64,000 bases of DNA from Candidatus Rifleibacterium amylolyticum (GTDB lineage: Bacteria > Muiribacteriota > Ozemobacteria > Ozemobacterales > Ozemobacteraceae): positions 1-64,000 of the forward strand of contig JAACJG010000005.1 in NCBI GenBank assembly GCA_009917695.1, given 5' to 3'. The notes below the pieces were generated by a model. The model was not told where the DNA came from and searched no databases. It saw only the letters and a list, made by a program, of their open reading frames with translations. The position numbers were made by a program, and so were the translations under genes. This document shows positions 1 through 64,000 of the stretch, one piece after another (the stretch's first letter is position 1; each line of letters opens with the position of its first letter).

Positions 1-136
1 GAATATAGGTTTAAAAACAGTCATTGCGAGGAGCGTAGCGACGAAGCAATCTCTTTGACCATGAGATTGCTTCGTCGGGCTGACGCCCTCCTCGCAATGA
101 CGATAACACCCAGATTCAATGTTGACAGAGGACTAG
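1..136. repeat. MITE-like palindromic repeat, copy 1 (left end cut by window edge)
   Basis: The sequence forms a long imperfect hairpin: GTCATTGCGAGGAGCG near base 22 is answered by its complement CTCGCAATGAC near base 92, with further pairing between AAGCAATCTC and GAGATTGCTTC. A second copy sits at 37715-37891 and shares both ends. The right end, reading GATTCAATGTTGACAGAGGACTAG, overlaps the 3' end of the minus-strand gene 133-2466 and supplies its TAG stop. Interiors of this general kind (CATTGCGAGGAGCG and relatives) recur as intergenic repeats in many bacterial genomes; that is from general knowledge, not a search. Confidence 0.75.
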
Positions 137-2466
137 TTTGTTCCGGAGATGGGGGCGTCCGGGGTCGGCGGCGATACAACCGGCACAGGCGTGGCGGCAT
201 CTTTTCTGGCGGCTTTCTCGGCATTGTCGGCCTTTTTATCCTTCTTTGCCCTGGCAGGATCTGCAACCGGGCACCTGGTCAGGCGCTTTACCCAATTGCC
301 AACTCGGATGCGATTTGCTGGTTTGGCCAGAATGCCGATCAGCAATAAGGCTATAATGGCGATAATCAAATATAAGCGCCATGGCGTTTTTTGCTCGTAG
401 TATGGGTCATCGAGCGATTTGATCGAGCCGGCCGGCAATTCGGCCATTCGGGTCAGCGTCTTACCGAACTTCATATTGATGTGCGCCCGTGTATTCACGG
501 CCCAGCCGCCGGCATCCAGCACGGCACCAAGATTGCGCTGGCGAAGACGCAGTGCTGCCAGAATCATCGACGGCCCCGAGACCAGCAGAAGTATGCCGAT
601 AATCGCCAGTGGCATCTGCCACCAGGTAAGACTCATAAATCCTGATACGACCGAGGCAAGCGCAGAACCGATGGCGGCAAGAGCCAGGCCGATTGCAGCA
701 AAGATACCGGCAAATTTGCCAACATCAAAAGGAGTTGGCGGCGGCGCTTTGGCAGCAGCAGTCGAAGCTGCTTCCACTTTGGCTCCGGCGCTGGCAACAC
801 CAGTAGTCATCGAGTCTGTTATTGCTTTGTCCTTTGAGCTTGCGTATTTTTCGATCTGATCGTGCACGAACTTGCCGAGACGCCGATAAGGAGTCCAGAA
901 AGCCTGCCTGATGCTGATCGGATGATCGATGATCTTAACTATTGTAGCATCCCAGTAGTTGCCTTTGTGGTCGATAAAAAGGCCATTGCGACCGGGCATC
1001 AGCTGCTCTGAATCGCCATCGGTGAAAGCGGCAGCAATGGTCATCTTCTCACAGGTAGACTGTCTAACGCAATCACAGTAAACCAGGTAGGTATAACATG
1101 AATTGGCCATAGCGCTGTGTTTCGCGACATCGTCAACCTTTACGCAAAGCGTACAGCTGCGGCTGTCCATGAACAGTGTACCAATCTGAAAGATTGCATT
1201 TGTCTTAACATCATAAAAATCTCTGAACGAAACATAATTATTCAGGAGCTTGCGAAGAAAACGGTAGTATCTTACCAGCTTTTCAAGGTTCTCCATTTCC
1301 TTGAACTGAGGCTCGAGAGCAAGATCCTTCTGAATCAGAGCGCGCAGCTTTGTCGCCAGGTCTGATGAAATTACTTCCTTTAGCCTGGCTGTTCCAAGTT
1401 TTTCAACCTCACTACCAGACTTTTCAGACAGCCAGGCTTCGTAAGGCGCAAATTTAGCCTTGATCGTCATCCAGTCGCTTTCGCTCAATCTTTTTACATC
1501 GCCAATCAGTTTGACAACGACCTGATCATGAAATGACGCGATTTCGGCATTCCAGGCCGGGTTCATACGTTCGGTCAAAGGCAGACTGTTTTCGGCCGAG
1601 ACCATGGCCAGCGGAAAATCACGCAACTCTGGCGCATCTTTAGCCAGATTCCGTTTTAACAGAGCGAGATACTCTTTTTCCAGCTGCTGCCCACTGGCAG
1701 CAAAGTTAGCATCAAAGGCTGAGAGCTGGCAGCGCATAAAATAGTCATCGATCTTGGCTTTGACGGCAACAAAGCTTTGCGCCTGAGCATGGGTGGCTTC
1801 AGCATTGAAAAGAACGCTTTCTGCGTTATCAGCTGCTTTCTTCTGCCATTCTAGATAACTTGTGACGGCGGCCATAAATTTATCAAGCAGAGCTTCAGAA
1901 ACGCCTGGCTTGCCGCTTCGATCTTCGGCGGCTCCGACACAGGCTGAGATGTCTTTTATAAAAATCTTTATGGATTCTTCAGAAGAAGCATCTTCGGTTA
2001 TCACTCCATCGCCGTTGAATGCAGTCGCGGCAAAAATCTTTTTAGTATCAGAGAGATCTTCAATCGTAATTGCAGGCGCATCTTTTTTGCCAAGATTACT
2101 GAGAATCTGGCGGGCAAGAGCAAGAAGCTTTTCTCCTTCAGGATTCGCAGTATTTATTGAGGCAAGAGGCAGCGCCTGTTCGCCCTTCAGCAGGTCTGCC
2201 GGTGTTTTTAATATGCCGCTGATCCACTTCACCGCAGCAACGACTTCGGCTATTTTGATGCGCTTATCTTTGTCGGTGTCAAGAAACTCAAAGGTCCGTG
2301 CATCGAACTCGACATTGCTGGTCGGGCAGCTTAGCACCGCCCAGAGTTTGGGATCGAGCTTTTCGAGTGCCAGCAGGTCTTCTGTTGTTTCGATGCTTAC
2401 CTGATCGTTTCCACCGTAACAGAAAAACTTCCATCGGTGCTTTGCGCCTGCCTCATTTGAGGTCAT
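133..2466 (-). CDS. EF-hand-containing membrane protein of unknown function
   Basis: A 777-residue protein that I cannot assign to a named family. Residues 63-74 form a good EF-hand loop (D63, D65, D67, I70, E74). A second, degenerate loop around FNGDGVITED lacks the first Asp. The middle is a long helical soluble region with several Cys (SCTLCVKV, CYTYLVYCDC). The C-terminal third has two or three hydrophobic stretches (an Ala/Gly-rich pair after TPFDVGKF and a final LYLIIAIIALLLIGI segment), followed by a Lys/Ala-rich tail. No signal peptide is seen, so the N-terminal part is probably cytoplasmic. The ATG overlaps the TGA of the LysM-SGNH gene by 4 bases, implying translational coupling. 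The last codons and the TAG stop lie inside the repeat at 1-136, so the native C-terminus may have been altered by that insertion. Confidence 0.8.
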   Translation of the reverse strand: MTSNEAGAKHRWKFFCYGGNDQVSIETTEDLLALEKLDPKLWAVLSCPTSNVEFDARTFEFLDTDKDKRIKIAEVVAAVKWISGILKTPADLLKGEQALPLASINTANPEGEKLLALARQILSNLGKKDAPAITIEDLSDTKKIFAATAFNGDGVITEDASSEESIKIFIKDISACVGAAEDRSGKPGVSEALLDKFMAAVTSYLEWQKKAADNAESVLFNAEATHAQAQSFVAVKAKIDDYFMRCQLSAFDANFAASGQQLEKEYLALLKRNLAKDAPELRDFPLAMVSAENSLPLTERMNPAWNAEIASFHDQVVVKLIGDVKRLSESDWMTIKAKFAPYEAWLSEKSGSEVEKLGTARLKEVISSDLATKLRALIQKDLALEPQFKEMENLEKLVRYYRFLRKLLNNYVSFRDFYDVKTNAIFQIGTLFMDSRSCTLCVKVDDVAKHSAMANSCYTYLVYCDCVRQSTCEKMTIAAAFTDGDSEQLMPGRNGLFIDHKGNYWDATIVKIIDHPISIRQAFWTPYRRLGKFVHDQIEKYASSKDKAITDSMTTGVASAGAKVEAASTAAAKAPPPTPFDVGKFAGIFAAIGLALAAIGSALASVVSGFMSLTWWQMPLAIIGILLLVSGPSMILAALRLRQRNLGAVLDAGGWAVNTRAHINMKFGKTLTRMAELPAGSIKSLDDPYYEQKTPWRLYLIIAIIALLLIGILAKPANRIRVGNWVKRLTRCPVADPARAKKDKKADNAEKAARKDAATPVPVVSPPTPDAPISGTN

Positions 2467-3764
2467 GGCTTCTCACCTTGAATTACTTTATATGTTGATT
2501 TTGCCCAGTCATTGGCGATCTTGTTTCCCTCGCTGCCGCCGTAATGTACGCCGTCACCGCCGGTAGCCGGATATTCAGTGAACGGGCGCGAATCGATGAA
2601 AGTGCCACCGTACATATCTACAGCTGTTTTGAGGTTCAGATAGAGCCTTGTCTGATCAGAAGAAGATTTACTTCGTCCATCAGGAGGGCCAACCCAGACC
2701 AGCTGAGTGCCATTCTGTTTGGCGACTTCACATATACTCTTTACCTGACCTTGAATAGCGGCATTGCTGCCCCCAATAAGGTTGGCCCCAAGAGACACGA
2801 CGAGCACGGTCGGCTTTTTCTCTTTGATCAGATCGACCAGTTTCGGTGTGGCACGAGGCGTGCGCCAGTCAGCCGGCTGATCGACTTTTCCACTCTCATC
2901 TTTGGCGAAATAGCCACTTTTACCAACAGTACCGTTAAACCACCATGACGGCGACGAACCAGACACGCCGTAAGTGCTTACAGTGGCGCCACTCTCGCGC
3001 ATACAGGCATCGATAGCTTTGCCATAAGTGCCGCAGGTATGCGAGTCACCGATGTGCAATACGCGACTGTCACTCTTGATTATCGGGACTCCGTCGGGCA
3101 CAGCGCGATGAGTCATCGAACTGCCATAGCGGAAATCAGGATTGAGAGATTGCCAGGGCTTGGTTTCAGGCTCCTGTGGAGTTGTTGCAACCGCTGGAGG
3201 TGTGGTTGATCCGGTTGTCGGCGGCGTAGAAGACGGTATGGTAATAACCGGCTCATCTGTATTTGTTGCAGCTGGTGGCGCAGCATTACCGGAACTGGTT
3301 GCCGCAGTGGTCGAAGAACCAGAAGTTGCAGATGTGGCAGGAGTTGTGCTCTGAGCAGCATTAGTATTTGGTTTGGCAGCTGAGGGAGGCGCCATTCTGA
3401 GTTTCCATCCTATATGTATCAGGTCGGGGTTTTTAAGCAGAGACGGGTAACGATCCTGGTTCCATTTAACCAGTTCGGGCCAGCGTGAGGCGCTGCCAAG
3501 ATGTTTTTTTGCCAGAGCGCTCAGACAGTCGCCCTTGACCACAGTGACTTCGGCGACAGAACTGGCTTCACCGCCTGCATTCATGGCCAGCAGTGCATCG
3601 AGTTCGCCTGAGACCGACTGCAGTTCCCTGGTTATCTGACGAATTTCTGCTTTATCGAGCTGACGAGCGTCGCTCGTGCTCTGAGCTGATGCTGTTACCG
3701 GAAGCGCCGCCAGCATGGATATCACCAGCAGCCGCTTGATAGAACCGCTATTTGAATTCATCAT
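2463..3764 (-). CDS. Secreted LysM + SGNH/GDSL hydrolase
   Basis: A 433-residue exported protein. Residues 1-28 are a Sec signal peptide ending ASA. Residues 74-125 resemble LysM (VVKGDCLSALAKKHLG, then the IHIGWKLRM ending), suggesting peptidoglycan or glycan binding. A Pro/Thr/Ser/Ala linker (126-205) leads to an SGNH hydrolase domain with GDSH (Ser241), a block II YGVSGSS, a block III SLGAN, and the DGVH pair (Asp404, His407). The family deacylates or de-esterifies carbohydrates, lipids and peptidoglycan, so a periplasmic cell-wall O-acetyl esterase role is plausible but inferred. It is first in a two-gene operon with the EF-hand protein. The upstream -35/-10 pair and the GAGGGGG ribosome site fit this start. 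Confidence 0.85.
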   Translation of the reverse strand: MMNSNSGSIKRLLVISMLAALPVTASAQSTSDARQLDKAEIRQITRELQSVSGELDALLAMNAGGEASSVAEVTVVKGDCLSALAKKHLGSASRWPELVKWNQDRYPSLLKNPDLIHIGWKLRMAPPSAAKPNTNAAQSTTPATSATSGSSTTAATSSGNAAPPAATNTDEPVITIPSSTPPTTGSTTPPAVATTPQEPETKPWQSLNPDFRYGSSMTHRAVPDGVPIIKSDSRVLHIGDSHTCGTYGKAIDACMRESGATVSTYGVSGSSPSWWFNGTVGKSGYFAKDESGKVDQPADWRTPRATPKLVDLIKEKKPTVLVVSLGANLIGGSNAAIQGQVKSICEVAKQNGTQLVWVGPPDGRSKSSSDQTRLYLNLKTAVDMYGGTFIDSRPFTEYPATGGDGVHYGGSEGNKIANDWAKSTYKVIQGEKP

Positions 3765-3799
3765 AAATGCCCCCTCGCCTTAATAACTCGTAAAGTACA

Positions 3800-3828
3800 A
3801 TTATAATTGACAGCCGACCTTACCACAA
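3800..3828 (-). promoter_or_regulatory. Sigma-70-type promoter of the LysM-SGNH operon
   Basis: On the minus strand TTGTGG (3823-3828) and TATAAT (3800-3805) are separated by exactly 17 bases. The predicted start near 3793 gives a leader of about 30 bases containing the GAGGGGG ribosome-binding site before the ATG at 3764. The -10 is a perfect consensus. Confidence 0.75.
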
Positions 3829-3911
3829 TAGTTTTAAAACCAGCCAACAATGCGGTAAAAATGCTATTGTCTGCATTCAACCAGATAATACTGCTGAAAG
3901 TGGCGAAAGTT

Positions 3912-5204
3912 TTACTTTTGCCAACGTTTTAGATTGAGCCAGCCCCGCAGCATTTCGTCAAGAGCGGCTGTCAACCCAAGCCCGAGAATTCCGAACCCGA
4001 GCGGAAAACTGGCGAGCCAGGCGATCGGCAGGCAGACCGGCAGCATTACAACAAAAGCCGTGCGCGCGACATAGCCGGCTTCACCGCGGGCCTTTAGCGC
4101 CGGCGCGATTGTGGTGTTGCAGCTTCTGCCAATTTCGAGCAGAATGAAACAGCCGAGCAACAGAGTCGAAGCTGCTGTCACCACCGGATCGCCAGTAAAC
4201 ATGGACAGCAGAGAACCGGCATTGAGATAGATCAGCAGTGAAAACAGCGGAGCAAGCACGACAGTCAGGCGACAGCTGCGCAGAACTTCCTGGCGAGCCT
4301 CTGCTTCCTGCCCGGCGCCAAGCAGATAACTGACCCTGATCTGGGCACCCCACCCCAGCGCGATGCCGAGCAGAGATGGGACAGAGGCGAGCGTTCCGGC
4401 ATAAGCTCGCGCGGCCAGCGCCACTTCCCCAATCTCTGCGTAAAAGCGGCTGAGCACGACCTGAGCAAGATTGTATGATACTGGTTCGAGCACAACGACG
4501 CCGGCCAGAACAAGAATGGCTTTCAGCTCTGCAGATGAGAAGCGGCTGCGGTCTGGCAACTCGATCGGAGCGCGCATGTGGAAGAAAAACAGTAAGAATG
4601 AGATGAACAGCGCCAGAAGGTTGGCAGACAGCTGGCATAGCGCGATCCATTCGATACTGCTGATATTCAACGCCGCGGAATAATTGGGCAGCAGCCAGAG
4701 CAGCGCCAGCGTAACACTGTTGTTGAGAAGGGCTATCAGAAACGGCAGCATGCTGTTGCCCAAACTGCGAAAAACTGCTGTCATGAACTGGGCCAGCGCC
4801 TGGGTCGCGAGCGACCACTGTGCGATACGGCAGAAGCTGGCAGCATAGTCGGCAGCATTGCCAGTAAGGCCCATGACCTGCGTCAGCAAAAAGTTACGGC
4901 CACCAGAAACCAGCAGCAGAACTGCCGAAATTGCCGCCAGAAAAATCAGCAGCAGCAGTCCGCGCTGCCGGGCGGCCAGCTGCGGATTACTGCGCCCGCA
5001 GGCATTTGCGATTACTATGCCACCGGCCTGAGACAATCCAAGAAAAAACATATGAAACAGGCCAAACAGGCTGTTGACCGAGCCAACTGCGCCTGAGGCG
5101 GAATCTGCGATGCGACCCAGCAGCCTGAACAGCAGCAGACTGACGACAAAATTCAGCAGCAGCTCTGCCAGAATTGGCCCGGAAAAGCGGCTGAGGCGAT
5201 TCAT
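3912..5204 (-). CDS. MATE-family multidrug/metabolite exporter
   Basis: A 430-residue integral membrane protein with about 12 hydrophobic segments and the MatE organisation of two similar halves. It opens with MNRLSRFSGPILAELLLNF and has the polar residues usual for MATE antiporters (for example GGIVIANACGR). The family exports cations or small molecules in exchange for Na+ or H+. The open frame extends 24 codons upstream into the amylase gene, but I chose the ATG at 5204. It is preceded by GGAAAAG and lies 2 bases after the amylase stop, the usual arrangement of a coupled pair. The substrate is unknown; pairing with a glycosidase could hint at sugar or oligosaccharide export, but that is speculative. 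Confidence 0.88.
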   Translation of the reverse strand: MNRLSRFSGPILAELLLNFVVSLLLFRLLGRIADSASGAVGSVNSLFGLFHMFFLGLSQAGGIVIANACGRSNPQLAARQRGLLLLIFLAAISAVLLLVSGGRNFLLTQVMGLTGNAADYAASFCRIAQWSLATQALAQFMTAVFRSLGNSMLPFLIALLNNSVTLALLWLLPNYSAALNISSIEWIALCQLSANLLALFISFLLFFFHMRAPIELPDRSRFSSAELKAILVLAGVVVLEPVSYNLAQVVLSRFYAEIGEVALAARAYAGTLASVPSLLGIALGWGAQIRVSYLLGAGQEAEARQEVLRSCRLTVVLAPLFSLLIYLNAGSLLSMFTGDPVVTAASTLLLGCFILLEIGRSCNTTIAPALKARGEAGYVARTAFVVMLPVCLPIAWLASFPLGFGILGLGLTAALDEMLRGWLNLKRWQK

Positions 5205-5206
5205 CG

Positions 5207-6655
5207 TTATCTTTTCCGGTTTTTGAAGAATGAATAATTGCGTTTGCTGTCGTCTCTGACCTGCCAGATCGCACATTCATGCGCATCCAGCGTCGGGGTG
5301 ACAAGTCCAGCGATGGTCGTTACCCGGCGGCCGGTGAAGACTTCCTCGATCTGCAGCTGCGAAAACAGCCAACCCCATGGCACAGTGATCGTCGGCTGAA
5401 TTTTTTTGCGGCTGTTGTTCCAGGTTACCAGGGTCAGATGGTGCGGGTTTGCATGATCGGCACGAAAAAACGCGAAAAGGTCAGGGTAACCATCTGTAAA
5501 AACAGGCTGCCAACTGCCTCTTATCAGCTCGGGCGAATTACGTCTGAGAGCCGCCAGCTTTTGCAGCTCTTTGATTTCTTCAGCAATATTTGGCTTCTTT
5601 AGAAGCTGCCAGTCTGGTGTTGCCCGGTTTTCGGGGTCATGTCGGCCGCGCATTGCCAGTTCCTCGCCATAATAGAGCATCGGGATGCCCGGCATGGTAA
5701 ACTGCAGACGGCGGGCGGCACGCAGAAATGCCGGAGCCCTGCCCCACTCGCTGTGAATTCTCGGAATATCATGTGACGAAAGCATCTGAAACTGCCGGTG
5801 CGCTCCCGACGAATAGGCGATCTGCATGTTGTCCAGACACTGACGGGTCGTGATACTGCCTGATTTGAGAGCCTTCAGAGAATCGGTGAAAAAATAGCTC
5901 TGGGTGGCATCGAGAACACGCAACCAGGGCACCGAATAAGTGCAGAGTTCGCCGATTATGGCCGCCTGCGGGTGACGAGGCCTGATTGCGGCAACTATCT
6001 TTTCGCAGGTGTCAAGAGTCAGATCGTTGGCACAGTCGAGTCTGATGCCGTCGAAACCCTTGTCCAGCCAGAAAGAAAGAACGCTGTCACGACCGAGAAA
6101 AAGTTTCTGCTGCACATCAAGGTTATCGAGCTCTAGTTCGGGCAGGGTGTGATAGCCCCACCAGCACTGATAGCTGCCATCCGCGGCGAACTTGAACCAG
6201 CTTCGCTCTCTGCTCTGCGGGTTATTTCGCGCAGCCTGAAACCAGGGGTGTTCGTTTGAAACATGGTTGAGAGCTATATCGCAGACCAGTCTGATGCCGC
6301 GCTCATGCGCCGCGCCGACCAGACGTTCGAGATCCTGCCAGTCGCCGAGCAGCGGATCGAGCTGGCAGAAATCTGTTGTATCGTAGCGATGGTATGAAGG
6401 CGCCCGGTTAATCGGCGTCAACAGAATGGCATTGCAGCCGAGAGACTTTATGTGATCAAGGCGTGCACATATTCCTTTGAGGTTGCCGCCATAGAACTCG
6501 CTGCCACCGCGGCCGCTGCTGCCAGGCCGAGCCTCCCATTTCACCAGTTCCGGTTCGTTTTGAACGCTGCCTTCACGCGCAAAACGGTCCGGCATGATCT
6601 GGTAAAAAATTGCCTCGTCAAGCCACTGCGGAGTATCTTTACGGTAATCGGTCAT
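5207..6655 (-). CDS. GH13 alpha-amylase-family glycosidase, probably cytoplasmic
   Basis: A 482-residue enzyme with all four GH13 signatures: region I DIALNH (126-131), region II GIRLD with nucleophile Asp207, region III GELC with acid/base Glu236, and region IV SSHD with Asp296. YQIMPDRF near the N-terminus is typical of the cyclomaltodextrinase/neopullulanase/maltogenic amylase group. There is no signal peptide, so it should act on maltodextrins in the cytoplasm. The start at 6655 has a GAGGTGG ribosome site; the 25 upstream codons in the open frame do not resemble the family. It is first in an operon with the MATE exporter. The exact specificity (amylase, cyclodextrinase, transglycosylase) cannot be read from sequence. 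Confidence 0.9.
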   Translation of the reverse strand: MTDYRKDTPQWLDEAIFYQIMPDRFAREGSVQNEPELVKWEARPGSSGRGGSEFYGGNLKGICARLDHIKSLGCNAILLTPINRAPSYHRYDTTDFCQLDPLLGDWQDLERLVGAAHERGIRLVCDIALNHVSNEHPWFQAARNNPQSRERSWFKFAADGSYQCWWGYHTLPELELDNLDVQQKLFLGRDSVLSFWLDKGFDGIRLDCANDLTLDTCEKIVAAIRPRHPQAAIIGELCTYSVPWLRVLDATQSYFFTDSLKALKSGSITTRQCLDNMQIAYSSGAHRQFQMLSSHDIPRIHSEWGRAPAFLRAARRLQFTMPGIPMLYYGEELAMRGRHDPENRATPDWQLLKKPNIAEEIKELQKLAALRRNSPELIRGSWQPVFTDGYPDLFAFFRADHANPHHLTLVTWNNSRKKIQPTITVPWGWLFSQLQIEEVFTGRRVTTIAGLVTPTLDAHECAIWQVRDDSKRNYSFFKNRKR

Positions 6656-6754
6656 GCACCACCTCAACTGATAACGCTGCAAGTCTTTTCTGCCAGCGCG
6701 ATTATCATCGACGAGCAGCGCGCTTGTCAAGCAGGAGGCTTAAAAAACCAGTTT

Positions 6755-7564
6755 TTATCTAAGTGCGCTCATGATAGCCAACGCAGACTCCGTATACTTC
6801 TCGAAGTTTCTGGCTGGAACAAATTCATCAGCCAGACTCTGTGCCACCTTTTTCTGCTCTGCAGTTAGAGTCACATCAAGGACCTTTACCACTCGTTCAA
6901 CATTGGCTTTCAAGTCTTCGTCCTGTGGCTCATCAGCCTTACTGGCAAGCAGATACCATTTGTAAGCTTCGATACGATCTTCTTTAACGCCTTTTCCCAG
7001 AGCATATGCAACTGCCAGCGAATACTGGGCGTCAAGCAAACCCTGCTTAGCTGCTATTTCATTCCACTTAACCGAACCACCCTGATCTTTATTGTATTCT
7101 TTCTGCGTATCGATGATATAAGCCAACATCACAGCAGCACCGGCATGGCTCTGCTGGGCAGCCTTTTCAAACCATTCGGCAGCCATATTTACATCACGTT
7201 TACACACGTCGCCTTTAAAATAGTAGTAGCCTACGGCGTGTTGCCCGGGAGCGTATCCCTTCTCAGCACTCTTCATGAAGTAAGAAAAGGCATCCGCTTC
7301 ACTTTTCGTGACGACTTGGCCTGTGGAGTAAATAAGCCCGAGTGCGTAATAAGCCGCGCCACCGTCACGCTCAGCAAGTTCTTTCAATTCTTCCAGAACC
7401 ATCTCCGGTTTCTCATTGAAATCGGCAAAAGCAAGTTCGAGCAATTCCAGCTGCTCATCGTGCGAAAGAACGGATTCAGCATGCACTCTGGCCGGAGCTG
7501 AAAACATGATAGAGCACATCAACAATGCAAAAACTAAGAATGCAGGTCCTGAAGATTTATACAT
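6755..7564 (-). CDS. Secreted Sel1-repeat (TPR-like) protein
   Basis: About 269 residues from the ATG at 7564, preceded by GGGGAG. The longer open frame begins within the end of the S9 peptidase gene and is unlikely. Residues 1-29 are a signal peptide ending VHA. The body is made of Sel1-like units, seen as AYYALGLIYSTG, AFSYFMKSAEKGYAPGQHAVG, AEWFEKAAQQSHAGAA, and AQYSLAVAYALGKGV followed by AYKWYLLAS. Sel1 repeats form alpha-solenoids for protein-protein contacts, so this is likely a periplasmic adaptor. It lies 65 bases downstream of the S9 peptidase and is probably co-transcribed with it. Confidence 0.85.
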   Translation of the reverse strand: MYKSSGPAFLVFALLMCSIMFSAPARVHAESVLSHDEQLELLELAFADFNEKPEMVLEELKELAERDGGAAYYALGLIYSTGQVVTKSEADAFSYFMKSAEKGYAPGQHAVGYYYFKGDVCKRDVNMAAEWFEKAAQQSHAGAAVMLAYIIDTQKEYNKDQGGSVKWNEIAAKQGLLDAQYSLAVAYALGKGVKEDRIEAYKWYLLASKADEPQDEDLKANVERVVKVLDVTLTAEQKKVAQSLADEFVPARNFEKYTESALAIMSALR

Positions 7565-7629
7565 TTGTTTCTCCCCAATTTTTAATAGCTTCTGAAAGCA
7601 GCTCATTACACATAATTTCGACGTCAGAA

Positions 7630-9588
7630 TCATCTATCACTACCTGCCAGAAATTCAACAGTCTTCGAGCTCAAGCTTTGAAGGACTTTTCGAAAGAAGC
7701 CGGCTTCTCTGTTCAGCGAGTCGACGAGGTTTTCTTTCTGGCGAAAGCCGTGTGCCTCGCCCTTGTATTCATGATATTCGTGCATAATCTGTTTGCGCGC
7801 CAGAATCATTGCCATTTCGCGAGAGTTCTCGGGCGGCACGACTTTGTCTTCTGAGCCTTGAAAGATGATCATCGGGCTCTTCAGCTGGTCGAGATGGTTG
7901 ATCGGTGAGCGCTCTTCGAAGACGGCGCGATGCGTCGTCATCGGGCCGCCGAGCAGGCCCTCAAGATAGCGTGATTCGAACTTGTGCGTCAGGTTCTGCA
8001 GAGTAACCAGATTGCCGATACCGAAATGACTGGCGCCGGCAGCGAACATATCAGGAAAAAAGGTCAGCAGCCGCTGTACTGTGTAGCCGCCGGCGCTGCC
8101 GCCGGACACCACTGCCTTGTCACCGATCAGGCCCTGTTCGCGCAGATACTTTAAGCCGTCACGGACATCGTTGATTTCGAGCACCCCCCACTGGCCGAGC
8201 AACGCATCGCGATAAGCGCGACCAAAGCCGGTAGAACCCCGATAGTTCACGTCAAATATCGCGTAGCCCTGCGATGTCCAGAACGCGTTTTCACGCGAGA
8301 AGCCCGGCCTGGTCATCCCGGTCGGCCCGCCATGCACCAGCACTCGCACCGGCGGCAGTTCGCCTTCCGGGGCCTGATAACGCCGATTTTTCGGTGCATA
8401 GTAATAACCATAGCAGGTATCACCATCTTCGGTCGGAAACGATATCAGCCGGGCACTGCTGACATCGTCGGCGTGCATATCAGCTTCAGCGGCCTGCCTG
8501 ACGACCTCGACAGCCCCGACCGGGTTGATCAGAGCCAGTTGTGTCGGGCTGTCAGGCGGAGTTCCGATAGTAACAATGCTGTCGGCCAGTAAAACCGGTC
8601 TGGTCACAGCTGCAAACGGAGTCTTGATTTCATTAAGAGTTCCGGTCTCGAGATTGACTGTCGCCAGACCGGGCAGTCCTCTATCATGCAACATGACAGC
8701 CAGCCTGCTGTCTGATTGTGCCAGCATCGAAATTTCGCGGGTTTCAGCGGTTATCTGGCGCACCGCACCAGCGTGCCACTCGTAGAGATTGAAAAAGTTT
8801 TCGGCTGAATCCGGGGCTGAGCCTTTGATGTCCATGAGAAATCTGAGGTCGCCGGTCGGGCTAAAAACGAAATCATTGATCGCAACGCTGTTTGAGCCAG
8901 CAACATGCTGTACAGCACCATTTTCGAGCCGCCCTTCGTGGAATGGCGCGACTTTGAGAACCGTTGAATCCCAGGGCATGTATGGGTGGTTCCATTCAAG
9001 CCAGGCCACGCTTCTGCCGTCAGGCGCAAACATCGGCGACCTGTAAAAATCCGCGCCAGAAGCAATAATCACAGGTTCCTGAATGCCTTCGAGCTCAAGA
9101 TCAAGGACACATACGGCGTTCTGTGGTTCTTCACTGCCGTTTTCAAGTTCGCAGGCAGCCAGCAGCCAGCGGCCATCGGGCGAGAACTCAGGCTGCATAA
9201 ACTTGAGCAGGCGGTCATCAGCGCTGCGTTCTGGCGTCAGCGGGCGCGGCCCGCAGGTCTCGTTAAGAGGCATCACATACAGACGCTGATCGACGAAGTT
9301 GCTGAAAACGATGCGGCCATGGCCTGCCACATAAGGCTTTCCGCCATATTCCATTACGCGCGAGCGTGCCGAAAACGGTGGCGGCAGTAACTCACGCACA
9401 GCACCGGCCGGCGTTCGCATCATCAGCACACAGCGCCCCTTTTCCGCCGGGCGCAGCTCGACCCAGTATAGACTGCCCCTGCCATCTGTCGACAAAAACA
9501 TGAAATTGACACTGGTGCGAAAGACTTCGTCTGCGCTGATGGCTGGTTCCCACTGGTTGTATGGAGCAATGACTCTGTTATGCGACAC
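7630..9588 (-). CDS. S9-family (prolyl oligopeptidase/acylaminoacyl) peptidase
   Basis: A 652-residue enzyme with an N-terminal beta-propeller of WD40-like/PD40 strands (about 20-390, for example FSPDGRWLLAA and FAPDGRSVAWLEW) and a C-terminal alpha/beta-hydrolase. The catalytic triad is visible: Ser498 in GGSAGG, Asp581 in GSEDKV and His613 in GEAHGF. The HGGPTG oxyanion region is at 419-424. There is no signal peptide, so it should be a cytoplasmic peptidase that trims small peptides or acylated peptides. The start is a GTG (9586-9588) preceded by AGGAGG at good spacing. Confidence 0.9.
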   Translation of the reverse strand: MSHNRVIAPYNQWEPAISADEVFRTSVNFMFLSTDGRGSLYWVELRPAEKGRCVLMMRTPAGAVRELLPPPFSARSRVMEYGGKPYVAGHGRIVFSNFVDQRLYVMPLNETCGPRPLTPERSADDRLLKFMQPEFSPDGRWLLAACELENGSEEPQNAVCVLDLELEGIQEPVIIASGADFYRSPMFAPDGRSVAWLEWNHPYMPWDSTVLKVAPFHEGRLENGAVQHVAGSNSVAINDFVFSPTGDLRFLMDIKGSAPDSAENFFNLYEWHAGAVRQITAETREISMLAQSDSRLAVMLHDRGLPGLATVNLETGTLNEIKTPFAAVTRPVLLADSIVTIGTPPDSPTQLALINPVGAVEVVRQAAEADMHADDVSSARLISFPTEDGDTCYGYYYAPKNRRYQAPEGELPPVRVLVHGGPTGMTRPGFSRENAFWTSQGYAIFDVNYRGSTGFGRAYRDALLGQWGVLEINDVRDGLKYLREQGLIGDKAVVSGGSAGGYTVQRLLTFFPDMFAAGASHFGIGNLVTLQNLTHKFESRYLEGLLGGPMTTHRAVFEERSPINHLDQLKSPMIIFQGSEDKVVPPENSREMAMILARKQIMHEYHEYKGEAHGFRQKENLVDSLNREAGFFRKVLQSLSSKTVEFLAGSDR

Positions 9589-9680
9589 TTCTGGCCTCCT
9601 GCCTTAATTCAAAATGCTCTGTACACGAAGCGTGCGTGACCTTACCCTTTGTAACACGAGCACGACGACATGCGCAAAAT

Positions 9681-9710
9681 AAAAATCGCCGCAGCGGCGC
9701 GGCGATTTTT
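9681..9710 (-). terminator. Intrinsic terminator after the PAD gene
   Basis: The sequence AAAAATCGCCGC, a short loop, then GCGGCGATTTTT makes a GC-rich hairpin flanked by A and T runs on both strands. It lies 25 bases past the stop of the minus-strand PAD-like gene and 93 bases before the S9 peptidase gene. It should end the PAD transcript and could work in both directions. Confidence 0.85.
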
Positions 9711-9734
9711 GCAGGGATGTCTTTTAAACAGGGT

Positions 9735-11201
9735 TTATCTGGGCTGAACGAAATACTTGTTGGGGTGTCTGAAGACATTGGTGCCGCAATGCAGCTGGCC
9801 CTGAAGATTGTGGTAAGGCAGCGAGTCGATAAAATTGGCATGCAACCCGACTTTGGCAGCAGTTTTGCTGATATGCAGGCGCATGGCACGAACCTTGGGA
9901 TCGGGCACGATGAGCTGATTATTGAGAATCAGCTGATTGACGCTGCCTGGCAGATAGGCAATGTGCTTGTTTCCATGCATTCTGCGAAAAAGCGCCGGAA
10001 AGGACAAAACAGAATGAGGCTTGCCAGAATCTTTTCTTACTTCAGAAATCTTGTCGCAGGCGCTTTTAACGTTGCTGTCAATCAGCTTGGCCAGAGTGAG
10101 GTTGAGCTCGATAAATTTTTCGACATCGCTCTTTGCGATTTCATGGCCGTAAGTGAGGTCTGTTCCGGAATCTGAGCTGGCCAGCAGCTCTTCTGAACTT
10201 TCGAGATACTCAAGGACTGCTTCGCCAAAAGAGCGGGTGCGGCGACGACGGGCCGGGGCATCCAGCTTGAGTGCTTCAGCACGCTTCTTTTCAGCCTCGA
10301 CCAGACACTTTTTTACCGCCAGCATGGCATCGCGATATTCCTTTTGTGGAATTGCCCTGAGTTCGGAGTCAGGGGTGTCTTTTACCAGACGCAATGCCAG
10401 TCTGGGGTTGGCCTTGATCAGAGTATAGCCTCGCAAAGCCTTGGGATTCGGACAAACTGAGATATATTCATCGACATGACCGACATGCAGCCAGTCGGTT
10501 TCGAGGACAGCCATGCGGTTTTTGTAGCCATGCGCTTCGAGGAAGCTTCGAAGTTCCGGGGTTGACGTGTTGCCTATCAGCAGAACATTATCAGGAGTCA
10601 CTTCGATGTTACCGCCGTAATCGCCACCGGAATTTCTGGTAGACGGGTTCTTGAGAAGATAACAGCTCCAGAAATTTGCCAGAATCCCTGGCAGTTCAGC
10701 GTTATCACGACCACGGTTCGAGTCGAAAACTACCGTCTGCGGCTTGCGCTCGCCCTTTACGGTTACGACGCCAACTTCGCCCCAGTCCTGCATCCACATA
10801 TCTCGTGTGTTGTAGGCCTTATTGAATTCTACAAAGCGCTTGACCCTTTCAGCACCAATCTTTTCGTTGATAAAAGCATAGTCCTTTTCCTGCATTTCCC
10901 AGCCAGGAATGACATGCACCTTGAAAGCGTCTTCCTGCTTTACCATGCCCTTTTCGTGCATACGGGCAACAATATTTATGAGCGAAAGCACAAAATTCTG
11001 ATTCTGCTGATTGGGCGAATAAACAACGAGAACCTTGACCGGTATGTTGTTAGGGCTCAAAAACCTTATGCTCTCTATATCGCTGGCAGAAGCAGGCTGC
11101 CTGACCCGCGCCTCGACTCCACCAAACATTCCTCCAGTCGCCACCAGACCAGCAACAAAAAGAACGCCCACCCTGCGAAAGAACCTTGCGTCTCTAAACA
11201 T
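9735..11201 (-). CDS. Secreted protein-arginine deiminase (PAD-family) homologue
   Basis: A 488-residue protein from the ATG at 11201, preceded by CAGGAGCG; the 10-codon longer frame lacks a ribosome site. Residues 1-32 look like a signal peptide. It resembles the catalytic domain of animal peptidylarginine deiminases rather than agmatine deiminases. WMQD places the catalytic Asp at 139, VVFDSNRGR matches the substrate-Arg-binding segment, GHVDE gives His242 and Asp244, and LHCGTN supplies nucleophile Cys472. These correspond to Asp350, His471, Asp473 and Cys645 of human PAD4. The family converts peptidyl-arginine to citrulline, usually with calcium. The protein lacks the two N-terminal immunoglobulin-like PAD domains. 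Export suggests it modifies periplasmic or external proteins. It is a single gene closed by a strong terminator. Confidence 0.88.
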   Translation of the reverse strand: MFRDARFFRRVGVLFVAGLVATGGMFGGVEARVRQPASASDIESIRFLSPNNIPVKVLVVYSPNQQNQNFVLSLINIVARMHEKGMVKQEDAFKVHVIPGWEMQEKDYAFINEKIGAERVKRFVEFNKAYNTRDMWMQDWGEVGVVTVKGERKPQTVVFDSNRGRDNAELPGILANFWSCYLLKNPSTRNSGGDYGGNIEVTPDNVLLIGNTSTPELRSFLEAHGYKNRMAVLETDWLHVGHVDEYISVCPNPKALRGYTLIKANPRLALRLVKDTPDSELRAIPQKEYRDAMLAVKKCLVEAEKKRAEALKLDAPARRRRTRSFGEAVLEYLESSEELLASSDSGTDLTYGHEIAKSDVEKFIELNLTLAKLIDSNVKSACDKISEVRKDSGKPHSVLSFPALFRRMHGNKHIAYLPGSVNQLILNNQLIVPDPKVRAMRLHISKTAAKVGLHANFIDSLPYHNLQGQLHCGTNVFRHPNKYFVQPR

Positions 11202-11335
11202 AAATCGCTCCTGCTGAAACTTTATTGGCAAATTATACCAAAATTTCGCCCGTTCGGGCTCTCAATTGAAAAAAACTCACTATTTAGGTCTCTGGAGCAC
11301 ATTCTCCGGATCTTAACAGTAGTCGACCACGCTCA

Positions 11336-12046
11336 TCATTGTTCACCTGATGCGGTAAGTTCGACCTTTATGCGCTCGGGGTCTTCGAAGAACACCGCGT
11401 AAGAATCGGGACCGCCGGCATGCGGGTGGCGCTCGGCATAGAGAATCACGGCGCCGCGTTCGCGCAATTTTTCGGTGATTTCATCGACCTGGCGCCGGCT
11501 TGCGGCATGAAAGGCGAGGTGGTTGAGACCGGGACGGCAGCGGTGAAATGGCGTGACGAGATGCTTTTCGTCGGTCTGCACGAAAACCAGATAGGTGTCG
11601 GCAAGTATGAAACTGATTCCGGAAGGCCATCTCTGCAGCTCATGATAGCCGAGTTCCGCCAGAAACCAGCCCCAGAACTCTGCCGTTTTTTTGAGATCAG
11701 AGCAGTAAATCTCGACATGATGCAGCTTGCCGGCAGCCGACAGACCTTCGCTCACGCAGTTTTCCTCTTCTATCTTCGGGTTCTGCGGGTCGAGAATCTC
11801 AGACTTGAACTCGGCGAAAAGCTGCATGATCGAAGGATCAGCATCAATCCGCCTGCTGTCTTCAGCCGGATCGATTCCGAGAAACCTGATCACTTCGCTG
11901 CGTCGCGTCGCATCTTTTTCGTCTCGCAAAAACAGCACATCGACCTCGGCCAGTCGATGGTACAACGCCAACACCCGCTCCTGCAGCCGCAGATACTTCC
12001 CTTCACAACCCTCACGAATCTTATAGCGATATATACGTGTAATCAT
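11336..12046 (-). CDS. VOC (glyoxalase/bleomycin-resistance) family protein with N-terminal extension
   Basis: A 236-residue protein. Residues 105-232 form a vicinal-oxygen-chelate domain: HHVEIYCSDL opens the fold, LNHLAFHA starts the second beta-alpha-beta-beta-beta unit, and YAVFFEDPERIKVEL closes it. The candidate metal ligands are the His of HHVE, the His of NHLAF and the Glu of KVEL. The first 100 residues (ITRIYRYKIREG) resemble a small ferredoxin-like monooxygenase/Dabb fold, which would make this a two-domain fusion; that part is less certain. The VOC family includes glyoxalases, dioxygenases and antibiotic-binding proteins, so the reaction is unknown. The start codon follows a -10 box by 6 bases with no Shine-Dalgarno sequence, suggesting a leaderless mRNA. 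Confidence 0.8.
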   Translation of the reverse strand: MITRIYRYKIREGCEGKYLRLQERVLALYHRLAEVDVLFLRDEKDATRRSEVIRFLGIDPAEDSRRIDADPSIMQLFAEFKSEILDPQNPKIEEENCVSEGLSAAGKLHHVEIYCSDLKKTAEFWGWFLAELGYHELQRWPSGISFILADTYLVFVQTDEKHLVTPFHRCRPGLNHLAFHAASRRQVDEITEKLRERGAVILYAERHPHAGGPDSYAVFFEDPERIKVELTASGEQ

Positions 12047-12080
12047 GCAGTCATTCTAATCTTTAAACGCCGATTGTCAA
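12047..12080 (-). promoter_or_regulatory. Promoter of the VOC gene, predicted leaderless
   Basis: On the minus strand TTGACA (12075-12080, perfect consensus), a 16-base spacer and TAGAAT (12053-12058) are followed by 6 bases and then the ATG at 12046. Initiation 7 bases past the -10 would fall on the A of the start codon. There is no purine-rich ribosome site. Confidence 0.65.
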
Positions 12081-12287
12081 TAATATAACCTTTGGAAAAA
12101 GCTATGGACAATTTGTTGCGGGATGCGATACTTTATAAGAAGATGATTGGTACAATCACATCGTTGCACAAATGTCTTAGAGGATCTGCCCGCCAGCTAC
12201 AAAGCTGGTTTCAGCAGAAAAGCTTACTTGTCATGCGCAACCCGATATAAGGGAAAGCGATCAAGATCGGAGAGGATACATTCATTA

Positions 12288-14594
12288 ATGCAAAAGCTGC
12301 AGAATGAACAAACGAAGAGTATAAACAGCAGGCAAATTGAAGAAGACCTATTTCTGTTCAAGGAATCGGTTGAAAACTCATCTGACGCGATTGGAATGGC
12401 AACACCGGATGGGAAACATTTCTACCAGAACAAGGCATACGATGAAATGTTCGGGGAAGTTGGTGAAAACCCTCAGGATACAGCATTTGTCGATCCGACC
12501 GTCGGGCGGGAGGTTTTCCAGGCAGTCATGGCCGGCGGAACGTGGACAGGCGAGACACAGATGTATTCAAGAGATAGGAGAATCCTGACCATTCTTTTGC
12601 GTGCGTATGCTAGCAAGGATCAGGCCGGCCGCATCGTTGTTCTGGTCGGGATTCATACTGACATCACCGGACGAAAGCAATCTGAAATTGAGGCCCGCAA
12701 GGCTCAGTTGATCACAGAAAATATTCCTGTCGGTCTGTATCTATATCACCTGGAAGACACTTCTGACGACCGAACTCTACGTATGGTTTACGCCAACCCG
12801 GCAGTGAAAGCCTTGACCGGCCTCGGCCCCGAAGATGTGGTCGGCAAAACACTCGACGAGAATTTCCCCGGTCTCCGGGCACAGGGAATACCCCAACGTT
12901 ACGCCGAAGTGGTGCGCACTCAGAACGCGATCTCTTTCGATGACCTTATCTATGGCGACGAACGGGTTTTGCAGGCATCATTTGTAGTCAAAGCGTTTCC
13001 TTTGCCCGGCAATATGGTCGGCATTGCCTTCGAGAACATCACCGTGCGCAAGCAGATGGAAGAAGCGTTGCGGGAAGCTGCGATCAAATGGCAAACAACG
13101 TTTAATGCCATAGATAGCGCCATATGGCTCATGGATAGTGACATGCGGATTATGATTGCCAATGAAGCAACGCAGAGAATGCTCAAAAGGGATCCGCAGG
13201 AAATTATTGGTTGCCACTGCTGGGAAATCGTTCATGGCAGTCATGGGCCGATTCCGGAATGCCCAATTGTTCGCGCGAAGCAGACGCTCCGGCGCGAATC
13301 CATGGAATTGCAGATTAGCAGTCAGTGGTATGAAGTGACGGTTGACCCGGTCATTGGCTCTGCTGAAACGCCACTTGGTTTCGTTCATCAGGTCAGCAAC
13401 ATCACAGGGCGTAAACAAATTGAGAATGAGCACAGGGAATTCGAAACCCGCCTCCACCAGGCACAAAGACTCGAAAGCCTGGGAGTACTTGCAGGTGGCA
13501 TAGCTCACGACTTTAACAACATCCTTATGGCGATCATGGGGCACGCGGATCTCGCCCTCGACGAGCTGTCTCCGCTCTCTCCAGCCAGGGACAGTCTTAC
13601 CGAAATCATTCAGGCATCCAGACGTGCAGCAGATCTGTGTGGACAGATGCTTTCCTACGCTGGAAAGGGAAAAGTTGATCAACAGAACCTGTCTCTGGGA
13701 AAACTTATCGAAGAAACGCTGCACATGCTCAAGACATGTATCTCCAAAAAAGCGATTCTGAATTTGCACCTTGCCAAGAATCTTCCCTGCATCCACGGTG
13801 ACCCCGGGCAGCTCCGTCAGATTCTGATGAATCTGGTAATTAACGCTTCAGATGCTATCGGCGAGCGAAGCGGCGTAATTACCATTTCCACCGGCGCGAT
13901 GAATTGCTCCGAACAGTATCTTGCCAATGGTTACATCGTCGCGCCCGGCAAGCCGGGAACCTATGTCTATATCGAGGTATCCGACACAGGTTGTGGAATG
14001 GACAGAAAGACTGTCGAGCGCATCTTTGAGCCATTCTTCACGACCAAGTTCACCGGACGCGGCCTGGGACTATCGGCTGTCATGGGCATTATCAATGCTC
14101 ATAAAGGAGCACTGCGGGTCTATAGCGAGCACGGAAAGGGTTCGGCGTTCAAGGTGATGTTTCCCGCTGTCGAAATGGCCGAAGAAGAAAACCACACGAG
14201 TTGTGAGAACAGCGTCTGGCGTGGATCAGGCACTGTACTTCTCGTTGACGACGAGGAGACGATTCGCGTAATCAGTTCGATGCAGTTGCAGCGACTGGGA
14301 CTAGAAGTTCTGACGGCGGAGGATGGTCGACAGGCTGTTGAGATCTATCGCGAACGGATGGCTGACATCGCCCTTGTCCTGCTCGATTTGACCATGCCAC
14401 ATATGGACGGTGAAGAAACCTTTCGAGAACTTCGGCAAATCGACCCGAATGTGCGTGTAGTAATTGCCAGTGGCTATTCCGAAAAAGATGTCGCGTCACG
14501 ATTCGCCGGAAAGGGCCTGGTAAGCTGCCTGCAAAAACCATACACATTGCCCACACTACGCGCGCTGCTGTCGACGCTGCTACCCAGGGCATAG
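12288..14594 (+). CDS. Cytoplasmic PAS-PAS-PAS hybrid histidine kinase with receiver
   Basis: A 768-residue signalling protein from the ATG at 12288 (upstream GGAGAGG); 47 more upstream codons are open but unlike the family. In order it has three PAS domains (about 22-130, 140-255, 262-375), each ending in the ITGRKQ or ITVRKQ PAC-type linker. Next come HisKA with His407 in GGIAHDFNN, HATPase_c (NLVINASDAIGE N-box, VSDTGCGMD G1, FEPFFTTKFTGRGLGLS), and a C-terminal receiver with phospho-acceptor Asp near 700 in LLDLTMPHMDG. No membrane segment is present, so it senses an internal signal. PAS3 carries a Cys pair (CHCWE, then IPECP) that could bind a cofactor. No separate response regulator lies beside it; the output partner is elsewhere. 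Confidence 0.92.
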   Translation: MQKLQNEQTKSINSRQIEEDLFLFKESVENSSDAIGMATPDGKHFYQNKAYDEMFGEVGENPQDTAFVDPTVGREVFQAVMAGGTWTGETQMYSRDRRILTILLRAYASKDQAGRIVVLVGIHTDITGRKQSEIEARKAQLITENIPVGLYLYHLEDTSDDRTLRMVYANPAVKALTGLGPEDVVGKTLDENFPGLRAQGIPQRYAEVVRTQNAISFDDLIYGDERVLQASFVVKAFPLPGNMVGIAFENITVRKQMEEALREAAIKWQTTFNAIDSAIWLMDSDMRIMIANEATQRMLKRDPQEIIGCHCWEIVHGSHGPIPECPIVRAKQTLRRESMELQISSQWYEVTVDPVIGSAETPLGFVHQVSNITGRKQIENEHREFETRLHQAQRLESLGVLAGGIAHDFNNILMAIMGHADLALDELSPLSPARDSLTEIIQASRRAADLCGQMLSYAGKGKVDQQNLSLGKLIEETLHMLKTCISKKAILNLHLAKNLPCIHGDPGQLRQILMNLVINASDAIGERSGVITISTGAMNCSEQYLANGYIVAPGKPGTYVYIEVSDTGCGMDRKTVERIFEPFFTTKFTGRGLGLSAVMGIINAHKGALRVYSEHGKGSAFKVMFPAVEMAEEENHTSCENSVWRGSGTVLLVDDEETIRVISSMQLQRLGLEVLTAEDGRQAVEIYRERMADIALVLLDLTMPHMDGEETFRELRQIDPNVRVVIASGYSEKDVASRFAGKGLVSCLQKPYTLPTLRALLSTLLPRA

Positions 14595-14958
14595 CCCGTA
14601 ACCAGCCCCGATATTCGGTTCTTGAAACCAACGGAAATACAAACTTTCTGCGGCAGCTGCTGAACCAGAAATCCTGCAGAGATGGACAGAACGCTGCATA
14701 CTCTGTATATTGATCTTTGCGGGACATTATGGAATGGCGCTAAGATAAGAAGATATTTTAATTGCCTCTTTATATTCGTGCTCAGCGAAGCGGTGCTCTT
14801 AGTCAGCAAAGCGGTAATCGCAATCGAAAATTGACAACTTTATCGATAACGATTACGAATACCGGGCACGAGCACGATTTGCATAAACTTTCGGCTTTAC
14901 TTAGTGACATTCGGGACATTATGCTGAACTTATCAATATTATTCATCAGAGAACAGAT
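14595..14958 (+). other. 364-base intergenic region without a recognisable gene
   Basis: I see no convincing open frame. The region contains a 12-base direct repeat (CGGGACATTATG at 14720-14731 and 14912-14923), a stretch rich in CAGCGAAGCGG/CAGCAAAGCGG, and an AT-rich run before the GNAT gene. A GAGAA ribosome site lies just upstream of 14959. Confidence 0.5.
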
Positions 14959-15501
14959 ATGAAAACAGAGTTGAATTTCGTCGAATACAGGCCGGCAGAC
15001 GCAGAAAAGCTGGCGCAATGGATTTCAAGTGAGGAATGGCCTTTTCATGGTTCTTCCCGGCCTGACCTCGAAAAAGTGCAAAAATGGATTGCCAACGGCG
15101 ATTTTGCAGGCGAAGACAATAAAACGTTCTGGGTTTACTGCCCGGACATGAGCGAGCCTGTCGGCCTGGTAGCGCTGCACGAGCTTACCGACGATACGCC
15201 GATTTTTGATCTGAGGCTCAGGGCAGACCAGCGCAACCGCAGGCTGGGCCCGCAGATTGTAAACTGGCTGGCCGAATACGTTTTTACGCACACCGACAAG
15301 CTGCGCATCGAAGGGCACACGAGAGTCGACAATCTGCCGATGCGCAAGGTTTTTCGCGCCTGTGGCTGGGTTAAAGAGGCGCACTACCGCAAATGCTGGC
15401 CAGATTCAACAGGCGCGCGCTTCGACGCCATAACTTACGCCATCCTCAAAGAAGACTGGCAGAACGGCACAACGACACCGGTAAACTGGCACGACGAATA
15501 G
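14959..15501 (+). CDS. GNAT N-acetyltransferase (RimJ/RimL-like)
   Basis: A 180-residue GNAT protein. The acetyl-CoA-binding strand-loop-helix appears as FDLRLRADQRNRRLGPQIVNWL (about 90-111). The C-terminal part has the VDNLPMRKVFRACGW motif typical of RimJ/RimL-type enzymes (usually NxxSxxxxxkxGF). Members acetylate ribosomal protein N-termini, antibiotics or polyamines, so the substrate here is unknown. It is followed after 20 bases by a second, unrelated GNAT gene and probably forms an operon with it. Confidence 0.85.
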   Translation: MKTELNFVEYRPADAEKLAQWISSEEWPFHGSSRPDLEKVQKWIANGDFAGEDNKTFWVYCPDMSEPVGLVALHELTDDTPIFDLRLRADQRNRRLGPQIVNWLAEYVFTHTDKLRIEGHTRVDNLPMRKVFRACGWVKEAHYRKCWPDSTGARFDAITYAILKEDWQNGTTTPVNWHDE

Positions 15502-15521
15502 CGCTATCTGGAGTAAAATCG

Positions 15522-16379
15522 ATGACACATATCAGTCTGCATGAACGGGCACAGATTGAAGCATTCCTGAGGCAGAATCCGCATCTGCACCTGTATGAAA
15601 TCGGCGATCTCGATGACCGCTTCTGGCCGCACACGACCTGGTATGGCTCTGAAAGCGACCAAGGCCTTGACGCGATAGCGCTGCTTTACACCGGCTCGGC
15701 GTTGCCGACTCTGCTTGCGCTGGCAGATGATGCTAACGCTACGGCCGCTCTGCTGCGTGCCATCAGGCATATTCTTCCTGCGCGGTTTTACGCGCATTTG
15801 AGCCCGGGCCTGGAAAGTGTCCTGCACGAAGCTTACTCTTCTGAGCCTGGTGGCGAGCACTTCAAAATGGCGCTGACTGATACGAAGTCACTGGCGGGAA
15901 AAGGCGATGCGCAGGTCGAGCGCCTCGGCGAGCCTGATCTTGCTGAGGTGGCCGCGCTTTACAATGAAAGCTATCCCGGCAACTGGTTCGACCCGAGAAT
16001 GCTGGCAACGAATCAATATTTCGGAGTTAGAGAAAACGGGCGACTGGTAAGCATCGCCGGCGTGCATGTCTATTCGCCGCATTACCGGGCGGCCGCGCTC
16101 GGCAATATTACGACGCTTCCGCAGTGCCGCGGCAAGGGTTACTGTGCCCAGGTCACGGCTGAGCTATGCCGGTCACTGCTCGCAGAAGGCCTGAATATCG
16201 GCCTGAATGTAAAATCCGACAACGCCGCCGCCATAGCCTGTTATCGCAAGCTCGGCTTCGAAGTCGTCGCCGCATACAACGAGTTCACCTTTCAGATTTG
16301 CAGAGAAGGCAACATCGATTCGCCAGAATGGCACGGTTCTGTTTTGAAAGACCGTCAAAAGGCCTGTAATGAAAGTTAA
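15522..16379 (+). CDS. Two-domain GNAT acetyltransferase with an acquired antitoxin-derived C-terminus
   Basis: About 285 residues from the ATG at 15522, preceded by CTGGAG. The C-terminal GNAT domain is clear: SIAGVHVYSP, the Q/RxxGxG/A loop seen as CRGKGYCAQV, and VKSDNAAAIACYRKLGF. The N-terminal 130 residues look like the degenerate first GNAT half of FR47-like proteins. The final 25 codons (ICREGNIDSPEWHGS onward) are not GNAT. They match in frame the antitoxin remnant at 23745 (ICREGNIDSPEWHDS), with the first 40 bases identical. The gene therefore reads from GNAT directly into an addiction-module antitoxin fragment and stops at a TAA inside it. Activity is plausible because the join follows the last GNAT strand. 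Confidence 0.85.
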   Translation: MTHISLHERAQIEAFLRQNPHLHLYEIGDLDDRFWPHTTWYGSESDQGLDAIALLYTGSALPTLLALADDANATAALLRAIRHILPARFYAHLSPGLESVLHEAYSSEPGGEHFKMALTDTKSLAGKGDAQVERLGEPDLAEVAALYNESYPGNWFDPRMLATNQYFGVRENGRLVSIAGVHVYSPHYRAAALGNITTLPQCRGKGYCAQVTAELCRSLLAEGLNIGLNVKSDNAAAIACYRKLGFEVVAAYNEFTFQICREGNIDSPEWHGSVLKDRQKACNES

Positions 16380-16465
16380 ATCGAAGCATCTGACTGGCAA
16401 CTGGCGAAGAAAACAATCAAAAAAATCTTTGGTGCGAGTAGAAATCCTCAGCACCCCAGAAAACA
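16296..16465 (+). pseudogene. Toxin-antitoxin remnant 1 (antitoxin 3' end + toxin 5' end)
   Basis: Reading in the frame of the GNAT tail gives an antitoxin fragment, a TAA, then IEASDWQLAKKTIKK. This aligns with ITASNWQQAKKRIKK of remnant 2 (23745-23891). It then runs into a GTG-started toxin beginning VRVEILSTPEN, against MRLEILTTAQN in remnant 2, and diverges after about 12 codons. The antitoxin pattern (LLETLWDDI, then SPEW, then W-x-x-A/V-K-x-R-I) fits the 'putative addiction module component' family (TIGR02574/PF09720), which normally overlaps a ParE/RelE-type toxin. Only the ends survive here. Confidence 0.75.
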
Positions 16466-16607
16466 GGCCGTAGACCTTTCAACTGACCACTGAAATGCCT
16501 TTGCCATGTTATCCCGATTGCGTTATTATCGACCGCATAACGCGCCACGCTGCGGGGCGATTCAATCCAGCATACGCGAAGTCGCAGATGGCAGGAAATA
16601 TCTGGCT

Positions 16608-17743
16608 ATGAAATCAAAATCTGAATTGAGTTCAGCCACAGAATATAAAAGCTGGCTTCTGGGGCTGAAACAGAGGTTTCGTCAAGCGCAGCTTAAAGCT
16701 GCTGTCAGCGTTAATTCTGCGTTACTGGAATTTTACTGGGAGCTTGGCGCGGCTATTGTTGAAAAACAGAAAATTGTTGCCTGGGGTAGTGGTTTTCTTA
16801 AACAGCTGAGCATCGACCTGAGGACTGAATTTCCTGACGTAGATGGTTTTTCGCAGAGAAATCTTGAACACATCAGGCGATGGTATCTCTTTTATTATGC
16901 AAAAATTTCAATTGCGAAGCAGCCTGCTTCGCAATTAAAGGTTTCCGAAAGGAGCGCAAAGAAGCATTCACCTGATCCTCAGTTTGATGCTGCTTTAAAA
17001 AAGATAGTTACAGAATTGTTTCAAATACCATGGTGGCACAATGTTGTTATTGTGCAGAAATGCCAAAACATTGACAAAGCGCTCTTCTATGTGCAAAGAA
17101 TCATTGCTAACGGCTGGAGCAGAGCTGTTCTCATACATCAGATCGAGAGCGGCCTTTATGAACGAAGCGGCAAAGCAATAAACAACTTCGCCAGAACACT
17201 GCCAGAAACACAATCAGAACTTGCCCACGAGCTCATCAAAGATCCGTATGTTTTTGATTTTTTAACATTCAGCGAAGACTATCATGAAAAGTAGCTGGTA
17301 AAGGCTCTGATAGACCACATAGCTCACTTCCTGGTCGAACTTGGCGCCGGTTTCGCCTATATGGGCAGACAGATTCCCATTAAAGTCGGTCAAAAGGATT
17401 TTTACATAGATCTACTTTTTTATCATGTAAAAATGCATTGCTATGTAGTAGTAGAACTGATAACCGTCGATTTTGAACCGGAATTTGCCGGAAAACTCAA
17501 CTTCTATCTCAAAGCGGTGGATATGCAGATTAAATCCGACTGGATGAACCCACTATAGGGATTCTGCTTTGCAAGGGTAAAGATGAAGTGGTCGTAGAAT
17601 ACGCACTCAGTGACATCAGCAAACCTATGGGCGTTTCAGAATATCAGTTGACTCAATCACTTCCTGATGAATTGAAATCAAGTCTACCATCTATCGAGGC
17701 ATTTGAAGCAGAACTGATGAAAGACGAAAAAAATGAAAAGTAG
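16608..17743 (+). pseudogene. Broken DUF1016/YhcG PD-(D/E)XK nuclease
   Basis: Starts at the ATG at 16608 (AGGAAA upstream). The N-terminal DUF1016 domain is complete: SWLLGLKQRFRQAQLKAA, then FYWELGAAIVEKQ, FSQRNLEHIRRWYLFY, IPWWHNVVIVQK. An in-frame TAG at 17292 interrupts the coding, but the frame continues with LVKALIDHIAHFLVELGAGF and the nuclease core (FYIDLLFYH, VVVEL). A one-base deletion near 17551 then shifts the frame; the true tail (IGILLCKGKDEVVVEYAL) resumes in +1 and ends at 17743. The core Lys of the family's ELKTG motif is Ile (ATA at 17460). Three independent lesions make this a decayed gene. DUF1016 proteins are nucleases common in defence and restriction neighbourhoods. 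Confidence 0.88.
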
Positions 17744-17832
17744 CCATCAAAGTTTCAATATAAAGCACTTACAGATGAGGGTTATGGGACTGGTTCCGCG
17801 ATGAAAGCAAAAGCGCGCCGGCCAGTCGATAA

Positions 17833-18335
17833 AACGCCCGGTTTCTGTTTACTTTTGCGGCTTTTCATATTAACTTTCTGGGCAAACCTCAGCTAGCGGT
17901 TAAACTTCATGATCAACCACCCACCGACAAAGCCTTCATGTGCATCGATGAGCCGGGCGCTGCCGCAATAGATATGCCGATGGAAAGGCCTCTTTTCAAA
18001 CCGGCGATCAAGCCGCGCCTTGCGTCAGTGATTCAGCTCGGCGACGGATCAGACATCGACACAGCTGCACTTTTCGATCAGATAATCGTCGATAAAGATC
18101 TTCTGCGCAGCCAGATCCGCCGATTACTGCAGCAGGAAACACAGACTACCCTCGCCGCGATTATCGACCGCTACCCTTTACAGCAGGGGCTGAGCGAGCT
18201 GATAGCCTATCTGGTCATTGCCGGCACGGATGACAGAACCGTTTTTGACGAAGATCGTCACGAAACGATCTAATGGCAAGAAGCCCCTGAAAAGTGGCGC
18301 TGCGCCAGAATTCCACGTATCATCTTCAACAGGTA
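17833..18335 (+). pseudogene. jetA: jetA (DUF3375) 3' remnant of a type I Wadjet system
   Basis: Only the C-terminal part of JetA, the MukF-like kleisin subunit, remains. MPMERPLFKP, then SDIDTAALFDQIIVDKDLL, then LQQGLSELIAYL and EDRHETI match the usual DUF3375 ending. An in-frame TAA (18271-18273) follows ETI, after which WQEAPEKWRCARIPRIIFNR completes the family C-terminus up to TAA at 18333. About two thirds of the gene is missing: the family is roughly 480-500 residues and no homologous segment is seen before 17833. It ends 5 bases before jetB, as in intact Wadjet operons. No functional JetA can be made from this locus. Confidence 0.85.
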
Positions 18336-18340
18336 ACAGC

Positions 18341-18952
18341 ATGAGTGAAAACAGCAACCAGCCAAACGACATGTTTCCAGGGGTGATCATAGCCCTGCTA
18401 AAGGGCATTGTCTATCGCGACGAAGACCAGGGCCTCTGGCAGGCTCTGACCGACCTGCAGATGCGCGCGCGCGAGTATCTTGAAGTAATGGGCCTCGAAC
18501 TGATGCTCGACGATTCAGAAGGATACGCCTGGCTGCGCCAGCTGGCGCCGGTCGAAGGGCAAGAAGCCCTGCCAAGACTGGTTACCAGAAGACAGCTTTC
18601 TTACCCGGTCAGCCTGCTGATTGCTCTGCTGCGCCGCCGGCTGGCCGAGCACGATGCTTTTGGCGGCGAAACCCGTCTGATTCTGCCAGTCGAAGAGATT
18701 GTCGAAATGTGCCGCACTTTTTTTCCGGCCAATGCGAATGATGCACGTTTTTTTGACCAGATCGGCACGCATATCAACAAGGTTGCCGAACTTGGTTTCG
18801 TCAGAAAACTTAAAGGCAACGATCAGCAGATTGAAGTATGCCGTATCATCAGGGCTTTTGTCGATGCACAGTGGCTCAATGAATTTGACCAGCGGCTGCG
18901 CGAGTATCAGGCGAGCATAACGCCGGACGAAGCGCAGAAAGAGGGCGAATGA
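18341..18952 (+). CDS. jetB: JetB (DUF4194), MukE-like subunit of Wadjet
   Basis: A 203-residue intact frame from the ATG at 18341. The open frame extends upstream into the end of the jetA remnant, but MSENSNQPNDMFPG is where family similarity begins. Family features include ALLKGIVYRDEDQGLWQAL, YLEVMGLELMLDDSEGYAWL, and LSYPVSLLIALLRRRLAEHDA. JetB binds the JetA kleisin in the SMC-like complex that recognises and cuts circular plasmids. Its stop overlaps the jetC start (ATGATGA). Without JetA it has no known partner here. Confidence 0.9.
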   Translation: MSENSNQPNDMFPGVIIALLKGIVYRDEDQGLWQALTDLQMRAREYLEVMGLELMLDDSEGYAWLRQLAPVEGQEALPRLVTRRQLSYPVSLLIALLRRRLAEHDAFGGETRLILPVEEIVEMCRTFFPANANDARFFDQIGTHINKVAELGFVRKLKGNDQQIEVCRIIRAFVDAQWLNEFDQRLREYQASITPDEAQKEGE

Positions 18953-21900
18953 TGAATTCCCAGCCAACTCTTGAATTTGCCGCTTCTGATGAAATTGCCG
19001 GTTTCAGGCTGAAAAGGCTCGAACTTTACAACTGGGGCACTTTTCATAACCATGTCTGGTCGCTCAATCCTGAAGGCCGGAACATTCTGGTTACCGGCGA
19101 CATCGGCTCGGGCAAGTCGACTTTGATCGATGCCATTACCACCCTGCTGGTGCCGCCGGCCCGCATTACCTACAACAAGGCTACCGGAGCCGATAAAAGC
19201 GAGCGCACCCTGCGAACCTACGTTCTTGGTTATTACAAATCCGAAAGAAGCGATACCGGGTTGTCATCGAAGCCGGTGGCATTGCGCGACAACAACAGTT
19301 ACTCGGTTATTCTAGGGGTTTTCGAAAATTCAGGATTCAGTCAGACGATCACTCTGGCTCAGGTTTTCTGTTGCCGTGAAACGACAGGTCAGCCCGACAG
19401 GTTTTATGTGGTAGCTCCCCATGATCTGACGCTCAAAGAGCATTTCGCAAATTTTGGCAATGAACTGGGCAGCTTGAAAAAGAGGCTCAAAAGCAGCTGT
19501 AAAGCCGCAATTCATGATAGTTTTGCCGGTTACAGCGGTGAGTTCAAACGCCTGTTCGGCATCGGCAGCGATCAGGCACTCGAGCTTTTCAATCAGACGG
19601 TTTCGATGAAATAGGTTGGCAATCTGACCGGATTCGTGCGTGAGCACATGCTTCAGGAATTCGATGTCAGCGCGAAAATCGAACAGCTTATGCATCATTA
19701 CGATGACCTCAACCGCGCACATGAAACAGTTCTCAAAGCCAGAAGCCAGATCGAAAAACTTACGATAATAGCTGCCAGCTGTGACCGCCAGGAATCGATC
19801 AACCAGCGCATCACTGCGATGCGCCAGAACCGCGAGCAGCTGCGAAGTTTCTTTGCTTTAAAAAAGTTGGAAATGCTGCAGATTGAAGAACAAAGCCTGC
19901 AGACTCAGATTGCCGAACTGGGCGAAAAAATCGAAAGCCTCAAAACCATTGGCGGCAGGCTGCAGGGCGACAGAGATGACCTGAAACAACAGATTGCGAC
20001 TAAAGGCGGCGACCGCATCGAGCGCCTCAAAGCGCTGGTCAGCGAAAAAAATCTGGCAAAAGAAATGACACGGAAAAAAGCCGACGCCTATGGCCGCTTT
20101 GCCCGCCTGGCAGGCTTTGAAATACCCGACAACCTCGACAGCTTTCTGGCCAACCGTCGTCGTATCGATGAGCTGCTGCCGGCATGCCGCAAACGCGACG
20201 AAGAACTGCAGACCAGGTTCACCGACCAGACTATTGATTTACGCAAGCACCAGGCAGAGCATAAAAACCTGAGCGAAGAAATCGAGTCGCTCAAAAGGCG
20301 GCGCAGCAATATTCCCGGTTTACAGATTTCGATTCGCAATGCTCTATGCAGCTCGCTTGCAATCGAAGAGACGCAGCTGCCATTCGTCGGCGAACTGATT
20401 CAGGTCAGAGAAAGCGAAAAGGCCTGGGAAGGAGCCATCGAGAGGCTGCTGCACAACTTCGGGCTTTCTTTGCTGGTGCCGGACAAGCTCTATGCAAAGG
20501 TGGCCGAATGGGTCGACAAGACCGATCTGCACGGGCGCATCGTGTATTTCAGGGTCAAAGAAGAGGCTGTCGGTGTTGCCAGTGAGCTGCACCCTGATTC
20601 TCTGGTGAAAAAGCTCGAAATCAAGGCTGACTCAGAATTTTATGGCTGGCTGGAAAGAGAACTCGGCAGGCGCTTTGACTATGCCTGCTGCGAAAACATC
20701 GAGCGGTTCAGGCGTGAGCACCAGGCAATCACCCGTAACGGCCAGAGCAAAAGCGGTGGTCAACGCCACGAAAAAGACGACCGCCACAGTATTGCCGATC
20801 GTTCACGCTACGTGCTGGGCTGGAGCAACGAAGCGAAGATCAGGGCACTGGCAGCTGATCTGAAGCGTGTTAACACGAAGATCGATGCAATATCCTCTTC
20901 GTTGGCGGCTTTGCAAAAAGAGAGAATCAACAATCAGAACACTAAAAGTGCTTATGAAAGCATGCTTGTCTACGAGCACTTTTCAGATATCGACTGGCAA
21001 CAGATCGCCCGTGAAATTGCCGACCTCGACAAAGAACGTCAGCAGCTTGAAGAATCGTCAGACACTCTCAAGCAGCTTTCCATCAAACTGCAGGAGACCG
21101 AAGGGAAAATCGCCAGCAATCAGGATAAGCTCGACGCAGCCAGCAATACCCGTTCGAAGAGCGAAGAAAGACAGAGTATCAACAAACAGAAAATTGAAGA
21201 TACCTCGGCGATTGTCGAAGCGGTGCCCCAGCAGGAGCGCCCCGAACTTTGCGCGAGAATCGGGCAGTTATGTGAAGAACTGAAACCCGGCGAAACCCTG
21301 ACCCTGCGCAATTGCGAAAGCTTTGAAGGCGCCTTGCGCGAGCATCTGCAGAGCCGCATCGACAGCGATGCCCGCCGCCTCAAAACAGTTGAAGAGCAGA
21401 TCGTGCAGCTGATGCAGGATTACCGCCGTGATTACCCGGTAGAAACCCAGGAATTCGATGCACGGGTCGAAGCTGCCGGTGAATACCGCGAGATTTTGCG
21501 TAAACTGGTCGAAGACTCGTTGCCCGCTTTTGAAGAGCGTTTCAAGAAACTGCTGAACGAAAATACCATCAATGAAATCGCCAATTTTAACACCCAGCTG
21601 AATCTCGAATGTCAGAATATCAAAGAGCGTATCGGCAAAATCAATCATTCGCTGGCGCAGATTGAATACAACCCGGGTCGTTACATCAGACTCGAAGATC
21701 AGCAGGCTCCTGACGCCGATATCAGGGACTTCAAACAGGAACTGCGCGCCTGCACCGAGGGAACTCTCACCGGAAATGAAGATGAGCACTACGCCGAAGG
21801 CAAGTTCATGCGCGTCAAAGCTATTATTGAACGTTTCAGAGGGCGCGAAGGCCTGGCAGATTCAGATCTGCGCTGGCGACGCAAGGTAACCGACGTTCGC

Positions 21901-22323
21901 AACTGGTTCGTTTTTGCGGCTTCAGAGCGCTGGAACGAGGATAACACCGAATATGAGCATTATACCGACTCTGGCGGCAAATCGGGCGGCCAGAAAGAAA
22001 AGCTGGCCTACACCGTTCTTGCGGCAAGCCTGGCTTATCAGTTCGGGCTCGAACGCGGCGTCGTGCGTTCACGCAGCTTTCGCTTCGTGGTTATCGACGA
22101 GGCTTTTAGCCGCGGTTCTGAAGAATCGACCCGCTATGGCCTCGAGCTGTTCAGACAAATGAACCTGCAGCTGCTGGTAGTGACACCTTTGCAGAAAATT
22201 CACATAATCGAGCCCTACGTCGAAAGTGTCGGCTTTGTTTATGGCAACGACAGCCGTGAATCGATGCTGCGCAATCTGACCATTGCTGAATATCGCGAAG
22301 AACGTGAGGCCCGGGCCAGATGA
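18949..22323 (+). pseudogene. jetC: jetC (MukB-like SMC ATPase of Wadjet) interrupted by an in-frame amber codon
   Basis: The reconstructed protein is about 1124 residues, normal for JetC. The N-terminal piece (18949-19614) holds the ATPase start with Walker A GDIGSGKST (50-58). Coding stops at TAG 19612-19614 after NQTVSMK. The same frame continues without a shift as VGNLTGFVREHMLQEF, the expected next segment, where the family usually has Ser at the stop position. The second piece (open from 19615; GTG at 19636) carries long coiled-coil arms, a globular hinge-like middle, the SGGQKEKLAYTVLAASLAYQ signature, and Walker B FRFVVIDEAFSRGSEES. Every other feature is preserved, so the nonsense change looks recent. 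Both halves could still be made separately if reinitiation occurs. Confidence 0.9.
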
Positions 22324-23504
22324 CGAACTGGACAAGCATTTGTGAGGTTAAGGCTCGACTCCAGAAAGACTGGGAAAAAGGCCGGTTCTTGCGGGCATAT
22401 CTGACTGGCGAAGATCTTTTTCCGCTGCGCATCAGTCTCAAACACCCATCAGGCAGCAAGCTCAACGAAAATTTTGCTGAGGTAAGAATCTGGGCAGAAA
22501 CTCTCGTAAACGAACTGCCGGGCCAGGGCCAGGCCGGCATAACCCTGGAATATCAGGAAGTCGTGAATCGGGTGGTAGGCCGCAACCAGATTCCTGTTGC
22601 AGTACAGGTTGCCGACCTGCCGGCGCTGCTCAGGTACATAAAATGCGAGACGTCTTTTAAGAAGTTCGAGAGCGCCTGCCGCCAGGTTCTTTCTCTTTTT
22701 GCAGAATTGCGCGAATGGCTTGCCGCGAATCCGTTCACGGTAATCGAGAACAGCGAAAACTGGTCAAGACTTCTGTCTGTCTGCAGCTGGCTGCTGGCGC
22801 ACCCGAAACCAGAAATCTACCTGCGCCAGCTCGACCTGCCCGGCATAGATACCAAATTTATCGAAACTCACAGAAAAGTGCTGAGCGAGCTGCTCGATAC
22901 TGTTTTGCCGCCAGAGTCGATAAATGCCGGCGCACGAGGCGTTTCGGGTTTTGAGGCCCGCTATGGTTTCTACACCAGGCCGGTGCAGGTTCGCTTCAGG
23001 ATTCTCGATGCCAGCATGGCGATAGCAGGATTGACCGACCTGCAGATTAGAATAGACGAGTTTGCGCGGCTGCAATTGCCGCTGCAAAAGGTTTTTGTAA
23101 CGGAAAATGAAATCAACGGGCTGGTTTTTCCAGAGGTTGCCGGTGCCATAGTGATTTTCGGCCTGGGTTACGGGCTTGACCGACTGTCTGGAATCGACTG
23201 GCTGAAGCAACTCAATATCATCTACTGGGGCGACATCGACACACACGGCTTTGCGATGCTCGACCAGATGCGCAGCTATTTTTCTCAGACTAAATCGATG
23301 CTGATGAATCGCGATACCCTGCTGTCCCACCGCCAGTTCTGGGGTTTCGAACCTAAACAGACCGCCCGGGAACTGCCAAGGTTGGATGCCACCGAATCTG
23401 CGCTCTACCAGGATCTTCTCACCGGCACCTGCGCCCCATCTCTACGCCTCGAGCAGGAAAGAATTTCTTACAGCATAGTTCTGAATACTATTCGTCAGTC
23501 ATGA
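22320..23504 (+). CDS. jetD: JetD (DUF3322/DUF2220), Toprim-like nuclease subunit of Wadjet
   Basis: A 394-residue intact gene whose ATG overlaps the jetC stop by 4 bases. The N-terminal DUF3322 region opens with SICEVKARLQKDWEKG. The C-terminal DUF2220 Toprim-like core shows VTENEINGLVFPEV (the metal-binding Glu) and IIYWGDIDTHGFAMLDQMR (the Asp-x-Asp pair), as in topoisomerase VI-type and JetD nucleases. In type I Wadjet, JetD cleaves the DNA loop extruded by JetABC. With jetA deleted and jetC interrupted it is an orphan effector here. Its open frame is intact and its residues canonical, so silent or alternative roles cannot be excluded. Confidence 0.9.
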   Translation: MTNWTSICEVKARLQKDWEKGRFLRAYLTGEDLFPLRISLKHPSGSKLNENFAEVRIWAETLVNELPGQGQAGITLEYQEVVNRVVGRNQIPVAVQVADLPALLRYIKCETSFKKFESACRQVLSLFAELREWLAANPFTVIENSENWSRLLSVCSWLLAHPKPEIYLRQLDLPGIDTKFIETHRKVLSELLDTVLPPESINAGARGVSGFEARYGFYTRPVQVRFRILDASMAIAGLTDLQIRIDEFARLQLPLQKVFVTENEINGLVFPEVAGAIVIFGLGYGLDRLSGIDWLKQLNIIYWGDIDTHGFAMLDQMRSYFSQTKSMLMNRDTLLSHRQFWGFEPKQTARELPRLDATESALYQDLLTGTCAPSLRLEQERISYSIVLNTIRQS

Positions 23505-23668
23505 TACCAACGTCATTATCACAAATGATTGATTCAGGGTTTTGCTCTTCGCATGTAAATTTTAGCCCACAACCCAGCAAACTTGCTTCTTAACTCGACT
23601 GCATTTATATTTTGGTTAGATGCGTTTTGTACGCTTACCGGGCATAGCATGTCAGCAAGGGAAATCGC

Positions 23669-23914
23669 ATGAAAACTAGATCTGAACCTGTCAACTTTTA
23701 CTCTGGCGCAAAAACTTCAACTGCTTGAAACCCTGTGGGATGACATTTGCAGAGAAGGCAACATCGATTCGCCAGAATGGCACGATTCGGTTTTAAAAGA
23801 CCGTCAGAAAGCCTGTGATGAAGGCAAGATCACAGCCTCCAACTGGCAGCAGGCGAAGAAAAGAATCAAAAAAAGTCTCGGATGCGATTAGAAATCCTCA
23901 CCACCGCTCAAAAC
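23669..23914 (+). pseudogene. Toxin-antitoxin remnant 2 (near-complete antitoxin with frameshifted start, toxin 5' end)
   Basis: From 23672 to 23891 one frame reads KLDLNLSTFTLAQKLQLLETL, then WDDICREGNIDSPEW, and ends KKSLGCD-stop. This is the TIGR02574/PF09720 antitoxin pattern. The only nearby ATG (23669) is one base out of that frame, so the start is broken. The toxin ATG (23882) overlaps the antitoxin stop, as in intact ParE/RelE-type operons, and reads MRLEILTTAQN before similarity ends about 12 codons in. No toxin body follows. It shares its 3' part with remnant 1. Confidence 0.75.
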
Positions 23915-23989
23915 ATCGTGATGAGATCAACCGCACGCCGGCCAGGAACGCCAGCTGGGGTTACTGACCGACATGCAGGTTGAGAATAA

Positions 23990-26900
23990 TCACCACTTGA
24001 AGAACTTTTTGATTGCTCCGCCAACCGAGTTAGCCAGCGCGCTGGCCCCCGTCAGGGCTTTTTCGCCAAAATTCTTCAATTTTTCTCCGGCATCTTTACC
24101 AAAGTTGTTGATCTCTACAACCGCTGAAGTCACCAGAGCCGTCGTCTCCTCATATGTCTTTACACCTGCTTCTGCTATCTCTTCCCCAATACCGACAGCA
24201 GTATTGGTATAATTCGTTACCACTCCTGCCAGGGCTTCAGCGAATTTTTTGGCCAGAGAACCAGTTTCGGCTGCGACCTTTTCTGCTATTTTTACGGCAA
24301 TATCGCTGATCAGCTCTGACGACAATTTCAGATTGGTTAAACTCAGCTCAGTGCTTTTGCCGGCTATTTTGAGCTTGACAGTTAAGCCGGGAATATTTTT
24401 ACCCGCTGCTATTTCAGCGAGTGACCAACCCTTTACTTCAGCACTTTCGATTGTCACCAGCGTGCGACTGAAGGCCGAGGCCAGATCACCAAGTCCCGGC
24501 ATTTTTTTAACTTCACCGATAACTCTGGTCTGCAGCGCATTCAAAAAGCCGGTATCGACAAAGCCCGACATCGACAGATCAGACGGAGGCAGAAAACTCT
24601 TTGCCTTAAGTTCACCTTTGCCAAGCAAAGTAACCGGCAGCACGCCTGCCAGATTACCAGACAGCGTGACCTGAGACGATTTACCCAGATTCTGCAGATA
24701 ATCGAGACTGTTACCGGCAATTTTTACACTGGCAATGATTGAACAGCTGTTACCAGCGCTGCTGTGCTCGATAACCAGAACCGGGCCGCCCTTCGAATCT
24801 TTGCCAACAAGCGGCGCCGACAGTGTTAACGGCCCAATCTTCTGCTCCGTCATGTTGGCCCTGGCCGTGGTCTTACCATCTGGTGAGAACAATACCTCCA
24901 GCTTTCCGAGCGAATTGGAAAAAATGAAAATATCGCCGCTCAAACGGGTGCCAGTTTCGAGATCGAGATTCTCAACCGTCTCTTTTGCCACCATGAAACC
25001 GGCGTTTTCGACCTTGATCGAATTAAACGGAAACGCATTTGCCGGCAGAGCAGGCAAAGATTTGCCAGTCGCATTTTTGCAGAAGAAATCAGCTATCTTG
25101 AAAATTTCACCCCAGGAAACCTCGCCAAGCTCGCCCTTCATGCCGGCAAGACCAGGTTTGGCTGGGTCGTAGGCAGCAAGCATCCTGACATCGCCATTCA
25201 AGCCGATGCTCATCTCGCCCGAGACATACAGCACCGGCGCCAGCTTATCGGGCTTTTTGGCATCAAAAGCGATATTGCCGCCAAAACCTATTTTTTTGAA
25301 CGTCAGGCCGGAAATACCCAGCGGGTTCTTCCATTCTCCCTTAATCAAGGCGCGCAACAGCACACCTTTGCTTTTCGTATCTTTTAATGGAATATCAACA
25401 GCCAGATCGAACTTGAGCACCAGATCGCCGCTGATCTTGATTCTGAGATCAGCAAGCAATACCAGGTATTCAGTATTTACTTCGAAACGCGGGTTTTCAA
25501 GGCCAAGAAATTTCGTTACCAGCTCAGCATATTGCAACAGCTCCTTGCTGACTTTGCTGGCAACTTTGTCAAATTCAGAATGCAGCGTTTTAGTCGTTTC
25601 TTCGATCTTTTTTACCGGTGCTGTGCTGCTGACAACCGGACACCCAGACGCAATCTGTTTAACCAGATCCAGCTTGCCCAGACCGAGGTCGGGAACAGTC
25701 GGAAGCACAAAGGGATCGCCACCTCTGGCTGTTGTCGATGACGGTTCAGCCAGTCCGCTGTTGCCCTTTAAAAAGTCGCTTCTGGCTTCTTTCATTATTT
25801 CTTCGCGGTTTTTTTCAAGATACAGAGCGGTAACGCCATCGATTATTTCTTTGCGAACATCTTCTATACTTTTTCCGGCTATTACCCAGGGCTCAACCAT
25901 AGGCAAAGGCACCAGATTAATGGCATCGATATTGCCGCCGCTGCGCACTTCCAGACCCTGAAAAACGCTCTCAAAACCACCAAGAGTATAGGGCCCGCCA
26001 CCGCGGCCGCCGGTAAGAGCGCTTTCATACATTGTTTTTGGATCAAGGCGCCGACCGTTAAATTTCATGAATTGGACCCTCAGGCTGTCGACAAGCGCAC
26101 CTGAGTTGCCGGTGAGACCTGATACGGCATATCCGGGCCTGGCGATAAATGAAAAATCTTTGCCACCGCTGCCACCGTTGCTTGCACCATCTTTTGTCTT
26201 TTTTGGATCAGAAAAACTTCTGTAAACAGGAGTTATTGCATCGAGAACCGAGCCGGAGCGGCCCTTTATTCCAGCCAGATACCAGTCATCACCAGGCGAA
26301 AGCTCAGTGTGACCGCCGCCGCCGGCGCCGCCAATCGAAGCGTCATTATACCAGCCGGCAAGAAAAGTACCGGCCGGAAACCCAAATTCGTCGTCGCTCT
26401 CGCGAGCTACCACAAACAGAGAGAGCGGTTTTTCGGCCCCTGAGCCCTTGTCGTTCCAGATTGGCCTGGTTGAACGGCCCGAGCGCACGTGGCTCTTGTG
26501 TACACAACGAAAATCTTTAATTGACGGCACCGTTTCCGGCTTCTTGAAGTCGCGGGTTACAACAAATCCCAGACTGACATAGCCCTCGGGCGGAACCGGC
26601 AGCCATATCGAGACTTTCTGCCCTTTGTTCGATTTTTTGTTATTCCAGATTTCTTCGTATTTAACCGGTTTTGCCAGCCTGTCACCGCCTGGTTCATCAC
26701 ATATAATCATGGTTGAATAGGTCGGTGAGCTTTTGCCGAAGGAAACTGCGTCACCAACAAACACCCAGCCTTTTGGCAGTTTCGGCCGATAAATTGAAAT
26801 TTCGCTGTCGACGCCGAGATTGGCGCTGTTCCATTCGGTGGTATAATCGCTGACATAACCGCAACGCAAGCCGCCTTTTGCGACAATGGGAACAAAACTC

Positions 26901-27853
26901 AGCTCATCTTTATCCGGAAGTATTTTAAGAACCAGTGCCACGGGCACCTCGCTGTCAGCAGTCGGCAAAGCACCTTTCATTCTGACAAATCTGCCATCAG
27001 CGGTTCTGAGATAAACTACTTCGCCTTCACCATCGTAGATTTGAAATGTCTCAAGCCCGCCCCAGCTATCTGCTGAAGCCTGTAGCTCAGAATTACTGTC
27101 AACAGTAAGCCATTTGCCGTTATCTGACTTAAAACCAAAGTTTATGCCGTCATTGGTGACAAGACGAAAGCGTTCCCAGATTCCGGCTTTGGCAGAGTCC
27201 GCGCTGATTTTGCAATCTTTGTCCTGACTTACCGAAAAATACTTACCACCCTGCCCTGACAATATTCCGACGACACTGCCATCAGACAAAGTCCGCTGCG
27301 TGTTCGCTGCGGCCGGCATGATTTTAATTTTCTCCCAGGCATCTATTACATTAGCGGCAAAGACGGTATCACCGCTGGGATTAATTGTGAGATACCTGTC
27401 ATTGGCACCTTTAAGACTGATTGTGTTGTCTTTGTTGATGGTTACTTCAAATTGTTCCCAGCCGAGCATGCGATTTGCAGTTTGCAAAGGCGCACCATTT
27501 ACATCCAGTCTGGCTGAGGCATAATTTCCATGCACTCCAAAGAAAGCTACCCGATTTTTGCCAAGTTCAATTACTCTGATTTTTTCCCAGTCTTTTGCCG
27601 CAGCAGCTACGGCTTTAACATTGCCAGACTTGTCGAAACTCAAATATTTGCCATTGCTGGCCTTCAAATTGACGTAACAGCCATTTTTGATCAGATCGGC
27701 CGGGGCAGGCATTTTTGCATCGGCAACTTTTCTGGCCACTTTCTTAACACTTCTTTCAGCAACGCGCAAAGCATCGCGAAACATCGATCCGGAAAAAAGA
27801 ACACCCGTCTGACATAGAAAAACTGCGACCAAAAGTGAATAACGGATTCGCAT
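23990..27853 (-). CDS. Very large secreted lectin-like protein: fascin-like trefoils + Vps62 + jacalin-like domains
   Basis: A 1287-residue exported protein with a signal peptide at about 1-22 and AAGGAGG upstream of the ATG. Residues 57-300 contain two fascin/beta-trefoil-like blocks, seen as repeated GKYLSFDKSGNV, DRYLTINPSGDTVFAA, GKYFSVSQDKDCKISAD and GKWLTVDSNSELQASAD units. About 330-500 resembles a Vps62/DUF946 domain (SDYTTEWNSA, WVFVGDAVSFG, WLPVPPEGYVSLGFVV). About 510-660 has jacalin-lectin character (GGGGHTELSPGDDWYLAGI, GNSGALVDSLRV, GGRGGGPYTLGG). The C-terminal 550 residues are repetitive beta/amphipathic sequence of unknown fold, with DIPLKDTKSKGVLLRALIKG-type stretches and an Ala-rich end. 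It is probably a surface or periplasmic carbohydrate-binding protein; the overall function is unknown. Confidence 0.8.
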   Translation of the reverse strand: MRIRYSLLVAVFLCQTGVLFSGSMFRDALRVAERSVKKVARKVADAKMPAPADLIKNGCYVNLKASNGKYLSFDKSGNVKAVAAAAKDWEKIRVIELGKNRVAFFGVHGNYASARLDVNGAPLQTANRMLGWEQFEVTINKDNTISLKGANDRYLTINPSGDTVFAANVIDAWEKIKIMPAAANTQRTLSDGSVVGILSGQGGKYFSVSQDKDCKISADSAKAGIWERFRLVTNDGINFGFKSDNGKWLTVDSNSELQASADSWGGLETFQIYDGEGEVVYLRTADGRFVRMKGALPTADSEVPVALVLKILPDKDELSFVPIVAKGGLRCGYVSDYTTEWNSANLGVDSEISIYRPKLPKGWVFVGDAVSFGKSSPTYSTMIICDEPGGDRLAKPVKYEEIWNNKKSNKGQKVSIWLPVPPEGYVSLGFVVTRDFKKPETVPSIKDFRCVHKSHVRSGRSTRPIWNDKGSGAEKPLSLFVVARESDDEFGFPAGTFLAGWYNDASIGGAGGGGHTELSPGDDWYLAGIKGRSGSVLDAITPVYRSFSDPKKTKDGASNGGSGGKDFSFIARPGYAVSGLTGNSGALVDSLRVQFMKFNGRRLDPKTMYESALTGGRGGGPYTLGGFESVFQGLEVRSGGNIDAINLVPLPMVEPWVIAGKSIEDVRKEIIDGVTALYLEKNREEIMKEARSDFLKGNSGLAEPSSTTARGGDPFVLPTVPDLGLGKLDLVKQIASGCPVVSSTAPVKKIEETTKTLHSEFDKVASKVSKELLQYAELVTKFLGLENPRFEVNTEYLVLLADLRIKISGDLVLKFDLAVDIPLKDTKSKGVLLRALIKGEWKNPLGISGLTFKKIGFGGNIAFDAKKPDKLAPVLYVSGEMSIGLNGDVRMLAAYDPAKPGLAGMKGELGEVSWGEIFKIADFFCKNATGKSLPALPANAFPFNSIKVENAGFMVAKETVENLDLETGTRLSGDIFIFSNSLGKLEVLFSPDGKTTARANMTEQKIGPLTLSAPLVGKDSKGGPVLVIEHSSAGNSCSIIASVKIAGNSLDYLQNLGKSSQVTLSGNLAGVLPVTLLGKGELKAKSFLPPSDLSMSGFVDTGFLNALQTRVIGEVKKMPGLGDLASAFSRTLVTIESAEVKGWSLAEIAAGKNIPGLTVKLKIAGKSTELSLTNLKLSSELISDIAVKIAEKVAAETGSLAKKFAEALAGVVTNYTNTAVGIGEEIAEAGVKTYEETTALVTSAVVEINNFGKDAGEKLKNFGEKALTGASALANSVGGAIKKFFKW

Positions 27854-27875
27854 CCGATCCTCCTTAAGTTTTGCT

Positions 27876-27900
27876 GCCGATTAATACAGCTGTTATCGGC
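27876..27900. promoter_or_regulatory. Imperfect palindrome in the leader of the lectin-like gene
   Basis: GCCGAT and ATCGGC flank a CAGCTG centre (25 bases, slightly asymmetric arms). It lies 12 bases upstream of the ribosome-binding site of the 27853 gene, where a repressor or RNA hairpin could act. There is no direct evidence of binding. Confidence 0.4.
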
Positions 27901-27953
27901 GCTTTAAATTACAATACAATTTTTGCCAAAAATCCGCCGGCAAGAGCAGCCAT

Positions 27954-29879
27954 TCACAGATCAGTGATGGCGTAACCGTAGCTGGTAAGGGTCTCTTCTT
28001 CTTCGGCGGTTAAAACTTTGACGCAGCCTTCACTGAGGCCGTGGATTTCGATCTGGTAATCGCGATAGCGCGAAAGAGCCTCGACGATCTCGGAAGTTAT
28101 CAGCTGGCCGGGCACCAGCACAGGAATGCCGGGCGGGTAAGGGGTGACCGAACTGGCAGCGATACGGTTGGCCGCTTCCCGCAGCGGAATAAATTCGCCA
28201 TCTGAATAATAGGCAAATCGCGGAGTGATGCGGATCTGCGAGAGCTTGAGAAAAACCGAATTTTCTGAGGGCTTGGCCTTGTTCTTGCGCGAAGTCGACA
28301 TTTTTTCGATGTTTTCGAGGGCAAGATAGAGGCGATTGAGCTTTGACTGGGTAGCACCAATGGTAATCAGTATGGTGAGCGTGTTGTAGGTCGTTTTTTC
28401 GATCTGAATGTTATGTTTTTCGAGCAGATAGCGCTCGACTTCCTTGCCGGTCAGGCCGGTAGCGGAAACGTCGATCGTCAGCTTGGTCGGATCGAGCCTG
28501 ATGCGGTCCTTCGCGACCTCGTCTGAAATAAGATCGGCGAGCTCAAGAACCTTGAATTTTTCGAGCGAGTTGATATTGTCTTTCAGCATCTGCGAAAGCT
28601 CGATGCAGTTGCAGAGCAGGCTGTAGCCTTCCATGACCATCTGTTTACGCGCCATATCGAGCGACGCGATCATCGGATACTGCGGCGAGGTGCTGGTATG
28701 CATCTGAAAATTTTCCATGAAAAGATCTCTGACATCTTCGAAATCAGGGTCTTTAACATGAATCATCGAGGCCTGACTGAAAGCGCTCATGGTCTTGTGG
28801 GTGGACTGGGTCGCATAATCAGCGCCGGCATCCATGGCGCTCGGGTAAAAATGCGGGTGAAAAGTGGCATAGCCATACCAGGCTTCATCGACAATCACCT
28901 TAACCCCGCGCTTGTGCGCCTGTCTGACGATATCGGCGATGTCATAAATCAGACCATCATAAGTGCAGTTGGTCAGAATCAGGGCTTTAAGCTTTCTGCC
29001 TGCGGCAATCGCTTTGTCCATGGTGCTGATAATAGTTTTCTTGGGAACCGGCCCGAAAATGCCATATTTCGCATTAATTGACGGGGAAAGGTAGATAGGT
29101 TCGGCGCCGGCAAGAATAATGCCGTAGTTCACCGATTTGTGGCAGTTGCGATCGACGAGAATAGCGTCGCCCGGCTTTAACAGGGTCTGCAGCACGATCT
29201 TATTGGAGGTGCTGGTGCCGTTGGTCGAGAAAAAGGTAAAGCGCGAGCCAAAAGCCCAGGAAGCCATTTCCTGCGCTTCTTTGATCACCCCGGTCGGATG
29301 CAGAAGCGAGTCGAGCATCGGCACCGATACAGAAATGTCAGCCCGAAAAAGATTCGGCCCAAAAAACTCATACATGTCCCGCGCCCAGATGCTGTTCTTT
29401 AAAGAATAGCCCGATGCGTGGCCAGGCGTGTGCCACGAATCCTTGGCCTTTTTCGCATATTCGACCAGTTTTTCAAAAAAGGGCGCACGATTTTTGCTGT
29501 TGATAACTTCAGAACGAACCTTGCGCACGATATCGTCGTAGTCATGCTCTTTTTTGTAGAAATAACCGTTGAGCTCGCCGCCGGTATTGCGATAAGGCAG
29601 GTTGGCCTGACTCGAATAGAGAAACAGATTTACCTCTGAGCGCAGCATGAGAAATTCAGCAAAAAGCTCCGCGCCCTTGAGCACGAACTCGCCATCATGC
29701 GTAACCGGCACTTCCCATTCGGTCAGCACCGCATGAATGAGCCCGTCTTCTTTCAGCAACCGGCACGCATCTTCAACATTGGTTGCACCAACAACATTCA
29801 TGGCACGGGCGCTGAGATCGTGCAGTTCTTTCTTCAAGGCAGTTTCATTTGGGTTTATAAGCAGTATCTTGTATTTCAT
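27954..29879 (-). CDS. Fold-type I Orn/Lys/Arg decarboxylase
   Basis: A 641-residue PLP enzyme. The N-terminal 130 residues form the receiver-like 'wing' domain of inducible basic amino acid decarboxylases (ILLINPNETALKKEL, HAVLTEWEVP). The PLP core has FFSTNGTSTSNKIVLQ, DRNCHKSVNYGI, VIVDEAWYGY and the Schiff-base Lys362 in STHKTMSAF. The C-terminal domain is also present. It decarboxylates arginine, lysine or ornithine to agmatine, cadaverine or putrescine, for acid resistance or polyamine synthesis; the residues I can see do not settle which. The ATG at 29879 is preferred over a GTG six codons upstream because a TATAAA box ends exactly 6 bases before it. Confidence 0.9.
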   Translation of the reverse strand: MKYKILLINPNETALKKELHDLSARAMNVVGATNVEDACRLLKEDGLIHAVLTEWEVPVTHDGEFVLKGAELFAEFLMLRSEVNLFLYSSQANLPYRNTGGELNGYFYKKEHDYDDIVRKVRSEVINSKNRAPFFEKLVEYAKKAKDSWHTPGHASGYSLKNSIWARDMYEFFGPNLFRADISVSVPMLDSLLHPTGVIKEAQEMASWAFGSRFTFFSTNGTSTSNKIVLQTLLKPGDAILVDRNCHKSVNYGIILAGAEPIYLSPSINAKYGIFGPVPKKTIISTMDKAIAAGRKLKALILTNCTYDGLIYDIADIVRQAHKRGVKVIVDEAWYGYATFHPHFYPSAMDAGADYATQSTHKTMSAFSQASMIHVKDPDFEDVRDLFMENFQMHTSTSPQYPMIASLDMARKQMVMEGYSLLCNCIELSQMLKDNINSLEKFKVLELADLISDEVAKDRIRLDPTKLTIDVSATGLTGKEVERYLLEKHNIQIEKTTYNTLTILITIGATQSKLNRLYLALENIEKMSTSRKNKAKPSENSVFLKLSQIRITPRFAYYSDGEFIPLREAANRIAASSVTPYPPGIPVLVPGQLITSEIVEALSRYRDYQIEIHGLSEGCVKVLTAEEEETLTSYGYAITDL

Positions 29880-29891
29880 GCCTGATTTATA
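29880..29891 (-). promoter_or_regulatory. Candidate leaderless -10 box of the decarboxylase gene
   Basis: TATAAA on the minus strand (29886-29891) is followed by six bases and the ATG at 29879. No good -35 is visible at 16-18 bases and a weak CAGG could act as a ribosome site, so this is less secure than the other examples in the window. Confidence 0.4.
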
Positions 29892-30041
29892 TACCACGAT
29901 AATTCACCGATGTGAATATCTTCTCTTTGTACCGCCTGAGAAAATTTTTTCTGAAGATTCACAATCAGATATCATCTCTGCTAAAATGTAAGACAGCGAT
30001 CTTTAAAACAGCATTAAATAGTCTCTCAGGAGAACCTGAAT

Positions 30042-30881
30042 ATGAATAGAAAAATGTTTCGCGGCCTGATCTGGATTCTTATTTTGCAGCTTATCGTTGG
30101 CCCGATGGCGCTCTGGGCGCAGACGGCCCCGGCAAAAGAAGAACCGGGCGCCATCGAAACGATGCTGAACTATGACTACAAGACCTATGCCGGCAAGGTT
30201 CTGGTTCAACAGATAATTGAAGACGTCAAGGCTGGCCGGCCGATAGACCTGGGAAAAGTCGGCGAAGAGCTCAGCGGCAAGCCTTTTCTGGTGCAGGCTG
30301 GACTCGGCGGCGGCTCGGAAGTGCTGGCAACCGGGCTGCAGTATGCTTCTGCCGGAATCTGCCCGCCTTTTGGCATGATTGTCGGCTCGACCTTTGCCTC
30401 AGCCTTTCAGGCTTTTGGTGGAGCCGTCGGTTATGAAGCGGCCGAAGCCATGAAATCAGGCGAAGAACTCACCAAAAAACAAATTCTCGGCAAAGCGCTC
30501 GCCAGTATCGACATGCCTTCATTTATCGGGCAGACTACCGGCAGCGTCGTCGGTTCAATGGTCGGACAGGCTCTTATTCCCATTCCGGTAGTCGGGATGC
30601 TGGTCGGCGGCATCGTCGGCGGCGTCGTTGGCAATGCCGCCGTATCGCTGCTGCGCAAAATTCCGGCAGTGGCTTCCGCTTTCGATGCCTTGCAGAAACA
30701 GTGGGAAAAGATCGGCAAAGCAATGATGAAAAAGGATGCCGAGAATCCACAGGATCCGAAGGAAACTCCCGAGGCAACAGCCAAAGCCGCAACTGAAGCC
30801 ACTGAAGCTGCCACGCCACCGACGAGCACTGATGCCTCAGATCTGATGAACGTCGCCCCCACTACCAACAGCGGGCAATAG
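30042..30881 (+). CDS. Exported Gly/Ala-rich protein with glycine-zipper-like segments
   Basis: A 279-residue protein with AGGAGA upstream. Residues 1-28 are a signal peptide ending LWAQ. The middle contains two long Gly/Ala/Val hydrophobic stretches, one around SAGICPPFGMIVGSTFASAF and one around VVGMLVGGIVGGVVGNAAVS. Their GxxxG spacing resembles glycine-zipper or colicin-like membrane segments. The C-terminus is an Ala/Thr/Glu/Pro-rich low-complexity tail. I do not recognise the family. An envelope or membrane-inserting role is an inference from composition. It is divergent from the decarboxylase and convergent with the SelO-like gene. Confidence 0.7.
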   Translation: MNRKMFRGLIWILILQLIVGPMALWAQTAPAKEEPGAIETMLNYDYKTYAGKVLVQQIIEDVKAGRPIDLGKVGEELSGKPFLVQAGLGGGSEVLATGLQYASAGICPPFGMIVGSTFASAFQAFGGAVGYEAAEAMKSGEELTKKQILGKALASIDMPSFIGQTTGSVVGSMVGQALIPIPVVGMLVGGIVGGVVGNAAVSLLRKIPAVASAFDALQKQWEKIGKAMMKKDAENPQDPKETPEATAKAATEATEAATPPTSTDASDLMNVAPTTNSGQ

Positions 30882-30915
30882 CCATACAACTGCCAGGCCC
30901 GCCAACAGCTGAAGA

Positions 30916-32835
30916 TTATTCAGAAAGTGGTTTTGCTCGAGAAATTTCGGTCAGTATCAGTTCCCGTGCTCCATCAAAAAACCTCAATGAATCAGGAGCA
31001 AGATTGTACAATCGATTAAAAGGAAATTCCGGACCGATAATGCAGGTAATCTCGCCGCTGCTTTCGATTGTACATCGATGCGGGCGATTTTCATACTCAA
31101 CCCGCACCTTATCTGACAAATCTTCGGCACCGGGCCTGTCGTTAAACAACGCCAGAACAGGCTTGAACATTGCATTATCGCCAGGCATCAATGCCGAGAA
31201 GCCATCCATATAGAGCCTGATGTTGCTTAAACAGCTGCCGCACATACGCTTCTTCATGGTTCTGTCGCACGCCATTATCAAGGTTTGTATTCTCAAAGAA
31301 AATTCTTCAGGCTTGAACACGCCCTGTTGAAGGTTCTGCACCAGAGCGACAAGAACATCGTTGCCGGGGCGGCAATTCATGTAAGTGCGCTCTTCATTTA
31401 CGACAAAAGCTTTGAGAATAAGCTTGTTCCAGCTCTCGGGTGCGCTGGCGCGATATTCTTCGAGCAGTGTTTTATAAAGCGTAATAAATCGTAAAGCCTT
31501 CAGATCAAGCTTTTGCAGTTCTTCCTGCGAAGAAACCACATACTTTTTCCTCATCTTCTCCTGCAAATTCTCGGGCATGCCGGCAACTTTACTCTGGCAG
31601 AGCCTGGCGGCAGGGTTGCGGATTAACCCGACAGCCTTCTGATCGCTCAGAGCATCGATATCAAACAATAGCGGGGCATATCTGAAGAAGTTCGAAAAAT
31701 CGAAAATATGCAGAGACGGGTTTTCCTCATCCCATGGCGCCGTCGCTTTGAAATTCGCCGACATTTTCATCGAGAGCTCTTCGAAAATTCTGGTCATTTC
31801 GATAAATTCATCCTGGCTGAGCCGGCGGCTGACAAAAGGCCTCTCAGAATCAAGACCAATGAGATCATAAAACCTGGCCTGAAGATGCTGCGCTCTGGTT
31901 TCATCGAAAATACGATAAACCTCTTTGATACTGAGCTTTTCGCGGTTTATCGGGTGGTTGATCATTGCCTTGAGCAACTTTTTCTGGCCATCACCCTCAA
32001 TACCAAAAAAGTTACTCAGCCAGTTCGGGCGGTATGACCACTGTGGCGCACGGCTGCGCAACGCAAAAACCGTATCATAGTCAATCATGTGTCCGCCGAT
32101 GGAAACATTTCCGGCAGACCAGCAGCCGTGCAGAATACGTTCGATGAATTTTTCCGCATCCTGTCTGGCAAGGTTCTCCGTAAATTCTCTGAGCTTTTCG
32201 GCTGCAACATTTTCGTTAAGGTAAAACAGGTGTGTGGGGCGATCGAGCTCGCCATTTTGATCGATTCTTATGATAAAACCACCAGGATAAAGGCCTTCTC
32301 GCCAGGGCACCCGAATCTGCTGCTTCGTATCGATAACCGCCAGAACCGTGGCTGAACCTGTCTTAAGATTTGTGTTAAGCACATTGGCGCAGATTGCCTC
32401 CCATAATGCACTTACCAGATCAAGATTTCCGTTAGAATGATTGGGGTCGGTCGATGTTGCCAGAACAGTCCGGCCAATGCCCTTGAGATTGAAGCAGCGG
32501 CCAAAATAAACGGCACGACCGGACCCGAGGTTGCCGTTAAGAGACATATTCATCGGGTCAGCCTGCCGATCGACTGCTACTTTTATCGGCGGCTTGCTGT
32601 CATCAGCTCTGGATCGGTCAAGAGTGAGCATCAGGCCGGTTTTGACCGCCTGTTTGAGTTCGCTTCGCTCACGCACGTTGTCTGGTGACAGGCCGAAAAG
32701 CTCATAGTTGACATACACCGGCTCAGCAGATGATTGAGGCAGCATGTATGCTTCCATTTCAGCAAAACAGGCCGCACCGAGCCGGGCTACGCTGAGCGGG
32801 CGTTCACAAAGGAGTGTTGGCAGATCTGCTTTCAT
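30916..32835 (-). CDS. Divergent SelO/YdiU-like pseudokinase (possible protein AMPylase)
   Basis: About 639 residues from the ATG at 32835; a longer frame of 30 extra codons lacks family-like sequence. The fold signature of SelO (UPF0061) can be traced. FNLKGIGRT (about 115-122) matches the QLKGAGRT nucleotide-binding stretch. HGCWSAGNVSIGGHMIDYD (236-254) matches HGVMNTDNMSxxGxTIDYG. PQWSYRPNW matches the later SelO segment. The Asn and the DFG-equivalent Asp252 of the metal site are kept, but the Asp of the family's TDN motif is Gly242. A Cys-rich stretch near the C-terminus (MKKRMCGSCLSNIRLYMDG) is extra. SelO transfers AMP to proteins with ATP in an inverted orientation. No signal peptide is present. 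Whether this protein is active is open. Confidence 0.65.
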   Translation of the reverse strand: MKADLPTLLCERPLSVARLGAACFAEMEAYMLPQSSAEPVYVNYELFGLSPDNVRERSELKQAVKTGLMLTLDRSRADDSKPPIKVAVDRQADPMNMSLNGNLGSGRAVYFGRCFNLKGIGRTVLATSTDPNHSNGNLDLVSALWEAICANVLNTNLKTGSATVLAVIDTKQQIRVPWREGLYPGGFIIRIDQNGELDRPTHLFYLNENVAAEKLREFTENLARQDAEKFIERILHGCWSAGNVSIGGHMIDYDTVFALRSRAPQWSYRPNWLSNFFGIEGDGQKKLLKAMINHPINREKLSIKEVYRIFDETRAQHLQARFYDLIGLDSERPFVSRRLSQDEFIEMTRIFEELSMKMSANFKATAPWDEENPSLHIFDFSNFFRYAPLLFDIDALSDQKAVGLIRNPAARLCQSKVAGMPENLQEKMRKKYVVSSQEELQKLDLKALRFITLYKTLLEEYRASAPESWNKLILKAFVVNEERTYMNCRPGNDVLVALVQNLQQGVFKPEEFSLRIQTLIMACDRTMKKRMCGSCLSNIRLYMDGFSALMPGDNAMFKPVLALFNDRPGAEDLSDKVRVEYENRPHRCTIESSGEITCIIGPEFPFNRLYNLAPDSLRFFDGARELILTEISRAKPLSE

Positions 32836-32953
32836 ATTGGCATTCCAACAATACAGGCTTTTTACAGATCTGTAAATTATTGACTTTGCCAGACTGAAAA
32901 CGTAACATCGACTTGTCTGGTACACCAGATATACTGTCTACAGGGAGATTGAG
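32836..32953. promoter_or_regulatory. Divergent promoter region with two perfect palindromes
   Basis: Between the SelO-like gene (minus) and the DUF1566-like gene (plus). A 16-base perfect palindrome TTTACAGATCTGTAAA lies at 32861-32876. A 14-base one, TCTGGTACACCAGA, lies at 32916-32929. On the minus strand TTTACA (inside the first palindrome), a 17-base spacer and TATTGT form a plausible promoter. On the plus strand TATACT (32931-32936) directly follows the second palindrome, which would cover the spacer. The plus gene has a GGGAG ribosome site. Confidence 0.55.
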
Positions 32954-33364
32954 ATGAAAAATTTCTGGGGTTTGTTTCTTAGTGTGTTTTTGATCGTGTC
33001 TCTTTTTTCTGGCAGCGCATTTGCTGCTGACGCCGCTCAGCCGCCCGCCGACCCGACCGGAACCGTTTTTAAAGCCTGTGGCCTTGAATGGAAGGTTGGC
33101 GCCACCGACCTCGACTGGAATCAGACGCAGGAGTGGATCAAGAGTCTCGGTGATAACTGGCGTGCGCCGACCAAAGTAGACCTGATCAAGCTTTATGCCG
33201 AGATGGGCCAGAAAAGCCCTATTGGCATGGACTTTATCTGGGCCGAAGCCAGAGATGCTCATTCTGCCTGGTATTTCAGCTTTTATTTTCAGGACATCCG
33301 CTGGTCATATTTTGACGATCGCTCAAAATACGGTCGCGCTGCTGCTGTTCGCACCGCCGAATAA
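32954..33364 (+). CDS. Small secreted DUF1566/FGE-like domain protein
   Basis: A 136-residue protein with a signal peptide at about 1-24 (ending AFA) and a single compact domain. LEWKVGATDLDWNQTQEW, then WRAPTKVDLIKLYAEMG and a C-terminal WYFSFYFQDIRW are typical of DUF1566/Lcl C-type-lectin-like folds, in which the WRAPT/WRLPT motif is the hallmark. Such domains are found in surface and adhesin-type proteins; the binding partner is unknown. It sits 29 bases before a three-gene radical SAM run and may share its promoter with it. Confidence 0.8.
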   Translation: MKNFWGLFLSVFLIVSLFSGSAFAADAAQPPADPTGTVFKACGLEWKVGATDLDWNQTQEWIKSLGDNWRAPTKVDLIKLYAEMGQKSPIGMDFIWAEARDAHSAWYFSFYFQDIRWSYFDDRSKYGRAAAVRTAE

Positions 33365-33393
33365 TCTTCTCGTTGTTAAGCAGAGCATGAATA

Positions 33394-34773
33394 ATGGAGA
33401 AAAAACTGCTGTTGATTTCGCCGCCGCTGCATTGTGAGCAGCATCTGCGACAAAGTTTTCAGCCGCCGTTAAATCTGCTCTGTCTTTATTCGTATCTTCG
33501 CTCGAAGGGTCTCGCTGTTGAGCTGTATGAGGCCTCTTCCGTGCAGGATGCCATTCAAAAAGTTATCGAGGGCATGCCGATTGCGGTCGGCATGCCCCTC
33601 TATTATGCTTCGCTGGCGAATGCAGCGGCCATTGTTGCGGGCATTCGCAAGGCCACTCCTGAAATCAGGCTGATTGCCGGCGGTCCATGCCTGACCATGG
33701 AGCCCGAAAGAATGCTTGGCGAAATCGGCTTTGACTTCGGGGTCTGCGGCGAAGGCGAAGAAACCCTTCATGAACTGCTCAATGCGATTTATGACAGAGA
33801 TGACTACTGCAATATTGACGGTCTGGCTTATCAACATGAAGAAGCTGTAAAAGTGAATCGGCGCCGCGCACCGATTGCCGATCTCGACCAGCTTCCCTTC
33901 GTCGATTATTCGCCAGTAGACAACAATAAATATTTCGCGCTGCAAAAACAGGCCGGAATTCCCGAAACAATTTTTATGAACACTTCGCGAGGCTGTTTTT
34001 ATCGCTGTACATACTGCTGCACTCCGGTTCTGTGGCCTGGCGCGGTCAGACGCTATTCGCCCGGGCGAATGGTTGAAGAAATAAAGCATCAGTTAAATCT
34101 CTTTCCGAACGCCGAAATTGGCTTCTGCGACGATTCTTTTTTTTCTGACCGACGCTGGCTCGACAGTTTTCTTGAGCTTGTCAGGCCGATGAACATCAGA
34201 TTTCAATGCATTGGCAGAGCCGATCATCTTAACCGTGAATATATTGAAAAGCTGGCAACAGCCGGCATGACATACATAGCGTTCGGCGTCGAAACCGGCT
34301 GTTCAGAAAGGCAGAAGACGCTTCGCAAAAATCTTGATTTTGCCAGAATGTTTGAAACGATGCGCAGCCTGGCTGACTTTAATATTAAAACCAAGTGTTT
34401 TTTCATGCTCGGATTTCCTGATGAAACACCCGAAGAAATCGTTGAAACAATAAATCTGGCAGTAGAACTGCGCAAAATGGGCATGACCTATTTCAGCATC
34501 TTCCCGGTAACGTTGTATCCGGGCACAGAGCTGGCGAAGCAGTTTCCGCAAAATACTTTCAACTGCGCCCTGGATGCCCACATGCCTGAAATAATCAGGG
34601 ACGGGCTTGCAATAGATAACCCAAATTTGCTTAACAGCCGCTATAATGATCTTATGACACAAGGTCAGATGGCAGAAATAGTTACACTTGCCTGGCAGAA
34701 AGTCGATAAATCAGAACATTTGAACGTGGAAGAGCTGAAAAACATTCTGACCAGAACGACCAGCAACCAGTGA
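33394..34773 (+). CDS. B12-binding-type radical SAM protein 1
   Basis: A 459-residue protein. The N-terminal Rossmann-like cobalamin-binding-type domain (1-150; LLLISPPL, IRLIAGGP, FGVCGEGEETLHELL) lacks a visible DxHxxG motif, so any cobalamin would be bound base-off without the His ligand. The radical SAM core follows, with the CxxxCxxC cluster motif at Cys201, Cys205 and Cys208 (RGCFYRCTYC) and a GVETG SAM-contact segment near 300. Family members act as methyltransferases, cyclases or ring-contracting enzymes on lipids, tetrapyrroles and peptides. It is paralogous to the third gene of the run (both share CTPVLWPG or CATPVLWPG after the cluster and DDSFFSD). The substrate is unknown. Confidence 0.88.
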   Translation: MEKKLLLISPPLHCEQHLRQSFQPPLNLLCLYSYLRSKGLAVELYEASSVQDAIQKVIEGMPIAVGMPLYYASLANAAAIVAGIRKATPEIRLIAGGPCLTMEPERMLGEIGFDFGVCGEGEETLHELLNAIYDRDDYCNIDGLAYQHEEAVKVNRRRAPIADLDQLPFVDYSPVDNNKYFALQKQAGIPETIFMNTSRGCFYRCTYCCTPVLWPGAVRRYSPGRMVEEIKHQLNLFPNAEIGFCDDSFFSDRRWLDSFLELVRPMNIRFQCIGRADHLNREYIEKLATAGMTYIAFGVETGCSERQKTLRKNLDFARMFETMRSLADFNIKTKCFFMLGFPDETPEEIVETINLAVELRKMGMTYFSIFPVTLYPGTELAKQFPQNTFNCALDAHMPEIIRDGLAIDNPNLLNSRYNDLMTQGQMAEIVTLAWQKVDKSEHLNVEELKNILTRTTSNQ

Positions 34774-34800
34774 CAGCAGAAGTATACAGGAGAACAGAAT

Positions 34801-36030
34801 ATGGTATCAACCGCTGCAGTACAAAACATTCGATTCGACAATGCAGATCCAAACGAACCCAGAAGCGTAAATCTATATTTCGATCATTATCGCGGTGAGC
34901 CAATTTATCGCGCGGTTGCCTATTTGAATAATGCCGGTTGCGAGTGGTCGATTAAAACCGGTGGCTGCACAATGTGCGGAACAAAAAATTCGCGTCTGAG
35001 CAGAAAAATAGAAGATCGTGAGTTCTTTGCCCAGTTTGCCGTTATCCGAAAGCATGTGGAAAAGTTCAACGCAGCACTGGACAGCCCGATAAAGTCACTG
35101 CACGTTTATAATGACGGCTTCTTTTTCAACGATAACGAAATTTCTCCCGAAGCCAGAGAAGCCATTTTTGCCATGGCAGTCGAGCTTGGCATGCAAAAAC
35201 TGGTAGTCGAAACCAATGGCCTCGATATCGTTAAGGATAATAAAGCCACTGACTACCTTGGCCGGGCAGTGAAGCGCCTTGGCGACACCGAACTCGAAAT
35301 CACGCTTGGCATCGAAACCACCAATCCCCTGGTCAGATCGCTGTATAACAAGCCGGATCGGGTGGAAGACGTCAGAAACAGCCTCGACATCATTCGCGAC
35401 AAAGGTGCCATCGCCAAAGGCTATGTGCTGATCAAAGGCCCACTGCTGACAGAATCAGAAGCATATCAGGACTGCATCGATACGATCAGGACTCTAAAAG
35501 AATGGAGCAACGGCAAGAGATTCAGAGTGGAGTTTCAGCCGGTATGCCATCTGCCCAACACCCTGCATGAATACCTGATGACGCTCGACAAATCAGATCC
35601 CTACTTCTGGGAGCCTCCCCTTTTAAGCACATTGCTGCGCATTCTCGCTAATTTTCCCGACATGGGCGAAGACCTCTACACTGCACTGTTTGCAAGAATC
35701 GATGCGGATTCGCCATGGGACTTCTGGGTCAACCGGCCACATGATGATCCGGAAACCACTTATTCTTTGTATCTGAAACTGGTCGAGCATTACCTTTACC
35801 GGCGGCATGATTCGATAACATCAGCCCTGCAAATTGCCCGCGAAGAACTCTGGAAAAAGCGCTGTGAGCAGCGTATCGAGCAAAGTCTCGAAGAGCGTGT
35901 GCAACTGGTAAAAAAGCTGCTTGAACTCAGTCTGAAGAACCGGATGCATCTGAGCGATTATCTCAAAGCCAATCTCGACAGAAGACTCGATTTCTGGAGC
36001 GGCTGTCAGAAGCATCTGGCCAGCTTATAA
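34801..36030 (+). CDS. Elp3/RaSEA-like radical SAM protein with CX8CX2C cluster
   Basis: A 409-residue radical SAM protein with an unusual [4Fe-4S] motif: Cys47, Cys56 and Cys59 (GCEWSIKTGGCTMCG), not the common CX3CX2C. The GGCTMCG form is seen in TIGR01210/RaSEA proteins of archaeosine biosynthesis and in Elp3 relatives, but I see no C-terminal acetyltransferase. Other landmarks are YNDGFFFNDNEISPEAR, the VVETNGLD and LEITLGIETTN strands, and a C-terminal helical coiled region rich in Glu/Leu/Lys. AGGAGA precedes the start. Its TAA overlaps the next gene's ATG (TAATG), so the two are translationally coupled. Confidence 0.85.
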   Translation: MVSTAAVQNIRFDNADPNEPRSVNLYFDHYRGEPIYRAVAYLNNAGCEWSIKTGGCTMCGTKNSRLSRKIEDREFFAQFAVIRKHVEKFNAALDSPIKSLHVYNDGFFFNDNEISPEAREAIFAMAVELGMQKLVVETNGLDIVKDNKATDYLGRAVKRLGDTELEITLGIETTNPLVRSLYNKPDRVEDVRNSLDIIRDKGAIAKGYVLIKGPLLTESEAYQDCIDTIRTLKEWSNGKRFRVEFQPVCHLPNTLHEYLMTLDKSDPYFWEPPLLSTLLRILANFPDMGEDLYTALFARIDADSPWDFWVNRPHDDPETTYSLYLKLVEHYLYRRHDSITSALQIAREELWKKRCEQRIEQSLEERVQLVKKLLELSLKNRMHLSDYLKANLDRRLDFWSGCQKHLASL

Positions 36031-37448
36031 TGAGTTCCCCTGGCATACTTCTCGTCTCGCCGCCTCTGCTATGGAACCGCGAGCTGCGGCCCGACATGAA
36101 GCAACCGTTGAATCTTCTCTATCTGGCCAGCTGGCTTAATGCTGCCGGAGTCGAGGCGCAGGTTCTCGATGCCGTCATCGAAGAGCTGAGCCTGCCACAA
36201 ATTTTACAAAAAGTTTCTGAACTGCAACCGAGATTCGTTGGAATCCCATTTTATCAGGCGACCCGCAATACCGCACTCGAACTCTGCGCGGCAATACGTC
36301 GCGAGCAGCCACATATCTGGCTTGTCGCCGGCGGACCACTGGCAACGACATCGGCAGAAAGTCTGCTGAGCTATTCAGAGATAGATTTCTGCGTAATTGG
36401 CGAGGGTGAGATCACCCTTGAAGAGCTCTTAAAAAGCGACATGTCACTTCATCGTCATGAAAAACCAGACTATTCATACCTTGCTAATATTGCCGGGCTG
36501 GCCTTCAGAAACGGCGAGCAAAAAGTTTTTACAGCTGAACGCTCGCCGATTGCCGATCTCGATAAAATTCCCTTTGTCGATTTTAACCTGATCAACATAA
36601 AAAAATACTTCGCGTATCACTCTTCGATAGACATGTCTGACTGGCTTTTTCTCACCACATCTCGCGGCTGTCACGCCCGCTGTGCTTTCTGTGCAACACC
36701 AGTTCTGTGGCCTGGAGGAATGCGTCGGCAATCGGTCGCCAGGCTGCTGGAGGAAATCGCTTTTCAGCGAAAACGCTACCCGACAGCACATTTTGGCTTC
36801 ATGGATGATTCCTTTTTTTCTGACAAAGCCTGGTTAAAAGACTTTTTCGCCGGGATAAGCACAATGAGTGCTAAATACTGTTGTATTGGCCGGGCCGACC
36901 ACCTTACAGAAGAAGATGTTGCCGGTCTGGCTGCGAGCGGCTGTATTTATGTGGCCATCGGAATTGAAACCGGCAACCAGCTGCGACAGAAAAAGCTTAA
37001 GAAATATCTCGATCTTGAACGGGTGAAGGCTTCGGTTAAGTTACTTAAGCATTTCGGCGTTTTCTGCAAAGGCTTTTTCATGATCGGCTTTCCTGATGAA
37101 ACTCCTCAGGAAATGCTTGAGACGATAAATTTTGCCGTCGAGCTCAGCCAGCTTGGAATGGGCGAATGCAGTTTCTTTCCGGTTTCGATTTATCCCGGCA
37201 CCGAGCTGGCAGAGCAGTTTCCAGAAGCCTGCCGCGTATCGAAAGTATACGAATCAGGCGACAGCGTTCAAAATCCTGATGACTTTGCAGAAACCAGAAT
37301 GAAAAGGTATGCCAACATTCCTGATGCCGACATAAATGCATACTTTACGGCAGAGCAAATTCTCAAAATCGTCAGATTCGCATATCATTGTGTAGAGGCT
37401 GGCAGTCAGGCAAGTCCAGCCGATTTGTCTGCCGCCAGCGAGCTTTGA
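36030..37448 (+). CDS. B12-binding-type radical SAM protein 2
   Basis: A 472-residue protein, the same architecture as 33394-34773: a B12-binding-type N-terminal domain (GILLVSPPLLWNREL, WLVAGGPLATT, FCVIGEGEITLEEL) and a radical SAM core with Cys214, Cys218 and Cys221 (RGCHARCAFC). Shared blocks with the first paralogue include RSPIADLDKIPFVDF, FGFMDDSFFSDKAWL, YVAIGIETGNQLRQKK and FPVSIYPGTELAEQFPEA. The two probably act on related or successive substrates together with the middle enzyme. No recognisable ribosomal peptide precursor gene is adjacent. Confidence 0.88.
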   Translation: MSSPGILLVSPPLLWNRELRPDMKQPLNLLYLASWLNAAGVEAQVLDAVIEELSLPQILQKVSELQPRFVGIPFYQATRNTALELCAAIRREQPHIWLVAGGPLATTSAESLLSYSEIDFCVIGEGEITLEELLKSDMSLHRHEKPDYSYLANIAGLAFRNGEQKVFTAERSPIADLDKIPFVDFNLINIKKYFAYHSSIDMSDWLFLTTSRGCHARCAFCATPVLWPGGMRRQSVARLLEEIAFQRKRYPTAHFGFMDDSFFSDKAWLKDFFAGISTMSAKYCCIGRADHLTEEDVAGLAASGCIYVAIGIETGNQLRQKKLKKYLDLERVKASVKLLKHFGVFCKGFFMIGFPDETPQEMLETINFAVELSQLGMGECSFFPVSIYPGTELAEQFPEACRVSKVYESGDSVQNPDDFAETRMKRYANIPDADINAYFTAEQILKIVRFAYHCVEAGSQASPADLSAASEL

Positions 37449-37714
37449 CAGGCGTTACCTTAAACCTGCCTACGCCCCATATTGAGGCTTTAATACTACA
37501 AATTCAACCTTCGGTATACTGCTTACCCGGGCTCTCGGCGGAATTAGGCAGCTCTTACGGCTTCAGCCGTAAGAGATGCGGATGGCTTGCCCTCATTCGC
37601 TACAACTCTCACCAGACGTTAGTATTGTTGTATAGCTATAGCTCTGCGTCAAAGTTGCCTGGTTCGAAGTTTCCGCGCCTGAGAAACCCGCCGGCGCCCT
37701 TAATTTGCAGACGA
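37449..37714. other. Intergenic region with a perfect hairpin
   Basis: No gene is evident. Bases 37552-37575 form a perfect 11-base-pair hairpin (CTCTTACGGCT, TC, AGCCGTAAGAG) about 100 bases after the last radical SAM gene. There is no T-run behind it, so it is a poor intrinsic terminator but may act as an RNA structure or protein site. TATAGCTATA near 37632 is a short palindrome. The region ends at the left boundary of the MITE-like element. Confidence 0.5.
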
Positions 37715-37891
37715 CTAGTGCTTTGTCAAATTTGAACATGTGTTTAAAAACAGTCATTGCGAGGAGCGCAGCGACGAAGCGGTATGCCGAAGGCATAAGC
37801 CAGCTCTGAGCTAATCTCTCTGACCATGAGATTGCTTCGCTTAGCTCGCAATGACAGATAACTCGCAGATTCAATGTTGACAGACGACTAG
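37715..37891. repeat. MITE-like palindromic repeat, copy 2 (complete)
   Basis: The terminal inverted repeats can be aligned. The left end is CTAGTGCTTTGTCAAATTTG; the right end in reverse complement begins CTAGTCGTCTGTCAACATTG. An 11-base direct repeat CAGACGACTAG stands at both edges (37708-37718 and 37881-37891). The interior is the CATTGCGAGGAGCG hairpin shared with copy 1, with about 30 extra bases containing a small ATGCCGAAGGCAT hairpin. No transposase is encoded, so it could move only in trans. Its right end supplies the TAG stop of the kinase gene. Confidence 0.75.
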
Positions 37892-39489
37892 CGGGGCTGA
37901 AGAGGTTGAAAAAAGGGTCTGAGCAGCTGGTCTTTTTCAGCTTTAAGCGCGGTCAGTTCATTCATGACGGCGTCGTGCCCGGCAAGCAACGATGTTTTTT
38001 CGAGGTTCAGGGCTTTGAATGAGGTCATCGCAAGATCGCGCTCGGTTTCCAGTCTTGATTTTATATTGAGAATGATAAAGAACACTGCAATGGCGAAGCC
38101 CATGAATACGAAGCTGACAACCTGCAGGCGGCGTATGCGATTTTTTCTTTCGGCCTGCGCCTGACGAATTCTGGCAAGCACTTCCTGATGCTCAGGGCAG
38201 TCAGGTAGAAGCAAAGACTCACCCAGGTTGAGATCACGCCGGGCAAGCGCGGCGGCGGCAAAACGCAGGCGCGTCTGCAGAACCCCTTTGCGGGCTTCGA
38301 GATTTTCGCTCCAGAGTTTCAGAGCTTCTTCAAACAGCGCGAGGGCACGAGAAAGATCTGAGTAACTGTTGCCCGGCTTTTCGAACTCTACTCGTGCCGA
38401 TCTGGTGAGTCCCAGGCTTTCTGAATGCAGCAGATATTCCTGTACCGCTTTCTGCAGTTCTATAACTGAGGAATAGCGATCGGCCGGGTTTGTCGCCATT
38501 GCCTTACGTGCAATTTCGACGATTTCGTCAGCCTTGTCTACGGGCTGTATGATGTTTCTGGCGGCGGCTTCAAGGCAGGCATAGACATCTTTGCCAGTGT
38601 GCGGAGCCTTGCCTGTCCAGACTTCAAAGAGAGTTGCGCCGAGCAGGTAAATATCTGTTCTTTCATCTACTGAAGCTAAATCACAGCAGGCAACCTCTGG
38701 CGCCATGTAGGCCGGCGTTCCCGCCTGCGTCTGCTCGACACAAGAGCCCTCTTCTTGTTTGAGCGATAAAGCAAGGCCCCAGTCGGTAATGATTATCTCG
38801 CCGAACTCTCCGAGCATGACGTTCTCAGGCTTGAGATCTCGATGAATGACACCACGGCTGTGTGCGTAAGCAATGGCATCACAGGCCCGCAGAAAAATTT
38901 CGAGATTTTCTTTTGGTCGCTTTTGCGAGAAGACTTGATCCCAGCGCTTTCCCGAGATCTTCTGCATGGCGATAAAAAGATCGCCGTTCTGACTGCGACC
39001 CAGATCGAAAATTGGCAAAATGTTCGGGTGATCGAGTCTGCCGGTTATCTGGCCTTCCAGTATAAAGCGCTGGGCGGCATCTTTCTCGGTAAGAAATTCC
39101 TTTTTGAGAAACTTGATAGCGATCTCGCGCCCGATTGACTTCTGCACTCCGGAATAAACAACGCCCATGCCACCTTCGCCCAGCTTTTTCTGTAAACTGA
39201 AGTTGAGCGAAGATAATGTTTCTTCCTCTTTGGCAAACGCAACGCGGTATTCCGGCAGATCTTCGAACCAGCGGGCAAAAGAAGATCTGGCAGCCTTTTC
39301 GTCGTTCTGAACCGAAGTCAGAAGCTTTTCAGCATTGGCAGACGATAAACCTTCTGAAGCAGTCTGCGAAACCGCTCCAGATTGTCTTCTCACCGTCTTG
39401 CCGGCAAAAGAATCGGTTGTTTTCTGTTCTCCCCAGCTGTCTTTTATGTCTGTTTGAGACTGCTTCGGGTTATGTTTACGACGTGCCAT
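37888..39489 (-). CDS. Membrane-anchored Ser/Thr protein kinase (Pkn/Hanks type)
   Basis: A 533-residue protein. The kinase domain (about 96-355) has the Gly loop LGEGGMGVVYSG, the AIKFLKK lysine, HRDLKPENVM, a DWG in place of DFG (ITDWGLAL), and GTPAYMAPE. A soluble helical linker, then one membrane segment (VVSFVFMGFAIAVFFIILNI), follow. The extracytoplasmic part is a short coiled coil (ETERDLAMTSFKALNLEK onward). Kinases of this type sense envelope signals through the outer part; here that part is very short. The TAG stop lies inside the MITE-like repeat (37888-37891), so the sensor region may have been truncated by the insertion. Confidence 0.9.
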   Translation of the reverse strand: MARRKHNPKQSQTDIKDSWGEQKTTDSFAGKTVRRQSGAVSQTASEGLSSANAEKLLTSVQNDEKAARSSFARWFEDLPEYRVAFAKEEETLSSLNFSLQKKLGEGGMGVVYSGVQKSIGREIAIKFLKKEFLTEKDAAQRFILEGQITGRLDHPNILPIFDLGRSQNGDLFIAMQKISGKRWDQVFSQKRPKENLEIFLRACDAIAYAHSRGVIHRDLKPENVMLGEFGEIIITDWGLALSLKQEEGSCVEQTQAGTPAYMAPEVACCDLASVDERTDIYLLGATLFEVWTGKAPHTGKDVYACLEAAARNIIQPVDKADEIVEIARKAMATNPADRYSSVIELQKAVQEYLLHSESLGLTRSARVEFEKPGNSYSDLSRALALFEEALKLWSENLEARKGVLQTRLRFAAAALARRDLNLGESLLLPDCPEHQEVLARIRQAQAERKNRIRRLQVVSFVFMGFAIAVFFIILNIKSRLETERDLAMTSFKALNLEKTSLLAGHDAVMNELTALKAEKDQLLRPFFQPLQPR

Positions 39490-39598
39490 GAGTCTATGCT
39501 ATCGCATTTGCCCGATCATTTCCAGCAAAATGAGCAAACGATCACCGAACTGCTCTTGCAAACCCTGGCTAACAGCGGACCGCACGATTCTGAAGCCT

Positions 39599-40588
39599 TC
39601 AGCGACGACGCGGCGGTCTTTTGTGAGGGCGGGAAAATGGCGGCGAGCGGTGGCGGGTCGGGCGATGAGACCTGTGCGAACGATAGTGTGGCCAGCCCGA
39701 AAACATGCTGAAACGCCAGCGATAATATGAATCATCGACAATGATCACTCTGACCGGCGGCGATGGCAGCTTTTTATAAACGACTGTACCTGGAGACTGC
39801 GGATACAGCGAGGAATCATAACGCCAGGTCGAGCGTTTTTCGAGATCAGAGATCGATACCCAGCCGGAAATCGGCGATGATGAGCCGCCACTGCCCATGT
39901 GCAGAACCATGGCATGTCCGGCGGCGACTTCGATTACCCACAGAGGTTCGTTCGTCTTGAGGCGATGATTATCGACCAACAGATATTTTGAAGTCACACG
40001 ATGAGTGTACGAGTTCTTCTGCACACGTTTTTCGATTTCTTCGGCCTTAGCTATCGAAGCAAAGCTGCCGGCACCGGTCAGCAAAGCGTCGATTGCCTCA
40101 TTGGTTCCAGAGAGAACGTATTGCGCCCTGGCCATGGCAGCACGCGCCGAAGCACGGTTGATACTTCGCTCCTGGTCACGCCAGGCATCGAGATAGTTTT
40201 CGAGCGCATTGAATTTTTTTACATGCAGATCATGCAGCTTACGACCATAAAGACTGTAGCTCGAATACTGATTCGTGGCCTCGACAATACGTCGATCGTG
40301 CTCTGGCCGCAGTCTTCGGGCCTCACGACTGGCATTTTCGTAATTGCCGGCGTTAACCACCTGTTCCAGCTGGCTGATATAATGATAGTCAGCCAATGTA
40401 CAGTCTTTTTCAGTTATAACGCCGGTTTCACCAGAACTCTTAACTGTTGCAGAAAGGGCATTTCCGCACCAGTTGCAAAAATTCGAGTTATCCGGAATTT
40501 ATTTCCCACACTTGTTACAGTACATGGCAAAAGCCGGAACTGCCATGCAAAGCAATAACAGAACCATTACCGGCAACAGCTTTTTCAT
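39599..40588 (-). pseudogene. Secreted zinc-ribbon/SH3-like protein interrupted by an in-frame ochre codon
   Basis: Read from the ATG at 40588 (AAGGAGG upstream) the product starts with a signal peptide (MKKLLPVMVLLLLCMAVPAF) and then MYCNKCGK, the first half of a zinc ribbon. Codon 30 is TAA (40499-40501). The same frame continues IPDNSNFCNWCGN, the second CxxC, and on to the long C-terminal part without any shift. The intact 265-codon remainder can start only at a TTG (40396). It contains a helical coiled region, an SH3-like patch (LKTNEPLWVIEVAAGHAMVL) and a His/Arg/Pro-rich tail. So either the gene is knocked out by one substitution or the stop is bypassed. Confidence 0.8.
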
Positions 40589-40730
40589 GACTGCCTCCTT
40601 ATGAGAAATACCCTCTACTATCAAAATATATCATTATCTTTACATGATAAAAGAGGTTTAACTTTAAGAAGTATTAACCAGTGACGGCATAGCCTGGTTT
40701 CTGCGCCAGCAGAGAAGATAAGAGAGAAGT

Positions 40731-41129
40731 TCAGCGAAAATCGCTGTAACGGGCGCCGCTGATGCTGAGTTCTTCGCTGGCAGAATGGACCAGCAGCCGG
40801 TTCTGGTCGTCTCTGGCAAAAACCCAGTCGAACTTACCGGTAAAGGGATCAGGGTATGCGCGGCGCAGAAAACGATTACCGAGACTGTCGCGCAGCAGTT
40901 CTTCGGGGCCAGACGGCAGGCGGTTGTGACAGCGCTCAAACTTGCTGATCGCCCGCCGGAATTCACCGAGAACAAAACGCAGCTGGTCTTCTTTGCCACG
41001 GCGCACTTCGAGATCGGCACGCGGAATAGCAACTGAAAGGCTGATCGCAAGCAAAAGCACCGAAACAGTGAGAATAAGCAGGGAAACGCCGGCTTTCTCG
41101 CTCAGCCGGCGCGGCTCAAAAGTCGGCAT
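40731..41129 (-). CDS. GspG-like pseudopilin with non-canonical prepilin motif
   Basis: A 132-residue protein with an N-terminal hydrophobic helix after a short basic leader (EPRRLSEKAGVSLLILTV) and a globular part typical of type II secretion pseudopilins (LRFVLGEFRRAISKFERCHNRLP, then YPDPFTGKFDWVFARDD). The usual prepilin peptidase motif G-[FYT]-[ST]-L-x-E is replaced by G-V-S-L-L-I. The +5 Glu is missing, so cleavage or normal assembly is doubtful. It overlaps the end of the upstream GspG-like gene by 14 bases and matches it in the DPFT block, so the two are paralogues. It is last in the pilus-like operon. Confidence 0.8.
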   Translation of the reverse strand: MPTFEPRRLSEKAGVSLLILTVSVLLLAISLSVAIPRADLEVRRGKEDQLRFVLGEFRRAISKFERCHNRLPSGPEELLRDSLGNRFLRRAYPDPFTGKFDWVFARDDQNRLLVHSASEELSISGARYSDFR

Positions 41130-41502
41130 AGCTTATTCCATCGAGATTCTGGCCTTCAGCACCCGACTTGACATCATAAACATCGTTGTTACCAGGCTGT
41201 GAAGGTACAGTCACCCAGGTATCGGTCTTTTCGGTAAAAGGATCGGGCGGAATACTGCGGATGTATCCTTGAGTGACCAGTGTATCAAGGCTCTCCGGCC
41301 ACCTTTCATGATCTTTGTAATAGTCGTTGAGCGTGGTGCGAAAGACGTAGAGGTCTTTTTTCAGCGCGGTTTCTTTGCTGCGCTGAATCGTGCGGCCGTA
41401 CATCGGCACGACGGTAACGTAGAGCAGCCCGATAATAGCTACGACAACGCTCATTTCGATCAAGGTAAAAGCCTGGCGATTACTGCGCAGAGCCCGAATC
41501 AT
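41116..41502 (-). CDS. GspG/type IV pilin-like pseudopilin
   Basis: About 128 residues. The prepilin motif is canonical: RQAFTLIEMSVVVAIIG, with cleavage expected before Phe after an Ala at -1 and Glu at +5. The body (TIQRSKETALKKDLYVFRTTLNDYYKD, then RWPESLDTLVTQGYIRSIPPDPF) is the major pseudopilin GspG pattern, including the DPFT calcium-loop region. The start is ATG 41502 or the adjacent GTG 41505; a GGGGG stretch lies 6-8 bases upstream, overlapping the PilT-like gene's stop. It would be an inner-membrane pseudopilus or pilus subunit. Confidence 0.88.
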   Translation of the reverse strand: MIRALRSNRQAFTLIEMSVVVAIIGLLYVTVVPMYGRTIQRSKETALKKDLYVFRTTLNDYYKDHERWPESLDTLVTQGYIRSIPPDPFTEKTDTWVTVPSQPGNNDVYDVKSGAEGQNLDGISYADF

Positions 41503-41505
41503 CAC

Positions 41506-42546
41506 TTACCCCCTGGTACCCCGGTAGAAATCGAGAAAATTCTCACCGGCAACGCGGTCGAGTTCATTTTTAAGATACAACTTCTGAACCGATTGCGCAA
41601 ACAGCTGACTGCCGGGCCCGGCACTGGCGATATTGGGCTCGATCTGAGAAACTTTGCCCTTCTGAATTATGCTCATCACGGTGCTGTTGATGACCAGAGT
41701 CTCGTGTACCGGCACAATGCGTTTGCCGACCTGATCTGCAATCAGCGCCTGCGACACGACACCCTGCAGGTTTTCGGCGAGCACCTGACAGACAAACTCG
41801 CGGTCATTTTCGGCAAAAGAGAAAATGAACTTTTCGAGTGTATTGACTATGCCGAGTGTCTGCATGCTGAGCACGACGAAATGGCCGCCGGCAACGTATT
41901 CTATGATACTTCTGAATGGAATCTCGTGCTTGAGGTCGCCGATCACCAGCACATCGACATCCATGCGCTTGGCGAAGTTGATGCCCTGATCGATCACGAA
42001 AATATCCTTGCGGAACTGGCGCTGAGAAATGCGGCAGCGCTTCTGCTCGAAATTGAATTCGATCGGATCTTCGATAATGAGAATATGGCGGGAATGGCGC
42101 TGGTTCATGCGTTCGACCATACTGGCAAGCGAAGTCGAAATACCTGAACGGGCCGGGCCGGCCACGATGAAAATGCCCTTTTTCGCATCGAGAAAGGGAA
42201 TCAGTGCTTCGGGAAATTTGATGTCTTCGAGAGTCGGAATACGGCTGTCGATGATCTTGATCAGTGCTACCGGCTTCTGCTGCGAATGAAAAAGGGTCAG
42301 GCGATAGTTACATGGCGGCTTGCCAAAAAAATTGGCCTCAAACGAGCTGGTTTTCTTGAATTTATCAACATCTTCGCTGCTCAGCAGAGCTTTCAGCAGA
42401 TCATCCATGTCGGCTTCCTGAACGGGCGGAAACTCCATGTGCCGCAAAAACTTGTTTTTGCGCATGAGCGGGCGCGAAGAGACCTTGAGATGCAGCTCGG
42501 TGCCACCAGCATTCTTGACGTTTTCGATGAGTCGCTTGATATCCAT
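41506..42546 (-). CDS. Degenerate PilT-like ATPase paralogue A
   Basis: A 346-residue protein co-linear with PilT, including the N-terminal PAS-like domain and the RecA-like core. Its P-loop reads GPARSGIST (130-138) with Ile136 where the essential Walker A Lys should be. Walker B reads DVLVIGD with Asp204 instead of Glu, and the HIS-box region is LSMQTLGIVNTLEK in place of the usual STLHT form. It should not hydrolyse ATP on its own. It may act as a structural or regulatory subunit, in the way PilU assists PilT. It is preceded by AAGGAGGG and lies 11 bases after paralogue B. Confidence 0.85.
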   Translation of the reverse strand: MDIKRLIENVKNAGGTELHLKVSSRPLMRKNKFLRHMEFPPVQEADMDDLLKALLSSEDVDKFKKTSSFEANFFGKPPCNYRLTLFHSQQKPVALIKIIDSRIPTLEDIKFPEALIPFLDAKKGIFIVAGPARSGISTSLASMVERMNQRHSRHILIIEDPIEFNFEQKRCRISQRQFRKDIFVIDQGINFAKRMDVDVLVIGDLKHEIPFRSIIEYVAGGHFVVLSMQTLGIVNTLEKFIFSFAENDREFVCQVLAENLQGVVSQALIADQVGKRIVPVHETLVINSTVMSIIQKGKVSQIEPNIASAGPGSQLFAQSVQKLYLKNELDRVAGENFLDFYRGTRG

Positions 42547-42557
42547 GACTGCCCTCC

Positions 42558-43613
42558 TTATGCCTGGCTGGCCGAAATGCGCGCCTTGTCTATCGCATAC
42601 TCGGCGGCGCTCTTCTGGCTGACAACGCGCTTGCGCACAAGGTTAGCAAGCTGGGAATCGAAAGTTTTCATACCGGCGATTTCGCCCTGGCTCTGGAGAG
42701 ACCTGAACATTGCCATGTTGTTATTGCGAATCAATGCCTTCATCTGTGGTGTATTGATGAGAATGTCAAATATGGCGATGCGCCCGTTCTGGTCTTCTCG
42801 GGTCACCAGACGCTGGCTGATAATCATTTTAAGCTGAGAAGCGATTCGTGCCCGCAGCGCTTCACGGCTGGCGTGTTCGCGGCAACTGATAAGGCGATCG
42901 ACGATCTGCTGACAGTCGCCGCCTTCGGTTGAGCCAATAACCATACAACCGGATTCACAAAGGGTCAGGGCCTGATCCATGGCATCGGGGTAGTTGATAG
43001 AGTCAGACACGACAACATCGGGATCGACGCGATAGGCTTCGCACAGGCCATTGTAGAAGTTGCTGATATCGACTGGAATACTGCGCTGAATGAACGCGCT
43101 TTTATCGTCTTTGAACACGTATTCAACCGGATTTTCAATCGTGAAAATGCTTTTTTCGAAATGACGGTTGATAAAATTGAGCAGAGCTGCGATGGTCGAG
43201 GTTTTGCCTTCACCAGACGGACTGCCGACCAGAATCATTCCTGATGGCTGTGCGATTATCTTGCGCACTCCTTCGCCAAAACCGAGGTCTTCGAGTTCAA
43301 AAAATTTCTCACTGATAAAACGTATGGCAATGGCAAACTTGCCTTTATCGAGAAAAACCGAAAAACGCAGGCGCCCCACTCCGGCAACTTCTTCGGCATA
43401 AGTTACCTGGCGCTGCCGTCCGAGAATCTCGCGAGCCTTGGGTGTGCTGGTTTCGAGAATGATTTTTTTGATCTGGTCTTCATTGAGCATTATGCCTTCG
43501 AGTTTTTCAATAGCGCCGTGCAAACGATAAAAAATCGGCTGGTCAGGAAAAAAATGCAGGTCAGAAGCGCCTTTAACCTTGACCATCTGGCAAATTTTCA
43601 ACAATTCCGTCAT
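42558..43613 (-). CDS. Partly degenerate PilT-like ATPase paralogue B
   Basis: A 351-residue PilT co-linear protein starting MTELLKICQMVKVKGASDLHF. Walker A is intact (GSPSGEGKT, 130-138), but Walker B reads DPDVVVSD with Asp204 where PilT has the catalytic Glu. The following conserved GEMRD block is lost (SDSINYPD), and the HIS box is GSTEGGDCQQI. It could bind ATP with poor turnover. An AGAGG ribosome site precedes it. It sits between paralogue A and the HEAT/TPR gene. Confidence 0.85.
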   Translation of the reverse strand: MTELLKICQMVKVKGASDLHFFPDQPIFYRLHGAIEKLEGIMLNEDQIKKIILETSTPKAREILGRQRQVTYAEEVAGVGRLRFSVFLDKGKFAIAIRFISEKFFELEDLGFGEGVRKIIAQPSGMILVGSPSGEGKTSTIAALLNFINRHFEKSIFTIENPVEYVFKDDKSAFIQRSIPVDISNFYNGLCEAYRVDPDVVVSDSINYPDAMDQALTLCESGCMVIGSTEGGDCQQIVDRLISCREHASREALRARIASQLKMIISQRLVTREDQNGRIAIFDILINTPQMKALIRNNNMAMFRSLQSQGEIAGMKTFDSQLANLVRKRVVSQKSAAEYAIDKARISASQA

Positions 43614-43682
43614 TATTCAGACCTCTTTAAAAGATATTTGCTGTTTAATCGGCAGGTTTTCATGATTTGTTCACGAAGCGTA

Positions 43683-45830
43683 TTAGATGCGCTGCAATAG
43701 TTCAAGAACGTTCTTGAGCACCTGACTGTCCGCCGGCAGGGTTTTACGCAGTCCCTCGAGAATGGTTCGCGCTTTGTCGGTATCTTCAAGGGCATAATAG
43801 CACAAAGCCAGATGATAGGAAGATGAAAGATCGCGAGGATTGGCCTGAAGACCACGACTGAGAGCGGTGATAGCCTGCGCGTATTTTTTCTGGTTGAAAT
43901 ATGCCAGGCCCAGAGCACCATAAATGCGGATCAGATTCTTTTTGTCATCAGCGCTGACATACTGCTGAACTCTTTCGTAACATGCGGCCAGCTTATCCCA
44001 GTCTTTCTTGCGAAAATAAATCTGACCGAGCAGAACGGCGGCATTTGTGTGAGATGGTTCATCGTCGATGATTTTCGCCAGAAGTGCTGATGCCTTCTTC
44101 ATTTCGCCAAGATTATAAAAGCACAGAGCCAGCTGGTAGCGCGCTTCTATATTGTCTGGCTGAGACTCGGTTATTTGTTCGAGCAACTCGCGGGCTTTTG
44201 CATAATCACTGCTGCCCATCAATTCAATGGCTTTTTCGAGTATAGCCGAATAATCTGGAGCCACACTCGGAGCATCGAGAGTCGCCACACCCTGCATATC
44301 ACGCTCGACTTCTTCTTTCAGGGTCTTGAGAAGAGTATGCGAAAATTTATCAGTCTGCTGGACAAAAGAACCGATGTTACCGGCAATGCGCACCCAGACC
44401 ATGAGTTCGTTTTCGCGCTTCTTTTCCTGCAGAGCCGATGCAATCTCTTCAAACACCGGGAGTTCTCCGTTCAATAAAAGCGCCTGATAATACTCAGAAA
44501 AGACCTCCGCCCGAACCGCGCCGAGGCTTTTCTTGATCTTTATCAGTTCTTCGCGGGCGCCAAGATGACCAAGTGCTGCAATCAGCCAGGGCATTTCTTC
44601 TTCGGGTTCCTTTTTGATACGATCGAAAATGGTGCTGACAGACTCTTTAATGTTGCGCGAAACCACATATTCCAGAGCACATCTGACGACCGGAGCGCAT
44701 TCTTCCTTTTTCAGCAGATCGAGAATATCCTGATCAGGAAAGTCTTCGATACGGGTTGCGCATTCAACAGCTTCTTTGCGCACCCACTGATTTTCGTCGC
44801 TCAACAGTGGCCTGATCTCACGAACGCCGACACCGCTTTCAAGCGACAATGCAGCCTTGAGGGCCATTTTTCGCACGCCAAAATATTCATCGAGCAGGAG
44901 TTCGTGAATGTATGCCTCGCGGTGCCCAAGATTGATGCGCGCCAGCACGTATGCCGCCGAGCGGCGGGTTGCCGCATCAGCGCTCTTCATCATCGCTTTG
45001 AGTTCTTCGCCGACAGCCTCGGCATCGGCAGTTGCCAGAGCGATGCAAACATTGGCGCGAACCCGGTTGTTGGGGTGCCCGTAAAATTTCTTAAGTTTGC
45101 GCTTCATTTCGAGCGCAGGGATCTTGAGGCAGGAAATCGCCTCGACCGAATTGGCCTGAATTCTGGGGTCAAAAGAATCGAGGCCGCTCTCGAATGTTTT
45201 GAGCAACCGTGCTTCGGCGAATGTCGCCAGCGAAGAGATGATTATCGCCTTAAGCCTTGAATCGCGCGCGATTTCGAACTGACCGACAAGAGCGGGAACC
45301 GCTTCAGGATCTTTGAGCTGTGAAAGAATCTCAAGCACATTGATTACGATCCACTCGTCAGGGTCGTTGAGCAACCCACACAGGCTCTGCACTACATCGC
45401 GACCGCCCATTTTAAAAAGCGCACGGGCAGAATAATAGCGCACCATACGATCTTCATCATGCAACAGTTCCATGAGCGGGCGGGCAGCCATCGGGTCGCC
45501 GATTTCGCCGAGTACGCGAACAATCTCTTCTTTATGTTGAGCATCGGGGTTCTGAAGACGCTCGATCAGGCGGGCTACCGGGCTGCTGCTTTTAAAATGG
45601 CCGAGAGCGGTGATTGGCTCGATGCAGTCAGAATAGGTATCAAAAGCGCGGGTCAGAGGGCCAAGCGACTCGATATCGCCAATTTTACCAAGTCCGAGCA
45701 GGGTTTCAAAACGCAGTTCGTCAGAAATATCGGCCTGAAGAAGCTCTTCAAGGCGGGCAGTGGCAGGCCGCAACAGCCGGCGGGCCGCCTTAACGTATCT
45801 GAAGGATTCGATCTCGTGATAGGCCGTCAT
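43683..45830 (-). CDS. HEAT-repeat + TPR scaffold protein
   Basis: A 715-residue soluble protein. About residues 20-400 are tandem HEAT/PBS-lyase-type repeats (for example EEIVRVLGEIGDPMAARPLMELL, and similar units about every 31 residues). About 530-710 are TPRs (YAKARELLEQITESQPDNIEARYQLALCFYNLGEMKKA and following units). No signal peptide or membrane segment is seen, so it is a cytoplasmic adaptor. Its ATG overlaps the TGA of the canonical PilT-like gene at 45827 by 4 bases, tying it to the pilus motor operon. A paralogue of similar layout is encoded at 48074-50524. Confidence 0.88.
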   Translation of the reverse strand: MTAYHEIESFRYVKAARRLLRPATARLEELLQADISDELRFETLLGLGKIGDIESLGPLTRAFDTYSDCIEPITALGHFKSSSPVARLIERLQNPDAQHKEEIVRVLGEIGDPMAARPLMELLHDEDRMVRYYSARALFKMGGRDVVQSLCGLLNDPDEWIVINVLEILSQLKDPEAVPALVGQFEIARDSRLKAIIISSLATFAEARLLKTFESGLDSFDPRIQANSVEAISCLKIPALEMKRKLKKFYGHPNNRVRANVCIALATADAEAVGEELKAMMKSADAATRRSAAYVLARINLGHREAYIHELLLDEYFGVRKMALKAALSLESGVGVREIRPLLSDENQWVRKEAVECATRIEDFPDQDILDLLKKEECAPVVRCALEYVVSRNIKESVSTIFDRIKKEPEEEMPWLIAALGHLGAREELIKIKKSLGAVRAEVFSEYYQALLLNGELPVFEEIASALQEKKRENELMVWVRIAGNIGSFVQQTDKFSHTLLKTLKEEVERDMQGVATLDAPSVAPDYSAILEKAIELMGSSDYAKARELLEQITESQPDNIEARYQLALCFYNLGEMKKASALLAKIIDDEPSHTNAAVLLGQIYFRKKDWDKLAACYERVQQYVSADDKKNLIRIYGALGLAYFNQKKYAQAITALSRGLQANPRDLSSSYHLALCYYALEDTDKARTILEGLRKTLPADSQVLKNVLELLQRI

Positions 45831-46864
45831 TCAACAATCTCCTTCATGATATTGGTCACCAGTCTGCCATCGACTCTTTCATCTTTGAGAATCTCGTTAA
45901 GCGAATCTCTGAGGGTTTTGCAGCCTTCTTTGCGAGCCAGCATCAAGGCTGACTTAAGCTGATTCGTCTTCTTTTCGCGAATAAGATTACGCATGGCTGA
46001 ATTCATAATCATCAATTCATGGGCCATGACACGCTCACGCTTATGCAGGCTCGGCAACAAAATCTGTGAAATAATGCCGATCAGCGACATCGACAGCTGA
46101 GTACGAATTTCTTCGTGGCGGTGCCCCGGAAAAACATTGATGATGCGGTCGATTGTCTGCACAGCGCCAACTGTATGCAGCGTCGAAAGAACGAGATGGC
46201 CTGTTTCAGCTGCGGTCAAAACCATCTCTATCGTCTCGGTATCACGCATTTCGCCGACCAGTATTACGTCGGGATCTTCACGTAGAGCGTTCATCAGGGC
46301 GCAATGATAGTTACTGGCGGTAACGCCGATTTCGCGCTGGGTAAAGATCGATTTGCGCTCGCGATAGACAAATTCAATAGGATCTTCGATAGTTATGACA
46401 TGCCGGTGCGAAATGCGGTTGATTTCGTTGACAATGGCGGCAAGCGTATGAGTTTTGCCGGAGTTGGCCGGCCCGGTTACCAGAAAAAGGCCACGTGGGC
46501 GGGCTGCTATGTCTTTGAGCGTCTGCGGCAAGCCAAGCGAGTCGATCGAAGGCACCGATGTCGGTATAAAACGAAAAGCTCCTGAAAGACAGCCGCGCTG
46601 CTTAAAAATACAAACACGTACGCGCCAGCGGTTTTTGTAGCGGATCATGAAATTTGTCTCGAACTGCGAACGCAGATCGCTTTGCGCTCTTACATCCATC
46701 AGCGGCAGAAAAAGAGCTGGCATTTCCTGATATGCCAGCGGCTCATGCGGCAAAGTAATGAGTCGACCGCCCACCCTTATAACTGGCGGAGAGCCGGTCT
46801 TCAGGTGCAAATCAGACGCCTGGCGTTCTATTGCGGTTTCAAAAAAGTCATGTATTCTCAGCAT
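45827..46864 (-). CDS. pilT: PilT-like ATPase, canonical motifs (1)
   Basis: A 345-residue twitching/retraction-type ATPase. The N-terminal domain opens LRIHDFFETAIERQASDLHLK. Walker A is GPANSGKT (near 131-138), the Asp box IEDPIEF follows, Walker B is DPDVILVGEMRD, and the HIS box is STLHTVGAVQTIDRI. The C-terminal AIRNLIRE-type motif of PilT appears as SAMRNLIREKKTNQL. It would power disassembly or retraction of pili. A GGGGG ribosome site lies just upstream. Sequence alone does not separate PilT from PilU. Confidence 0.9.
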   Translation of the reverse strand: MLRIHDFFETAIERQASDLHLKTGSPPVIRVGGRLITLPHEPLAYQEMPALFLPLMDVRAQSDLRSQFETNFMIRYKNRWRVRVCIFKQRGCLSGAFRFIPTSVPSIDSLGLPQTLKDIAARPRGLFLVTGPANSGKTHTLAAIVNEINRISHRHVITIEDPIEFVYRERKSIFTQREIGVTASNYHCALMNALREDPDVILVGEMRDTETIEMVLTAAETGHLVLSTLHTVGAVQTIDRIINVFPGHRHEEIRTQLSMSLIGIISQILLPSLHKRERVMAHELMIMNSAMRNLIREKKTNQLKSALMLARKEGCKTLRDSLNEILKDERVDGRLVTNIMKEIVE

Positions 46865-46884
46865 CTGGCCCCCATATCAACTTG

Positions 46885-47958
46885 TCAAACCGGCGGTTCA
46901 TGCAGAATCTTGCGCAGCACGGCCGGGTTCGGAGCCGCGGCCATGGCATCTTCGAGCTTGACTACCCGGTCTTTTACCAGCTGCGCCAGCGACATTTCCA
47001 TGGTCGTCATACCGTATTCGGTGCCGGTTTCGAGATAAGACGGCAGCATGTGAATCTTGCCATCGGCAATAAGAGACCGGACGGCTGAGGTGTTTATCAG
47101 CACCTCAAATGCCGCTATACGGCCACCATCAGGCTTGGGCAGCAGGGTCTGCGATACGACGCCACGCAGAACCATGGAAAGCTGTAAGAGAATCTGATGA
47201 TGCCGCGATTCTGGAAAAACATTGACGATGCGCTCAGCCGTGCTCACTGCAGAGCTTGTGTGCAGTGTGGCAATGACGAGTTTGCCGGTCTCTGCCGCGT
47301 TCAGTGTAAGAGAGATCGTTTCGGGTTCGCGCATTTCGCCAACGACAATAATATCCGGATCCTGGCGAAGAACTGTTAACAGGCCCTCATAGAAACTCAG
47401 ACAGTCGATACCGACCTGACGCTGGTTAAAAATGCTCAGATTGTCATCGAACTGGTATTCGATAGGATCTTCGAGCGTCACGACATGGCGTCGGGCAATG
47501 CGGTTGACGTAGTTCAGGTAACTGGCCATGGTCGAGGTCTTGCCAGCGCCAGTCGGGCCGGTAATCAGGATCAGACCATTAGGCTGTTCGATCAGACGTC
47601 GTGCTGCCAGCGGCAGGCCGATTTCGTCGAAATCCATGACACGATACGGAATGACGCGAAAAACGGCGCCAAAGCCGTTGAGATCGTTATAGAGATTAAC
47701 TCTGAAACGACACACTCCTTCAAGAGTATAAGCAAAATCGATTTCGTGACTCTTTCTGAACTGGTCTTCCTGGTCAGGGGTCAGAAGAACCTCGATGATT
47801 TTATCGAAGTCGCGGCGATTGAAACGAAACCCCTCGACATGCCTGATATGGCCGTCAACTCTTATTGCTGGCGCCTTTCCGATCTTCAGGTGCAGATCAG
47901 ATGCGCCCTCATCAAAAGTAAGTTTTAACAATCGGTACAAGCTTTTTTCGTCTGCCAT
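46885..47958 (-). CDS. pilT: PilT-like ATPase, canonical motifs (2)
   Basis: A 357-residue PilT paralogue with intact Walker A (GPTGAGKTST), Asp box (LEDPIEYQF), Walker B (DPDIIVVGEMRE) and HIS box (ATLHTSSAVSTAERI). The C-terminal motif is SAVRSLIADGKIHML. It is the first gene of the minus-strand motor operon, transcribed from the strong promoter at 47965-47993. The start codon is 6 bases from the -10 box and there is no ribosome-binding site, so the mRNA should be leaderless. Confidence 0.9.
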   Translation of the reverse strand: MADEKSLYRLLKLTFDEGASDLHLKIGKAPAIRVDGHIRHVEGFRFNRRDFDKIIEVLLTPDQEDQFRKSHEIDFAYTLEGVCRFRVNLYNDLNGFGAVFRVIPYRVMDFDEIGLPLAARRLIEQPNGLILITGPTGAGKTSTMASYLNYVNRIARRHVVTLEDPIEYQFDDNLSIFNQRQVGIDCLSFYEGLLTVLRQDPDIIVVGEMREPETISLTLNAAETGKLVIATLHTSSAVSTAERIVNVFPESRHHQILLQLSMVLRGVVSQTLLPKPDGGRIAAFEVLINTSAVRSLIADGKIHMLPSYLETGTEYGMTTMEMSLAQLVKDRVVKLEDAMAAAPNPAVLRKILHEPPV

Positions 47959-47993
47959 GCGAGTATTATACTCATCGCCTGCGATCTTAACAA
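47959..47993 (-). promoter_or_regulatory. Strong leaderless promoter of the PilT/HEAT operon
   Basis: On the minus strand TTGTTA (47988-47993), a 17-base spacer and a perfect TATAAT (47965-47970) are followed by ACTCGC and the ATG at 47958. Transcription would begin on or next to the A of the ATG. Confidence 0.75.
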
Positions 47994-48073
47994 TCGAATT
48001 TAATTGCTTATTTAAAAAAAATGAAGTTTCTGATAATATGCAGAGGAATTCACAGACGCGTCGGGGTACTCAC

Positions 48074-50524
48074 ATGCCAGCATACGAAGCTGTTTTAAAC
48101 AATATCAGACCGCTTATCGCACGTCTCTTACACCTTTTTCTGACCGGAGAATACGAACAGAGGCGCGAATCAGCCATAGCCCTGTCAAAATTCAAGGGCG
48201 AAAAGGCTACAGATTTTCTGCTCGAAACCTATGAAAGTGATAACATTCAGGACTTCATGGCTCTGGCACTCGGCAATATCGATAATCATAAAGCCGTTGG
48301 CCTGCTGATCAATGCCCTGAACGACTCACAGCAGGAAGTTCGCTTTCATGCCGCCCAGGCTCTGGGCATGCTGGAAAACCCGGAAGCACTCGACATCCTG
48401 ATGGATGCCCTGCAAGCCTATTCAGAAGCCAGTGTCGGCGTAACCCCTGACCCAGCCCTGGAGGAGGCGACCAGCCAGATCTTTTTCGAAGAAGACGCTA
48501 TCATCAGCGCGATTCTTGCCGTCGGCAAGATCAAGAACTGGCGGGCAATTTCTCTGCTCAAAAAATTGCTGGCCCAGGAAAAAAGCCCACGAATCAGAGC
48601 TTCGATAATCATGGCACTTGGCCTGATGTCTTCAGACAAGCTGATGCCGGTGTTTCAGGCAGCACTGCGCGACGAAGATCCTCGCGTCAGAGCCAATGCT
48701 ATCGAAGCCATCGAAAGTATCAAGTCAGGTTCGATTGTCGGCATTATTCAGCCTTATCTCGAAGATCCCAGCAACCGCGTGCGTGCCAACGTCGCCAAAG
48801 CCATCTGGAAATACGGAGATTTCGACGTATCAGAAACCCTGCGTCAGATGCTGGAGCACAAGGACAAGTGGTATCGTGCCTCGGCCGCCTATGCTATCGG
48901 CGAAATCAAAGATGCTCGCTTCGTGCGTGAGCTCGCGCGCTCCCTCAAGGACGAAGACCCCGATGTGCGACGAAATGCGACTAATGCCATGCGCAAGATC
49001 GAGGCAAAAGATGCGCTGACGCATGTAAAACCTCTGCTTGACGACCCCAACTTCGATGTCAGGGTCGAGGCCGTTCTTGCGGTAAATCGTTGTGCCGGTG
49101 CTGCCGCTGCCGACCTTCTCAAAGACAAGCTCAAACACGAAGAAAATTTTATCGTGCAGGCAACCCTGATTTCATGTATTGGTCAGTCGGGCAAACCTGC
49201 CATGATTCCGGTTATTCAGGGCTACCTGAAAAGCGAAGACCCGCGCGTCGTGTCGAATACGATAGACGCTCTGGTCAAACTCTCACCCAAATCAGAACCC
49301 ACACTGGTCGCAACTCTTAAAAGCCTTTTGAAACATGAAGATAACAGGGTCAAAAGCACAGCAATCAGAACCCTCTGGGTCTGGGGCGAATATGAAGTGG
49401 TGGATCGCCTCAGAGAACTTTTCAACAGCACCGACAAACGCCTTATTCAATCGGCAACCTTTGTTCTGGGCGAAATTGGCAAAGAAATCAGCCAGTCAGA
49501 GGCCCTAAGTTCACGCACAAACCTCATTGTCACTGAGCTCATCGATAACCCTGACACCATCAACAGTCTGGTAGCAGCCGAAACAGAAAATGTCAGAGAA
49601 ACAGCGGCTCGGGACGAACAACCGGCAGTAACTGAGCAGGCGCCCGAAGAACCGCAGGCGAAAGCCCAGGACAGCGAAGAAGTCGAAGTAAACCTGCCAC
49701 CGCCCATGGAACCTGTTCTCGAGATTCTTGAACCAGCTGCCGACAACGCCGATACAACTGGCACGCCTGCCGCGCCACAGCCGATAAACACCCAGATACT
49801 TCCCGACAGCAGTTTTAATGAAGATATAGAAGTTGCCAACCGGTTTATGGCCGCACGCAACTACCCGGCTGCCGAAAAGGTATTCGCGCAGATTCTGCAG
49901 AAATCACCAACGCATCTCAAGGCTCTGCTCGGCATTGCCAACCTCTATTTCCTGCAGAAAAAAAATGCCGAAGCGGTAGAAAGTTATCAGGCCGCCCTGA
50001 AGATCAACCCAAACCTGGTCAAGGCCCATTTCAACCTGGGCACGATATTCTACTACGCCCGCAAATACGACGAAGCTGTAAAGCATCTGGCCCGCGCTCT
50101 CAAACTCTATCCGAAAATTCTCGGAGCCTACCTGATTCTAGGCCAGATCTACCAGATTGCCGGAAAATACAGCGAAAGCGTTCGCCTGCTCAGCCACGCA
50201 GCCGCCCTGTCACCGCGCAACCCGGTTATCTACCAGAAGCTGGCGACACTGCATATACAGCTCGGCAACTACCAGGCTGCCATCGAAGTTCTGCTCAAAG
50301 CCGTCGATATCTCACCGGTCGATGTCGAATCAAATCTGTTGCTTGCCTACTGTTTCAATTTCACCGGTCAGACACAGCAGGCCTTCAGCGCCATGGATCT
50401 GACTTTGAGAGCATGCGCGCAGGCTCCACAGCAGGAACTGGCACTGCGTCAGATGCTTAAAGCCTATCTCTATCTCAATTCAATTCCGAAAAACGCCAAA
50501 TCCGCAGAGGAGACAGCAAAATGA
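48074..50524 (+). CDS. HEAT-repeat + TPR scaffold protein, divergent paralogue
   Basis: About 816 residues from the ATG at 48074 (GGGG upstream); the open frame reaches 93 codons further into the divergent PilT gene and is not credible there. About 30-480 are HEAT repeats (for example RESAIALSKFKGEKATDFLLETY, VRANVAKAIWKYGDFDVSETL, VRRNATNAMRKIEAKDALTHV). A Pro/Glu/Ala-rich linker (about 525-575) leads to TPRs at about 580-790 (YPAAEKVFAQILQKSPTHLKA, LVKAHFNLGTIFYYARKYDEA). No export signal is present. It pairs with the 43683 gene across a divergent promoter and overlaps the DUF4177 gene by 4 bases. Confidence 0.88.
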   Translation: MPAYEAVLNNIRPLIARLLHLFLTGEYEQRRESAIALSKFKGEKATDFLLETYESDNIQDFMALALGNIDNHKAVGLLINALNDSQQEVRFHAAQALGMLENPEALDILMDALQAYSEASVGVTPDPALEEATSQIFFEEDAIISAILAVGKIKNWRAISLLKKLLAQEKSPRIRASIIMALGLMSSDKLMPVFQAALRDEDPRVRANAIEAIESIKSGSIVGIIQPYLEDPSNRVRANVAKAIWKYGDFDVSETLRQMLEHKDKWYRASAAYAIGEIKDARFVRELARSLKDEDPDVRRNATNAMRKIEAKDALTHVKPLLDDPNFDVRVEAVLAVNRCAGAAAADLLKDKLKHEENFIVQATLISCIGQSGKPAMIPVIQGYLKSEDPRVVSNTIDALVKLSPKSEPTLVATLKSLLKHEDNRVKSTAIRTLWVWGEYEVVDRLRELFNSTDKRLIQSATFVLGEIGKEISQSEALSSRTNLIVTELIDNPDTINSLVAAETENVRETAARDEQPAVTEQAPEEPQAKAQDSEEVEVNLPPPMEPVLEILEPAADNADTTGTPAAPQPINTQILPDSSFNEDIEVANRFMAARNYPAAEKVFAQILQKSPTHLKALLGIANLYFLQKKNAEAVESYQAALKINPNLVKAHFNLGTIFYYARKYDEAVKHLARALKLYPKILGAYLILGQIYQIAGKYSESVRLLSHAAALSPRNPVIYQKLATLHIQLGNYQAAIEVLLKAVDISPVDVESNLLLAYCFNFTGQTQQAFSAMDLTLRACAQAPQQELALRQMLKAYLYLNSIPKNAKSAEETAK

Positions 50525-50706
50525 CCCTGGAAAAATCGCCGCAGCGCTGGAATTATAAAACTCTCGATCTCACCCGACTCAAGGGTGACGACTACCTTGA
50601 AAGACTTGGAGAGCTGCTTGATGAAGCCGGCCGTAACGGCTGGGATCTCGCCTACATGTGCGAAGATTTCATGGTCATGAAACAGCTTTATTTTGCCAAA
50701 GAGTGA
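50521..50706 (+). CDS. Small DUF4177-like protein
   Basis: A 61-residue protein with the DUF4177 pattern: an aromatic-rich start (RWNYKTLDLTRL), LGELLDEAGRNGWDL and a short closing strand (MVMKQLYFAKE). The GxxGWEL-like core is the family signature; the function is unknown. The ATG overlaps the TGA of the HEAT/TPR gene, so it is translated as part of the same operon. Confidence 0.8.
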   Translation: MTLEKSPQRWNYKTLDLTRLKGDDYLERLGELLDEAGRNGWDLAYMCEDFMVMKQLYFAKE

Positions 50707-50715
50707 CAGCCTGAA

Positions 50716-52797
50716 TTGTTGACCACCAGCCGACTGACACTTGATGACCCGCTGAGCAAAATCCGAGGAATCGGACCCAAAAAAGCTGAGGCCCTTCGCC
50801 AGTGCGGAGTCGAGCAGATCATCGACCTGCTTCGTATCTATCCGGCGCGATACCAGGATCGTCGCTCGGCAAAACCAGTGGCGCAACTGACTGAGGGCAG
50901 TGAATCGCTTGCCTGTCTGCGCCTGGATTCGCTGAAATCTTACCATGTCAGACGAGGATTGACAGTCATCAATGCTGAATTTTCTGACGCTACCGGCAAG
51001 ATCAGCGCAAAGTGGTTCAACCGCGTCTATCTGACCAGACAGCTGATAACCGGCAAAAGTTACTGGCTTTTTGGTGCGGTCAGCCGGGTCAAGAATCAGC
51101 TTGCCCTGTCGAACCCCGAAATCGAACCGGTCGATGCAAACTCTGAGCCAGCTGGCGATAACAGACTTACTCCGGTTTATTCTTCAAGCTCACGACTTTC
51201 AGAAGCCAGTATTTCACCGCTTTCGCTGCGCAAGCTCATCGCCGGAATACTCTCCCGCATCGACTGGGATGCCTCGCTGCCCTCTGCCATAAGAGAATCG
51301 TCGTTCAAAGCCATATGTGAGGCTCTCGAACAGATTCACCGCCCGGCTTCGCCAGAAGCGACAGGCAAAGCCAGGCACACGCTGGCATTCTTCGATCAGG
51401 TGCTTTTCCAGATTGGCGTTCTCAAACGTCGCGAGGCCCTTACCGGTGTTCTCAGCCTGCCAGATGCCAGCCAGGCCGAGGCTGCCGATTCCGAACATCC
51501 CCTGCCCTTTTCGCTGACAGCAGCGCAAAAGCAATGTCTTGGTGAAATCATCTACGACATGCAGGCGCATACCAGAGGCAAGCCGCCGATGAACAGGCTT
51601 GTTCAGGGTGACGTCGGTTCCGGCAAAACGTTGGTAGCATTTTTGTCGATGCTGCATTACCGCGACAAGATAGACTCGGCCGGACAATGCGCCTTCATGG
51701 CGCCGACCGAAATTCTTGCGCGCCAGCATCTTTACAGCTTCAACCGCTTTTTTCCACAGTTTGCCAGTCGTGCCTGCATTTTGACCGGCAGCCAGAAGAG
51801 CTCTGAGCGAAAAAAACTCAACCAGGCGATCAGCAGGGGCGAAGTGAATTTTGTATTCGGGACACATGCTCTTTTTCAAGAAAACATGGAATTTGCCAGC
51901 CTCGGACTCTGCATCATCGATGAGCAGCAGAGATTTGGCGTCAACCATCGGCGCCAGTTCGTGCGCAAGGGCAGCAACCCGCACCAGCTGCTGTTATCGG
52001 CGACGCCAATTCCGCGCACCCTTTCTCTAACCATTTTCGGCGATATGGATACCAGCACAATTTCAGAACTGCCACCAGGACGACAACCAGTAACAACATC
52101 TCTCAGCACCAGTTTTGCCCAGACAATACCTCACATCAGCCAGGCGCTGCAGAAAAATCAGCAGGTGTATCTGGTATGTCCGCTCATCGAACTTTCTGAC
52201 AAAAAAGACTGGACATCGGTTGAAGAAGCAGCAGACCGCATGTCAGACCTGTTACCCGAAGCAAGAATAGCCTGTTTGACCGGCCAGCAGAGCTGGGATG
52301 AAAAAGAACAGATCATGCAGGCTTTCAAACAGGGCAGCATCGACATGGTTATTGCCACGACAGTTGTAGAAGTTGGCGTCGATAACCCCAATGCGACGCT
52401 GATGATCATCGAAAATGCTGACTGTTTTGGGCTTTCACAGCTACATCAGCTGCGCGGCCGCGTAGGTCGTGGCATGCATGCCTCGATGTGCATTCTGGTC
52501 TCACATGTCGCCGAAGAATCTGAGCGGTTGAAAGTTCTTGCTTCAACCAGCGACGGCTTTGAGCTTTCGCTCGAAGATCTGCGCCTGCGTGGCCCCGGCG
52601 ATCTTGTCGGGACAAGACAGAGTGGACTTTCGCACCCCTGTTTTTCACATCGCATCGGCCAGAAATTGATTGAAAACGCTCGTCGAAGAGCATTTGAGAT
52701 TTTGACCGGCGAGCCCGGCGAGGTTAAGGACTGGTTCATGGCACAGATGCAGAAGTCATTTGGCGAAAGCTACAAAACATTTATGGAAGGCGGATAA
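50716..52797 (+). CDS. recG: ATP-dependent DNA helicase RecG
   Basis: A 693-residue RecG. The N-terminal wedge/OB region starts at DPLSKIRGIGPKKAEAL. The helicase core has Walker A GDVGSGKT, motif II DEQQ (where many RecG proteins have DEQH), LLSATPIPRTL, and motif VI QLRGRVGRG. The TRG-like region follows near the C-terminus. It reverses stalled replication forks and branch-migrates Holliday junctions. No ATG is close to the expected N-terminus; TTG at 50716 or 50719 is the best start. It is followed after one base by rsmD. Confidence 0.92.
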   Translation: MLTTSRLTLDDPLSKIRGIGPKKAEALRQCGVEQIIDLLRIYPARYQDRRSAKPVAQLTEGSESLACLRLDSLKSYHVRRGLTVINAEFSDATGKISAKWFNRVYLTRQLITGKSYWLFGAVSRVKNQLALSNPEIEPVDANSEPAGDNRLTPVYSSSSRLSEASISPLSLRKLIAGILSRIDWDASLPSAIRESSFKAICEALEQIHRPASPEATGKARHTLAFFDQVLFQIGVLKRREALTGVLSLPDASQAEAADSEHPLPFSLTAAQKQCLGEIIYDMQAHTRGKPPMNRLVQGDVGSGKTLVAFLSMLHYRDKIDSAGQCAFMAPTEILARQHLYSFNRFFPQFASRACILTGSQKSSERKKLNQAISRGEVNFVFGTHALFQENMEFASLGLCIIDEQQRFGVNHRRQFVRKGSNPHQLLLSATPIPRTLSLTIFGDMDTSTISELPPGRQPVTTSLSTSFAQTIPHISQALQKNQQVYLVCPLIELSDKKDWTSVEEAADRMSDLLPEARIACLTGQQSWDEKEQIMQAFKQGSIDMVIATTVVEVGVDNPNATLMIIENADCFGLSQLHQLRGRVGRGMHASMCILVSHVAEESERLKVLASTSDGFELSLEDLRLRGPGDLVGTRQSGLSHPCFSHRIGQKLIENARRRAFEILTGEPGEVKDWFMAQMQKSFGESYKTFMEGG

Positions 52798-52798
52798 A

Positions 52799-53377
52799 AT
52801 GCGAGTAATCACCGGCAGTGCCAAGGGACGCCACCTCAAAATGCCCGGCGGTGGCAAGACCAGGCCGGCAATGGACAAAGTTAAGGGCTCAACCTTCAAC
52901 ATGATCGCCGAATTTGTGCCAGAGTCGCGTATTCTCGATCTGTTTGCCGGCTCAGGCAATCTTGGTATCGAAGCGCTCAGCCGGGGCGCAAGTTATGCCG
53001 CCTTTGTCGATGCTTCGCGCGAATGTACCGGCACCATAAGAGAAAATCTGGAACTCACACGACTCAAAGACCGCGGCGAAGTTTTTACGACCGATTGCCT
53101 AAAGTTTCTACAAAAGCACGAACTCGAGCACTTCGACGTTGTGTTTATCGATCCTCCGTATCTCAAGGGTCTGCTCGAGCCTATTCTCAAATATATACCT
53201 GAATGCCCGATGTTCAGTCCCGACACTCTTTTCATCATCGAACGCCAGAAAAAAGACGTGCTCGGACTCGAAGCCATGCCTGAATACCGCCTGCTCGATG
53301 AGAGAGTCTTCGGCGACACGGTAATCACCTTTTTCAGATTGAAAAAGCCTGAAACCCAGGCCTCACAGCCAGCCTGA
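52799..53377 (+). CDS. rsmD: 16S rRNA (guanine966-N2)-methyltransferase RsmD
   Basis: A 192-residue methyltransferase beginning MRVITGSAKGRHLKMP. It shows the family's RPAMDKVKGSTFNM, the SAM-binding ILDLFAGSGNLGIEALSRGA, and the catalytic DPPY (FIDPPYL). It methylates G966 of 16S rRNA in the small subunit. It begins 1 base after the recG stop, so the two are co-transcribed. Confidence 0.92.
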   Translation: MRVITGSAKGRHLKMPGGGKTRPAMDKVKGSTFNMIAEFVPESRILDLFAGSGNLGIEALSRGASYAAFVDASRECTGTIRENLELTRLKDRGEVFTTDCLKFLQKHELEHFDVVFIDPPYLKGLLEPILKYIPECPMFSPDTLFIIERQKKDVLGLEAMPEYRLLDERVFGDTVITFFRLKKPETQASQPA

Positions 53378-53425
53378 CCCCAGCACGGGCATGATGAATC
53401 CCCATTTTGTTGCGCCCTCTTCGTC

Positions 53426-53457
53426 ATTCTGCGCGAAGCGAAGCGGAGGCGCAGAAT
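53426..53457. repeat. Single palindromic intergenic repeat
   Basis: ATTCTGCGC and GCGCAGAAT form a 9-base-pair stem around a GAAGCGAAGCGGAG loop. The loop resembles, but is not the same as, the GAGGAGCGnAGCGACGAAG core of the MITE-like repeats at the left and middle of the window. It sits between rsmD and the terminator. Confidence 0.6.
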
Positions 53458-53497
53458 CCAGTCTTCATGCCTTCCATACGATATTCCAGCCAATAAA

Positions 53498-53521
53498 AAA
53501 ACCACCCTTGCGGGTGGTTTT
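53498..53521. terminator. Bidirectional intrinsic terminator between rsmD and the convergent gene
   Basis: AAAACCACCC, TTG plus one base, GGGTGGTTTT forms a strong hairpin with an A-run before and a T-run after. It separates the plus-strand recG-rsmD transcript from the minus-strand gene ending at 53544. Confidence 0.85.
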
Positions 53522-53543
53522 CAGCGATCTTTAAATCAGGGGG

Positions 53544-54395
53544 TTACTTGGCGCCAGAAGCTTTGAGATTGTTGTAATCGTTATAAGCTTCACGATATTC
53601 TGCAAGTGCGCGCTGAACATCAGCCGGAGAAGCCCCGCCACTGTTGGTAACAAGAGTAGTATATTTCTGGTAGGCTGCGATGTATCTGTCGTGAGCGGCC
53701 TTCAGGCCATCGCTGGTAGTCGGCACGCCGGTAACGGCAGGCTCGGTAACAGTTGAGGTCGGAGCCTGAGCCGGTATGCTTACGCTCGGCGGCTCATCAG
53801 AAATTGCAACCGCATCGCCACCGATAGAGATCACAGGATCATTGCCGACACTTACCGGGCCAACAGCATCACCACCAGGTACCACACCAGAAATCTGATA
53901 ATCACCAGGAGTTACGTAGATCTCGTCACTGCCGGGAAGGACTTCTGAGTCTGGGCCAGAGGCAGCGTTGCCACCCTTTTTGGCTTTATAGCGTTTGTAG
54001 AGGAAATAACCGGCGACAGCTGCGCCAACGATAATCAGAGCAGGTATGAACAGCGGGCTGGCAAAGATACCGGCAATAAAACCACCAACTGCTCCGATAG
54101 CAGAAGCTATGGCACCACCAAAAGCGGCTATTGCACCAACGATGCCACCGGCGGTAGCGGCTGCGCCACCAACGACTGCGGCTCCGATGCCACCAGCACC
54201 AGCAACGGCTGCGCCGATTGCGGGAGCGGCAAGAGTAATTCCAACGCCGGCGGCCACGCCAACACCTGCACCGATAAGCACGCTCTTCTTATCGAGAGCA
54301 TGAACCGGAGATGGGTTGAAGATGGTGAAGTCAACCAGCATGAGAAGCGATAGAACAATGCAGAGCGTCACTTTCAGTTCGTAACGGCGTATCAT
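53544..54395 (-). CDS. Exported or membrane Gly/Ala-rich protein, unknown family
   Basis: A 283-residue protein with an AGGGGG ribosome site. Residues 1-34 resemble a signal peptide ending VHA. About 38-130 are almost entirely Gly, Ala, Val and Ile (GAGVGVAAGVGITLAAPAIG and similar), with GxxxG zipper spacing, and end in a clear membrane helix (FIPALIIVGAAVAGYFLYKRYK). A disordered Pro/Ser/Val part and a short helical C-terminus (HDRYIAAYQKYTTLV, REAYNDYNNLKAS) follow. It resembles the protein at 30042-30881 in composition. The function is not recognised. Confidence 0.72.
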   Translation of the reverse strand: MIRRYELKVTLCIVLSLLMLVDFTIFNPSPVHALDKKSVLIGAGVGVAAGVGITLAAPAIGAAVAGAGGIGAAVVGGAAATAGGIVGAIAAFGGAIASAIGAVGGFIAGIFASPLFIPALIIVGAAVAGYFLYKRYKAKKGGNAASGPDSEVLPGSDEIYVTPGDYQISGVVPGGDAVGPVSVGNDPVISIGGDAVAISDEPPSVSIPAQAPTSTVTEPAVTGVPTTSDGLKAAHDRYIAAYQKYTTLVTNSGGASPADVQRALAEYREAYNDYNNLKASGAK

Positions 54396-54530
54396 ATCGA
54401 ACCCCCTGTTATCATCAGAGATAATGTACCTTGAAGATTTAATTTAAGTTTAATGACGGCCGGGCAAAGCGTCAAGACAATCACAAGTTTTTTTTCGCAA
54501 ATTAATATTATTTTTGTCAAAGCCGGCAAT

Positions 54531-56711
54531 TCAGTCAGCCATATTCTGCAACAACACGGCAAGAACGGTGTTTCGCATTTTGGGCCGGTTATTTTTAACG
54601 GCCAGAGCTATCGCTTTGCGGGAACCGATAAAAACCATGATCTGGCGCGCCCTTGTCAGGCCAGTATAGAAAAGATTCCTCTGCAGCATCATGAAGTGCT
54701 GGGTTGACGCAATCATTACTACAGCAGGATATTCGCTGCCCTGCGACTTATGTACGGTTACCGCATAGGCATGTGCGAGATCGAGAAAATCAGAGGTCTG
54801 AAAAGTGACTTCCCCCTGTGGGAATTCTATCAGAGCTTCCTGGTCTTCTGGTTGAATATCTTTTATCAGGCCGATATCACCGTTGAAAACCTCAAGGTCG
54901 TAATTGTTGCGCAACTGAATTACCTTGTCGCCAACCCGGAATACCCGGTTTAGATGCTCCATTTCACTCTTGTCGGGAGCTGGTGGATTCAAAGCCTCCT
55001 GCAAAACGGCATTAAGATTTGTCGCACCCAGTTTTCCCCGGTTCATCGGGGTCAGAACCTGTATATCGTTGACCGGATCGTAACCAAATTTGCCCGGCAG
55101 GCTTTTCTGAACTACATTTTTCAGCAGTCCAATCAGCTTGTCAGGCTCTTCGGCCGCCACATAATAACAGTCGGACTGGCTTTGCCCATCTGGTACGGTC
55201 AGTACCGGCATCTGCCCATGATTAATCAGATGTGCATTTTTGATGATATTCGAGGTTTCGGCCTGCCGGAAAATCAGGTTGAGCTTAACTACCGGCACTT
55301 TTTCGGATTTTATAAGCTCATTGAGCACCAGACCAGCGCCAACTGACGGCAATTGATCGGCATCCCCCACCAGAATCAGTGAAGCTTTCGGTGGGACAGC
55401 CTGCAACAGACTGAAAAAAAGCTGCATGTCGATCATCGAAGCCTCATCGACAACCAGAGTATCACATTCCAGCGGCTGTTTTTGATTGCGCTTGAAGGCT
55501 TTTTCCTGTGGCGAAAATTCGAGCAGGCGATGAATTGTCTGAGCGTTGAATCCAGACACTTCTGAAAGCCTCTTGGCAGCACGCCCGGTCGGACTGGCGA
55601 GCATTACGCGCCGCCCCATGGCTCGATGCGCACTTACAACGGCTTTAAGGGTGGTAGTTTTGCCGGTGCCCGGCCCCCCGGTAATTATCAAAAAACCCTG
55701 GCTGAGAGAGTTTTCTACGGCCAGCTGCTGAATTTCGCTGAGCTGCAGACCATGCCCGGCAAACGCCAGATCGAGCGCGGCCATTATCTTTTCTCTGGCC
55801 ACTTCCTGCCGGTTTTTCAGCAAAGACATGACGAGAGCGGCACTACCCTCTTCAGAGCGAAATCCGGCCGGTAGATAATAGAGGTTCTGCTGCCTGAATT
55901 CCCGTTTTACCAGCTTCTTTTCAGCAACCAGGGCGGTCACGGCCTTCTCGACATCAGCCACATCATCGACAGCCAGAGCCTCAAGCGCGACTTTCAGCAA
56001 TTCCTCTTCACGCAGAAAAAGGTGTCCGTCATTCGCCGCGTTGCTCAGAACGTAAAGAATCCCGGCTTTGAGCCGGCGCGCATCGTTGCCGGTAATGCCA
56101 AATTCGGCGGCAATGGCATCTGCCTTTTTAAAGCCCATGCCAGTGACTTCATGCGCAAGAATGTAGGGATTTTCAGAAATCCTGCGCACGGCTTCGCGAT
56201 CATATTTTTTGTATATGCGCACCGCGAAAGCAGGAGAAATGCCGTGCCCCTGTAAAAATATCATTATATCCTGTATAGAGCGCTGCAAAAACCAGCCGCT
56301 GCTTATCCTGTCAGCTTTTGAAGGACCGATCCCCGGGCATTCCGCCAGTTTTTCTGGCTCTTTTTCAATAATTTCAAGCGTATCGAGGCCGAAAGTCTCG
56401 ACCAGGCGCCGGGCTGTCGCCGGCCCGATTCCCTTTATCAGACCTGATCCCAGATATTTTTCGATACCTTTCAGGGTAGCGGGCTTGAGCAGCGTGAATT
56501 TCATCGCCTGAAACTGCATACCGAAATTCGGGTGGCAGGCCCAGGTGCCGTACACCCGCACCTCTTCACCCGGCTGAATATAGCCGAAATTGCCGACGAC
56601 AGTCACTCCCTGCGGATACTGGCGCGACGATGCTCTGAGCACGTAATAACCGCTCTGCTCATTGCAGAACGTGATTCGATCTATGGTAACCGTGATACAT
56701 TCGTTTTCCAC
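54531..56711 (-). CDS. recD2: RecD2-type SF1B helicase
   Basis: A 726-residue RecD-like helicase. The N-terminal OB/HhH region includes the hairpin motifs GIGPATARRLVE and CPGIGPSKADRI. The helicase core has Walker A GGPGTGKTTT, Walker B VDEASMIDM, GDADQLPSVGAG, and the C-terminal HKSQGSEYPAV. RecD2 proteins occur without RecBC and unwind 5'-3' during DNA repair. The start is GTG (56709-56711). TATAAA lies exactly 6 bases upstream and there is no Shine-Dalgarno sequence. Confidence 0.92.
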   Translation of the reverse strand: MENECITVTIDRITFCNEQSGYYVLRASSRQYPQGVTVVGNFGYIQPGEEVRVYGTWACHPNFGMQFQAMKFTLLKPATLKGIEKYLGSGLIKGIGPATARRLVETFGLDTLEIIEKEPEKLAECPGIGPSKADRISSGWFLQRSIQDIMIFLQGHGISPAFAVRIYKKYDREAVRRISENPYILAHEVTGMGFKKADAIAAEFGITGNDARRLKAGILYVLSNAANDGHLFLREEELLKVALEALAVDDVADVEKAVTALVAEKKLVKREFRQQNLYYLPAGFRSEEGSAALVMSLLKNRQEVAREKIMAALDLAFAGHGLQLSEIQQLAVENSLSQGFLIITGGPGTGKTTTLKAVVSAHRAMGRRVMLASPTGRAAKRLSEVSGFNAQTIHRLLEFSPQEKAFKRNQKQPLECDTLVVDEASMIDMQLFFSLLQAVPPKASLILVGDADQLPSVGAGLVLNELIKSEKVPVVKLNLIFRQAETSNIIKNAHLINHGQMPVLTVPDGQSQSDCYYVAAEEPDKLIGLLKNVVQKSLPGKFGYDPVNDIQVLTPMNRGKLGATNLNAVLQEALNPPAPDKSEMEHLNRVFRVGDKVIQLRNNYDLEVFNGDIGLIKDIQPEDQEALIEFPQGEVTFQTSDFLDLAHAYAVTVHKSQGSEYPAVVMIASTQHFMMLQRNLFYTGLTRARQIMVFIGSRKAIALAVKNNRPKMRNTVLAVLLQNMAD

Positions 56712-56723
56712 AAGCTATTTATA
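56712..56723 (-). promoter_or_regulatory. Leaderless -10 element of recD2
   Basis: TATAAA (56718-56723, minus strand), then TAGCTT, then the GTG start. A weak -35 (TTTATT or TTATTG) is available at 16-17 bases. Confidence 0.55.
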
Positions 56724-56763
56724 ACACGGTTTCAGCAAACAATAAATAGCGGCAAGCCTCAGA

Positions 56764-56798
56764 TTGACAAGTTGCCCGTGTAATGCTAACTTTCGAAC
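56764..56798 (+). promoter_or_regulatory. Leaderless promoter of the 666-residue protein gene
   Basis: TTGACA (56764-56769, perfect), a 17-base spacer ending TGC, and TAACTT (56787-56792) form an extended -10 promoter. TCGAAC (6 bases) then leads to the ATG at 56799, with no ribosome-binding site. Confidence 0.6.
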
Positions 56799-58799
56799 AT
56801 GTACAACTTCCTCAAAACCGCTCTGCTGGTCGCTATAATCTTTGGTCTGACCCTGCTGTTCTACACCGCGCCACCAGCGCAGGAAGTCGACAAAACCATT
56901 TTTGTGGCCGTTTCGGCCGACAGCGCCATGCTGGCCGGCAGCCGCCAGGACTTCGCCATTTATCTTCTCAACCCGCATGGTAAAGTACCGGTACCGGACA
57001 ATACCAGCAGACTCGCCGCCAGTCTGGTGTTTCCGACCCAAAGGCCGTTAACAATCAAAAGTGAAGCGAAGTTCATCTCTGAAGGTGCTTATACTGCCAG
57101 TTTTAACATTCCCGACATCGCTCTGCCACCGCAGGCTATACTAGAAATCCGAAACAAGGAATCCGGCCAGCCGATTTTTCGCGGCCCGGCACCGACGGGC
57201 AGAGATACAACCCTGGTGGTCATGCCGCCGCCAGAGATTGTCTATGCCGGCAGCTGGCTCAGCATAAGAATAGCCACTCTGTGCCGCAAATCCGGCAAAG
57301 GCCTGTTCAAAACACCGGTTAGAGCGAAGCTTTTGACGCCCGCCGGCCAACAGACGGTAAACCGGGTGATTCACAGCGATATCGACGGAATGGCGGTGTT
57401 TACTACTCACATAAACAACAATGCTGCGGGCGGCATATACAAATGTGAACTGTCGCATGGGCGTGAAAAAGTTGTCCTGCATCTCAATATTAAGAGCATG
57501 AGCGAAAAGCGGCGCAAACGGGCGATGACAATACAGAACCGCGACATCAACCCGCTTGCCAGACTTATTGAACCAGATATGAAGATAACCGAACCACAAC
57601 AGTACTATTTCGCCAGATCACTTGAAGAAATCGATCAACCTGTGATCTTCGACGAAGTAAATCTTGAAAAAAGCACGGTATTTCTCAGTTACCACTGCCC
57701 GGGCTCGCTCTGGCGCCAGATTGAAGTATGGCAGAACGGCAGGATTCACTACACATCAGATCTCCAGATAGAATCAGGCCGTGTCTCCTTGAGCTTTAAA
57801 TCACCGTTGCTGGAAGATATTCCGATAAAACTCAAGTTATGGTATCTCGACCAGAATGGCCTCAAGATATGCGAGCAGACTTTTTATCGCGCCGGCGAAC
57901 AGCAGAACCCGATAAACCTGTTTTTTAAGGCAGCCGACCGATTTCTTGGCGATGGCGGCAGCACTTTGCAGGCGGCCAGAGCCCTTGCCAGCAAAGGCTT
58001 TTTCGCTGACAACCAGGCCGGAAAAGTCAAAATCAGCCTTATCAAATCTGAACTGGAACAGACAATAGAACCAGAAATTCCACCTGCAGCCGATCTCAGT
58101 ATTATCCGGGAGTCGCCGGCGCGCCTGCTCAGTTCTGATGCCCGACACAAACCAGGAAGACGGTTCTTTCTGGTAAAAGATGAGATTCAACTGAGTCGCT
58201 ACAAATTTTCGAACCTGCGCATCTGGCATCATCCCAGACGACTGCTCGGCAGTCTGATCGGTTCGTTGATGCTCGAACGTGCCAATATCGCGTACCTTAT
58301 CGGCGAAGCTGAGATCCGATCTCTTCGCCTGCAATATATGAGTGATGCCGAGCGCGACGCCGAACTTGAAAAGCTTGAAGGGCTGCTGGCACCATTAAGC
58401 GAATTTCATGAGTTCTGCCAGAGCAGCCCCGAACTGAAAGCCACCTGGGAAAACGGGATTCTGCGGGCAGCGAAAAGAATCTCAGGCTACATTTCGCTGC
58501 CAGAGAAGCTGGCGACCGCACTCAAGAGTCATCAGATCAACACTGACCGAATAGGCCCTTTCTCGCCAGTACTCCCGGTCGAGGTTGCTCTCGACGAGCT
58601 GATGCCAGCCCTCAAACCGGGCGGCAGAGTTTTATTAACCAGCAATGAGCGCCAGATGCCGATAAATCTAAGTGGTGACGTCAGCGTTTTCAGCAGCAGA
58701 AGTTTTTCGGGAAAGGATGAGGGTTTCGAAAAGCTTATCAACACAAGGTCGGCACCGATCGTCGTCGAGCTTGATTTTTCCAGCGCGACAGCGAACTGA
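56799..58799 (+). CDS. Membrane-anchored periplasmic protein with macroglobulin-like beta domains
   Basis: A 666-residue protein with one N-terminal hydrophobic segment (about 5-21) as uncleaved anchor or signal. Residues 30-230 look like consecutive beta-sandwich domains of alpha2-macroglobulin MG/invasin type (for example KTIFVAVSADSAMLAGSRQD, then SDIDGMAVFTTHINNNAAGGIY). The C-terminal half is mixed alpha/beta with helical stretches (SLIGSLMLERANIAYLIGEAE). No thioester motif (CGEQ) is present, so it is not a complete bacterial alpha2-macroglobulin. I cannot name the family. It stands alone between recD2 and moeA. Confidence 0.65.
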   Translation: MYNFLKTALLVAIIFGLTLLFYTAPPAQEVDKTIFVAVSADSAMLAGSRQDFAIYLLNPHGKVPVPDNTSRLAASLVFPTQRPLTIKSEAKFISEGAYTASFNIPDIALPPQAILEIRNKESGQPIFRGPAPTGRDTTLVVMPPPEIVYAGSWLSIRIATLCRKSGKGLFKTPVRAKLLTPAGQQTVNRVIHSDIDGMAVFTTHINNNAAGGIYKCELSHGREKVVLHLNIKSMSEKRRKRAMTIQNRDINPLARLIEPDMKITEPQQYYFARSLEEIDQPVIFDEVNLEKSTVFLSYHCPGSLWRQIEVWQNGRIHYTSDLQIESGRVSLSFKSPLLEDIPIKLKLWYLDQNGLKICEQTFYRAGEQQNPINLFFKAADRFLGDGGSTLQAARALASKGFFADNQAGKVKISLIKSELEQTIEPEIPPAADLSIIRESPARLLSSDARHKPGRRFFLVKDEIQLSRYKFSNLRIWHHPRRLLGSLIGSLMLERANIAYLIGEAEIRSLRLQYMSDAERDAELEKLEGLLAPLSEFHEFCQSSPELKATWENGILRAAKRISGYISLPEKLATALKSHQINTDRIGPFSPVLPVEVALDELMPALKPGGRVLLTSNERQMPINLSGDVSVFSSRSFSGKDEGFEKLINTRSAPIVVELDFSSATAN

Positions 58800-58824
58800 C
58801 AGCATATTGACGCTATGAAACGCC

Positions 58825-58859
58825 TGGACTGGCAACCCTGGCTGTGCTAAAATTCATAC
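58825..58859 (+). promoter_or_regulatory. Leaderless promoter of moeA
   Basis: TGGACT (58825-58830), 17 bases ending TGC, TAAAAT (58848-58853, extended -10), then TCATAC and the ATG at 58860. No purine-rich ribosome site is present. Confidence 0.65.
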
Positions 58860-60101
58860 ATGAATAAACCGCCAGATATGAAACCCGTTTCTTTTGACAG
58901 GGCCCACGCTCTGGTGCTCGAGTGTGCAAACCGCCTTAAATTGCCGGCCGAAATGGTCGAACTCAGATATGCCAGAGGACGCACCCTTGCCAGCGACGTA
59001 ACCGCCGACATAGATTATCCCGGCGCCGATATTTCGGCCATGGATGGTTACTGCCTGCGTTCACAACTGCTTGCGAATGCTTCAGAAGCCGCTCCGATAA
59101 CCCTGGCGACAGTCGCCGGAGTTGATGCCGGTCATCGCATCGAACAGATCCCGGACGGTAGCTGCGCCTATATCGCAACCGGCGGCATGTTACCGCAGGG
59201 AGCCGACTGCGTTGTTCCGGTCGAAGAGGTAAAAGCCAATGACAATGGCAGTCAGATAACCTTTTCAGCCCCGGTAAAATCTGGAAATTACGTGAGGCCG
59301 CGCGCTTCAGAACTTAAGACCGGCGACAAAATGATAGCTGCCGGCACCCTGATTACACCTTTCGTTATCGGACAGCTGTCTACAGCCGGACAGGTCGTCG
59401 TAAATGTTGTTAAAAAGCCAACAGTCGCCATACTGACTTCTGGCGATGAAGTTCTCATGCAATGGGAAAAACCTTTGCCATGGCAGGTGCGCAATTCGAA
59501 CTGCGCGGTATTACATGCGCAGGCAGAAGAAGCCGGCGCGCTTCCACTCGAAATCGGTATAGCCAAGGATGTTGGCGATCACGCTTTTGAGCTTTTCAAC
59601 AAAGCTGCGGCAGCTGCTGACATCATTGTGACCAGTGGCGGCATCTCGATGGGTCGCAAAGACCCTTTCAAGCAGGTATTTGCCAGACTCGGCATTGAGC
59701 CGGTTTTTTATGGCATCAAAATGAAACCAGGCAAACCGGTATTCTTCGGCATGTATAAAGACAAACCGGTATTCGGTCTGCCGGGCAACCAGACCTCGAC
59801 CGCTGTCACTTTTGAGTTGCTGGTAAGGCCATTTGTCAGAAAAGCTCTCGGGCTTCTTCCTGATCGACTTAAATTCGATCTGCCGCTTGCCCGCCCCAGC
59901 CATAACGACTCGCGGCGCGACTTCTTCAAACGCGGCAGAATAATAGAGCAGAATGGCTGTTCAATGGTTGAACCTCTGGAATCGCAAGAATCGCACATGT
60001 TGTCGAGCCTGGCCGGTGCCGACGTCCTGTTCCTGCACCCAGCCAGCTCAGATAGTCTGCCAGCCGGAAGCGCCGTAAAATGCTGGCTGCTGAAAGGCTG
60101 A
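58860..60101 (+). CDS. moeA: Molybdopterin molybdotransferase MoeA
   Basis: A 413-residue enzyme that inserts molybdate into molybdopterin to form the molybdenum cofactor. It has the family's SAMDGYCLRS, IATGGMLPQGADCVV, TSGGISMGRKD and GLPGNQTST (usually GLPGNPVS). The start at 58860 is supported by the -10 box 6 bases upstream; a second Met lies 6 codons in. No other Mo-cofactor gene or molybdoenzyme is in the window. Confidence 0.92.
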   Translation: MNKPPDMKPVSFDRAHALVLECANRLKLPAEMVELRYARGRTLASDVTADIDYPGADISAMDGYCLRSQLLANASEAAPITLATVAGVDAGHRIEQIPDGSCAYIATGGMLPQGADCVVPVEEVKANDNGSQITFSAPVKSGNYVRPRASELKTGDKMIAAGTLITPFVIGQLSTAGQVVVNVVKKPTVAILTSGDEVLMQWEKPLPWQVRNSNCAVLHAQAEEAGALPLEIGIAKDVGDHAFELFNKAAAAADIIVTSGGISMGRKDPFKQVFARLGIEPVFYGIKMKPGKPVFFGMYKDKPVFGLPGNQTSTAVTFELLVRPFVRKALGLLPDRLKFDLPLARPSHNDSRRDFFKRGRIIEQNGCSMVEPLESQESHMLSSLAGADVLFLHPASSDSLPAGSAVKCWLLKG

Positions 60102-60103
60102 AA

Positions 60104-60931
60104 ATGCACATCACCCATTTATACAAAAGCGCCTTGATTTTTGTTAAGCCAGAAGCTTCGGCCTCGCGACAACATTCAATGCTCGCTTATATTATAATCG
60201 CCTTGTGTCTTGCCATTATTTTCGCTCTGCCGGCACCAGCATGCGACGACACTCTGGTCATGCTGCTCACCGCGCAAAATCCAGGCAGTGAGTTTTCTCG
60301 CGTAATCAGAAACTTCACTACAGATTTAACCGCGCTGGGCCTGGCTCTAAAAGCCATGGAAAAAACTGATTACGAAGGCGAACTCACCAAAGTCATGGAA
60401 TCCTGGCTCGAATTTTCAAAGAAATACATGACCAGCCCGCCACCAGAAGCCAGAAACGACCTGCGCTGGGCGGCCAAAACCAGTGAAACAGCACGCAGCA
60501 TTGGTGAGATCAGAAAACTGGTCAACGAAAAACGTTTTACCGACGCGCATGACCGCATTCTCGAACTCAACAGTAAAATAGGTATGTTCTTTGAAGCCTT
60601 TGGTGTGAGCGATGAGAAACAGTTGTTTATTGCGACTTCGGCCAATCTTACCAGTCTCGAAAGGGCTCTGCTTAATAACGATCATGCCGCCGCTGCCAGC
60701 ATGACCAGAGAAATCGCCGGCAATCTTGAAAGTTTCAGGCCGCTTCTCAAAGGCGATGACAGCACCGGCAGTGATGAAGCTGGCAAACTGATAGAAGAAC
60801 TTGCCGCCGCAATCGACGCAGAAGCGAACCTGCCGGCGCTGGACAGCAAGCAACAGCGACTCAAAATCGTCTTCGAAGAGATGCGCTCGCGCATACTGCT
60901 GCAGGAATGGTTCCCCGGCCTGAAAAACTGA
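60104..60931 (+). CDS. Exported helical protein of unknown function
   Basis: About 276 residues from the ATG at 60104 (AAAGG upstream), 2 bases after moeA. The N-terminal 30 residues are atypical; the hydrophobic signal (LAYIIIALCLAIIFALPAPAC) begins near residue 27. It ends in Cys, so it may be a lipoprotein or a cleaved export signal. The rest is entirely helical (LTALGLALKAMEKTDYEGEL, TSETARSIGEIRKLVNEKRF) and resembles periplasmic helical-bundle proteins of the cytochrome c'/CopC-neighbour type, without a CxxCH heme motif. The function is not recognised. It is probably in an operon with moeA and the thioredoxin gene. Confidence 0.6.
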   Translation: MHITHLYKSALIFVKPEASASRQHSMLAYIIIALCLAIIFALPAPACDDTLVMLLTAQNPGSEFSRVIRNFTTDLTALGLALKAMEKTDYEGELTKVMESWLEFSKKYMTSPPPEARNDLRWAAKTSETARSIGEIRKLVNEKRFTDAHDRILELNSKIGMFFEAFGVSDEKQLFIATSANLTSLERALLNNDHAAAASMTREIAGNLESFRPLLKGDDSTGSDEAGKLIEELAAAIDAEANLPALDSKQQRLKIVFEEMRSRILLQEWFPGLKN

Positions 60932-60942
60932 AAGGAAACAGC

Positions 60943-61200
60943 ATGCTGAAAGTCACAGTGATAAAAAGTTCTGCCAAATGCCACACCTGCGACGAAACTG
61001 AACAGATCGTAAGTGAAATCGCAGAACGTTACAAAAATCAGGTCGAGTGCCGGATTCTTGTCAACGGAACCCCTGAAGTCAAGGAGTTTGGCGTGGTTTC
61101 AACTCCAGTCGTTGCACTTGGCAACAAAATTTATTCGATGGGTAAACCAGTCATTAAAGAAAAAGTTGAAGGCTGGATAAAGAGAGAACTCGCCAGTTGA
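60943..61200 (+). CDS. Small thioredoxin-like (redox-active disulfide) protein
   Basis: An 85-residue protein from the ATG at 60943, preceded by AAAGGAAA. It shows a thioredoxin-fold pattern: MLKVTVIKSSAKCHTCDETE with the CHTC redox motif, a central FGVVSTPVVAL with the cis-Pro, and a C-terminal helix. This is the Thioredoxin_3/'redox-active disulfide protein 2' group, often found beside ArsP-type permeases, as here (the next gene starts 32 bases on). It may deliver electrons or reduced metal/metalloid species to the permease. Confidence 0.85.
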   Translation: MLKVTVIKSSAKCHTCDETEQIVSEIAERYKNQVECRILVNGTPEVKEFGVVSTPVVALGNKIYSMGKPVIKEKVEGWIKRELAS

Positions 61201-61231
61201 CAGCAAAACGCGTTAACAGACAGGTATAACC

Positions 61232-62365
61232 ATGTTACAGTATTTAACGACATCGTTTATCGCACTCTTAGAGCCTCTCAGAGACACCTGGATCTGGCCG
61301 GGACTGGTAGAAGTCGGCAAATTTCTTGGTACACACCTGATTTCGGGCATGCTGCCGGCCTTCTTTATTGCCGGCGCGATCGCGGTCTTTCTCGACAAGC
61401 AGCGAATCACCAGACTGATGGGAGCTAAAGCCAACCCGCTTATCGCTTACCCGGTCGCAGCATTTTCAGGCGGCATATTAACTGTCTGTTCATGCGGAGT
61501 CATACCGATTTTTACCGGTATAATGCAGCAGGGTGCCGGAGTCGGCCCGGCATTTACCTTTCTCATGGCTTCACCCGCGGTCAATTTGATAGCACTGTCA
61601 TATACCTACACACTGCTGGGAACTAAATTTTTTGCCTGGCGGGCGCTGCTGGTAATGGTCAGCGCCATGGCCATCGGCCTTGGCGTTAGACTCATCTGTG
61701 GAGAAGCAGAACAACCGGCTGAAGCGCCTTCAATGATCATGATGGAAGAAGAAAGCGAGCGAACCGACGGTCAGCTGCTGATTTTCTTTGTCATGCTGGT
61801 ACTGATAATGGTCACAGCCACCGGGGTATTCGATCCTGTTATCTATGGCGGAGCAGCAAAAATAGGAATTACCGGTGACCTGATGCCGAGATTACTGATG
61901 CTGCTGGCCCAGGTTATCATTCTGTCTGTTATCTCATGGAAATGGTTTGAAAAATACGAAATCAAATTGTGGCTGCGCAAGTCTTACGATCTGTTCTGGA
62001 TTATTTTTCCGAAGGTAGTGGGCGGCATCTTTCTCTGTGGCCTTCTTGCCGCTGCTTTCCCGCTGGTCAATTTCATGAAATTTTTTGACAGCAACGATTT
62101 TAGTGGAAATTTTGTTGCATCGGTACTGGGAAGTATGATGTACTTTGGTACCATAGTCGGTGTGACAATCGTATCGACATTAAAAGATTTCGGTATGCAT
62201 GCAGGGCCGGCGATGACGCTGCTGTTATCGGCTCCAGCGGTAAGTTTGCCCAGCATAATAGCTTTGGTGCCCATAGCCGGGGCCAGAAAATCGGCGACAT
62301 ATCTGGCACTTGTAGTTGTTTTCAGCGCGTTGAGCGGTTATATTTTCGGTATGACTTTCGATTAA
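61232..62365 (+). CDS. ArsP/DUF318-type permease
   Basis: A 377-residue integral membrane protein with about 8-10 helices in two halves. The first half contains TVCSCGVIPIFTG (the conserved Cys pair of the family) and MASPAVNLIAL. The second half repeats the SPAV-like signature as LSAPAVSLPSIIAL. ArsP members export trivalent organoarsenicals, and relatives move other substrates. The paired thioredoxin-like gene upstream supports a redox-linked substrate. No ArsR-type regulator is adjacent. Confidence 0.85.
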   Translation: MLQYLTTSFIALLEPLRDTWIWPGLVEVGKFLGTHLISGMLPAFFIAGAIAVFLDKQRITRLMGAKANPLIAYPVAAFSGGILTVCSCGVIPIFTGIMQQGAGVGPAFTFLMASPAVNLIALSYTYTLLGTKFFAWRALLVMVSAMAIGLGVRLICGEAEQPAEAPSMIMMEEESERTDGQLLIFFVMLVLIMVTATGVFDPVIYGGAAKIGITGDLMPRLLMLLAQVIILSVISWKWFEKYEIKLWLRKSYDLFWIIFPKVVGGIFLCGLLAAAFPLVNFMKFFDSNDFSGNFVASVLGSMMYFGTIVGVTIVSTLKDFGMHAGPAMTLLLSAPAVSLPSIIALVPIAGARKSATYLALVVVFSALSGYIFGMTFD

Positions 62366-62395
62366 CCAATGTAATTAACCTGGAAAGGATACTAT

Positions 62396-63094
62396 ATGGG
62401 AGAAGTAACACAAGACCTGGGCCGAATCCAGAAAATTCTGGAAAACGGGAACTATGAAGAGGCTCGCCCGATGCTCAAGGAATACCTTGCCGGCAACCCC
62501 AATGATCCGCTTGCCATAAGACTTTATGGCAACACCTATGCCTACACAGGTTTTCTCGGCAAAGCCAAAAAAATCTGGCACGACGGGCTGCGCAAATTCC
62601 CGGAAAACGTCGACCTGCTCTATAATTATGCGCTGGCTCACTATCTCCAGGGGAATCTTTTCCACGCCAGGCGTTACTGGAAAAAAGCCCTGAAATTCGC
62701 TCCCGAAGATTCAGAAATCTATTTCAATCTTGGCCAGATCGCCCGCGACGAAGGACGCCTCAAGCGTGCGGTCAATTACTGGCGCAAAGCTCTGCAGTTC
62801 AAGCCAGACAACGTTGAAGTGATGAATAACATTGGCGTTGCTTATGCTACTTTGCGCAGTTTTGGCAAAGCCGCAACCTGGTATAAAAAAGCTGTAAAGG
62901 CCGATGAAAATTACGCTCTCGCCCATTTCAATCTCGCCAACGCCCTGTTTGAAACCGGGGAGTTCGAAAATTCGCAGAAACACGCAGAAGCAGCAGCCAG
63001 GCTCGATCCGGCGGCACACATGGAAACAGTGTCCCTGCTTCTTCGCAAAATCAAGGACAAACTGGCGGGCAGCAGCTCACCAAGCGCGGCCTGA
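62396..63094 (+). CDS. TPR protein
   Basis: A 232-residue soluble protein built of tetratricopeptide repeats: NYEEARPMLKEYLAGNPNDPLA, GFLGKAKKIWHDGLRKFPENVDL, NLFHARRYWKKALKFAPEDSE, RLKRAVNYWRKALQFKPDNVE and SFGKAATWYKKAVKADENYA. No signal peptide or enzyme domain is present, so an adaptor role is likely. A GGAAAGGA ribosome site precedes the ATG. It converges on the MerR-like gene with 2 bases between stops. Confidence 0.88.
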   Translation: MGEVTQDLGRIQKILENGNYEEARPMLKEYLAGNPNDPLAIRLYGNTYAYTGFLGKAKKIWHDGLRKFPENVDLLYNYALAHYLQGNLFHARRYWKKALKFAPEDSEIYFNLGQIARDEGRLKRAVNYWRKALQFKPDNVEVMNNIGVAYATLRSFGKAATWYKKAVKADENYALAHFNLANALFETGEFENSQKHAEAAARLDPAAHMETVSLLLRKIKDKLAGSSSPSAA

Positions 63095-63096
63095 AG

Positions 63097-63618
63097 TTAA
63101 TTTACCAGCTGATCGTCGAGGTCTTCCTCGTCGTTCTCGGCACTCTGCCGTAGATGGCTCATCAGAGCCAGCTCACGATTACGCAGGGTGCTGAGTTCTT
63201 TTTCAAGCGTAATGTTTTTGGCCTGAGAAATGTTGAGCTCTTTGACGAGGTGATCGTATTTGAGCATCAGGGCACGCAGCTGAACCTGCAGAGTCTCTGC
63301 TTCAGCTGAAACGGCGTCGAAGGCGGTGAGCAGTCTCTCACAGGCGTTTTCAGGCTGATCAACATCTTTAAGCTCGGGCGTTTTGATCAGTTCGCAGGCG
63401 GCAAACGAACTCAAGGTTCCGCCCTTTTCAAGCTGACTTATGAACAGAAGCCGCCGAAACGATACTTCATCGAGGAACACTTCTTTTTTGCCATTGCCGC
63501 GATCTTCGCGATCAACATTCAGGTAATGGCTGTTCTGCCTGATCAGCTTTTGTATCTCTGACGGGCTAATATCAATGATCTTCTGAATCTGATCGATAGA
63601 GTATCTTTTTTCTTTCAT
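63097..63618 (-). CDS. MerR-like winged-helix DNA-binding protein with coiled coil
   Basis: A 173-residue protein. Residues 1-75 resemble the MerR/excisionase winged helix (RYSIDQIQKIIDISPSEIQKL, VDREDRGNGKKEVFLDEV). Residues 95-160 form a coiled coil (LQVQLRALMLKYDHLVKELN), the usual MerR dimerisation form. No Cys effector site is seen at the C-terminus (DDEEDLDDQ-type acidic tail), so it is not a classical metal sensor. The target is unknown. An AGGAAAGGG ribosome site precedes the start. Confidence 0.75.
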   Translation of the reverse strand: MKEKRYSIDQIQKIIDISPSEIQKLIRQNSHYLNVDREDRGNGKKEVFLDEVSFRRLLFISQLEKGGTLSSFAACELIKTPELKDVDQPENACERLLTAFDAVSAEAETLQVQLRALMLKYDHLVKELNISQAKNITLEKELSTLRNRELALMSHLRQSAENDEEDLDDQLVN

Positions 63619-63759
63619 CGGCCCTTTCCTGCGAAGTAAATTTGCACTATCTATCGTAAGAGCCGGTCAATTTTGTAAGGATTTTTTTGTCAGGCATCAA
63701 AAAATAGACGCCAGAACTCAAAAAAAGTTAAACAGGGGGATTTGTCGCAAAGAACTTTG

Positions 63760-64000
63760 TCAGTCCGGGCGCTTTACCAGGAGGCGTTCAACCTCTGAAC
63801 CGGGTTCTTTCATTCCAATCGAATCGGGATAAATGGCAGTGACTCGATACGTTCCGATTGAACTGCCAACCGAAACAGACAGCTCGTTGCTGTTGTATTT
63901 TACCAGCGCTGATCCGCCTGAGCCGGATGAATATACCTGAAGCAGCTCAAGATATTCGCCACCGGCGAATTTAACGACCTGTACGTTATTGATTACCGAA
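63760..64000 (-). CDS. C-terminal end of a gene cut by the window edge
   Basis: The minus strand is open from the window edge to a TGA at 63760-63762. It gives 79 codons (VINNVQVVKFAGGEYLELLQ, then SGSGGSALVKYNSNELSVSV, ending ERLLVKRPD). The alternating beta-type, Gly/Ser-rich sequence looks like an Ig-like or carbohydrate-binding C-terminal domain. No start is visible because the gene continues past 64000. The 141-base gap before the MerR-like gene holds that gene's promoter. Confidence 0.65.
   Translation of the reverse strand, partial: SVINNVQVVKFAGGEYLELLQVYSSGSGGSALVKYNSNELSVSVGSSIGTYRVTAIYPDSIGMKEPGSEVERLLVKRPD

Follow-up and report, generated by a model that had tools for sequence, protein, structure and literature searches.

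Why would one operon keep two PilT-like proteins without catalytic residues beside two PilTs that still have them? Such an operon lies in the genome of Candidatus Rifleibacterium amylolyticum, where four PilT-like genes are grouped with pseudopilins and a HEAT/TPR protein. We therefore asked what this set of genes contains, how far it is conserved, and which function best fits the two altered proteins.

Organization of the locus

The analysis covered bases 1-64000 of contig 5 (hereafter, the window; 64,000 nucleotides) of a metagenome-assembled genome of Candidatus Riflebacteria comprising 5,391,313 bases in 35 contigs. An operon of seven genes occupies 40731-47958 on the minus strand in the order T1, T2, HT1, T3, T4, psA, psB, and HT2, a 61-aa gene, and recG run divergently from it. 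The original prediction, which described two canonical and two eroded PilT-like ATPases, pseudopilins, and a HEAT+TPR protein in a single operon, was borne out gene by gene, with each one found where it had been placed. The features are as follows.

T1 (PilT1), 46885..47958, minus strand: catalytic PilT-family ATPase of 357 aa, with Walker A GPTGAGKT, Walker B VVGEMR, and a TLHT HIS box
T2 (PilT2), 45827..46864, minus strand: catalytic PilT-family ATPase of 345 aa, overlapping the HT1 start by 4 bp
HT1, 43683..45830, minus strand: protein of 715 aa with N-terminal HEAT repeats and C-terminal TPR
T3 (PilT3), 42558..43613, minus strand: PilT fold with the Walker A Lys present and the Walker B Glu and HIS-box His gone
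T4 (PilT4), 41506..42546, minus strand: PilT fold with Walker A K136 replaced by Ile
psA, 41116..41505, minus strand: GspG-like pseudopilin with a class III leader (QAFTLIEM)
psB, 40731..41129, minus strand: divergent psA homologue without a GFTLIE-type leader
HT2, 48074..50524, plus strand: second HEAT+TPR protein, divergent from T1
61-aa conserved protein, 50521..50706, plus strand: weak DUF4177 similarity, overlapping the HT2 stop

Within the operon, neighboring genes are separated by no more than ~20 bp or overlap slightly, the exception being the 69 bp between HT1 and T3. A candidate -35/-10 pair lies directly before T1 (47993-47965; 10/12 positions, by pattern match only), and HT2 probably starts at the ATG at 48074, judging from the start points of its orthologues. 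Pfam confirmed the HEAT+TPR content of HT1 and HT2 as well as the ATPases, and HT1 is predicted to fold as an all-helical solenoid (pLDDT 86). As for the neighbors expected to diverge from T1, the HEAT+TPR protein is present, but the DUF4177 label of the 61-aa protein is below threshold (PF13783; 13.8 bits against a gathering score of 25, E 0.07).

Serine/threonine kinase and SH3-like genes downstream were considered as members of the system and rejected, being inconstant in relatives. Elsewhere in the window, 34801-37448 encodes two tandem radical-SAM-like proteins; another homologue (41%), the third, lies at 33394, and the genes may form a biosynthetic cluster.

T3 and T4 keep the PilT fold with altered ATPase sites

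All four proteins match PF00437 (T1, 142 bits; T2, 147; T3, 79; T4, 53). T1 (405) and T2 (391) exceed the TIGR01420 pilT_fam cutoff of 319.1, which T3 (271) and T4 (223) do not reach. By these profiles, T3 and T4 are PilT-fold homologues that are not filed as PilT motors. T3 aligns with PDB 5fl3 (Thermus PilT2) over residues 5-339 (E 1e-52), and T4 with Pseudomonas aeruginosa PilT over residues 1-326 (E 4e-43). In addition, a single-chain model of T4 (pLDDT 86, pTM 0.83) matched Geobacter PilT4 with a TM of up to 0.92; since its input alignment contained active PilTs, the model shows the sequence to be compatible with the fold and is no independent proof of it.

Motif states were read in orthologues from 17 genomes plus one duplicate record, numbered on P. 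aeruginosa PilT. Walker A states were settled by alignment, since a regular-expression scan had wrongly flagged T3 and a handful of fusion or tandem open reading frames as mismatched. T1 and T2 retain Lys136 in Walker A, Glu204 in Walker B, and TLHT in the HIS box in the aligned orthologues, apart from one T2 with GK for GE in Walker B (G004/L066, a fragmented assembly). T1 has Lys at the first HIS-box His position with TLHT present, and T2 has a nearly intact AIRNLIRE-like motif (AMRNLIRE). T3 keeps Lys136 and carries G203 to D, E204 to S, and ASP-box D to N, together with loss of both HIS-box His residues; its Walker B Glu and HIS-box His are absent from every orthologue aligned. T4 retains the ASP box and carries K136 to I, E204 to D, second HIS-box His to Gln, R80N, and R97K, with loss of the AIRNLIRE (AIRE) motif. 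Its Lys-to-Ile change occurs in every orthologue aligned, the exceptions elsewhere being a GE in Walker B at L078 and a deviation around Walker B at L069. The other PilT-like proteins aligned, from the same genome, relatives, and other families, have both Lys and Glu.

These losses fit the earlier description of two eroded PilT-like ATPases, T3 lacking Glu and both His, T4 lacking Lys, Glu, and the second His, and T1/T2 having intact motifs. Active PilTs share 35 invariant columns, of which 23 are preserved in T3 and 22 in T4. Read from the aligned residues, the two ATPase sites have been dismantled in complementary ways and the proteins then retained, and T3 can probably still bind ATP. A literature search for pseudo-ATPase PilTs found no paper.

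T3-T4 is the most constant core of a two-module cassette

T3 and T4 orthologues (45-89% and 48-94% identity, respectively) occur throughout f1, a family of uncultured bacteria. None were found in the phylum's other families, whose best matches (~30%) are ordinary PilTs. T4 is present in 21 of 24 family genomes, and T3-T4 is the operon's most constant core. Among the three genomes without T4, the contig of one (G013) appears to end within HT1; in the other two (G005 and G016), its absence likely reflects an assembly gap rather than functional co-loss, because recG is missing from both. The loss of the entire block from G005, a 94% complete genome of the same genus, and from G016 had looked like functional linkage; we rejected that reading for the same reason, the only recG matches there being of Mfd size.

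The order T1-T2-HT1-T3-T4 was found on a single contig in ~14 genomes, and many of the family's genera share the gene order, which answers the concern that the arrangement might have no counterpart in any relative. In G017, the halves of the cassette lie apart (L078, L093), whereas G010 carries T3-T4-psA and G014 carries T3-T4, both without orthologues of T1, T2, or HT1. T3-T4 adjacency thus persists where T1/T2/HT1 or the pilins are absent. Given this split and these gene contents, the cassette is composed of two modules, T1-T2-HT1 and T3-T4(-pilins), which are usually joined, and the 69-bp gap between HT1 and T3 is their seam.

HT2 adjoins T1 in most, but not all, genomes, and it adjoins recG wherever the context is visible, including where it lies away from T1 (L092, L094, L095, and L101). 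Its link to the motors is therefore weaker than originally supposed. In G018, two very long open reading frames (1144 and 1155 aa) lie between HT2 and T1 (L070:3176-10100). The Riflebacteria operon was also found in DYKG01000014.1 (L014), labelled Candidatus Methylomirabilis, a label that is probably wrong.

Selection and history of the four PilTs

Relative to G002, dN/dS was 0.022 for T1, 0.023 for T2, 0.036 for T4, 0.058 for T3, 0.059 for HT1, 0.069 for HT2, and 0.078 for recG, values that are approximate since dS exceeds 1 for most genes. The fastest evolving gene of the operon is psB (0.15-0.19; 0.19 against G002). T3 and T4 are under purifying selection (dN/dS 0.04-0.06) and hence are not decaying copies; neutral decay is rejected by these values and by the shared substitutions.

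In the tree, T1, T2, T3, and T4 each form one clade, with long stems for T3 (1.23 changes per column) and T4 (1.74). T3 and T4 are old clades, contrary to what recent duplication would leave. T1 clusters with its counterpart in a second operon on contig C2, and T2 likewise with its own, which suggests that the T1-T2-HEAT/TPR genes were duplicated as a block. Descent of T3/T4 from T1/T2 within the operon is unsupported, as T3 branches, with weak support (91/70), beside another PilT pair and T4 has a very long stem. Correlated evolution of T3 with T4 was uninformative, all four genes correlating about equally (0.92-0.96).

HEAT repeats are linked repeatedly to PilT

T1'-T2'-HEAT/TPR, as the second operon is organized, maps to C2:566411-570914 and also occurs in relatives (L096, L097, L098). 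In addition, single chains that join N-terminal HEAT repeats to an intact C-terminal PilT are encoded in the same genome (L062:6616-9414, G000:C9) and at L084-L090, spanning four families (f1, f3, f5, and f7). With ~45 HEAT_2 proteins in the genome, a PilT would have an immediate HEAT_2 neighbor by chance in only ~2% of cases (rough gene count), so repeated linkage and fusion are unlikely to be coincidental. Collectively, the second operon and the fusions support a HEAT-PilT partnership, as judged from gene order and domain content, and lend weight to the earlier idea of solenoid regulators for PilT. A full-text literature search for a HEAT-PilT link or fusion found none described, only a general survey of repeat proteins. 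A gene whose product combines HEAT repeats with a nucleotide cyclase domain at the C terminus converges on the fusion gene (L062:3519-6545, G000:C9).

Type IV pilus machinery is encoded elsewhere in the genome

The genes at 40731-50706 include no PilB, PilC, or secretin and do not make up a complete type IV pilus locus. The description of the locus as lacking all three is accurate, but the genome has them elsewhere, and their absence is thus a matter of gene location. A genome search with PF00437 recovered about 8 PilB-like ATPases above 400 bits, several ATPases of Tad or other types, and 12 PilT-like genes including T1-T4, the types being read from score, length, and neighbors. PilC-type domains occur in ~10 proteins, and secretins at 7 places.

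Among the other PilTs, one is fused to an N-terminal cyclic-nucleotide-binding domain and an MshEN domain (L061:6220-8034, G000:C17). A third PilT-PilT pair is followed by a zinc-ribbon protein with a guanylate-cyclase domain instead of a HEAT/TPR protein (L048:9655-13146, G000:C2). The fusion hints at cyclic-nucleotide control of retraction.

A proposed non-catalytic PilT ring as part of a retraction motor

In Vibrio cholerae, PilT and PilU are separate homohexamers that touch each other and PilC; PilT K136A or E204A still permits PilU-driven retraction, the K136A (Walker A) mutation leaves the PilC and PilU contacts unbroken, and a natural PilT variant in strain MO10 renders PilU essential (PMC6821130, PMC6762196). 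In these cases, a PilT with an impaired site supports retraction by another ATPase. The residues removed in the engineered proteins are naturally absent here, K136 from T4 and E204 from T3, although T3 and T4 differ from the mutants and the MO10 variant in being separate, fixed, family-wide paralogues. Because of this precedent, the nearest to the present case, a non-catalytic ring is the reading that we prefer.

More specifically, we lean, at a confidence just short of even, toward an accessory cassette of retraction motors that would act in trans, on the machines of type IV pili or pseudopili, and in which T1/T2 are catalytic, T3/T4 form a non-catalytic PilT ring, and the HEAT+TPR proteins are scaffolds. 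On the basis of the genes, motifs, conservation, selection, and HEAT-PilT linkage observed, we infer that the cassette would serve one or another of the machines whose genes lie outside this locus. The catalytic pair, T1 and T2, would be PilT/PilU-type hexameric ATPases. T3 and T4 would most likely build a PilT ring without catalytic activity, or contribute dead subunits to such a ring, which may sit between the platform protein PilC and the catalytic ring as a coupling or a regulated brake. HT1, and perhaps HT2, would be scaffolds bound to PilT rings, and psA/psB optional pilins of the filament served.

Like the PilT/PilU pair of type IVa pili (Pseudomonas, Vibrio, and Acinetobacter), T1/T2 are tandem PilT-family ATPases with intact motifs and scores above the TIGR01420 cutoff; unlike that pair, they are followed by a HEAT+TPR protein, and their operon adds two PilT-fold proteins without ATPase residues. 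In favor of the cassette are the catalytic residues lost alike in T3/T4 orthologues (17 genomes) and retained in T1/T2 and the other PilTs aligned, the retained fold, low dN/dS, T3-T4 adjacency, HEAT-PilT linkage, and the presence of PilB, PilC, and secretins in trans. Against it, G010 and G014 carry T3/T4 without T1/T2/HT1, so T1/T2 cannot be the sole partners and another PilT would have to serve there; in addition, T4 lacks the AIRNLIRE motif proposed for PilU coupling. The hetero-oligomeric motors originally envisaged would differ from the arrangement in V. cholerae, whose PilT and PilU each assemble into a homohexamer of their own (PMC6821130).

Alternative readings

The main rival is a nucleotide-sensing ring, in which a T3/T4 hetero-ring would bind ATP via T3, change shape with the ATP/ADP level, and report to HT1/HT2, gating retraction without transmitting force. 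Such a division of labor would suit the Walker A Lys kept in all T3 orthologues without Walker B Glu and HIS box, and the ASP box kept without Lys in T4, as well as the HEAT/TPR scaffolds within the operon and the fusions that tie HEAT repeats to PilT. We nevertheless regard it as unlikely, as no sensor domain or output partner was identified and HT2 is tied to recG more constantly than to T3/T4.

The pseudopilins bear on another possibility, namely a dedicated pseudopilus device resembling type II secretion, with the four ATPases driving a short psA/psB pseudopilus via shared PilC/PilB. psA has a class III prepilin leader and C-terminal similarity to GspG-type pseudopilins (TIGR01710, E 2e-11; PF08334, E 0.005), psB is its homologue (28%, E 6e-7) with no family match, and both directly follow T4 in most genomes. 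However, psA scores 44.4 bits against the GspG equivalog cutoff of 88.85, and the locus has no GspE/F/D genes, so that neither mark of a type II secretion locus is present. PilT-type ATPases are not known from canonical type II secretion systems. Moreover, no pseudopilins were found after T4 in G021 or G014, and no close psA in genomes of genus g11; since T3/T4 persist in g11 and G014, they do not need psA. The secretion device suggested earlier is weakened accordingly, and we consider it quite improbable.

Ordinary redundancy would have all four PilTs serving twitching motility in a PilT-rich lineage (12 in this genome), with T3/T4 relaxed and marginally useful. Indeed, T3 and T4 evolve faster than T1 and T2 (mean identity across one set of 12 genomes, 0.62 and 0.58 versus 0.77 and 0.80), and four or more PilTs per genome have been described for Geobacter and Myxococcus (PMC5065972). 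The expectation of one pilT/pilU pair may hold per locus, but not per genome. Geobacter sulfurreducens likewise has four PilT paralogues in one genome; its genes, however, have separate locus tags, and none has lost residues of the Walker A, Walker B, ASP, or HIS motifs (PMC5065972). The strong codon-level constraint on T3/T4, their identical residue losses in all genomes aligned, and their presence in 21/24 family genomes, with likely gaps in the remainder, make redundancy a doubtful explanation to which we give little credence. Gliding and a sensory apparatus, also raised at the outset, are conjectural readings.

Implications for type IV pilus motors

How PilU depends on PilT for retraction, even on an ATPase-dead PilT, has yet to be explained in work on type IV pili. 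T3 and T4 are PilT folds kept by evolution, each without one of the residues altered in those experiments (Glu204 and Lys136, respectively), and their sequences suggest that a dead motor ring may have been kept in a working role, coupling live motors or braking them. Reconstitution of T3 and T4 together with T1/T2 and HT1, their live partners, could distinguish an adaptor from a brake or a sensor as the role of a silent ring. HEAT-PilT fusions would in turn point to solenoid regulators for pilus motors. It is conceivable, and we put it forward only tentatively, that Riflebacteria maintain a standing class of non-catalytic PilT rings (T3/T4), which together with catalytic rings and HEAT-TPR scaffolds would act as a clutch or adaptor, i.e., a two-layer motor in which one layer never burns ATP.
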